Of a stretch of DNA of 33,128 bases, positions 1-33,128 are shown piece by piece (the stretch's first letter is position 1; each line of letters starts with the position of its first letter). The notes under the pieces are model-generated. The model was not told the DNA's origin, made no database searches, and saw only the letters and a list, made by a program, of their open reading frames with translations. Made by a program: the position numbers and the translations under genes. The stretch spans positions 1-33,128 of IMG/VR virus record IMGVR_UViG_3300035703_000293; one strand, written 5' to 3'. This stretch comes from a virus.

Positions 1-44
1 TTCATAAAGTGGGAAATTTGCTCCCACTGCGCTTTAGTAATCAT
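1..44 (-). CDS. 5' end of an unidentified phage gene, cut by the window edge
   Basis: Reading leftward, an ATG at 44-42 opens a frame that begins MITKAQWEQISHFM and leaves the window without a stop. The start overlaps the stop of the preceding membrane peptide as ATGA (41-44), the coupling used throughout this operon, so I take the start as real. Fourteen residues are too few to assign a family. The position, last in the visible early operon after a membrane peptide, would suit a middle or lysis gene, but that is inference only. Confidence 0.5.
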   Translation of the reverse strand, partial: MITKAQWEQISHFM

Positions 45-130
45 TCGCTGCTCCCGCTATGCACTAATTTAATTGCCACCAGGGCGACAACCAGAAAGAA
101 GAAAATCCATTCCCAGAGTCCCATAACCAT
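41..130 (-). CDS. 29-residue single-span membrane peptide
   Basis: A short frame begins at ATG 130-128, four bases after the stop of the DUF2786 gene, and ends in a TGA overlapping the next ATG. The product has a tryptophan-rich start (GLWEWIFFF), one hydrophobic stretch at about residues 5-21 and a short polar tail ending KLVHSGSSE. This is the make-up of a small inner-membrane phage protein. It could be a holin-like or accessory membrane peptide, but no family is recognised. Tight coupling to both neighbours is the main evidence that it is translated. Confidence 0.55.
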   Translation of the reverse strand: MVMGLWEWIFFFLVVALVAIKLVHSGSSE

Positions 131-133
131 TCC

Positions 134-811
134 TTAAAAGTGCCCAATCCGGTCACTGTGATTGCCATCCAGCCCTTGATTGATTTTCACCTGACGGCCA
201 TCTTTAACACCGTCCCAGCGAGCGTCCTGGTCGCGCTTTACATCTTTGCTGTCGCGGCCTTCCAACTGTTTTAATTCGCCGTGTTCTTTGTCACGGAACA
301 GCTTAATCAGCGCCTTTTCTTCAGGCGTGAGCGCCCAGGAACGTAAATTACTGGCTGCACCACGGATCCAGCCCTCACAGTACAAATCAGCGCGATTGAT
401 CTTGGTTGCCCGCTTCAGCCGCTTGTTTAAACCGGCTTGATAGTCGCGCCGGGCTTTCACCAGCAACCGGCCCAGCACTGAGTAGCAATAACCGGCTAAC
501 TGGACCCGATCAATCGGGCCGTCAAATTGGATTTTTACCCCAAAAAAACCTACTATCCGCACTGAATACACACCAAAGGTGCTATTCACCAGCGTGATTA
601 GCGACACTGCCCACTGCGGCGGTTTATCACTGCTGTTGATGTCGTTGACCGTTTCGCTGCCCATTTCTTGCAGCTCAATGTCTGTCATGGTCAGGTTGTG
701 CTCTGCCATCATTTTTTGAGCCATACGCAAGGCGTTGGCCGCCTCGTGTTGATTGGCACTTTTGCCCAGTGCCATTAATTTTTTGATTTTTTGCAAAATA
801 CGTTCTGACAA
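134..811 (-). CDS. DUF2786 domain protein of the early operon
   Basis: The 225-residue product opens with a helical segment of the DUF2786 type (ILQKIKKLMALGKSANQHEAA, residues about 5-25, then ALRMAQKMMAEHNL), a domain common in Mu-like prophages and some plasmids, with no known activity. The middle and C-terminal parts are basic and rich in charged residues. The start is a TTG at 811-809, supported by a strong AAGGGGA ribosome site just upstream, and no ATG fits the conserved N-terminus. It is the eleventh gene of the leftward operon, 77 bases after the HU gene. Function unknown; an association with DNA or RNA is only inferred from its charge. Confidence 0.8.
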   Translation of the reverse strand: MSERILQKIKKLMALGKSANQHEAANALRMAQKMMAEHNLTMTDIELQEMGSETVNDINSSDKPPQWAVSLITLVNSTFGVYSVRIVGFFGVKIQFDGPIDRVQLAGYCYSVLGRLLVKARRDYQAGLNKRLKRATKINRADLYCEGWIRGAASNLRSWALTPEEKALIKLFRDKEHGELKQLEGRDSKDVKRDQDARWDGVKDGRQVKINQGLDGNHSDRIGHF

Positions 812-888
812 TTTCTTCCCCTTAGCTGCTCATCAGTACCAGGCCACTACGACTGGCAGACGCAACCGGCGAACCGGCTGCGTTTCGC

Positions 889-1176
889 TTAAATCGAATC
901 CAGCAGCGTTTTTGCTGGCGTAAAGGTCACGGCTTTTTTCGCTGGGATCACAATGGACTCACCAGTGCGTGGGTTACGGCCAACGCGGCTGGCTTTCATT
1001 TTGAATTTGAACTTACCAATGCCGGTCAGCGCTGGTTCGTCACCACGCGCAATGGCATCCGTCACCACACTGGTCAGGCTATCCAGCAGCGCGGTAACGT
1101 CCGCTTTGCTGACTGCGCGGTCATGACTGATGGTCATTTTTTCTGTCACAGCGGCGATTAATTGTTGTTTGTTCAT
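889..1176 (-). CDS. HU-family DNA-binding protein
   Basis: A 95-residue protein with the full HU/IHF pattern: N-terminal helices (MNKQQLIAAVTEKM), the GIGKFKFK strand, then the beta-arm region with GRNPRTGE at about residues 66-73 and the C-terminal VTFTPAKTLLDSI. HU bends DNA without strong sequence preference and is a host cofactor of Mu transpososome assembly, so a phage copy inside the transposition operon makes sense as a dedicated architectural protein. A good AAGGAAAG site precedes the ATG. It starts 14 bases after the exonuclease gene ends. The family is certain; the role in transposition is inferred. Confidence 0.93.
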   Translation of the reverse strand: MNKQQLIAAVTEKMTISHDRAVSKADVTALLDSLTSVVTDAIARGDEPALTGIGKFKFKMKASRVGRNPRTGESIVIPAKKAVTFTPAKTLLDSI

Positions 1177-1189
1177 GGTTCTTTCCTTC

Positions 1190-1789
1190 TTAGTGGTTTG
1201 AGTTGAGTTGTAAAAAATTCATATACACGCGCGCTTCTGCGATACTTTCGCGGATATCTGAAAGCGCTTCGTGACTGTAGGTTTTATGCTCCAGCGCAGC
1301 TGTTGCAAGCTTCGGTGCCCAGTAGCGTGCCGCCAGGGCGACAGCACTTGCATCCAACTGGCGGTAATTCAGGTAAGCATTCAGTGACGGCATTTGCGCA
1401 CTGATAAACATCCGATCCAGCAGGATGCTGTTACCGGCCATGAGGCCGCCTGTTTTGGCTTTGCGGTCATACGCCGCCACGCCATTGTTTTTCAGGTGGC
1501 AAAGGATCAGCTCTTCCGCTTGCGCCAGGCTGATAGTGCTTGCACGGCAACGGTCTAACAGACCAGATTTAGCGTGGGTATCCAGCGCCCACTCATGGCA
1601 GCGGCCAATCACAGCGTCATCATGATGGATGGTGATCTGCAGCGGGTCGCCAACTTCTTTGAGCTGGCTGTCAGTGATAATCACAGCCACTTCTAAAATG
1701 GGGTAATAACTGCAACCCATCTGGCCACCTGGCAACAGGCCAGACAGACCACCGGTTTCAATATCAATCCAAATAAGAAATGCGTTCAT
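1190..1789 (-). CDS. Oligoribonuclease-like DEDDh 3'-5' exonuclease
   Basis: The 199-residue product carries the DEDDh exonuclease motifs in the arrangement of oligoribonuclease (Orn): D9 and E11 in IWIDIETGGL, D125 in GNSILLDRMF followed by NYRQLDASAV, and H173 with D178 in SHEALSDIRESI. Orn removes nucleotides from very short RNAs and from pGpG in the cytoplasm. The protein has an insert near residues 14-30 compared with host Orn and is a little longer than its roughly 180 residues. It begins in a TAATG overlap with the preceding gene. A general phage single-strand exonuclease of the DnaQ superfamily is the alternative; the motif III wording favours the Orn branch. Confidence 0.87.
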   Translation of the reverse strand: MNAFLIWIDIETGGLSGLLPGGQMGCSYYPILEVAVIITDSQLKEVGDPLQITIHHDDAVIGRCHEWALDTHAKSGLLDRCRASTISLAQAEELILCHLKNNGVAAYDRKAKTGGLMAGNSILLDRMFISAQMPSLNAYLNYRQLDASAVALAARYWAPKLATAALEHKTYSHEALSDIRESIAEARVYMNFLQLNSNH

Positions 1790-2058
1790 TAATTGGCACC
1801 TTTAGCAATCGAAACGTACGCCTTCAGCACTTCAAAATCCGGCTGCTCTGTTTCCACAAAATCCACAAATTCCGCGACATTCAGCTGATAGGTCTGTGCT
1901 ACACCGGCCAACAATTCGTCATACCCTGGCAGCAACGGCTGCCACTCAATCTGGTACATCTCTGCCAACTTCCTGGCATGCGTTTGCATGGCAACCACGC
2001 TGTGCAGTAATGGTTCGTCCAGTGCTGCAGCTTTGAAATACGCTTCGAAGTCAGTCAT
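1789..2058 (-). CDS. Small acidic conserved phage protein, 89 residues
   Basis: An acidic, mostly helical protein without recognised domain, cysteines or membrane segment. It is joined to both neighbours by overlapping stop and start codons (ATGA with the upstream gene at 2055-2058, TAATG with the exonuclease at 1789), which argues for coordinated translation. Nothing in the sequence points to a function; small acidic proteins in this part of Mu-like genomes are often host-modifying or accessory. Confidence 0.7.
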   Translation of the reverse strand: MTDFEAYFKAAALDEPLLHSVVAMQTHARKLAEMYQIEWQPLLPGYDELLAGVAQTYQLNVAEFVDFVETEQPDFEVLKAYVSIAKGAN

Positions 2059-2234
2059 TGCCGCCCCACATAAGGCGCTGTCAGTGGCTCAATGCCTTCG
2101 CCTAAAATCCACTGCAGTGCGGCGGCCACGCCGTCTTCAAACGTCATATCCGGCGCGTTGGTGCCGTAAGTTGCCTTCAGGCGCTGAGCTGCAGCCAGCT
2201 CAACTTTGATTTGTTCCGGGGTGAGTGTTGCCAT
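2055..2234 (-). CDS. Small conserved phage protein, 59 residues
   Basis: The frame is open for 113 codons, but the upstream half overlaps the DUF3164 gene. The ATG at 2234-2232 (MATLTPEQIKVELAAA) lies two bases after the DUF3164 stop and fits the operon spacing, so I start the gene there. The protein has a helical N-terminal half and a GTNAPDMTFEDGVAAALQWILGE segment that looks like two packed helices. Unknown function. Confidence 0.65.
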   Translation of the reverse strand: MATLTPEQIKVELAAAQRLKATYGTNAPDMTFEDGVAAALQWILGEGIEPLTAPYVGRQ

Positions 2235-2236
2235 GG

Positions 2237-2902
2237 CTACTGCGCTCCAAACAAAAACGGATCCAGCTCGACAGCAGAGAACTGCAGCGTGATTGGGCGG
2301 TATTCGCCGTTTTCGCTCCGGTAATAAAACAGGTAGTAACTGGCGGTGTCGTGCACCTCCAGGGCGTCTTCCAGTGCTTTGACGGCCTGAGTCCACAGCG
2401 GATGGTTGATGTCGGTGTTTTTGATGTCGATTAAACGGCTGACGCTAATCTGGTTCTCTTTGCCGCCACCAAAGGCGCGACCAACCAGCTTTTTCAGCGC
2501 TTCGTCGACGCCTGACGTGGCCATATTCAGATACTGGAAAAACAGCTGGCGCGCGGCTTCAATGTTGGCATTCACCTGTACCTTGTCGCGCATAGTTCGG
2601 GCCAGTTTTAACGTGCCGTCAAAGCTGGTCAGCTCGATGTTGCCTTTGATGCGGCTCATTTTCTTAATGCCGTGCTCTTTGGCCAGCGCCGCAATAAACT
2701 CCGGGATCACGCTCGACAGTTCGGTTTTCAGCTCGGCCAACTGACGATTAATGGCCACCGCCTGGGGAATAAACCGGCGCACAATTGCATCGGCCTGGAG
2801 CTTGTCAGCAGGCACGTTCTCAATCCGAATAAGGTTGCCAGTGGCGTCAAACATAAAGCCGTCTGGTGCCGTTGTTGGGTTGATATAGTTCTGAATGTTC
2901 AT
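2237..2902 (-). CDS. DUF3164 family protein (Mu-like early gene)
   Basis: The 221-residue product matches the DUF3164 proteins of Mu-like phages in length and pattern: an N-terminal APDGFMFDATGNLIRIENV segment, a long helical middle (ELKTELSSVIPEFIAALAKEHGI) and a C-terminal part with IKNTDINHPLWTQAVKALEDAL. These proteins are sometimes mislabelled as sulfate transporters, but there is no membrane segment here. The gene follows the 60-residue gene by nine bases with an AGGAAACA ribosome site. It is a standard companion of the transposase and B genes; its activity is unknown. Confidence 0.82.
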   Translation of the reverse strand: MNIQNYINPTTAPDGFMFDATGNLIRIENVPADKLQADAIVRRFIPQAVAINRQLAELKTELSSVIPEFIAALAKEHGIKKMSRIKGNIELTSFDGTLKLARTMRDKVQVNANIEAARQLFFQYLNMATSGVDEALKKLVGRAFGGGKENQISVSRLIDIKNTDINHPLWTQAVKALEDALEVHDTASYYLFYYRSENGEYRPITLQFSAVELDPFLFGAQ

Positions 2903-2911
2903 CTTTGTTTC

Positions 2912-3094
2912 CTATGGCCAAATTTCATCTTTAAGTTTACTTACCAGGCGATCCAGCAGCTGTAGTTCGCCCTCGTTGAGATTCTTAACGCCGTAGTCAT
3001 GCGCTTTGAGCACAACGCATTCTTCTTCCTGGTTAAGCTCTACAGTCCTTGCCTTTCCAACGGCAAGACTTTTGTAATATTCCAGTGATTGCAT
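2912..3094 (-). CDS. Small phage protein, 60 residues
   Basis: A short soluble protein rich in glutamate and lysine, probably two helices (LEYYKSLAVGKART and EGELQLLDRLVSKLKDEIW). A clear AAGGA site lies before the ATG at 3094. It sits between the B-like ATPase and DUF3164 genes, where related phages also have one or two short frames. No recognised family. Confidence 0.68.
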   Translation of the reverse strand: MQSLEYYKSLAVGKARTVELNQEEECVVLKAHDYGVKNLNEGELQLLDRLVSKLKDEIWP

Positions 3095-3129
3095 GTTTTT
3101 TCCTTGTTACAGTCGTAGTTAAAAAGGGT

Positions 3130-4425
3130 TTAAATGGCTGGCTTATTCAGCACTTGCTTAAAAATGGAGTTCACCAGCATGCGGTCGACCTTCTTGCTTT
3201 GGTCCCGGCTGCACACGCTTACCAGGTGAGGCAGCAGGTTTTCACACAGCAGACGGGCGTTACCCTCTACCCGCTGATGCAGCCAGGCCCACCAAGAGGC
3301 GTCGTCGTCTGCCAAAGGCAGTAATCCTTTGGTTAAGGTTAAGAACAGGTGTTTGATGTCGTCGCTATCAAGCTGGCCTTTGGGCATCGGCCAGAAACAG
3401 ACGCGGCTGGCAATTAACTCGTAGCGCTCTTCCGACTGCAGCCGGTCAGTCAGTTTGGTATTGCCGATCAATACCACCCCGATATGGGCGCGGTCGCTGA
3501 TAGTGCGCAGTGGATCCAGCGTATTTGGTTTACATTTATCCGCTTCATCCAGAATGATGACCCGGTCTTGCATGTGTAAGGTTCGGATGATCCCGTCGAT
3601 AAGCCGCGCTGATGAGGCTATGTTTGGCGTGGCTAGCTTGCTTGCCAGCATTGTTAGCAAAATACTGGCATTCATTTGCTCATGGCCCACAATCAGTATG
3701 GTTTGTGGGTTCAGCCGGATGTACTCCTGCAAACCGTAGGTTTTACCCAGCCCAGGCGCACCGGCAAACACTGAAAAGCGGCGGGCGCGTTTGGCGTGGG
3801 CGCAGGTGTAATCAATCAGCTCAGACATGCTGGTTTTAACAAAAGGCACATCGCCATAACGCAGGTTGATTTGCGCCAGCTTTGCTTTATTGGCAGCAGG
3901 ATCAATTTCAGCTGTAGGCGCGGTTTCGTCTGCAATATGCGCAGGCTCAATGGCGGCCCAAATGCTGCGCAGGTGCTTGGATGGATCGGCGGTATATTTG
4001 CCGTTCACAATCTGGCTGAACCAGCCTGGTGTTTTGCCGAGCTTTTTCGCCACAGCGGCGGCGGTGACGCCACTGACGCGCAGTTCGTGATCATCCAGTC
4101 TTTTCAGGATCTGGCGCGACAGTTCAATATCTTCGGCCGAGTATTTCGGGCTGTATTGGCCATCAAAATCACCAACTTCGGTGAGCGTTTCCTGAACGAA
4201 AATCACCTGCCACAGTGCGTCTAATACGTCTGATGGGTCATAACAACACTGCTGGTCCAGCACCGTTTTAACCATCTCAGCGCCAAACTTGGTGCTGTAA
4301 TCTTCCGGCGTTAATTCGCGCTGCTTAATAGCCAGATCCAGCTTTTCAATCATCCGCAGATGCTTTTTCGTGTACTGAAAAGGCTGTTCATGCCGTGGGT
4401 AAAACGTCTTCATATCTACTTTCAT
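3130..4425 (-). CDS. AAA+ ATPase, transposition target activator (MuB role)
   Basis: The 431-residue protein has an N-terminal part with a helix-turn-helix segment at about residues 118-143 (VTAAAVAKKLGKTPGWFSQIV) and a C-terminal ATPase core: Walker A GAPGLGKT at 222-229, Walker B VIILDEAD at 289-296 and a sensor-1 strand VVLIGN at 317-322. Phage Mu B uses ATP to coat target DNA, deliver it to the transposase and stimulate strand transfer; B also has an N-terminal HTH. Mu B is 312 residues, so this one has a longer N-terminal region, as in BcepMu/B3-type phages. The start overlaps the transposase stop by ATGA. The role is well supported by family and by position directly after the transposase. 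Confidence 0.93.
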   Translation of the reverse strand: MKVDMKTFYPRHEQPFQYTKKHLRMIEKLDLAIKQRELTPEDYSTKFGAEMVKTVLDQQCCYDPSDVLDALWQVIFVQETLTEVGDFDGQYSPKYSAEDIELSRQILKRLDDHELRVSGVTAAAVAKKLGKTPGWFSQIVNGKYTADPSKHLRSIWAAIEPAHIADETAPTAEIDPAANKAKLAQINLRYGDVPFVKTSMSELIDYTCAHAKRARRFSVFAGAPGLGKTYGLQEYIRLNPQTILIVGHEQMNASILLTMLASKLATPNIASSARLIDGIIRTLHMQDRVIILDEADKCKPNTLDPLRTISDRAHIGVVLIGNTKLTDRLQSEERYELIASRVCFWPMPKGQLDSDDIKHLFLTLTKGLLPLADDDASWWAWLHQRVEGNARLLCENLLPHLVSVCSRDQSKKVDRMLVNSIFKQVLNKPAI

Positions 4426-6092
4426 ACTTGCTCCAGTAACTGGCTTAAAAGGTTTTCAGAAGGGCTGGACTGGAACTGCACCAGATCAGCCATCAGCGGC
4501 GAATTCTCTTGTTGCACCGGCAATTGCAGCGGGATCACGTTATCCAGAGCCGGTAAGTCGGCGCTTAATTCCGTCAGTTGCTGCAGGTCAATGGTGCTGG
4601 TGAGCGCAGCCCGGTGGCGTACTTCCAGTACCTTGCGTTGCAGGCGTTTTTCCTGACCGACCAGGCGGTTTTGGGTGGCTTCTTCGATGCGGCTGCTTGG
4701 CAGCGCCGCCACTTTGGTTTTGAGCTGCGCCAACATCAGGAAACTGCCGTCCAGCTGCAGTAAGGCCACCTGGCTGTCATCGTGCAGGTCGTATTCGGCC
4801 AATAATTCCTGACCGTTAAACTGATGCAGATAATCCGCGGCATAGTCGCGTTTATGCAGGCGCACCCTGCCCCGCAGCACGTTCACTTTGGCGCGTGGCC
4901 GGATTTGATAATCCGCCATGCCGACCGGTACCCGCTCTAATTCTTGCCAGACATCCCAGCGGGTTTTGCCTGCCACTTCCGGGTGCGGTTCGTGGTGATA
5001 CCAGTCTAAAAAGTCTTTAAAAGCAGCTATCCATTCGTCCAGGCTTGGCAGCTCAATTTCACCGGCTTTGACGCGGCGCAGCACTTCGGCTTTGTGGCGT
5101 TCGTCATGGTCGCGTCCGCAGTAGCTGGTAAAGGTTTTGCCGAGGCGGTCTTCCAAGGTTAAGAAAAACCTTTCAATCCACTTGGCGCGGGCGTTGCCAG
5201 GGATGGCGAAAATAGGCTCGATGTTGAACTGGGCATAAAATCCAGCTGTGTCATCGTTCATCATGGCCGACTTATAGCCAGAGCCGTTGTCGAGATACAG
5301 CATGGCCGGTACATGGTCATGCGTGGCCATAGCGCGGCTAAGTGCCGTTAAAGTGCTGATGGCACTTTCGGATTCGGAGATTTCCCAGCCGACAATGACG
5401 CGGCTTCTCACATCCATAAAGGCAGTCAATTCAGCGCGCCAAGGCTTGCCGGTATTTGGGTGCGCCAGGTACACATCCAGCGTATGGCCGTCGGCGTTAT
5501 ATAAAAAACCGGCCGGAATGGTGTCGGTGTGGCGGATGCGATGGTCTTTATGCCGCTCGCGATAGAGCTTAGCGCCGACCCGATAAATGCTGTCCGCGCC
5601 TAATTCATGCGGCATGGCATTGATAAAAGAGCGCAGCCGGCTCGCTGTGGCACTCTTAAAACCAAGTCGCTGTAAATGGTCGGCAACCATTTCAAGGCTG
5701 GGCTTATTCGGGCTGTGGAAAAGCTCCAGGCACTTGGCTTCCCAGCCGTAATCCTTGCGGGCTTTGCCCTGATGGCCTGGCACTAAGCCATCCATGCCCA
5801 AAGTTTTATACTGGGTCATCCAATTGAATAAAGTAGACCGGCTTGGCAGCTTCTTCAGCTGCTGTAGTGCGGTTTTGACCAGTGGACTCACAGCGCCATT
5901 CTCCAGCTCTTGCTGCAGCTGGCTGAGCGCCACATCAATTTTGCCGCCCTTGCGGGTGATTTCACTCACCAGGCAATAACGCGCCTGAGCTGTGCGCTTG
6001 GCGGTATCGGACGCTTTAGCAAAGCTGGCCGTAACAATAGCCTCGGCTTGTTGCATAGGTAGCTGAGAAAAACGATAAACAGCGGGATGCAT
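4422..6092 (-). CDS. DDE transposase of a transposable phage (MuA role)
   Basis: The 556-residue protein has N-terminal helix-turn-helix regions for end binding (for example PSRSTLFNWMTQYKTLGMDGL, about residues 83-103), an RNase H-like integrase core, and a C-terminal beta-rich domain (about 400-470). Catalytic residues fit D201 (NADGHTLDVY), D268 (YLDNGSGYKS) and E307 (AKWIERFF). The D-to-E gap is about 38 residues, like the Tn552/BcepMu branch and unlike the 55-residue gap of MuA. It cuts and joins phage ends during lysogenisation and replicative transposition. It starts in a TAATG overlap with the upstream gene, with a strong AAGGGGGC site. All three acidic residues are present, so it could be active. 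Confidence 0.95.
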   Translation of the reverse strand: MHPAVYRFSQLPMQQAEAIVTASFAKASDTAKRTAQARYCLVSEITRKGGKIDVALSQLQQELENGAVSPLVKTALQQLKKLPSRSTLFNWMTQYKTLGMDGLVPGHQGKARKDYGWEAKCLELFHSPNKPSLEMVADHLQRLGFKSATASRLRSFINAMPHELGADSIYRVGAKLYRERHKDHRIRHTDTIPAGFLYNADGHTLDVYLAHPNTGKPWRAELTAFMDVRSRVIVGWEISESESAISTLTALSRAMATHDHVPAMLYLDNGSGYKSAMMNDDTAGFYAQFNIEPIFAIPGNARAKWIERFFLTLEDRLGKTFTSYCGRDHDERHKAEVLRRVKAGEIELPSLDEWIAAFKDFLDWYHHEPHPEVAGKTRWDVWQELERVPVGMADYQIRPRAKVNVLRGRVRLHKRDYAADYLHQFNGQELLAEYDLHDDSQVALLQLDGSFLMLAQLKTKVAALPSSRIEEATQNRLVGQEKRLQRKVLEVRHRAALTSTIDLQQLTELSADLPALDNVIPLQLPVQQENSPLMADLVQFQSSPSENLLSQLLEQV

Positions 6093-6985
6093 TATTTAGC
6101 CCCCTTTTGGAATTCATACATCGACAGCATGTACTGGCGGTTGGCCATGGCATGCTCCCATTCGGTCGGACTGTAACTTGGCAGGTTTTCGCTTCCTGCC
6201 AGTTCACCGGCAAACTCACGCTCCAGCATGGACAACATGCTGCCAATCCCTGCACAAACACCGGACCAGGCATGCCAAACTGCTCTGGCCGCAGCCAGGC
6301 GTTCGTCCGGCGATAAATGGCGGGCGTTTAATAAAGCATTCACTTCAGCAGCCGACTCATTGGCGGCAACATCAGCCACCGAGCTTTTGCCGAGGCAATT
6401 CTCACGGATTTGGCACACCAGTTCAGGCCAGCCCATCCGCTCATTTTGGCGGGTCTTAAGTTGCAGCAGGTTCAGCTCATTAATGGCCGAAGCTGCCCTG
6501 TCTTCGACTTCGGCTTTTTCCAGCCGCAGGCGTTTTACTTCTTTGGCGAGTTCGCGGGCAGTTAATTCTGAGAGCCCTTCAATTGCTTCATCATCAAGTT
6601 TATCCAGCACTTGGATCGGCAATTTTGCCATTTCACGTAGTTGAGAATGATTCATCCCCAAAAGTTGGCACGTGCCAACTTTTGAATCAGGCATAGCGAG
6701 AAACATCTTTGCAATCGAAACGCACTCGTTGGCTGTGAAGTAATTCAAACCAGATTTCTGAATTTTTGTTTTAAATTCTCCGTGCGAACATTGGCTTTTA
6801 ACCTGCAGCAACAACAGCCCTTGTTTCAGCGACGCCAGCTGTTTTTTCTCTTCCAGGCGCACAACCTCTTCCATCGCTTCATCAGCGGAATCAGGAAAAA
6901 TCAGCTGCACCTGAGTCGCCAGCGCTTCCAGCCGTTCAATTGGCAGCGAAGTTTCGTTATCAAGGATTACCGGGGTTTTTGCCAT
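6092..6985 (-). CDS. DUF3102-like coiled-coil protein of the early operon
   Basis: A 297-residue mostly helical protein. Residues about 60-100 (QCSHGEFKTKIQKSGLNYFTANECVSIAKMF) resemble the DUF3102 pattern seen in phage and plasmid proteins, where a short motif precedes a long coiled coil; here the coil spans about 140-190. The frame can be opened by GTG at 6991, but the ATG at 6985 has a better-placed GGAG site and is chosen. It lies between the second regulator and the transposase, overlapping the latter by one base. Possible roles include DNA binding or assisting transposition, but no activity is established. Confidence 0.68.
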   Translation of the reverse strand: MAKTPVILDNETSLPIERLEALATQVQLIFPDSADEAMEEVVRLEEKKQLASLKQGLLLLQVKSQCSHGEFKTKIQKSGLNYFTANECVSIAKMFLAMPDSKVGTCQLLGMNHSQLREMAKLPIQVLDKLDDEAIEGLSELTARELAKEVKRLRLEKAEVEDRAASAINELNLLQLKTRQNERMGWPELVCQIRENCLGKSSVADVAANESAAEVNALLNARHLSPDERLAAARAVWHAWSGVCAGIGSMLSMLEREFAGELAGSENLPSYSPTEWEHAMANRQYMLSMYEFQKGAK

Positions 6986-6991
6986 CTTCAC

Positions 6992-7426
6992 TTACTCCGG
7001 CCTGGTCAGGCGGATAAGATCAGCAGCCATTTGATCGGCAGCCTGTTTCTTGTTAGTGGCATCAAGTGACAATTCAGCAAACTGTTGCAACATCTGACCA
7101 CGCTGATCAACAACACGATGCATTAGTGGCGCTAACAGCACATTAGCCGGTTCAACACTTCTGACTGCCCACAATAAAGCTGGTAATAAATGCACCGGCA
7201 TATACTGGTCAGTACCAGGACTAAACCACTTATTCAGTTTTCCTGGATTAACAACACATTCCCCCCCTATTGCATCATTCATCCGATCAGCAATTGCTGG
7301 CCGACTTAATCCCGTAATTCGAATCGCTTTATTAGTTTCAGCTAAAAACAGATGATAAACATCCATCGGTGGCGGCGTGTCTGTAGCGAAAATACTGGTT
7401 TGTAAACTTTTGATTATTTCTTCCAT
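6992..7426 (-). CDS. Putative HTH-type phage regulator, 144 residues
   Basis: The open frame extends upstream to 7765 but there it is only a shadow of the Ner-like gene. The ATG at 7426-7424 has a GAGGT ribosome site eight bases upstream and starts MEEIIKSLQTSIF. Residues about 25-60 (ITGLSRPAIADRMNDAIGG) look like a helix-turn-helix used by early phage regulators, followed by NPGKLNKWFSPG and a hydrophobic VHLLPALLWAVRS helix. It is the second gene from the early promoter, so it is likely to tune early transcription. It is not a clear member of a named family to me. Confidence 0.65.
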   Translation of the reverse strand: MEEIIKSLQTSIFATDTPPPMDVYHLFLAETNKAIRITGLSRPAIADRMNDAIGGECVVNPGKLNKWFSPGTDQYMPVHLLPALLWAVRSVEPANVLLAPLMHRVVDQRGQMLQQFAELSLDATNKKQAADQMAADLIRLTRPE

Positions 7427-7493
7427 CGTCAAATACCTCGTAAAAATTGCTACAAAAATTCCCTTTAAACCCATTTTTGGATTTGAGACTCTT

Positions 7494-7799
7494 TTACAAA
7501 TTAATTGGCGGATTGATGATTTCGGAGATTCGTTTGATACGAGCAGATTTATTGACGCGTCTTTGCTGAGCATTTGAAATAGTGAAGTAATGCTCAACAT
7601 CGCCAAAGACTTCAGACATAGGTTTGTTGAGCAACTTGCAGATTGCTTCTGCAATCTTTTTAGAGCTGGTATGGCGGCAGATAACGTTACTGATGTGGGT
7701 TTTCGAGCAATTGAGAGCTTCAGCCAGGTCGGATAAAGCAATTTCATCTTTCGAAAGAGCAGCACGAATTTCGGCTGCTGTTAAATTGGATTTAGACAT
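7494..7799 (-). CDS. Ner-like early transcriptional regulator
   Basis: The 101-residue protein has one helix-turn-helix at about residues 20-45 (IALSDLAEALNCSKTHISNVI) followed by KKIAEAICKLLNKPMSEVFGD, the layout of Mu Ner and of host Nlp/SfsB. Ner is the first protein made from the Mu early promoter and shuts down both early and repressor transcription. Here too it is the first gene of the leftward operon and faces a repressor gene. A good AAGGGA site precedes the ATG. The C-terminal 25 basic residues are extra compared with the 75-residue Mu Ner. XRE-type repressor is the alternative. Confidence 0.8.
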   Translation of the reverse strand: MSKSNLTAAEIRAALSKDEIALSDLAEALNCSKTHISNVICRHTSSKKIAEAICKLLNKPMSEVFGDVEHYFTISNAQQRRVNKSARIKRISEIINPPINL

Positions 7800-7834
7800 G
7801 TGATATTATCCCTTTGAACAGTATTTAAGTTTGG

Positions 7835-7854
7835 TTGCAAAGTGCTATTTGCAA
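7835..7854. promoter_or_regulatory. Second inverted repeat, candidate operator
   Basis: Two perfect 7-base arms, TTGCAAA (7835-7841) and TTTGCAA (7848-7854), are separated by six bases. The repeat lies just downstream of the predicted early start site, within the first 25 transcribed bases, where a bound repressor could also act. A different sequence from the promoter palindrome suggests a second DNA-binding protein, so the two regulators may each own one site. Confidence 0.5.
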
Positions 7855-7864
7855 ACCTGAATCA

Positions 7865-7893
7865 AGTATCAAACTCATTAATGGGTTTGTCAA
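7865..7893 (-). promoter_or_regulatory. Early leftward sigma70 promoter
   Basis: On the minus strand TTGACA (7893-7888) is a perfect -35 box, followed by a 17-base spacer and GATACT (7870-7865), a 4 of 6 match to the -10 box. Transcription should begin near 7858 and give a leader of about 58 bases before the Ner-like gene. It is the only strong leftward promoter I see ahead of the transposition genes. Confidence 0.75.
7871..7888. promoter_or_regulatory. Palindromic operator inside the early promoter
   Basis: Positions 7871-7888 (AAACTCATTAATGGGTTT) form an 18-base palindrome with one mismatched pair. It fills the spacer of the early promoter and touches its -35 box, so a bound protein would block RNA polymerase. 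The half-site ATGGGTTT recurs in the minus strand at 7474-7467, between the two early regulators. The binder is probably the CI-like repressor or the Ner-like protein. Confidence 0.6.
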
Positions 7894-7914
7894 TAGGTAT
7901 TTTGGGAATAAAAC
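7887..7914 (+). promoter_or_regulatory. Weak candidate promoter for the repressor
   Basis: On the plus strand TTGTCA (7887-7892), a 16-base spacer and TAAAAC (7909-7914) give a 5 of 6 and 4 of 6 match. Start would be near 7921, 16 bases before the repressor ATG. Its -35 overlaps the -35 of the opposing early promoter, so the two would compete for polymerase. Several weaker alternatives exist. Confidence 0.3.
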
Positions 7915-7936
7915 TCAGATATGGGTATTGAAGCTT

Positions 7937-8398
7937 ATGCTAACAACCGATAAAGTAGCTACCGTGAATCCGAAAACAGTGCTTGATAAATTACAGAGCC
8001 GTTTAGAGGTGAAACATCGTGTTGATCTTGGGCGTATGATTGGTGTGCCTCAAAGCACTATGAGCCGGCTTGAACTCAAAGGTGAACTACCACTGCAGCA
8101 AATCTTGGATTTTGCAATAAATAAGGGGTGGTCACTGGATGAGTTATTTGGCCTTGGCGGTAGTAAAGAAGTTACCGATATCACCCAAATTCTTAAGTAC
8201 ACGGAAATGGTTATCAGCATTTCTGAAAAATATTTAAACAGTAATGAAGTAAAAAGAAGGGATTTGGGTGACAAAAAAATTGCCAGTTTGCGCGTTGAAC
8301 TTGGCAAAATATTGATGGAGCTGGCTGTCACCACTAAAGGGAACCACGCTGCATTAGATATCGCTTGTCGCTCAATCCTGACTATTAACAGCGCTTAA
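7937..8398 (+). CDS. CI-like phage repressor without a peptidase domain
   Basis: The 153-residue protein begins at ATG 7937; the open frame reaches back to a TTG at 7835 that sits inside an inverted repeat and lacks a ribosome site. Residues about 27-60 form an XRE-type helix-turn-helix (VDLGRMIGVPQSTMSRLE) followed by LPLQQILDFAINKGWSLDELFG, typical of the phage CI repressor N-domain. The rest is a helical oligomerisation-like tail. There is no LexA-type serine peptidase domain, so RecA-driven self-cleavage is not expected. It faces the early operon across the operator region, the position of Mu c, and very likely maintains lysogeny. Confidence 0.82.
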   Translation: MLTTDKVATVNPKTVLDKLQSRLEVKHRVDLGRMIGVPQSTMSRLELKGELPLQQILDFAINKGWSLDELFGLGGSKEVTDITQILKYTEMVISISEKYLNSNEVKRRDLGDKKIASLRVELGKILMELAVTTKGNHAALDIACRSILTINSA

Positions 8399-8422
8399 GC
8401 GCATCAATAGAAAGGGTTTTTC

Positions 8423-8896
8423 ATGAAAAATGGATTGTTTTTAGCCTTAACTTTACTTTGTTCGACTTCTGTAATCGCAGAGAACAGAGCTAAAGTGGAA
8501 CACATGACTGTCAACCTCAGACTCCCGGATAATTCCAATTTGACGGTTGATATGAATTTCGATTGCGGTAGCTACTACGACAAGACTGCAATGATTGTCA
8601 CAAGCCGCCAAGGAGCTGAGATTTTAGCAACGGCTTATGAAGCTTTATACGGCACCGCTGCTGGTAAAGCTGTAATGGATAAATGGAATAAAAAAACTAA
8701 AGCAGAAGATCCTCGTTTACCGACCTTTATTGTCGTGAAACCACCAGAAGGCAAATCATATCTTCTTAGCTCGGCTAATCAAAAAATAGCCCCTTTCAAC
8801 ATGAAAACCGATCTACAAGAAAAGACAAAAGCCCAGTCATTTAACGCGGCTGAAATAAGTCCATCTTGTGGTGGTGTAGATCACCCAGATAACTAA
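8423..8896 (+). CDS. Secreted protein of unknown function next to the repressor
   Basis: A 157-residue protein with a clear signal peptide: KN at the start, a hydrophobic core GLFLALTLLCSTSV and a likely cut after IAEN-type residues near 19-21. The mature part is hydrophilic, with two cysteines (one in DCGSYYD near residue 49, one near the end in SPSCGG) that could form a disulfide. It begins 24 bases after the repressor stop with an AAAGGG site, so it may share the repressor transcript and be made in the lysogen. Base composition is AT-rich like the following genes. It is likely lysogenic-conversion cargo; no family recognised. Confidence 0.72.
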   Translation: MKNGLFLALTLLCSTSVIAENRAKVEHMTVNLRLPDNSNLTVDMNFDCGSYYDKTAMIVTSRQGAEILATAYEALYGTAAGKAVMDKWNKKTKAEDPRLPTFIVVKPPEGKSYLLSSANQKIAPFNMKTDLQEKTKAQSFNAAEISPSCGGVDHPDN

Positions 8897-8910
8897 GAAA
8901 TTTAGGATTT

Positions 8911-8928
8911 GGGGCGTAATTGCGCCCC
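8911..8928 (+). terminator. Stem-loop between two cargo genes
   Basis: GGGGCG (8911-8916) and CGCCCC (8923-8928) form a GC-only 6-base stem with loop TAATTG, followed by GCTTTAAGG rather than a strong T run. It could be a weak terminator that lowers expression of the next gene, or an RNA-stabilising end for the upstream transcript. Confidence 0.45.
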
Positions 8929-8943
8929 GCTTTAAGGGATTGT

Positions 8944-11508
8944 ATGAAAAAATTTTTATTGATGGCTTGTGCAATCTTCACATCCGCATATGTGGAAGCC
9001 AGTGCCAGCAAAACTATTGATATTCCTGTCAGCATTCCAATCGTTGATGCCGTCCAGCATCAGCAGGATTTGTATTTTGCCAGCCACTCTGGCCTTCTTA
9101 AATTGTCCGATGGGAACTTGTTTAAATTAAAGGACTCTGGTGTTGACCTGGGACGCCTTCGGCAAGTCGAGCTGAATCATGATCATTCTAAAATTTATGC
9201 GGGCGGCTATGGTCTATGGCAACTCGCATTACCTGGTTATGAGTTAAAACAGCTTTACCCTGGTTGGGTGAGCCGTTTTGCCGTCTCAGATAAATACTAT
9301 TACATCGACACTGGCAGCGAATTACTTGGCGTGTCAAAGGATGCTTCGCAAGAGAAAATACAAATTTTCCCCTCATCTGTGCATGCCATTACTCAGGTTG
9401 ATGGTGAGGTTTTTGCGCTGACAAAAGACGGACTTTATAACCTGGTAAATACCGTCTCACGCTTGGTAAAACAGGGACAGTTTAAGCATTTATCAGCCAA
9501 TCCATTGTATATGGTGATGACTGATGCAGAAAATATTCATGTTTTTAGCCGTAGCACCAATCAGTGGTTTAGCTTTCCACTTCCAGAAAAGGTATCAAAA
9601 GTCGAACTAAGTTCGCAGGAAGATATCGTCTGGATCCGCAGCGATGGCGTATGGAAGAAGTTCAGTTTAATTAACTTTCAAGTGGTTGAGTCCATCGAAA
9701 AATCTGCAGCTTTCTTATTCGACAGTTCAGCAGGCCCAGTACTTTTCGATGGTACGACATTAACACTGAACAAAAAAGTTTCAATTTTTGATATCCAGTC
9801 AAAGCCGATGATTGCATCAGCTGCCATCGAACCTTTTATTCAACAAACACCGGCAGGTACATTTGCCAGTGGCGCAGGTGGCATTTATTCAATTGCTACC
9901 GGTCAGTTGGTCGTTAAAACTGATGAACACCTTATGGCGTTTGATACAAAAGATGGCAAAAATTTCACCCTTGGCACCAGTAACGGCGCAGTTTTACCCA
10001 GCGGTGAAGTGCTCAATCATGGTCTGGTTATTGATGTGGAAAGGCACAAGGATGAAACTTATATCGCATTTAAACATCAGTTGTTTAACCTTCATAGTGA
10101 CTATGCAGCCCCTGCTCCTTTAGAGCAAATCACTGATCAGGAAATTCTGAACTTAAAAAGTGACAATGGCACTCTGTATGTCCTGGCTGAAAACGATATT
10201 TTTACTCTTGATGACAAATTAACAAAAGTTGTCAGTTATCAAAACGCAGTATGGGTTGATGTTCACCAAGTAGGCTCACGTCTTTTTGCCCTAAGCTATG
10301 ACCATGGTATTTTTGAAATCAAACCAGATGGCCAGTTAATCAAGTTCACTTCAACCCAAGCGCTCCCTAATAGATTTTTTAGCCATAACAAATCAACCTA
10401 CGTGATTGGCCGTGAAGGTATTTGCCGGATAAATGTCGAAGACTTATCCTGCAAACAGATATCCGCTGGGATCACAGGTCGCTATATACAAGTTACAAGC
10501 AATGGGATTTACTACAGTAACCCTCATGGGGTCTGGATGTTGGATGAGCGCGCATTAGTCGCCAACCCCATACTGCAGTACGTGGTTCTAAACCAGCGTC
10601 CGCAGCTGGATAAAGAAATTAGCCTGACTGCAGGCGATGCATTAGGGCTGCACTTTGATTTGAAAGATGGCACTGTTCTTATCGACGGCAAAGAGCATTC
10701 AATTTACAACCATCAGGTTATCTTCACGCCTGAAAAAAGCATTCAGATTGATGGCTGGTATATTGATGTTCACCATAGAATCAGTCTGTGGTGGTTGCTA
10801 CTCATTCCGGTACTTGCGATCGCCAGCTGGTCCGTGTGGTCACTGGCCAGAGCAAAATCGGCAGCCAATGCAGAATTTGTCAGACTTTCACGTTTTCAAT
10901 TACATGCCGACGAAATAAGAAAGTCATGTGATCTATCCGTAGAAATCTCCGACAAGTTAAATAAGAACAACGATTTGGATTTAGCCGATGCCATTTATCT
11001 GTCCCATGAGTTACAAGAAATACTATCTCCCATCGCTATGAATGCCAGACTACGGGATTCCGATAACCTGTCTTTTGCTCTAAATAGTCATGTTGCTAGT
11101 ATTTTCAGTATCCATACTGAACTAGATGTCAGTATTGGCGAATGCGATAGAATTAATCCGAAGCTGAACGCGGATGCATACCATCTTCTAATCCATATGC
11201 TTAGATATGCAATAGACCGTTTCGGAGCAAAAAAGGTTGTAATCCATGTACTGCGTGAGTCTGAAAATGATTGCCTGCTCTGCGTTGAGCATGACGGCAA
11301 AACTGAAACCATGCTCCATCGCTTAATCAGTCGTTCAACAGATCACATGATCATGAAAGCTATTGCCAGGGAGTATGGCCAAAAACTGAAGTTTTTTAGT
11401 AGTGAGATAAATGTAATGCTCTCTCACAACCCACAAATCAAAGCTACACCGCAGCAAGCTTACTTTTTAGCGTCTGCATCAAAGTTTGGTTTGAAGCTTC
11501 AAAAATAG
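8944..11508 (+). CDS. Large membrane sensor-like protein: periplasmic propeller-like region, one span, degenerate kinase-like tail
   Basis: The 854-residue product starts at ATG 8944 (AAGGGA site) with a signal peptide (FLLMACAIFTSAYVEASA). Residues about 25-605 are beta-rich, with repeated short units such as DLYFASHSGLLKLS, KIYAGGYGLWQL and EVFALTKDGLYNL, which read like blades of the propellers in two-component regulators. One membrane span follows (about 615-637, LWWLLLIPVLAIASWSVWSL). The cytoplasmic tail has HELQEILSPIAMNARL, reminiscent of a HisKA_3 dimerisation helix, and a region around DAYHLLIHMLRYAIDRFGAKKVVI that resembles a histidine-kinase ATPase N-box without the usual asparagine; no DxGxG box is present. 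It is probably a signal-sensing protein that no longer binds ATP. No response regulator is nearby. Confidence 0.65.
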   Translation: MKKFLLMACAIFTSAYVEASASKTIDIPVSIPIVDAVQHQQDLYFASHSGLLKLSDGNLFKLKDSGVDLGRLRQVELNHDHSKIYAGGYGLWQLALPGYELKQLYPGWVSRFAVSDKYYYIDTGSELLGVSKDASQEKIQIFPSSVHAITQVDGEVFALTKDGLYNLVNTVSRLVKQGQFKHLSANPLYMVMTDAENIHVFSRSTNQWFSFPLPEKVSKVELSSQEDIVWIRSDGVWKKFSLINFQVVESIEKSAAFLFDSSAGPVLFDGTTLTLNKKVSIFDIQSKPMIASAAIEPFIQQTPAGTFASGAGGIYSIATGQLVVKTDEHLMAFDTKDGKNFTLGTSNGAVLPSGEVLNHGLVIDVERHKDETYIAFKHQLFNLHSDYAAPAPLEQITDQEILNLKSDNGTLYVLAENDIFTLDDKLTKVVSYQNAVWVDVHQVGSRLFALSYDHGIFEIKPDGQLIKFTSTQALPNRFFSHNKSTYVIGREGICRINVEDLSCKQISAGITGRYIQVTSNGIYYSNPHGVWMLDERALVANPILQYVVLNQRPQLDKEISLTAGDALGLHFDLKDGTVLIDGKEHSIYNHQVIFTPEKSIQIDGWYIDVHHRISLWWLLLIPVLAIASWSVWSLARAKSAANAEFVRLSRFQLHADEIRKSCDLSVEISDKLNKNNDLDLADAIYLSHELQEILSPIAMNARLRDSDNLSFALNSHVASIFSIHTELDVSIGECDRINPKLNADAYHLLIHMLRYAIDRFGAKKVVIHVLRESENDCLLCVEHDGKTETMLHRLISRSTDHMIMKAIAREYGQKLKFFSSEINVMLSHNPQIKATPQQAYFLASASKFGLKLQK

Positions 11509-11666
11509 AATTCAAGCACTTATGCCATGGATGGCATTTCAGTTCTTTGTTCCCCCTCTTTGAATTACCTCTGATTGCCGAGCAGCCGCTGCGTGTGGCA
11601 ATATCCATATATTCGTTTTAAGACAAGCGATTACACCGGAAGTCCAACCACAAACATGGAGACAAT
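11509..11666. other. Non-coding spacer with two inverted repeats
   Basis: The 158 bases between the sensor-like gene and the lipoprotein gene contain no credible gene. TGCCAT-GG-ATGGCA (11522-11535) is a short perfect palindrome, and ATTGCC (11574-11579) pairs with GGCAAT (11597-11602) across a GC-rich 17-base loop. Either could be an operator or a weak transcript end. The lipoprotein gene probably has its own promoter here, but no convincing -35/-10 pair stands out. Confidence 0.35.
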
Positions 11667-12335
11667 ATGAAGAAAATTCTTTGCCTGGCATTAGCTATCG
11701 CCATATCGGGATGTACAACTGTTAGTCACAACGGAGCTGATACCGTGACTAAAGGTGTGGATTATCCAAAAATCGGAACCGAGATGACTGTATACGTTGG
11801 CGATCACATGGTTGAAAAAGGGTTAAGAGCTGAACAAAGCGTGCTCGTTATCCCAAACACTATTACTGGCTCAACCTATGATATTCCTGCTAGTACATAC
11901 CTACAGATAGGATCAGACAAATTACAAAACTTTTATTCAACAGTTAGTGTGGACCGTCATCACAGTGTGAAGCCTGCACTTTTGGCTGATAATGCTCAAG
12001 CAATATCTGTCAAAAAAGGTCTTGGTCAGGATGTTTGTATAATAACCGTTTATGGTGTGAGTTCTTGCTTTAAAGGTCAGTATGCGAGGAAGCGGCAGTT
12101 AGCGGAATCTGCAAATAGCTTCCAGCAAACTTTAATTTATAGTGGGCGGGTTGGCGATAAAATCAATATTGGATATCGCGAATTCAGAAATGACACAGCA
12201 AGGCCAGCATTCAACAATGATGTTGAGTACGATTTATCTACATCAAAAGTAATCGGCTACAAGGGGGCATTAATTGAAGTTATTAAAGCTGATAACAGCA
12301 GCATTACCTACAAATTGATTCGTAATTTCCCATAA
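11667..12335 (+). CDS. Lipoprotein of unknown function, 222 residues
   Basis: A lipoprotein signal is obvious: MKKILCLALAIAISGC with the lipobox ISGC giving an acylated Cys16. The residue after the cysteine is threonine, which favours outer-membrane sorting. The mature protein looks beta-rich (for example EMTVYVGDHMVEKGL, QSVLVIPNTITGSTYDIPA) with a pair of cysteines near residues 125-133 (VCIITVYGVSSCF) that may form a disulfide. GGAGAC precedes the ATG. The gene is AT-rich like the other cargo and ends in a strong hairpin. Surface-exclusion or envelope-modifying cargo of a prophage is plausible but unproven. Confidence 0.7.
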   Translation: MKKILCLALAIAISGCTTVSHNGADTVTKGVDYPKIGTEMTVYVGDHMVEKGLRAEQSVLVIPNTITGSTYDIPASTYLQIGSDKLQNFYSTVSVDRHHSVKPALLADNAQAISVKKGLGQDVCIITVYGVSSCFKGQYARKRQLAESANSFQQTLIYSGRVGDKINIGYREFRNDTARPAFNNDVEYDLSTSKVIGYKGALIEVIKADNSSITYKLIRNFP

Positions 12336-12342
12336 GGCCATC

Positions 12343-12363
12343 AGAGCGCCATTACGGCGCTCT
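12343..12363 (+). terminator. Stem-loop terminator after the lipoprotein gene
   Basis: AGAGCGCC (12343-12350) pairs perfectly with GGCGCTCT (12356-12363) around loop ATTAC, eight bases after the stop codon. It is followed by TGCTTCT, so the T tract is broken. The 8-base GC-rich stem makes it a likely end of the cargo transcript. Confidence 0.65.
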
Positions 12364-12465
12364 TGCTTCTCCAAGCACATCACATTAACTCTTTTTAAAA
12401 AACGCTCCAGAATCGATTCTAAGCACTTCACCACCCGACCCGCCACCACGCCCTTACTCAAACCC

Positions 12466-12505
12466 GTTTAAACAAATTTAAACTATGTTTAAACGGCAAT
12501 TAAAC
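12466..12505. repeat. Phased TTTAAAC repeats in an AT-rich spacer
   Basis: GTTTAAAC (12466-12473), ATTTAAAC (12476-12483), GTTTAAAC (12487-12494) and ATTAAAC (12499-12505) follow each other at 10-12 base steps, close to one helical turn each, so a protein could bind all four on one face of the DNA. They sit in the gene-free stretch 12364-12683. A similar cluster lies after the last tail gene (31813-31870). Confidence 0.6.
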
Positions 12506-12556
12506 TAGGTCCAACCCGCTACCACCCCCACCAAATTAATCCAACTTTACAAATTC

Positions 12557-12578
12557 AAAAAAAACGGCTCAAAGAGCC
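12557..12578 (-). terminator. Leftward Rho-independent terminator
   Basis: Read on the minus strand, GGCTC-TTT-GAGCC forms a 5-base stem with a 3-base loop, followed one base later by eight T (complement of the A run 12557-12564). The T run is only on this strand, so it would stop leftward transcription. No leftward gene is visible to its right, so it may block read-through toward the cargo genes or the shape may be shared with the operator repeat that overlaps it. Confidence 0.45.
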
Positions 12579-12614
12579 TAAAACGAGTTGACATTAGGAT
12601 CAAAGAGCCTAAAA
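12569..12614. repeat. Pair of identical 15-base repeats at the anti-defence promoter
   Basis: TCAAAGAGCCTAAAA occurs at 12569-12583 and again at 12600-12614, 31 bases apart or about three helical turns. The first copy lies upstream of the -35 box and the second covers most of the -10 box. Such paired sites at a promoter are expected for an autoregulating repressor; the HTH protein at 13016-13432 is the natural candidate. Confidence 0.65.
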
Positions 12615-12615
12615 T
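12588..12615 (+). promoter_or_regulatory. Strong sigma70 promoter of the putative anti-defence operon
   Basis: TTGACA (12588-12593, perfect -35), a 16-base spacer and TAAAAT (12610-12615, 5 of 6 to the -10) make the best promoter in the window. Start should be near 12622, giving a leader of about 60 bases that can fold (GTGGC 12626-12630 with GCCAC 12640-12644) before the first gene at 12684. Confidence 0.75.
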
Positions 12616-12683
12616 GATTTCCACGGTGGCACACAGAAGGCCACTCGTCTTGAGGGGGCCATAGCTGCCACTTGGAGAACGAG

Positions 12684-12971
12684 ATGATACTTTCTGATGT
12701 TTGTTCCATTAAAACGCAGTTTAAAGATGCGGATTTTTGGACAGTACGCCGAGGCTCTTTAAAAACTGTTGGCATGGTGACCAGGGAATACAACCCTGAG
12801 CACATTGGGGTGAAGGTTCTGCGAACTGATATCCTGCTGCCGGATTACCTCTACTACTGCATGATGCATGTGCATAGTCAGAAAGTCTGGGAGCCACTGG
12901 CCAACGGTACGCTGAGTCTGGTGAACATCAAGGTGTCAGACGTTCGGAACATCCGACTGTCACCGAGGTAA
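12684..12971 (+). CDS. Miniature HsdS-like protein, 95 residues
   Basis: The gene starts at ATG 12684, six bases after a GGAG site; a TTG 12 bases earlier is inside that site and is rejected. The C-terminal half (LLPDYLYYCMMHVHSQKVW, then ANGTLSLVNIKVSDVRNIRL) has the wording of the target-recognition half-domains of type I restriction S subunits, where a YLYYYL helix precedes the aromatic/Gly-Thr turn and the final I-x-xL strand. The N-terminal ILSDVCSIKT also resembles the usual opening of such a domain. At 95 residues it is a single reduced unit, too small for a normal S subunit, and no HsdM or HsdR is present. It may compete for a restriction complex or bind DNA. First gene of the operon. 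Confidence 0.6.
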   Translation: MILSDVCSIKTQFKDADFWTVRRGSLKTVGMVTREYNPEHIGVKVLRTDILLPDYLYYCMMHVHSQKVWEPLANGTLSLVNIKVSDVRNIRLSPR

Positions 12972-12994
12972 GGTTGGGGCGAAAGCCCCAACCT
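12971..12994 (+). terminator. Strong stem-loop, probable attenuator inside the operon
   Basis: AGGTTGGGGC (12971-12980) pairs perfectly with GCCCCAACCT (12985-12994) around a GAAA tetraloop. The stem begins at the last base of the stop codon of the HsdS-like gene, and CTTTAACTC follows, so the T tract is poor. Partial termination here would make the first gene more abundant than the HTH gene starting 21 bases later. Confidence 0.65.
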
Positions 12995-13015
12995 CTTTAA
13001 CTCAACGAGGTTTAA

Positions 13016-13432
13016 ATGGACATTAAAATAGATTTACCTGGCATTGCAGATCAGCAGCGCTTTATTTATATCCAGAGCACTGAGGCTGCCATTGCCCAAC
13101 TGCAACAGAATTTACTGGCCCCTACCTTACCAGGGCAGACGGAAATAGATGAACGGGTATACAGCAATAAACATCTGCTAACCGAAGACCAGGGCTATGA
13201 GCCACCGCACCCGGATGTCGTTGGCGCTTATTTCCGGCATTTTCAAAAGCATTTTCCTGAATACGGCACGGATGCTAAGTTAGCCAAATTACTAGGCCTA
13301 TCAGGTGATCGGCGGGTACGGGCTTTTAAAGATGGTTCTAAAACTGTGCCGTATGGGGTTTGGCGTAAATTCTTAGTGATAACCGGGCGAGCGCCACAGG
13401 ACATCATCCACGTTTTTGGGTTTATGGGTTAA
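13016..13432 (+). CDS. HTH-type DNA-binding protein, candidate regulator of the anti-defence operon
   Basis: A 138-residue protein with an N-terminal helical part (about 1-40) and a C-terminal DNA-binding-like region at about 84-130: GTDAKLAKLLGLSGDRRVRAF, then KTVPYGVWRKFLVITGRAPQ. The LAKLLGLSG...VRAFKDG pattern is a lambda-repressor-like helix-turn-helix and the style is known to me from proteins on phages and conjugative elements. A GAGG site lies before the ATG. It lies second in an operon whose promoter has paired 15-base repeats, so it may play the Aca (anti-CRISPR-associated) role. The HTH is fairly clear; the regulatory role is inferred from context. Confidence 0.62.
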   Translation: MDIKIDLPGIADQQRFIYIQSTEAAIAQLQQNLLAPTLPGQTEIDERVYSNKHLLTEDQGYEPPHPDVVGAYFRHFQKHFPEYGTDAKLAKLLGLSGDRRVRAFKDGSKTVPYGVWRKFLVITGRAPQDIIHVFGFMG

Positions 13433-13496
13433 AACTGTGGAAAAGTGTGTGACGATTAAATAGCTTCATAAATTGATTTTCAATAAGGAACTTACA

Positions 13497-14426
13497 ATGT
13501 TGCGGCCAGATGAAATCTTAGTTAGCACTGAAGAGATGTACCCAGACGCTTGGAAATGGGTTGATAGGTTCATTCAGCCAAGACTACCGTATGAACTTGA
13601 ATGGCCATCATGGTGTTTTTTGCCAAATTTAGCTTGGAGCACAATAGTTACAGACGGTGGCACCAAAAGACCTCATGGCGATCACTTGGCGGATGTAGCT
13701 AAGATTGAATCATTAGGAACTTGGAGACTGAGCAAAAGCATTTATCAGTTCGCTCCATCAATTTATGCTGCCATTTGTAACACTGTATTGAATGATGATA
13801 TTCCAGCTGATGTTTTTTATAAGCTGCCGGAATGGTCTGTATACATCGAAACACCAGGTGGCAAATGGTACGAAACAGAAATGCATGGATTCTGGTGCCA
13901 CCTAGAATGGGAACTCACTGGAAGGAAAGAATTACGCTTGATGTTAAACACCAATGGCCAACTTATTCCAGTAGCGATCAAAATGGGTGAATGGCCATTA
14001 ATCGAGTCAATGAGTTGGGCTGCACGGAATGCCACAATGCAGGGGTATCGAGTCGGCCTAGCACCACCTATACCAGGGAACCTGGTAGAAAAAATGACTA
14101 AACAGCTTTATTCGATGGTTTCGCTAGTTCTTTATATTTGTTCCGACGGTTCGGAAATTGATGATCTGCATCAAGCGGGAAATGCACCAAAAAGGCTACG
14201 CCCAAATCAAACTGAAGATGGCTTTAAATTGTTTGTTGCTGAACAACCAACAATTTGGACTGTTGGGCAGCAGACCGCTGAAATATTACAACGCGAGCTA
14301 GATGGTGGGACAGTACTCCCTGCTCATTGGAGTGGATTTTGGGCTACGCAAGAGGGTGATAAGCGTAATTTTGTTTATAAATGGGTGCCGACAACTTTAA
14401 GCAAATTAAAAAAGGAAAGAATATGA
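13497..14426 (+). CDS. AcrVA2-family anti-CRISPR homologue
   Basis: The 309-residue protein starts at ATG 13497 (AAGGAA site); a TTG 24 bases upstream is less likely. From memory of Moraxella AcrVA2 (about 320 residues), several blocks line up in order: LGTWRLSKSIYQF at 73-85, DIPADVFYKLPEWSVYIE at 101-118, HGFWCHLEWE at 130-139, LVLYIC at 210-215, PTIWTVGQ at 251-258, and the end AHWSGFW with FVYKWVPTTL at 276-301. AcrVA2 lowers Cas12a by acting on its nascent mRNA at the ribosome. Here it is third in a four-gene operon with an HTH gene and overlaps the next gene by ATGA. No cas gene is in the window, so the actual target is unknown. Family membership rests on pattern matching, not on a search. 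Confidence 0.78.
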   Translation: MLRPDEILVSTEEMYPDAWKWVDRFIQPRLPYELEWPSWCFLPNLAWSTIVTDGGTKRPHGDHLADVAKIESLGTWRLSKSIYQFAPSIYAAICNTVLNDDIPADVFYKLPEWSVYIETPGGKWYETEMHGFWCHLEWELTGRKELRLMLNTNGQLIPVAIKMGEWPLIESMSWAARNATMQGYRVGLAPPIPGNLVEKMTKQLYSMVSLVLYICSDGSEIDDLHQAGNAPKRLRPNQTEDGFKLFVAEQPTIWTVGQQTAEILQRELDGGTVLPAHWSGFWATQEGDKRNFVYKWVPTTLSKLKKERI

Positions 14427-14728
14427 GAGATTACAGGAAAGACGAAGTGATCAGAATGGTTGCATCGTTAAAACCAGGCCAGGCTATTCAGTTTTCGGCT
14501 ATTGAACTGATAGATAAAGTAGGCGGATACTGGCACAACGGAGTCTTTTTTAGCCCAGCTGACACAGTTATGGAAAACATCATTGGTTCCTCTTATGAAT
14601 ATAGGTACACCGAAAGCCTTACAACAGGTGCAATCACATTCCGTCGATTAGAAGCACCAATCGACGGTGATAGTGGAGAGCTAACTTATATTTCTCCGGA
14701 CCGTCGCCCAAAGTATAAAGCTCCGTAA
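14423..14728 (+). CDS. Unknown 101-residue protein coupled to the AcrVA2 homologue
   Basis: The ATG at 14423 overlaps the AcrVA2 stop as ATGA and has an AAAGGAAAG site; a TTG further upstream lies deep in the previous gene. The protein is small and mixed alpha/beta, with a helix RKDEVIRMVASLKPGQAIQ, an aromatic middle GGYWHNGVFFSP, and a basic, proline-rich end SPDRRPKYKAP. No family is recognised. Translational coupling to an anti-CRISPR homologue makes it a candidate for a second anti-defence protein. Confidence 0.62.
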   Translation: MRDYRKDEVIRMVASLKPGQAIQFSAIELIDKVGGYWHNGVFFSPADTVMENIIGSSYEYRYTESLTTGAITFRRLEAPIDGDSGELTYISPDRRPKYKAP

Positions 14729-14782
14729 TAACACAACGCTGTAAAGTAATTTCCGTCTAACGATATCCGCAAAGCAAAGCAT

Positions 14783-14812
14783 GCTAACCCCAGTCAACTA
14801 ACTGGGGCTAGC
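14783..14812 (+). promoter_or_regulatory. Hairpin that covers the ribosome site of the protease/scaffold gene
   Basis: GCTAACCCCAGT (14783-14794) and ACTGGGGCTAGC (14801-14812) form a 12-base stem with one mismatch and loop CAACTA. The 3' arm contains the only purine-rich sequence (TGGGGC) upstream of the ATG at 14814, so the folded RNA would hide the ribosome site. There is no T run. It could delay head-protein synthesis or end the upstream transcript by another mechanism. Confidence 0.6.
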
Positions 14813-14813
14813 A

Positions 14814-15935
14814 ATGTCTTCCAAAACCAAACCCAAAAATACCAAATTCGACTGGTTCGAAATTTTCCGTGCTGGTAAACACACGGACAGCAAAGGCAAA
14901 GAGGCTGAGTTCAGCTCTGCTGATTTGCAATCTGTCGTTAGCAACTTTAAACCCAAAACCGCCCCGCTGGTGATTGGCCATCCTGACCAAAACGATCCCG
15001 CATGGGGCTGGGCGGCTGAACTTAAAATCGAAGGCGACAAGCTCTTTGCCCGCGCTGATGATGTCGCAGTTGATTTTGCCGATGCCGTCGAATCAAAACG
15101 CTTTCCTAACCGCTCTGTGCGCCTGGTGAAGACTGCCAACGGCTATGAGCTGGGTCATATCGGCTTCTTAGGTGCCAAACCGCCTGCTGTTGGCGGTATG
15201 CAGTGGCAATTCAATGCAGCTGATGCGGAAGCCGTCAGCTTTGAGTTTGCCCTGGATGACCAAATCAAATCGCTGACCGTGGATACCAGCAACGCTGTGG
15301 TAACGCTGTTTCGCAAGCTCAAGTCGTTTTTTATTGAGCGCCATGGTGCCGAAGCTGCCGACAACATGCTGCCAGATTGGCAGATTGACGGGCTAGCAGG
15401 TCAGGCGGCTGTTGCTGCAGAAGAAATGTGGAAAGAGCGCTCAGCGGCCAGCCAGACCGAATTTAATGCAGCCCTGAGTGCCAAGGATGTCGAATTACAA
15501 GCGGCCCGGACAGAGCTGGAGCAGCTACGCCAAGCCAGTAAAACACTGTCGTTCGCGGCGGCCCTGACTGAAGCGCAACAGTTTGTAACTGAACTCAATA
15601 GCGGCACCGCGCCACGTTTAACCAAAACAGACGGCGTTGCCGATTTTCTGGCGCACCTGAGCAGCCAGGATGCCACTTTTGATTTTGCCGCTGCAGATGG
15701 CACGACGCAGCAAAGCAATCAAGCCGCTTGGTTTAAAGACTTTTTAAAGTCATTACCCGAGCAAACCACCCTGACCCAACCCTTTGACAAGAAAACGCCG
15801 GTAGAGCTGGACGCTCCTGCCCTGGCGAAGCTTGCCAGCGATTACCAGCAGAACCAGCACATCCAGGGCGTCGTGATTAGCCTTAGCAGCGCCATGGAAC
15901 ACGTTAAACAGCAACACAAGGTAACAACCCCATGA
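14814..15935 (+). CDS. Mu gpI-like prohead protease with scaffold tail
   Basis: The 373-residue protein opens with WFEIFRAGKHTDSKGKEAEFS, typical of the Mu I/phage protease family, and continues with APLVIGHPDQNDPAWGW and ELGHIGFLGAKPPAV (about 43-58 and 111-125), the region where the catalytic histidine and serine of these proteases lie. From about residue 200 the sequence is helical (ELQAARTELEQLRQASK), the scaffold part that is removed during maturation. In Mu the same gene has an internal start giving free scaffold Z. It starts the structural operon here and overlaps the next gene by ATGA. Confidence 0.88.
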   Translation: MSSKTKPKNTKFDWFEIFRAGKHTDSKGKEAEFSSADLQSVVSNFKPKTAPLVIGHPDQNDPAWGWAAELKIEGDKLFARADDVAVDFADAVESKRFPNRSVRLVKTANGYELGHIGFLGAKPPAVGGMQWQFNAADAEAVSFEFALDDQIKSLTVDTSNAVVTLFRKLKSFFIERHGAEAADNMLPDWQIDGLAGQAAVAAEEMWKERSAASQTEFNAALSAKDVELQAARTELEQLRQASKTLSFAAALTEAQQFVTELNSGTAPRLTKTDGVADFLAHLSSQDATFDFAAADGTTQQSNQAAWFKDFLKSLPEQTTLTQPFDKKTPVELDAPALAKLASDYQQNQHIQGVVISLSSAMEHVKQQHKVTTP

Positions 15936-16303
15936 ACCCGATCCGCAATTACGAAATCACTGCGCCCATCTTCAAGGGCCACATCGTGGCCTACACCCAG
16001 GTGGAGCGCCAGGTCGAAAAAGCCAATACCACCGTCAAGGCTATCTGTGGCGTCACAGATCAGGATTCCACCAACAATGGCCGGGTGGATGTCATCAAGT
16101 CAGGCCCGGCACTGGTTGAGTTCGGCGGCCCGGTTGATGCCGGAGACGTTCTGGTAGCAGACGCCGAAGGGCGCGCCGTTGAATTTAACAAAGCACCACT
16201 GGCGGAGGATGCAACCTGCTGGATCCTCGGCGTGGCAGAAGAAAGTGGCGTACAAGGCTCCTACGGCATCGTGTACGTCAACCCGCATATCATTGTGAAA
16301 TAA
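15932..16303 (+). CDS. Capsid decoration-like protein (DUF2190 type)
   Basis: A 123-residue beta-rich protein (ITAPIFKGHIVAYTQVE, AICGVTDQDS, AGDVLVADAEGRAVEF, CWILGVAEES) placed between the protease/scaffold and the major capsid genes, where Mu-like and other tailed phages have a small DUF2190-type head decoration or cement protein. The repeated Gly-Val and Ala-Asp-Ala-Glu-Gly turns fit that family. It would bind the outside of the expanded head. It starts in an ATGA overlap and ends 11 bases before the capsid gene. Confidence 0.72.
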   Translation: MNPIRNYEITAPIFKGHIVAYTQVERQVEKANTTVKAICGVTDQDSTNNGRVDVIKSGPALVEFGGPVDAGDVLVADAEGRAVEFNKAPLAEDATCWILGVAEESGVQGSYGIVYVNPHIIVK

Positions 16304-16314
16304 GGATTTAACAG

Positions 16315-17241
16315 ATGTCTAACGGCGTACCCTTTACCCCAAACACCGAGCAAACGGCTATTGCCATTGCCTACCGAAACAGGCAAATGATTGCAGACTT
16401 AGTCTGCCCGCGCGCGCCTGTTGGTCAGCAGCAGTTCAAATATATGGAGTTTGATCCAGCTGAAACTATGACCGAAGTAAACACCTATATCGGTCGTAAA
16501 TCTGCACCGAACCAGGTGGAGTTCAGCGCCAAAGAGAAGACTGAATCTGTATCGGATCATGGTCTGTCTGATGTTGTGCCCAATGATGATGTGGCCAATG
16601 CTCCAGCCAATTATAACCCCTTAAACCATGCCACCGAGTCGATTACAGACTTGATTGAATTAGGTCGTGAAGTTCGGGTCGCTAAAATGTTCAGCACTCC
16701 AGAAAATTATGGTTATAAGCAATCGCTGGCTGCAAACGGTCTTAAAAAAATCACCGATCCTGACTGCAACATTTTTGAGTTGCTAAACGAAATGTTAGAG
16801 CGCCCTTTAATGCGCCCTAATTCAATAGTGTTGAACTCATTCGTTGCCACCAAAATCCGTATGAATAGTTCCTTGCTCAAAGGCTATAACGGCTCTGTGG
16901 CAGACACTGGCATGGTGCCATGGGAATACATCAAGGACACCTTCGAACTGCAGAATATTTATGTGGGTCAGGCGCGGGTAAATACCAAAAAGAAAGGCCA
17001 GGAAATGGAGGTGGCCAGCACTTGGGGCAACTTCATCAGTCTGCCTTACATCGATCCGCTGGCCAACACCAACAACAACCGGATGACCTTTGCACTGACC
17101 GCACAATATGGCGACCGTATTTCAGGCAACCGGGATGTGTCTGCTGGTATTCGCGGCGGCGTGGAAGTGATGGTCGGTGAGTCGGTCAAAGAGCTGATCA
17201 TCGCCAAACAAGCGGCCATTCTGCTGACGGACGTTGTGTAA
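16315..17241 (+). CDS. Major capsid protein
   Basis: The 308-residue protein follows the scaffold and decoration genes and has the make-up of the HK97-fold capsid proteins of Mu-like phages (T in Mu, about 305 residues): an N-arm with NTEQTAIAIAYRNRQMIADLVCPRAPV, then FKYMEFDPAETMTEVNTYIGRKSAP, and a C-terminal part with DRISGNRDVSAGIRGG and VKELIIAKQAAILL. A strong AAGGA site precedes the ATG. It is the protein expected to be most abundant in the particle. No sign of truncation. Confidence 0.88.
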   Translation: MSNGVPFTPNTEQTAIAIAYRNRQMIADLVCPRAPVGQQQFKYMEFDPAETMTEVNTYIGRKSAPNQVEFSAKEKTESVSDHGLSDVVPNDDVANAPANYNPLNHATESITDLIELGREVRVAKMFSTPENYGYKQSLAANGLKKITDPDCNIFELLNEMLERPLMRPNSIVLNSFVATKIRMNSSLLKGYNGSVADTGMVPWEYIKDTFELQNIYVGQARVNTKKKGQEMEVASTWGNFISLPYIDPLANTNNNRMTFALTAQYGDRISGNRDVSAGIRGGVEVMVGESVKELIIAKQAAILLTDVV

Positions 17242-17705
17242 TGCTGACCGCCCAGCGATTTATCGACAAAGTGGGCATCAACCTGCTGGTCCAGTACGCC
17301 TCCGGGCGTCTGGCCACGCCAGGGCAATTTATCACGGTGCAAGATGTGCAGCTGGCGCTGACCGGCCAGGCGCAAACCGAGCAGCAACAAGCGATTGCTG
17401 ATTGGTATCAGGTGTCGCTGCTGCATGTGCAGTCGGTGGTGACTGGCTATATCAGCCGGTTTAGCGTGACCAGCGGTGAACTGGCGCAAAGCCTGGTGCC
17501 TGGGCTGGCGATTGATTTGCTGCAGTATGAGCTGTGCCCAAATCCATCGGAGGAGCTTATTCGGCGGCGTGATTACGCCACGGCACGCCTGAAGGATATC
17601 GAAAAAGGCGTGATTAAGCTCACCGAGCATGACCCTGCCAGGGTGCCAACGACCGGCCTTAAAACGGTGCGTGCCGGTAGTCGCTTTGACTGGGGTGGGT
17701 ATTAA
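17241..17705 (+). CDS. DUF1320 head-tail connector protein (Mu gp36-like)
   Basis: A 154-residue helical protein with the DUF1320 features: MLTAQRFIDKVG at the start, a central helix (IADWYQVSLLHVQSVVTGYISRF) and the closing RRRDYATARLKDIEKGVIKL. In Mu this family is gp36, a head-completion protein that joins the portal ring. It overlaps the capsid stop in TAATG and the following gene in the same way. Confident family call based on the C-terminal motif and on gene order. Confidence 0.83.
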   Translation: MLTAQRFIDKVGINLLVQYASGRLATPGQFITVQDVQLALTGQAQTEQQQAIADWYQVSLLHVQSVVTGYISRFSVTSGELAQSLVPGLAIDLLQYELCPNPSEELIRRRDYATARLKDIEKGVIKLTEHDPARVPTTGLKTVRAGSRFDWGGY

Positions 17706-18127
17706 TGGCCTGGGTGTTTGTCGGGATTAGCGGTGATGCCATTGATGGCCTCAAAGCCCTGGCGGCGCGCACTGGAAGCGCCCGCGATGTGCTCGATGAC
17801 ATCGGGGCGTTTTTGGACAGTGATGTCCAGCTGCGGTTTTTGCAAGAGCGTGCGCCGGATGGCACGCGCTGGGAACAATCTGCCGCAGCTGAAGAGCGCG
17901 GCGGCTTGACCCTGACAGACACCAGGCAACTGGCGGGCAGCGTGACGCACAGCGCCACGGATGACGAACTGATCCACGGTATGGGCGAGAAATACGCTGC
18001 CATCCACCACTTTGGCGGCAAAACCGGCCGCAATAAGTCGGTGACGCTCCCTGCCCGCCCCATCCTTGGCATTGCGCTGATGCAGCGGGAAGAAATCGAC
18101 AACATTGTGAAGGATTGGCTGGTATGA
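17705..18127 (+). CDS. Virion morphogenesis protein (Mu gpG / P2 gpS type)
   Basis: The 140-residue protein has the pattern of the phage virion morphogenesis family: an N-terminal helix (DAIDGLKALAARTGSARDVLDDIGAFL), the RFLQERAPDGTRWEQ segment, LTLTDTRQLAGSVTH and the closing YAAIHHFGGKTGRNKSVTLPARPILGI, ending in a basic helix. This protein closes the tail or connects it to the head. In Mu the gene lies before I; here it follows the DUF1320 gene, as in several Mu-like phages of other branches. ATGA overlap with the next gene. Confidence 0.87.
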   Translation: MAWVFVGISGDAIDGLKALAARTGSARDVLDDIGAFLDSDVQLRFLQERAPDGTRWEQSAAAEERGGLTLTDTRQLAGSVTHSATDDELIHGMGEKYAAIHHFGGKTGRNKSVTLPARPILGIALMQREEIDNIVKDWLV

Positions 18128-18582
18128 ATGCCCAACACGCAAGTTTTAACCTCGATTTAAACGCCATTGAAAGCCGGTTAAAACAGGATTTAAACGGCCA
18201 GGCGCATGTGGGCTTTGCTTCGGACTTTAATGCTGTTCGAACCCAGGGCGTGCAAATGCCGACGCTGTTTGTCCTGGCATTGGATGAAGACTACAAGGCC
18301 GCTGATGAAGTGACTGGCGAAACCACCCTCAAACTCAACGAGCTGTTTGCCGTGATGATTGTGTTACCCGTCATGGTCGGCAATGCCAATTCTGATTTGC
18401 AAATCAAAACCCTGCGCGGACTTGTGCGCCAGAGTCTGACCGGCTTAGTGCCAGCAGGCTGGTCGCCAATTTTGCCGCACCGGGGCCGCCTGGTGGAGCT
18501 TAACCGCGACACCAACAACCTGATTTACCAGGCGCAGTTTATGACCGAGCGCTTGATTGAAGTGACCACGAGGCCGCTATGA
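18124..18582 (+). CDS. DUF1834-like tail completion protein (Mu gp37-like)
   Basis: Starting at ATG 18124 (a TTG nine bases earlier is rejected because the ATG sits in an ATGA overlap), the 152-residue protein matches the size and position of DUF1834/Mu gp37: a helix with IESRLKQDL, a central NELFAVMIVLPVMVG strand pair and SDLQIKTLRGLVRQSLTGLVPAGWSP. It likely acts at the head-tail joint or as tail terminator. The assignment rests mainly on order after the gpG-like gene and on moderate pattern similarity. Confidence 0.7.
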   Translation: MNAQHASFNLDLNAIESRLKQDLNGQAHVGFASDFNAVRTQGVQMPTLFVLALDEDYKAADEVTGETTLKLNELFAVMIVLPVMVGNANSDLQIKTLRGLVRQSLTGLVPAGWSPILPHRGRLVELNRDTNNLIYQAQFMTERLIEVTTRPL

Positions 18583-18746
18583 CGCAAAAACCGAACAAAG
18601 CCGATGCTGCTGCGCTTACTGCAGATGAAGTGATCGCCCTGGCGCAACAACACGGCGAGATTTTACAGGGTGCCATTGACGCCCAAAGCTATCAACCCAA
18701 ACACGAGCAACCAAATACGGGAGAACCCGACGATGTGGCGATTTAA
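18579..18746 (+). CDS. Small phage protein, 55 residues
   Basis: A short frame from ATG 18579, overlapping the previous stop as ATGA, to TAA 18744-18746. The protein is hydrophilic, with one helix (TADEVIALAQQHGEILQGAI) and a disordered, proline-rich tail. It overlaps the tail-tube gene by 14 bases. Short proteins in this slot exist in Mu (gp38), but no sequence family is recognised. Coupling on both sides supports translation. Confidence 0.58.
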   Translation: MTQKPNKADAAALTADEVIALAQQHGEILQGAIDAQSYQPKHEQPNTGEPDDVAI

Positions 18747-19623
18747 AGACAAATTAGTGTTGTTCGCCTCCCAGGGCGCAACGCTGGGTGTGGCCCATGC
18801 CATTTACGCGCTCGATGTTGAATTCAGTATCGAACATGAGTCCGAAAACGAACGCCCGGCCAGCAATTACAGTGGCGCGGAGCTGCAGACGTTCTATGGC
18901 CATCATGTGAGCCTGAACTTTAAAACCCCGCTGGCCGTGAGCGGCGTGGCAGGCACAGCGCCTGTGACGTCCCCGCTATGGCTGGCCTGTGGTTTTGCCC
19001 AGGTATCAGACGCCACCAAGGTGGTATACAGCCGGGGTGCAGCCACTCCGGCAGTGGCCAGTTTCATTTTTGGCAAGCACACCCACGCCATAACCGGACT
19101 TAAAGGCAACTTTAGCATTGCGCTGGAAAAAGGCCGTCCAATGGTGCAGTGGCAGTTTAAAGGCGTGTTCTCAGCGCCAACGGCCAGCGGTGCGGCCCTG
19201 CAACCCAACTGGGACAACTGGAAAAAGCCCGATGTACTGGGGCCGGAATATGGCAGCAGCTTTAAGCTCAACAACATCGCGATGACGCTGCATAAATTGA
19301 GCGTGGATGCGGGCAATAAAGTCATTTATGACCGCACCATCACCAGCTCTGCGATTGAAATCACCGGCCACGAAAGCAAAGGCCAGTTGACCGTAACTGC
19401 CACCGAACTGGCCACCTTTAACCCGTTCACCCTCGCTGGTGAAGTGGTGCCGTTTGAATTTAAGCACGGCATGGTAGCGGGTAAAAAAATCACGATTAGC
19501 GGCAGATTACAGCTGCCGGTGCCCAAATACGCCAACCTCAGCAGCGAGCTGACCGGCTATGAGCTGGAAGGGAATTTAATCCCGCTGGTTGGCAACGATG
19601 AACTGAAAATCACTTTAGAGTAA
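18733..19623 (+). CDS. Major tail tube protein
   Basis: The open frame begins at 18670, but ATG 18733 (MWRFKDKLVLFASQ) has a GGGAGA site and avoids a long overlap, giving 296 residues. The sequence is beta-rich with conserved-looking repeats of strands (HHVSLNFKTPLAVSG, LKGNFSIALEKGRPMVQWQFKG, FKLNNIAMTLHKLSV, HESKGQLTVTATEL), as in the tube proteins of long non-contractile tails. It lies before the chaperone pair and the tape measure, the fixed position for this gene. There is no sheath gene next to it, which argues against a contractile tail. Confidence 0.78.
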   Translation: MWRFKDKLVLFASQGATLGVAHAIYALDVEFSIEHESENERPASNYSGAELQTFYGHHVSLNFKTPLAVSGVAGTAPVTSPLWLACGFAQVSDATKVVYSRGAATPAVASFIFGKHTHAITGLKGNFSIALEKGRPMVQWQFKGVFSAPTASGAALQPNWDNWKKPDVLGPEYGSSFKLNNIAMTLHKLSVDAGNKVIYDRTITSSAIEITGHESKGQLTVTATELATFNPFTLAGEVVPFEFKHGMVAGKKITISGRLQLPVPKYANLSSELTGYELEGNLIPLVGNDELKITLE

Positions 19624-19629
19624 TAAAAC

Positions 19630-19953
19630 ATGAAACTGAAATTCTTAGAAAAGCTGGAAAACTACCAGATTAAAAAACCGATTGAATTCACCTATCACGG
19701 CACGCTGATTAAATTCACCGGCCATATTCGCCTGGTGAAAACGGACGAACTGCAACAGCTCACCATTAACGGTGCCAACGATGCACAAACCGTGCGGGAG
19801 CTGTTATTGGGCTGGGAAGGCTTTCAGGATGACGGCCAGGACGTGCCGTTTTCAGCTGAAACGCTCAACGAGCTTTTGGAATACGGCGGCATCGCCGGAC
19901 GCCTGGCGGTGGAAGTCGTCAACGCCCAGTACGAGGTGCGCGAAAAAAACTAG
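19630..19953 (+). CDS. Tail assembly chaperone, short form (lambda gpG role)
   Basis: A 107-residue soluble protein between the tail tube and the tape measure: MKLKFLEKLENYQIKKPIEFTY, a strand-rich first half, then a helical, acidic end (VPFSAETLNELLEYGG). It does not resemble lambda G in sequence but has the same size class and place. Its last codons contain a slippery heptamer directly before the TAG, allowing some ribosomes to continue into the next frame. The chaperone coats the tape measure before the tube polymerises. Confidence 0.75.
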   Translation: MKLKFLEKLENYQIKKPIEFTYHGTLIKFTGHIRLVKTDELQQLTINGANDAQTVRELLLGWEGFQDDGQDVPFSAETLNELLEYGGIAGRLAVEVVNAQYEVREKN

Positions 19954-19970
19954 CCCAGGTGGCCGCCTGG
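19944..19970 (+). promoter_or_regulatory. -1 programmed frameshift site
   Basis: The heptamer AAAAAAC at 19944-19950 lies in the zero frame as A AAA AAC, the consensus for -1 slippage, and is followed at once by the TAG stop. Four bases after it, CCAGG (19955-19959) pairs with CCTGG (19966-19970) to form a small stem that could pause the ribosome. Slipping back one base continues as L-A-Q-V-A-A-W into the next frame. Confidence 0.82.
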
Positions 19971-20318
19971 TATGTCGGTGAAGCCCCGAGCGAAGCCGAT
20001 AGTGACCTTGCCCAGTTTATGGAAAAAGCCGGGCTGCCACCCCCGCCCCCGGTTGAAAAAGTAGCCCTGTTACTGCCGGAGCTACAGACCACTGTAAAGT
20101 CATTTACTGCCGTGACGACACAGTTTTTAAGAGATAAAGACAACATCGAAATCGCACTGAATTATCAGGCGGCCGATGTTGCCTGGCGGTACTTAGGGTT
20201 GACATTGCTGCCCCGCGATTTTGACAACATCCAGCGCATTGAGCGCTATGTATTAAGTCTGATCCGGAACAGCAATGAGCAACCTGAATTTACTGCTGAA
20301 ATTACGCTACGACGGTAA
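19950..20318 (+). CDS. Tail assembly chaperone extension made by -1 frameshift (lambda T part of GT)
   Basis: This frame has no good start of its own: the first candidate is GTG 19959 without a ribosome site. Reached by slippage at 19944-19950, it adds 122 residues to the short form, giving a 229-residue GT-like protein. It contains a PPPPP run, then helical segments (QTTVKSFTAVTTQFLRD, YQAADVAWRYLGL) and ends inside the tape measure gene, overlapping it by 44 bases. The T part of such proteins recruits tube subunits. Written as a separate interval because of the frame change. Confidence 0.78.
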   Translation, partial: LAQVAAWYVGEAPSEADSDLAQFMEKAGLPPPPPVEKVALLLPELQTTVKSFTAVTTQFLRDKDNIEIALNYQAADVAWRYLGLTLLPRDFDNIQRIERYVLSLIRNSNEQPEFTAEITLRR

Positions 20319-23300
20319 AGAAGTCAGCTCTGGTGCGAACCAGAGCGTGGCTGATTTGCGGCGTATTGAGCAGCAAACCCGCACCCAAATTGCCACGAAT
20401 CAGCAAGCAGCCAGCTCAGTCAACACCATCACGGGTGGTTATCACGCCATGGCCGCTGCTATGGGCACTGTGGTGGGTATCAGCACGGCACAGAAGATTG
20501 TCAACGATACCGCGAGCGCCCAGTTGCTTGAGCAGCGGATGAAAAGCTTATCCGGCTCAGCAGCCGAGTATGCCGCGAACCAGGAATATCTGTTCGCCAC
20601 CGCCGATAAGCTCAATACCAGCTACACCTCCCTGGCCGAATCATTCACCAGCATGCTGAACCTGCAGCGCGCCGGAACCGTCACCATGGCCGAAGGTAAG
20701 GCCATCACGGAAGGTTTAACCAACGCATCAAAAGCCCTCGGCGCATCAGATAACCAGCTGGCGCTGAGCTTGTATGGTTTAAACCAGGCGTTATCGAGCG
20801 GCGTGCTGCAAACGGATGAGCTGAACCAGGTGATGGATCCACTGCCTGGTCTTTTAGGCGAACTGGATAAACAAGTTGCTAAAACCGGCATGACCTTTAG
20901 GCAGTTGACCGGCACGGGCCAAGTGACGTCGGCCATGTTTAAACAGTATTTAATTGGTGCTTTAAAAGAGTATCAAGGTGCAGCTGAACGCACCGAAGGC
21001 ACCATTTCCGCGTCCTTTGCGGAGATGGGCAACGCTTACCAGAAGCTTATTCGTGAATATGAAAAGGAAGTCAATTTCGGCGTGGTGGCCGTAGCCAACG
21101 TGCTGCGCGATAGCATGGATATGCTGCGCGAAAACGAAACCCTGGTTAAATCGCTGGAAGTTGCCGTTATTGGTCTGGCGCTTGGTGTATCCGGCCGTTT
21201 GGTCGGAGCGCTGGCAAGCTCCACCAAAGAAAAAATTGCAAACATTCAGGCCACCAAAGCTCAGGCTCTGGCGGAAAAAGAGCGCCTGGCAGGCGTGATG
21301 CAAACCGCCACGGTCGAGCATGCCCGCGCCGTGCAAATGCGTGAATACTACACACATAACCTCAGCGCAGCGCAATCAGACCACTTTAGGGGCGTGGCAA
21401 TCACCAATCTGGCCGCAGCCAACGGTCGCGCGATTGTCACAGAGCGCGCGTTAACCGTTGCCACCGCCAATTACACCGCAGCAGCCACTCAGGCAACACT
21501 GGCCAGCCGGATGCTGGCAGGCTCTTTAGCCTTAGTCGGTGGTGTTCCTGGCCTCATTGCCATCCTCGGCATTGGTGCAGCGGCCATGCTGTCATTTGGC
21601 AGCAGCAGCGCTGAAGCCAAGAAAAGCGTCAGCGAGTTTGATAGCGAAGTCAAAACCCTGACTGAATCGCTCGATGGCTTATCCAATGCCCAACTGGCAG
21701 CCCGTAAAGTCAATATCGACGGCAAACTGGATGAAGCCAAAAATACGGCACGCGCGCTCAGGGCCGAACTAGCCACGGTCAATAGTGAGTTGAATAAAGG
21801 CAGAATGATCACTGTTGCGCCGGTGTTTAATAAGTATGGTGCGATCATCCAACAGGGTAAAACCGTGGCGGTGGCGCTCACCGAAATTGAACGCAATGAA
21901 CACACTAAGCGCCAGACCCTGCTGACCGCCGAACTAGAAACCCGACAAGCCAATATCACCGAGCTTGAAAGCAGCATTCAGCGCATTGCAGCGCTTAGCA
22001 AAGGCGAGCAACAGCAAACCGCCCGTCCACTGCCAGCCAATATCCAGCAACTGCAGGTTGAGTTGTTAGGCGAAGAAGCCAAGCTGCGCGAGAGCTATCA
22101 GCGCCGCCGCGATATGGTCACCATGTCGATGGCAAGCGATGCAGCCAACAAACAAAAATATACCCAAATTCTCAAAGACATCGATGCGGCCGAGCACAAA
22201 GCCCTGGCAGAGCAAGGCCAAAAGGCGCGCGATGAAAAAATCCGTGCGGAAAACGAAGCCCGGCGCAAAATCGAGCAAGACAAAAAAGATACCCAGGAGC
22301 TATCCATCGCCCAGGCACGCGGTTTTGCCAGCCGCGAAGCCGCAGAAGCCTACGCCAACACCTATGCGGTCGAAAAAGCCAAAATCGAAGCGCGCGTTGA
22401 TGCGACGCGGCGGGCAGAAAAAGGCTTGGCAGCCAATGACGAAATTGGTGAGCTGAAATATGACGCCAGGCAGGATGAAGCGAAGCAGGCCCACGAGAAA
22501 AAGCTGCTGCAACTTCGTGGCTTTGCCACCCGTGAAGCGGCCGAAACCTATGCCAATACCATGGCCATCAGGCAAGCCGAACACCAGGCCACGATGGACG
22601 CCATGCGCCTTCGCAGCAAAGGCATTGATCCGACCGATTTGCCTAAAGGGCTGGCGATGGAGCAACGGGATGACAACGCCCTGGAAAAACGCCGTGCCGA
22701 GCTGGAAGCCCAGTACCAGTTAGAAGAAGAAAAAACAACCAAGCGCTTAACCCGGATGGAAGAGCTGCAGAATGAGTTCGACAACCGAAAAATTGCCTTA
22801 CACGCAAGCCGAACCGGTGAAATGCGCGGCGCTATTTTGCAGTTCACGGACTGGCAAAAGAAAAACGAAGCCAGTAAAGCCAGTGCGTTGCTGGGGATCG
22901 GTGAGCATGCCGCCAAAGCCTTTGCCGGACAAAGTAAAAGCGCCTTTAAAATTTTCAAGGCGTTCTCCATTGGCCAGGCGCTGATTAAAACCTACGAATC
23001 CGCCACCGGTGCTTATGCAGCAATGTCGACTATTCCGGTCGTTGGCCCTGCCCTTGGTGCAGCGGCTGCCGCTGCGGCAGTGGCGATGGGTCTTGGCCAG
23101 GTACGGATGATCCAGCAGCAACAGCCTGCCGGGATCGCCCACGGTGGTCTCGATTACGTGCCCTCTGAATCCACCTATGTGCTGCAACGCGGTGAGCGCG
23201 TGTTATCGCCACGCCAGAACATCGAAATTAGTGAGCAAGTGCGCCGCATTGATGAACGCTCGCAAGCCAATCACGCAGGCGGCAACGTCAATCTGACCGT

Positions 23301-23457
23301 CGTGGTCCACAGCCAGGGCGGCGTCAAAGCCAATGCGCAGATGGAACAGCGCGGCGATAAAGATTACATCGTGAACCTGTTTTTATCCGATGTGCAAAAC
23401 GGCGGTGAGATGGCCCGCACGATGGAACAGACCTATCAACTTAAGAGGGCTGGTTAA
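20275..23457 (+). CDS. Tape measure protein
   Basis: The largest tail-shaft gene after the chaperones. The 1060-residue product has the tape-measure N-terminal domain (about residues 80-270, with LNQALSSGVLQTDELNQVMDP and GEMGNAYQKL-like wording), hydrophobic segments around 293-315, 411-438 and 910-940, and a long charged coiled-coil region between about 440 and 860. The end carries GGLDYVPSESTYVLQRGERVLSPRQN, the glycine-rich and RGE motif common at the C-terminus of such proteins. By the rule of about 1.5 angstroms per residue the tail would be roughly 150 nm. It contains a tandem internal duplication. Confidence 0.93.
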   Translation: MSNLNLLLKLRYDGKEVSSGANQSVADLRRIEQQTRTQIATNQQAASSVNTITGGYHAMAAAMGTVVGISTAQKIVNDTASAQLLEQRMKSLSGSAAEYAANQEYLFATADKLNTSYTSLAESFTSMLNLQRAGTVTMAEGKAITEGLTNASKALGASDNQLALSLYGLNQALSSGVLQTDELNQVMDPLPGLLGELDKQVAKTGMTFRQLTGTGQVTSAMFKQYLIGALKEYQGAAERTEGTISASFAEMGNAYQKLIREYEKEVNFGVVAVANVLRDSMDMLRENETLVKSLEVAVIGLALGVSGRLVGALASSTKEKIANIQATKAQALAEKERLAGVMQTATVEHARAVQMREYYTHNLSAAQSDHFRGVAITNLAAANGRAIVTERALTVATANYTAAATQATLASRMLAGSLALVGGVPGLIAILGIGAAAMLSFGSSSAEAKKSVSEFDSEVKTLTESLDGLSNAQLAARKVNIDGKLDEAKNTARALRAELATVNSELNKGRMITVAPVFNKYGAIIQQGKTVAVALTEIERNEHTKRQTLLTAELETRQANITELESSIQRIAALSKGEQQQTARPLPANIQQLQVELLGEEAKLRESYQRRRDMVTMSMASDAANKQKYTQILKDIDAAEHKALAEQGQKARDEKIRAENEARRKIEQDKKDTQELSIAQARGFASREAAEAYANTYAVEKAKIEARVDATRRAEKGLAANDEIGELKYDARQDEAKQAHEKKLLQLRGFATREAAETYANTMAIRQAEHQATMDAMRLRSKGIDPTDLPKGLAMEQRDDNALEKRRAELEAQYQLEEEKTTKRLTRMEELQNEFDNRKIALHASRTGEMRGAILQFTDWQKKNEASKASALLGIGEHAAKAFAGQSKSAFKIFKAFSIGQALIKTYESATGAYAAMSTIPVVGPALGAAAAAAAVAMGLGQVRMIQQQQPAGIAHGGLDYVPSESTYVLQRGERVLSPRQNIEISEQVRRIDERSQANHAGGNVNLTVVVHSQGGVKANAQMEQRGDKDYIVNLFLSDVQNGGEMARTMEQTYQLKRAG
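22321..22716 (+). repeat. 66-residue tandem duplication in the tape measure gene
   Basis: GFASREAAEAYANT (from base 22321) and GFATREAAETYANT (from base 22519) are 198 bases, that is 66 codons, apart, and the following residues also align (VEKAKIEARVDATRRAEKGL with IRQAEHQATMDAMRLRSKGI). The DNA has diverged, so the duplication is not recent. It adds about 10 nm of predicted tail length. Confidence 0.75.
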
Positions 23458-23909
23458 TGTGGCCCAGTGAATTACCGACCCCACAACGCGACGAATTTGC
23501 CCTGCAGCAGCGGCCGAATTTGGCCGTGACGCCAATGGACAGCGGCTATACGCGCACCCGCGCCAAGTTTCGCTCGGTGCCAACCCATGTGCCGGTGATT
23601 TATCGCTGTGAAGCCAGCCGCGCGGCGCTTTTTGAGGGCTTTGTGACCCATACGCTCAAAGGCGCAACGCTGGCTTTCACCACACCATTGCTGTTTCCAA
23701 GCGGAATGCAGCGGGTCAATGCCAGGTTCCTCAGTAACCCATTAGAGCAAGCCAAGTTACTGGCCGGTGGTCAGTGGTGGGAATACCGCGCGACTTTAGA
23801 GATTGACCGCCCGGTATTAAGCCCGGAAGACACCCAGTTTTTACTCGACAACGATATCGCGTCCTTAAACGGCGTGATTGATAAAATTAAAGGGGCCATT
23901 ACCAAATGA
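23457..23909 (+). CDS. Distal tail or minor tail protein, 150 residues
   Basis: A beta-rich protein right after the tape measure, where siphophages have the first tail-tip protein. Visible blocks are YTRTRAKFRSVPTHVPVIYRC, RAALFEGFVTHTL, a strand-rich middle and AGGQWWEYRATLEIDRPVLSP, the last being a pattern I associate with tail proteins of B3/D3112-like phages. It starts in a TAATG overlap with the tape measure and ends in an ATGA overlap with the next gene. The tip role is inferred from position. Confidence 0.65.
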   Translation: MWPSELPTPQRDEFALQQRPNLAVTPMDSGYTRTRAKFRSVPTHVPVIYRCEASRAALFEGFVTHTLKGATLAFTTPLLFPSGMQRVNARFLSNPLEQAKLLAGGQWWEYRATLEIDRPVLSPEDTQFLLDNDIASLNGVIDKIKGAITK

Positions 23910-26900
23910 GTTTAGCCGCAGCCGCCACCAGGTTTAATGCCATCACGGATGCCATCCGGTCGATGATGACAGCCTCCAGTAGCGCCGATGTCAATATTGA
24001 AGGCGTGTTGGTGCCGTCACTTCGCAAGCAAATCGCCACGGAGTCCGCCACCTTTTTGTTCGCCAAAACCGCTGAAGTGAATGCCTCCGCGCGCCTGGCA
24101 GCCAGCTATGCCCAAAGTGCAAGCTCGGCGCTGGCGCTGATGATGCAGGATAAAAACGCCATCGATGCGCTGGCCACGGACGTGCAAAACAAAAGCCGCC
24201 AAACTGCGACCCATGCGGCGACTGTGGCCAGCTTATCGGCGCTCACCACGGCCGCTGCCGCTGATATTGATGCCAAGCATGATGCGGTCACGACCAAAGC
24301 GGCACAGGTGCTGTTTGCTGAGCGCAACGTCAACGCCAAGGCTGCCACCGTGGTCGCCGCAGAAGCCGCAACATCCAACGCCCTGGCGCGTGTGATGGCA
24401 GACAAAGCTGCGGCCACAGACGCGGCTATTCAAGCCAAACGGGATGCACAGCAAAGCACCGCCCATGCTGCGGCTGTTAGTGCCAATACGGCGCTGAGTA
24501 GTTTGATGCTCAATGAAGCAGCTGAGATTGCACAAGGCGCACAGCAAGCCGCGCGGGATGTATTGGCGACCGGTGCGCAGGTGCGGATTGGCCAGGTGCA
24601 GGTGGCTGTGACGCACCAGAACGTCACGGCGCTGAATCAATCCCTGCAGCAAAGGGATGCAGCTGCGGACACCTCAGCACGGCTTTTGAACCTCAAAGCC
24701 AAAGCAGTCGAAACCTTATCGGTGCTTAATGCACTGCTGCATAACGAAATCAAAGATACCGCAACAGACGCGCAAAATGCCGTGGGTGCAGCGGCGCATC
24801 ACGCCAATATCGCGGACCAGTACCGCCAATCCATTCTGCACCACCGCGATGCGGTCAATGCCATTGCGGATGAAATGGCGCTGATTAAATCCAGTTTAAA
24901 CGCCCTTTCAACCGAATTTACAGCGCAAGCGCAGCACGATATGACGGCGATGTCTGATTTGTTGCTGCAGGCCCAAAACGCGGCGGCGCTTGCTGTGCGG
25001 GTGGCCTTTGATACCTCACCACTGCAAGAGTTGCCCGCACCCGGCAAGGCACCACTGGCCGGAGGGGACAGTCAAATCGCGGAGCAATGGCTCAATTGTG
25101 AAACCGCCTATAGCGCCTTTGTGGTGGGCTTTGCCAACCTCATGAGCGAGCAGCTGCAGCTCAAAAACAAAGACGAAGCGCACAGCCAGGCGCTGGCCGA
25201 TTTTGTCTACCGCACCGACCGCGCCATTGCTCAGATGGACCGGCATTTAGAAAAAGTCCGCACCAGCAATTCACTGCCGGAAGAATATTTTCAGGGGTAT
25301 CACGACGCTGGTAAATCGCATCGCTTGCCGGTCTTTAACATGATGGAGCGCGACTTTTTAGCCGAAGCCGCCCAGGAAGAAGGTTATGCTGAGTTTTTAC
25401 GAAGCCAGGGCGCGTCTGGTATCGTCAATACTCGGCAATATCAGGCTGACCGAACCTTTGAATTGGGGTATCGCGTACACGATGTCAGTTACGCGGCACT
25501 GAATATCCACAACCATCCGAACTACAAAAGTCAGCCCGGTATGGCGGAAATCGCGGCCTGTATCAATGGCTATTACTTCAGAACGCGCCACATGGATTAC
25601 GCCATGGCGTATCCCATCCAGGGCAAATACTTAGAGCGTGTGGCGCTCAACGCCCCCGACATTCCGGCCGCCATTGCCGCACTACCCACCGGTATCAACC
25701 CGGACGGCAGTATCAATTATGCCAATACCCAGGCCGGATATATGCGCGATGTCAAAACAGCCAATCCGCAGGACTGCCAGTGGCATTTAGCGTACCTGGA
25801 ATGCTGGCTGGAGCAGTCCGAAGATGATGCGCTGGATGACCCTGCTGATTCTTTCCGCCATGCCAATGACGCCAAGGGCTATCGCGAGATGTTCGACAAA
25901 GGCCGTTATTTAAATGCCAGCGGCCATAAAAACCGGCTGGAGAACCTCAGCTATCAGCCCTTCACGGTGCGTTATGTCGACGCCCAGGGCGTGCCGCGCT
26001 TTGGCACCCTGCAGTACCGCATCAACAGCTATCCGGTCGGTGATTTACGCACCCTGGGCGGCGCTGAGCAATCGCCGCGCTTTGTGGTCGGCAATAGCAA
26101 CAGCCATTACCACAGCTTAGAGGTGGTGCTAACCAGCGCCCAAATGGCGTCGATTAAATCAGGCACAGCACTGGAGCTGACCACAAGCAACGACTTCGGC
26201 CACACCCATCAGGTCCGCGTGACCTGGGACGGTACGCAGTACCAGGCACTGGACCTGCACGCTGGCCATCAGCACCCGGTCGCCGTGATTGCTGACTCTA
26301 ATGGCCGACTTCCTTTTAATGAAGCCAAAGCAGTGGCTGGCACCATTGATAACACCAACCGCTTTAAGCTGGTCAGGGATTTAAGAAGCCGCGCCCATCA
26401 AAGCAGCTGGGCTAATTTAGCCAAAAGCCGGATGGCACGTTTTGAGTGTGTCGACCTTTTGGCGCTTTGCGAAAAGCTGCCTGGCCTTGAAGGCGATGGC
26501 GCATTTTTGGAAGAAAGCTACACCCAGTATGGCCTGAATGATGTGCTGGATAGCCACACCGGCTCAGGCCGGTTAAACGCGGCGCGTTATAACCGTCGTT
26601 ATAAATTCAACCGGGGCGATGCGTCGGGCCGCGTCACGGCTAACCGGGGCTTTAACGACCCTACACTTTTCGTCGCCAAGACCAGTCACCCGCGTGTGGT
26701 CGGCGGCTTTAGCTGGATGATCCCGATTGAGCTGATTTTGCGCACCCCGCGCGAGAACTGGAACCCCTACAACCTGCCCACCGGCGATTATGCGTTACTC
26801 AAAGCCGAAGAAACCGCTGGCCATGGCACCCAGGCCAAACCCTTTAGCGGCACCAATCCGCTGCACTTTTACTACGGCACGCCGGTGGGCGTGGTGCCGG

Positions 26901-27166
26901 AAGTGCCAGGGCAAGTCGACCCTGCAGATACTGCCAATACCGCCTGGGTGAGAGACGCAAACGGCACACCGCGCCAGGTGCTTGGTAATGGCATTCGGGT
27001 GCATGACGTCGACGGCATGCGCCAACGCTTCCCGATTTACCCACTGTTTGGAGATGGCAGTTACAGCCAAACACAGCAGCATTGGCTTCGCAAAACCATG
27101 ACCGATTTACTGAAAAAAGCCGCTGCCGGCACGTTAACGGCAGCTGATATTGATAACAACCTGTAG
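23906..27166 (+). CDS. Large tail structural protein with helical stalk and HxH motifs
   Basis: The 1086-residue product has two parts. Residues 1 to about 360 are very alanine-rich and helical (AARLAASYAQSASSALALMM and similar), likely a coiled-coil stalk. Residues about 440-1086 are globular, with many aromatic residues and YHDAGKSHRLPVFNMMERDFL, IHNHPNY and a section with three H-x-H motifs (H734-Y-H736, H766-T-H768, H788-Q-H790), a motif that binds iron in some tail fibres and spikes. No enzyme family recognised. It may be a fibre or adhesin. The overlap with the 150-residue gene is ATGA. Confidence 0.65.
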   Translation: MSLAAAATRFNAITDAIRSMMTASSSADVNIEGVLVPSLRKQIATESATFLFAKTAEVNASARLAASYAQSASSALALMMQDKNAIDALATDVQNKSRQTATHAATVASLSALTTAAAADIDAKHDAVTTKAAQVLFAERNVNAKAATVVAAEAATSNALARVMADKAAATDAAIQAKRDAQQSTAHAAAVSANTALSSLMLNEAAEIAQGAQQAARDVLATGAQVRIGQVQVAVTHQNVTALNQSLQQRDAAADTSARLLNLKAKAVETLSVLNALLHNEIKDTATDAQNAVGAAAHHANIADQYRQSILHHRDAVNAIADEMALIKSSLNALSTEFTAQAQHDMTAMSDLLLQAQNAAALAVRVAFDTSPLQELPAPGKAPLAGGDSQIAEQWLNCETAYSAFVVGFANLMSEQLQLKNKDEAHSQALADFVYRTDRAIAQMDRHLEKVRTSNSLPEEYFQGYHDAGKSHRLPVFNMMERDFLAEAAQEEGYAEFLRSQGASGIVNTRQYQADRTFELGYRVHDVSYAALNIHNHPNYKSQPGMAEIAACINGYYFRTRHMDYAMAYPIQGKYLERVALNAPDIPAAIAALPTGINPDGSINYANTQAGYMRDVKTANPQDCQWHLAYLECWLEQSEDDALDDPADSFRHANDAKGYREMFDKGRYLNASGHKNRLENLSYQPFTVRYVDAQGVPRFGTLQYRINSYPVGDLRTLGGAEQSPRFVVGNSNSHYHSLEVVLTSAQMASIKSGTALELTTSNDFGHTHQVRVTWDGTQYQALDLHAGHQHPVAVIADSNGRLPFNEAKAVAGTIDNTNRFKLVRDLRSRAHQSSWANLAKSRMARFECVDLLALCEKLPGLEGDGAFLEESYTQYGLNDVLDSHTGSGRLNAARYNRRYKFNRGDASGRVTANRGFNDPTLFVAKTSHPRVVGGFSWMIPIELILRTPRENWNPYNLPTGDYALLKAEETAGHGTQAKPFSGTNPLHFYYGTPVGVVPEVPGQVDPADTANTAWVRDANGTPRQVLGNGIRVHDVDGMRQRFPIYPLFGDGSYSQTQQHWLRKTMTDLLKKAAAGTLTAADIDNNL

Positions 27167-27175
27167 GAGTGCCCC

Positions 27176-27952
27176 ATGGCATCAACATCAGAACAACTAG
27201 CGCAGGCCGTGGCGGCTATTAATGCGCTACAACAAACATATGCTCAAGAGGTCGGCAAATGGCAAACCGAGCGCACCACCATGGCGGCGCAGCTGGCCAA
27301 TGCCATCACAGCGGTGCCGAACCTTCGTAAAGTCTTTTTTGTCGATGCGGTCGCAGGCAATGACGCCAACGAAGGCACCAGCGCCAAACCTTTTGCCACC
27401 CTGGATAAAGCCCTGGCGCTCGCTGCCACCATTTATGCAGGCTCGGTCGATGTGTTTTTACGCCCTGGCGTGTATGACGTCACGGTCTTTCGGCAGTACG
27501 CCAACATCAAATTATTTATCGGCGGGACGACATTGGAGCATGTCAACAATGTCGTGATTAACTGGCGCTCAACCTCCCATGATGGCGTCAATGCCATGTT
27601 TGCGATGCGCTATTGCACCGTCAACCGTCATGCGGTCGAGACAGCGGCGCATCAAAAATCAGTGATTAAACTCACCTCCGGCTGTGCCGTGTTTGGCGGT
27701 TATGTGGCAGGGGCAATCTCAGCCACCAACCGGGCCTTTCACTTCATTTCTGATGGTTGCCCGCTCTTTTCCACCGAAGCTGCAGGCGCTTTTGTCAGCA
27801 TGGAATTTACCTACGCCGAAAACACCAATGCCGTCAGCGTGTCGATTGCGCAAAACCGCAGCATGATGCTGATGTATAAGCCGGTCAACACCATTTTAAG
27901 TAACTTTGGCACCGCCACCACGGAGCTGAAACACGCGAGGATCACCGAATGA
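27176..27952 (+). CDS. Tail fibre-like protein with beta-helix start
   Basis: A 258-residue protein with a short helical N-terminus (EQLAQAVAAINALQQTYAQEV, coiled coil of about 40 residues) and then FVDAVAGNDANEGTSAKPFATLDKALALA, the characteristic opening of right-handed parallel beta-helix proteins (DUF1565-like), followed by short strand repeats. Such proteins are common as phage tailspikes, but this one is short and no catalytic acids are apparent. It starts ten bases after the large tail protein with an AGGAG site and ends in an ATGA overlap. Likely attached to the large protein at the tail tip. Confidence 0.66.
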   Translation: MASTSEQLAQAVAAINALQQTYAQEVGKWQTERTTMAAQLANAITAVPNLRKVFFVDAVAGNDANEGTSAKPFATLDKALALAATIYAGSVDVFLRPGVYDVTVFRQYANIKLFIGGTTLEHVNNVVINWRSTSHDGVNAMFAMRYCTVNRHAVETAAHQKSVIKLTSGCAVFGGYVAGAISATNRAFHFISDGCPLFSTEAAGAFVSMEFTYAENTNAVSVSIAQNRSMMLMYKPVNTILSNFGTATTELKHARITE

Positions 27953-28284
27953 ACTTCAACATCATCCACAACGCTTTGAACTACCAGGGCATCGACTTAG
28001 AAACCCTGCTCACCCTCGTTGGCGAAGCAGAAGCTGCGAACATGGTGCGCCAGCAGCTGGTTAAACAAGTCAAAGCAGCCAGCGCAGCAGAACTTGCCAA
28101 ATACGACTGGATGTATATCCGGGAGTACCGCATGGCCAATACCAACACACCCGCGCCGGTGCCTGCCTATATCGTGGCGCACTATGATGTGGTGCGAAAC
28201 TGGGTGGACCAGCAAGAGCAAACGATTGCTACACTCACCGCGCAGGCGGGCGTGGATTATGTGTTTCATGTGCCGACGCTTTGA
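27949..28284 (+). CDS. Small tail-associated protein, 111 residues
   Basis: A soluble helical protein (IDLETLLTLVGEAEAANMVRQ, ASAAELAKYDWMYIREYRM), coupled by ATGA to the beta-helix gene. In many phages a short gene after a fibre codes for a fibre-assembly factor or a small structural protein; the sequence here gives no family. Function unknown. Confidence 0.62.
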   Translation: MNFNIIHNALNYQGIDLETLLTLVGEAEAANMVRQQLVKQVKAASAAELAKYDWMYIREYRMANTNTPAPVPAYIVAHYDVVRNWVDQQEQTIATLTAQAGVDYVFHVPTL

Positions 28285-28304
28285 GTCAAGGCTAAGGGTT
28301 AACC

Positions 28305-28790
28305 ATGAGCCAATTGCTTGAAGTGGTGTACGCCAGCGCGCCGGTGGATGAAATCATCCACCACACCATTGAACTGATTAGCAGCAAAGGCACCCGGCGA
28401 CTGGTGCAAGGCTATGAAGACCTGGTGGCGAGGTTAGAAACCGGAAGCACTGTCACTTTTGCGCGCTCGTTCTTTGCGGTGAGTTTGCCGCAAAAAAGCA
28501 TCAAAGGCGCGCAGGAGCTGCAGTTTCAGATTGATAACGTCTCAGGCGATGCGATGGCGTTTATTGAAGCGGCGATGGAAGCTGGCAGTCGGGTGACGGT
28601 CATTTATCGGGCTTATTTGGGTAGCAACTTATCTGCCCCCTCTGAACCCCCGATGCGCTTAACCGTGACGGCAAGCTCGGTCGATGTGAAAAGCGCATCC
28701 TTGCGGGCGACCTTTCATGATTTGGTTAATGCCCCCTGGCCAAAGCGCCGTTATACCGCTGCTTTTGCGCCGGGGCTGATTTATGGCTAA
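28305..28790 (+). CDS. DUF1833-type minor tail protein
   Basis: The 161-residue protein has the features of DUF1833: EVVYASAPVDEIIHHTIELIS near the start, a middle that alternates strands and GAQELQFQIDNVSGDAM, and the ending KRRYTAAFAPGLIYG, which matches the usual Y-x-x-x-x-APGL close. It takes the place of lambda L, next to the NlpC/P60 and J-like genes, and so belongs to the tip complex. Eight bases overlap with the next gene. Confidence 0.82.
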   Translation: MSQLLEVVYASAPVDEIIHHTIELISSKGTRRLVQGYEDLVARLETGSTVTFARSFFAVSLPQKSIKGAQELQFQIDNVSGDAMAFIEAAMEAGSRVTVIYRAYLGSNLSAPSEPPMRLTVTASSVDVKSASLRATFHDLVNAPWPKRRYTAAFAPGLIYG

Positions 28791-29205
28791 CAGCATGAAG
28801 GCTAATAGCGTGAACATAGAGCGCTACCTGCAGGTGCCTTATCAAGACTTTGGGCGCGATTTAACCGGCTGGGATTGCTGGGGTCTGGTGCGGCATGTGC
28901 TGCACCATGACTTTGGCCAGCCGCTCTTTGCTGCCTTTGGCACCATCCATCCGCATGATTTAAACAATTTAAACATCGCCTTTCAACAGAGTTTAAACCA
29001 GTTTAAAGCCACGCAAGCCGAGCCTGGCGCAGTGGCATGCCTGTTTAAGTTTGGCGTGCTGGTGCATGTTGGGGTCTGTATCGACAGCACCGACATTTTG
29101 CACACCACCCAAAGCAGCGGCACGGCGCTCATTAGCCACCGCCAGTTTAAACGCCTTGGCATTCACACAGAGTTTTATCGATATGATCCGCATTTTCAGC
29201 AATAA
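28783..29205 (+). CDS. NlpC/P60-like tail-tip peptidase
   Basis: A 140-residue protein with the cysteine of the family in GWDCWGLVRHVL (C32) and a histidine in LVHVGVCID (H95), with H107 as a possible third residue. Lambda K and relatives have this fold at the tail tip and may cut peptidoglycan or process tip proteins. The first ATG at 28783 is chosen for its overlap with the previous gene; starts at ATG 28795 or GTG 28810 are also possible, since no start has a strong ribosome site. It overlaps the J-like gene by 23 bases. Confidence 0.78.
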   Translation: MANSMKANSVNIERYLQVPYQDFGRDLTGWDCWGLVRHVLHHDFGQPLFAAFGTIHPHDLNNLNIAFQQSLNQFKATQAEPGAVACLFKFGVLVHVGVCIDSTDILHTTQSSGTALISHRQFKRLGIHTEFYRYDPHFQQ

Positions 29206-31840
29206 ATTCAGCACTGCCCCGGATGAAGTGTATCCACTCACCGCCCCGGTCAGCCTTAAAGCCTGGCTGACGTCTAACGTCAAAAATTATGATGACCGGA
29301 CAGCGCCTTTTAGCTGTACCGTCAATGGTGAGCATTGGCCAGAATCGCGCTTTAATGAGCCGCTGCCGGTTGATGGCACCATTGATTTAATGCTTGAACC
29401 CAAAGATGCGGCAACGGCGGTGATTGCCATTATGGCCGTGGTCGGTGGTGCTGTGGCCGCCAAAGCCATGGCCAAGAAAATGCCGGATACTTACAACCGC
29501 ACCACGCCTGCCGGTTCATCCATTTATGATGTGAACCTGCAAGGCAACCGCGCCCGGTTAAACGGTATTATTCCTGAAATTGCAGGCACCCATGGCGTAT
29601 TCCCGGACTATTTAAACCAGCCGCACCGCTTTTATAAAAATGGCGTGCCTTGTGTGGATTTACTGTTTTCGATTGGCGTTGGCCGGTACCAGCTCGGCGC
29701 GGATGATATCAAAATCGCGCAAACACCCATTAGCCGGTATTTGGATAACATTAGCTATGCACTGTTTGAGCCTGGTGCCAATATCAGCAGCCATCCTGCT
29801 TATCAAAACTGGTTCCAAAGTGCTGAAGTGTCGGAATCCGGCTTTGAACTGACTACACCACCGGGCCTGATGGACGGCAATGCCAACACCTATATTGTCA
29901 CCAACCAAAACCGCTTCACGGTCAGCAAAACCGGCCAGTATGGCCCGGCAGTCGAGCTGCTGTTTAAGCTCGATGACTATCTCTATATCAATGGCCGCAC
30001 CAACAACCTGACCACCTTTGAAGGCATTGCAGCAGTGAGCGGCAACATTATTTCCGCGCCAGGCATTGGCCGCTATCAGGTGGCTGGTCAAATCATTGGT
30101 TTGATGGGCAAAGGCATCAATGGCGGCTATCTGGTGGAAACCGTCAGCACCAACCAAATCACCTTGACCGGCATGGCCGGTGAAGCCGTGAGCTTGCCCG
30201 CTGCGGTTTCCCAATACATCCGCATCGCCAAAACCCGCACCACCGGCATTCTCGGCTTATATAAGGTGACGGCGGTCAGTGGCGATAAAAAGGAATTCAC
30301 CGTCACCAAGGTCGACCAGCCCGGCTGGACGGCCTTTCCGACCGATTACCGCTTTTATTACAACACGTATATCGAACCCATCACGGATTTAAAAAACTGG
30401 CAGCTCGGCCCTTATCTGATTTGCCCGCAGAACGAAACCACCGACAAAATTGAAGTCGACTTTTTTATCCCTGGCATGGGCCGGATTAATGATGATGGCA
30501 CCATCAGTACCATTGATGTGTATGTGAACATCATGTACCGGGTACTTGGTACCATCGACTGGACCATTCAGACCGTGAAATTCAGTCGCCGCTCGATGGA
30601 CGAATATGGCCAGACTGTGATTATCAGCGTGGCCAAGGCCACCTATGAAGTGGCTATTATCCGCACCACAGCGGCTTTTGATGATATCCAGGTCAAAGAT
30701 AAAGTGGTCTGCAAGCGGGTGAAAAGCCGGTTAAACACTGTTATTCGCTACAGCGGCATCACCACCATGGCCATGAGTATCATCGGCAATAACGCACTGG
30801 CCGATAGCGCCGAAAGCCGCATTCTATGTAAGCCTACCCGCATTTTACCAAGGCTCAGTAACAACAGCTGGATTGAGCCTGGCCCGACAAATGCCATTGC
30901 GGACTTTTTTGGTTATGCGGTCAAAGACGCAGGTCACAGCGACAGCACGCTCTCCCTACCCGATTTACAAACCTTTAAAAACAAATGCACCGCCCAAAAT
31001 CAAAGCTTTAACGCCGTCTTTGATAACGACAGCACCTTACTGGATGTGCTGCAGCGTATCCTATATACCGGCTACGCCGAGCCGGTGCTGGAATTCGGCC
31101 AGCTCTACCCTGTGCGCGAAGACCCCCAAACCATCCACCGGCAATTTTTTAGCCCGGACAATATGCTGACCGACAGTTTAAAGATTGAGTTTAGCAACTT
31201 TAAACCCGACGAACCCGACGGCGTCGAAGTGGAATATATGGACCCGGACACCTGGAAAACCGCGACTATCAAATGCCTGCTACAAGGCGATGCCGGAATC
31301 AAGCCCGAGAAAATCCGCGCCTTTGGCGTCACCAACAAAACCCAAGCCTGGCGCATTGGTATGCGGGTGCGCGCCCGAATGAAATACGTGCGCAAGTTTA
31401 TCAACTTCTCCACCGAACTGGACGCCCACAATGCCCAGTTCGCAAGCCTGATTGCCGTTGCAGACAACATCCGCAACCAATCCGGCCGCGTCACAACCGT
31501 TACCGCAGGCAGAACACTGAAACTCAACCAGCCGCTCACCTGGGCAACCAACACCCAGCACGTTATCGCCATCAGACGCCCCAACGGTAGTCTATTCGGC
31601 CCGGTCAATTGCAGCAAAGGCAGCAGTGATGATGAAGTGATTCTGGAAAGAAACCTGGACTTTAGCGCCACCACCAACGGCCGGATGGAACCGCCCTTTT
31701 ACATCTTCGGCACCACCGACCGCTGGGCGCACAGCATGGTGGTGAAAAACGTCACCCCAAGCGGCTCTGACAAACTCAAAGTCGAAGCCGAAAGCTATGA
31801 TATACGAGTGTTTTTAAACGATTTAAACTTGCCGGGATAA
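29183..31840 (+). CDS. J-like tail-tip/host specificity protein
   Basis: Of the longer open frame, only the part from ATG 29183 (MIRIFSNKFSTAPDEVYPL) is taken, giving 885 residues; earlier codons lie inside the peptidase gene. It has a short hydrophobic stretch (AVIAIMAVVGGAVAAKAMA, about 78-96), then the RARLNGIIPEIAGTHGVFPDY and CVDLLFSIGVGRYQL blocks of the J-type tip protein of Mu-like siphophages, and later fibronectin-like or OB-like beta regions. It forms the central tip and is likely to contact the receptor. It is the last gene of the tail operon. Confidence 0.82.
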   Translation: MIRIFSNKFSTAPDEVYPLTAPVSLKAWLTSNVKNYDDRTAPFSCTVNGEHWPESRFNEPLPVDGTIDLMLEPKDAATAVIAIMAVVGGAVAAKAMAKKMPDTYNRTTPAGSSIYDVNLQGNRARLNGIIPEIAGTHGVFPDYLNQPHRFYKNGVPCVDLLFSIGVGRYQLGADDIKIAQTPISRYLDNISYALFEPGANISSHPAYQNWFQSAEVSESGFELTTPPGLMDGNANTYIVTNQNRFTVSKTGQYGPAVELLFKLDDYLYINGRTNNLTTFEGIAAVSGNIISAPGIGRYQVAGQIIGLMGKGINGGYLVETVSTNQITLTGMAGEAVSLPAAVSQYIRIAKTRTTGILGLYKVTAVSGDKKEFTVTKVDQPGWTAFPTDYRFYYNTYIEPITDLKNWQLGPYLICPQNETTDKIEVDFFIPGMGRINDDGTISTIDVYVNIMYRVLGTIDWTIQTVKFSRRSMDEYGQTVIISVAKATYEVAIIRTTAAFDDIQVKDKVVCKRVKSRLNTVIRYSGITTMAMSIIGNNALADSAESRILCKPTRILPRLSNNSWIEPGPTNAIADFFGYAVKDAGHSDSTLSLPDLQTFKNKCTAQNQSFNAVFDNDSTLLDVLQRILYTGYAEPVLEFGQLYPVREDPQTIHRQFFSPDNMLTDSLKIEFSNFKPDEPDGVEVEYMDPDTWKTATIKCLLQGDAGIKPEKIRAFGVTNKTQAWRIGMRVRARMKYVRKFINFSTELDAHNAQFASLIAVADNIRNQSGRVTTVTAGRTLKLNQPLTWATNTQHVIAIRRPNGSLFGPVNCSKGSSDDEVILERNLDFSATTNGRMEPPFYIFGTTDRWAHSMVVKNVTPSGSDKLKVEAESYDIRVFLNDLNLPG

Positions 31841-31870
31841 GGGTTTAAATTGGTTTTAAATTGTTTAAAT
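31813..31870. repeat. Phased TTTAAA cluster after the last tail gene
   Basis: TTTAAA occurs at 31813, 31822, 31844, 31855 and 31864, mostly 9-11 bases apart with one gap of two turns. It spans the end of the J-like gene and the spacer behind it. The spacing repeats that of 12466-12505. This could be a binding region near the right phage end, but the exact end is not identified. Confidence 0.5.
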
Positions 31871-31947
31871 CTGGTTTACTATATTCACTAACTAAAGCAA
31901 TTCTAAAATGCATGCACTAAATTCAGAGCTTTGTATTTTTCGACTTG

Positions 31948-32133
31948 ATGGCAACAGCGAGACCAAAAATGACCAAACCTTCAACGTCAAAACAACATAA
32001 GCCAAAGGACAATGTTCCAGTCTTTTCAGCTGCAGCTATGAAGCGTGTCAGAGCCACAAAAATTTCAGGCAGATTGCTTGATGCAATTAAATACATCCAA
32101 AACGAAGAAAAAGCTCATACCTGCAAGCAATGA
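31948..32133 (+). CDS. Small basic protein upstream of a GNAT gene, possible antitoxin
   Basis: A frame of 61 residues from ATG 31948; a second ATG at 31969 (54 residues) is better placed behind GCGAG and may be the real start. The protein is basic (MKRVRATKISGRLLDAIKYIQNEEKAHT) with no DUF1778 or other known antitoxin domain that I can see. It overlaps the GNAT start as ATGA at 32130-32133, the coupling typical of toxin-antitoxin pairs in which the antitoxin comes first. Low-GC DNA marks it off from the tail operon. Confidence 0.5.
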   Translation: MATARPKMTKPSTSKQHKPKDNVPVFSAAAMKRVRATKISGRLLDAIKYIQNEEKAHTCKQ

Positions 32134-32633
32134 TTTTTCAAAAACAGTCCATACCTGTATCCTTTCGCTTACCATCAGTTTTAGAAAAGCATATCAGAAC
32201 TCTATCACCAGATTCGGAACATCAAAGAGATTGGTTAAGAAACTGTTTCAAAATGACGGAGAAGAAGGAATCTTCACTATATTATGCAAAATCTGCTGAG
32301 ACTGGTGAATTGATTGGACTATTTGCGCTGTCCATCTCTAAACCAGACAATACCACTAGCTGGATGATCATCGATTACCTCTACGTACTCCCACAATACC
32401 GAGCTAGTAATTTTGCAGAAACGCCTTTCAAGGCATCAGAGCTAATTTTGGCTGAAATTATCACTGTCGCTAAAAAGATTTCCATTTTTGTAACCTTGGA
32501 CCTGATTGCATTGCAGTTAGCGCATGACAGATTACAAGAGTTTTACGAAAGTATGGGGTTTGTCGTGCTACAGAGGGGTAATAGAAGAAATCGAGATACA
32601 TGGATGGGATTAAATTTAGAGCTAGAAGAATAA
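32130..32633 (+). CDS. GNAT-family acetyltransferase, possible toxin
   Basis: The 167-residue protein has the GNAT layout: an initial beta-alpha region, WMIIDYLYVLPQYRAS (beta 4 and the start of the acetyl-CoA loop), then helix FKASELILAEII and the closing DRLQEFYESMGFVVL. The expected Q/R-x-x-G-x-G/A loop is unusual: after QYR comes ASNFAETPF. Acetyl-CoA binding may still occur, but this is a deviation. GNAT toxins acetylate charged tRNAs; here a small coupled gene precedes it. A plain acetyltransferase cargo gene is the alternative. Confidence 0.72.
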   Translation: MIFQKQSIPVSFRLPSVLEKHIRTLSPDSEHQRDWLRNCFKMTEKKESSLYYAKSAETGELIGLFALSISKPDNTTSWMIIDYLYVLPQYRASNFAETPFKASELILAEIITVAKKISIFVTLDLIALQLAHDRLQEFYESMGFVVLQRGNRRNRDTWMGLNLELEE

Positions 32634-32891
32634 TTAAGAAAAAGTATAGGGAATGCAGATCCGTCAGAATATCAAGATCATATTGGCCTGCCTGGGCTTA
32701 ACTATGAGGAAACTGTTAGTTTGATGCTTGAAGCATCCACCAAACACCCTGAAATATTGGTTTATGTCGGAATAGACAGGGAACGTCAAAAAAACAAGTT
32801 ACCGTGTTTCGGTGGCTTCTTCATCCAGTCTGTACAAACAATCCCTGTTGAAGAAATTGGTTGTATGCAGAGCGCCGACAAAAAAAGCTAA
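32634..32891 (+). pseudogene. Open frame in line with the GNAT gene, possible gene remnant
   Basis: Right after the GNAT stop the same frame stays open for 85 codons to TAA 32889-32891. The translation looks protein-like (SEYQDHIGLPGLNYEETVSLMLEA, PEILVYVGIDRERQ, CFGGFFIQSV) but begins without a good start; the first options are TTG 32719 or ATG 32722 or so, which would cut off half of it. It may be the 3' part of a gene whose 5' part was lost, perhaps through insertion of the element, or a second small gene. No family recognised. Confidence 0.4.
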
Positions 32892-32911
32892 ATGGCAGTT
32901 AGATTTATTGC

Positions 32912-32936
32912 GCCGATAGCAAATCGCGTTATCGGC
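32912..32936 (+). terminator. Inverted repeat after the open frame
   Basis: GCCGATA (32912-32918) pairs perfectly with TATCGGC (32930-32936) over an 11-base loop, with ATTG/CAAT extending the symmetry outward. No T run follows. It may be a transcript end or part of an end of a mobile element. Confidence 0.4.
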
Positions 32937-33128
32937 AATTAACACCTGTCTGTCGTGCGTCCCTGTTTCGTCAAGCTAATTGATTCAACTTATTCACTAT
33001 CCCATGTAGTTGTCATTAAGTTGCTGAAACTGAATTGGCCCCAAATTATATTTGAGGCCAAAATTCACATCCATGCTATTAGGTATCCGGGGCCAGTTAA
33101 TTCAACCTTCTCACCCAAATATTACGGA
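32937..33128. other. Gene-free right edge with GGGGCC inverted motifs
   Basis: No gene of credible length is present. GAATTGGCCCC near 33030 and GGGGCCAGTTAATTC near 33090 are roughly inverted copies, and TTGGCCCC with GAGGCCAA around 33035-33057 form another loose pair. Such arrangements occur at insertion sequence ends, but no transposase frame is visible before the window stops, so this stays unassigned. Confidence 0.25.

Follow-up and report, generated by a model that had tools for sequence, protein, structure and literature searches.

What function could a 95-residue protein resembling part of HsdS, the specificity subunit of type I restriction systems, have in a phage? The original prediction placed this protein in the open reading frame at 12684–12971 on the plus strand of the window (the whole 33,128-nt stretch of viral DNA analyzed here), coordinates that proved exact, and described it as a single HsdS-like unit without an HsdM partner. 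Judged by its genes, the window belongs to a transposable phage of siphovirus-like type. The minus strand encodes a transposase and a transposition protein, and the plus strand encodes a head protease, a major head protein, a tape measure protein, and a tail J-like protein. The gene, hereafter gene 1, is flanked by a lipoprotein-like open reading frame (11667–12335) and the head genes.

The lipoprotein-like gene just 5′ of gene 1 (plus strand, 222 aa) matches phrog_1353, a family of unknown function (E = 5e-65); it is present in the relative L001 and went undetected in L003. The 862-aa protein encoded at 8920–11508 (plus strand) seems to have a repeat-rich N terminus and a transmembrane segment, and its C-terminal part recalls sensor kinases. 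It has no coherent Pfam or PHROG match and is ∼68% conserved in two relatives. Downstream, the 309-aa product of 13497–14426 (plus strand) belongs to phrog_6160 (unknown function); in L001 and L003 this protein is either truncated or replaced. A search for an empty site, in related phages lacking the locus, returned only three already known relatives, all of which carry it.

Gene 1 is more than a chance open reading frame, since it has homologues at 49–98% identity in 268 of 72,556 plasmids and at >100 viral loci, and its dN/dS is well below 1 (for example, dN 0.19 and dS 1.23 between the window and L004). Searched as a single sequence, its product, which ends in ANGTLSLVNIKVSDVRNIRLSPR, gave a weak match to the PADLOC Specificity_I model (E = 0.0022) and none in Pfam, NCBIfam, or the PDB; a profile search against PDB sequences returned chance matches only. 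At the level of the family, 53 of 68 members match Specificity_I (best E 1.1e-5), and none matches the Pfam HsdS model PF01420 (Methylase_S) at E 0.1. An AlphaFold model built from the 68-homologue alignment reached a pLDDT of 91.8. Its top four Foldseek matches in the PDB were all target-recognition domain (TRD) proteins: 1ydx (HsdS), 8w0p (BsaXI S), 7eew (a Vibrio type I methyltransferase), and 7vs4 (PacII). The first three had a probability of 1.00, TMq values of 0.62–0.70, and E-values of 0.004–0.02. Both the claim of an HsdS-like recognition domain and the comparison with TRD folds by which it was to be judged are thereby borne out; the predicted fold is not an unrelated one. As modeled, the gene 1 product is a genuine HsdS TRD fold shortened to 95 aa, and we call it the mini-TRD. 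Relative to Methylase_S, it probably lacks ∼45 residues in its N-terminal half, because the Pfam alignment of gene 1 joined to the following gene places protein residues 35–112 on profile positions 80–146. Kinship with DUF6943 (PF22105) was considered and rejected; it matched 16 of the 68 members (best E 2e-4), gave no match in control genomes, and no literature mention of it was found.

The idea of a single unit did not hold up, as gene 1 has an obligate partner in the gene that follows it. Gene 2 (13016–13432, plus strand, 138 aa) is present at all 26 bacterial-genome loci that carry gene 1, and it also lies downstream of gene 1 in the window and in three phage relatives that are 92–95% identical. 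Plasmid records with gene 1 number 268 and those with gene 2 number 261, and the two sets have almost the same count in each genus. Essentially all stand-alone copies of gene 1 have a gene 2 partner. Four divergent large-phage copies (L082, L094, L100, and L101) are short open reading frames without gene 2. Distant stand-alone relatives of the mini-TRD, at 25–33% identity and apparently without gene 2, also occur on cyanobacterial plasmids of Anabaena (L154:4001–4240) and Planktothrix.

The AF2 model of gene 2 (pLDDT 93.3) shows a long N-terminal helix followed by a helix-turn-helix (HTH). The N terminus of the protein (IKIDLPGIADQQ...) aligns with the “PLPPLAEQ” junction found 3′ of the TRD in HsdS, and residues ∼1–41 align with the HsdS junction between TRD and conserved region and with the helix beyond it. 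When joined, the gene 1 and gene 2 profiles aligned colinearly with HsdS TRD-helix halves across the gene boundary, at a score of 60.8 and an E-value of 1.2e-8 that, as for all these hhalign profile–profile alignments, refers to a single comparison without database correction. The separate profiles scored 39.1 (gene 1) and 39.0 (gene 2). We regard it as highly probable that genes 1 and 2 together are a split half HsdS, encoded in an autoregulated operon. One concatenate of the two proteins reached 14.2 bits against PF01420, below the gathering score of 22.

The HTH of gene 2 (residues ∼66–122) is of the XRE/Aca-like kind. Its Foldseek neighbors were HipB, HigA, Aca10/Aca7/Aca2, and C.Kpn2I, all at E-values >0.1; the match to Aca10 had a probability of 0.97, a TMt of 0.79, an rmsd of 1.8, and an E-value of 0.39. 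Likeness to Aca-type HTH domains is common to many XRE regulators. Gene 2 had no Pfam match at E 1 and no NCBIfam match, the gene 2 family as a whole had no coherent Pfam match, and by sequence (Pfam, NCBIfam) it joins none of the known Aca families.

The two genes are separated by a GC-rich hairpin, GGTTGGGGC-GAAA-GCCCCAACC (12972–12993, plus strand). A strong hairpin occupies the same place in 24 of 24 loci inspected, with differing sequences. Because a stop codon, this hairpin, and a new start at variable spacing intervene, the two genes are translated separately, and a translational fusion or programmed frameshift is ruled out. In some plasmids, extra small open reading frames are inserted between genes 1 and 2 (L045:1985–2398 and L022:6330–6623), one of which resembles a membrane protein.

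Upstream of gene 1 lies a candidate sigma-70 promoter on the plus strand, with a −35 hexamer TTGACA (12588–12593), a 16-nt spacer, and a −10 hexamer TAAAAT (12610–12615). It matches 11 of 12 consensus positions and was the one promoter-like site found, in a scan that is no evidence by itself since shuffled sequences average 1.7 sites. Its position relative to the operator is conserved in homologues. This operator is a 17-bp palindrome, TAGGATCAAAGAGCCTA (12595–12611, plus strand), that sits between the two hexamers and whose edge overlaps the −10. A second, imperfect copy, ACGGCTCAAAGAGCCTA (12564–12580, plus strand), starts 31 bp farther upstream, and many homologues have such a copy 23–33 bp upstream. 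In general form the operator reads TAGG-xyz-NNN-z′y′x′-CCTA at a fixed position 5′ of gene 1, with a variable inner half-site (CGC, CGG, ATC, CTC, and others). Sites of this type are nearly exclusive to that position: in 464 kb of loci, 39 lay upstream of gene 1 and two elsewhere, and shuffled sequences of 20 loci contained none. In the pO157_Sal-type plasmids L022 and L029, a second intergenic operator-like palindrome, TAGGCGCTTTGAGCCTA, was found ∼1600 bp upstream of gene 1; a further gene in these plasmids may be under the same repressor.

The variable half-site offers a way to ask which protein reads the operator. Across both proteins, the column best associated with operator type was column 110 of the gene 2 alignment (z 7.9, with operator-type labels picked after inspection of the data). 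It corresponds to residue 103 of the window gene 2 (codon 13322–13324), within the predicted recognition helix (98–106). The relatedness of the sequences was addressed with phylogenetically independent contrasts, of which there were seven: residue 103 was A versus E/D/S in five and T versus E in one, and in the seventh the operators differed in one half-site only. Given this covariation of operator sequence with a recognition-helix residue across independent lineages, gene 2 very probably encodes an operator-binding autorepressor. The mini-TRD, considered as an alternative operator binder, was rejected in favor of gene 2 on the same grounds.

Beginning near the expected transcription start, a 48-nt structured leader RNA (12625–12672, plus strand) precedes gene 1. 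An outer stem, P1 (GGTGGCA...UGCCACU), encloses a hairpin, P2 (GGCCACUC...GAGGGGGCC). In P1 and P2, 99.3% of alignment cells are paired and five pairs show changes on both sides, a covariation exceeding that of 500 of 500 shuffles and of all slid controls. A covariance model of the leader had one match in the window (59.7 bits) and none in the large-phage loci tested, and three divergent members had no Rfam match at E ≤ 1. Used by itself, the leader sequence pattern retrieved 23 viral contigs, all 23 of which run into the expected gene 1 start within the DNA retrieved. An alternative fold, with a 5′ hairpin and a CUCG/CGAG pairing beside the start codon, is thermodynamically favored in several members and would put the ribosome-binding site inside a stem. 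These two folds suggest that the leader may work as a switch. The 5′ hairpin on its own showed no covariation support as a conserved structure; it possibly represents the alternative state in which the ribosome-binding site is occluded.

The distribution of the module is that of mobile elements, and gene 1 homologues are almost never chromosomal. Among Gammaproteobacteria genomes, 1 of 369 was positive, the seed itself, and all 11 positives among 5,426 E. coli genomes were plasmid-borne. A copy assigned to Capnocytophaga gingivalis (L045) lies alongside a RepA-like plasmid replication protein of enterobacterial type; it was set aside as a genuine host, being probably assembly contamination. 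A cultured-phage collection contained neither gene at meaningful similarity. In large phages, the mini-TRD occurs as a domain within proteins of 230 to >3,000 aa, together with ART-PolyVal, LPD22, GNAT, deaminase, or nucleotidyltransferase domains.

In the plasmid records inspected, the module genes are annotated simply as “hypothetical protein.” Defense-related neighbors were seen in only some of ten plasmid neighborhoods inspected: a Tn4401-bearing (KPC-type) Enterobacter plasmid has two “antirestriction” genes, and a Pseudomonas aeruginosa plasmid has AcrF3/AcrF. Other neighborhoods held backbone genes, including trfA/repA and virB. The claim that the HsdS-like unit has no HsdM partner stands. 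The N6 methylase profile PF02384 found nothing in the window record, four carrier plasmids, or eight large-phage records; full HsdS (PF01420) was likewise absent from the window record and from the four carrier plasmids tested; and no annotated neighbor in the inspected plasmids was a product named HsdR. In 12 of 21 carrier genomes, PF01420 detected no HsdS-type protein at all.

What, then, is the module for? The original prediction suggested either a decoy for the methylase–nuclease complex or a re-used DNA-binding module, and either may be right, although binding of the operator falls to gene 2 and not to the TRD. To the reading that it is a mobile, autoregulated, acr-aca-like counter-defense operon derived from a split half HsdS, we assign an even chance, and anti-restriction activity of the mini-TRD has a chance of even or slightly less. 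When the element enters a new cell, repressor would be absent and the strong promoter would fire, giving a zygotic burst in which the structured leader is translated and the mini-TRD is made. Above all, we infer the anti-restriction target: the mini-TRD would mimic the TRD docked onto the M subunit in type I-like (TRD-using) host enzymes and would block or poison assembly of the restricting complex. As gene 2 product builds up, its HTH would bind the palindrome between −35 and −10 and turn the operon off, much as Aca proteins do on anti-CRISPR operons. Its HsdS-like N terminus probably binds the mini-TRD, completing the TRD/helix interface, and this contact would couple repression to free mini-TRD.

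Precedents exist for parts of this scheme. TRDs make contact with the M subunit, and half S subunits are functional as dimers (PMC3874165, PMC2877798), so that a TRD mimic made on entry could be a competitor for M-subunit binding. AcrIF24 provides the precedent for an HTH second gene that represses through an inverted repeat (PMC9638941). Counter-defense is further favored by the acr-aca-like layout, by the occurrences in polyvalent proteins, and by the antirestriction and AcrF3/AcrF neighbors on plasmids. Several points weigh against it, among them the patchy occurrence of such neighbors and an HTH likeness to Aca that many XRE regulators share. As PF01420 detects no protein in 12 of 21 carriers, the target would have to be found in hosts that the element has left or has yet to enter, or be a different TRD enzyme. 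Gene 1 has no helical conserved region, which is found in gene 2 instead and is a main dimerization surface of HsdS. Finally, plasmid and large-phage mini-TRDs share about 50–60% identity, more than is usual for an inhibitor engaged in an arms race.

A rival explanation is purely regulatory: in it, the mini-TRD and gene 2 form one DNA-binding complex that sets the gene expression or copy number of the element, with the mini-TRD as co-repressor or anti-repressor and without any anti-defense role. Genes 1 and 2 adjoin each other as the TRD and its helix do in HsdS, the autogenous operator is placed for repression, and trfA/repA and virB backbone genes are neighbors of modules. However, operator sites are practically absent elsewhere, so that no regulon is visible beyond the operon apart from the additional site in pO157_Sal-type plasmids, and the large-phage proteins contain the mini-TRD domain without gene 2. 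We consider this explanation unlikely.

Alternatively, the two proteins might form a dimer resembling S that would bring in HsdM of the host and change where it methylates, shielding incoming DNA or altering host specificity. A half S subunit can indeed function with HsdM as a homodimer (EcoR124INT, PMC2877798; HsdS delta50, PMC3874165), and the module has kept the TRD as well as the helix. An accessory S subunit is nevertheless improbable given the shortening of the TRD by about 45 residues, a conservation across hosts that speaks against host-matched partners, and the 12 of 21 carrier genomes without a PF01420 protein. A toxin–antitoxin addiction module would equally be a small, autoregulated, plasmid-borne operon of two genes, with gene 2, whose HTH resembles HipB and HigA, as antitoxin-repressor and gene 1 as toxin; yet the TRD fold of gene 1 is not a known toxin fold, and in large phage proteins it is simply one domain fused to others, which leaves this reading very unlikely. 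A nonfunctional remnant of a decayed HsdS gene would explain the reduced size and an element without full HsdS or N6 methylase, but it is practically dismissed by purifying selection, by the conserved operator, leader, and intercistronic hairpin, and by obligate pairing over many genera.

Returning to the counter-defense operon, its fullest form would be a widespread, undescribed system in which a 95-residue S-subunit mimic acts against TRD-dependent restriction under a split-HsdS repressor, with threefold control by its operator, a switchable leader RNA, and the intercistronic hairpin, and with the same domain delivered in injected polyvalent proteins of large phages. We offer this form tentatively, as doubtful in its entirety. 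Ocr and ArdA are anti-restriction proteins that act as DNA mimics. If the module blunts restriction on entry, it would represent a new route across host barriers, in which part of the enemy enzyme takes the place of such a mimic. Its carriers include the KPC-type (Tn4401) Enterobacter plasmid and Pseudomonas aeruginosa plasmids. Whatever the target, this is a clean two-gene system that comes with a new structured leader RNA and with its operator already matched to a recognition-helix residue, and its regulation is therefore readily testable.

It is useful to compare the module with known systems. The TRD fold is known, and the module, under any name, was not found in the libraries and literature searched, the latter mostly outside subscription journals and preprints. 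It is acr-aca-like in layout and HsdS-derived, yet it falls short of HsdS membership. Like type I HsdS (PF01420 Methylase_S), it has the TRD fold, the C-terminal pattern, and a “PLPP-EQ” junction with a long helix directly following the TRD, here in gene 2. Unlike HsdS, which carries two full TRDs and two conserved helical regions per chain, it has one shortened TRD with the helix in a separate gene. It also adds an HTH, misses the PF01420 gathering score, and, in the window record and four carrier plasmids, is linked to neither an N6 methylase nor a second HsdS. Controller (C) proteins of restriction–modification systems, such as C.Kpn2I, use an XRE HTH to autoregulate a small operon tied to restriction biology, whereas the module has no restriction enzyme or methylase gene, a different gene order, and an accessory helix.

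The polyvalent proteins of phages and conjugative elements (Iyer et al. 2017) are alike in that large phage proteins combine the same mini-TRD domain with ART-PolyVal or LPD22, and unlike in that the window copy stands alone. The terms HsdS and TRD are absent from the main text of that paper, and the main texts of a jumbo-phage paper and a plasmid leading-region paper make no mention of HsdS. Finally, acr-aca operons such as acrIF23-acrIF24 have no sequence relationship to the module, for which no anti-CRISPR activity is known, and they have no counterpart of its TRD-like gene 1, its HsdS-like helix in gene 2, or its extra leader RNA. They share with it a small first gene, an HTH second gene, an inverted repeat in their own promoter, and carriage by both phages and plasmids. 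A repressor acting on that inverted repeat is likewise predicted for the module from the position, exclusivity, and covariation of its operator.
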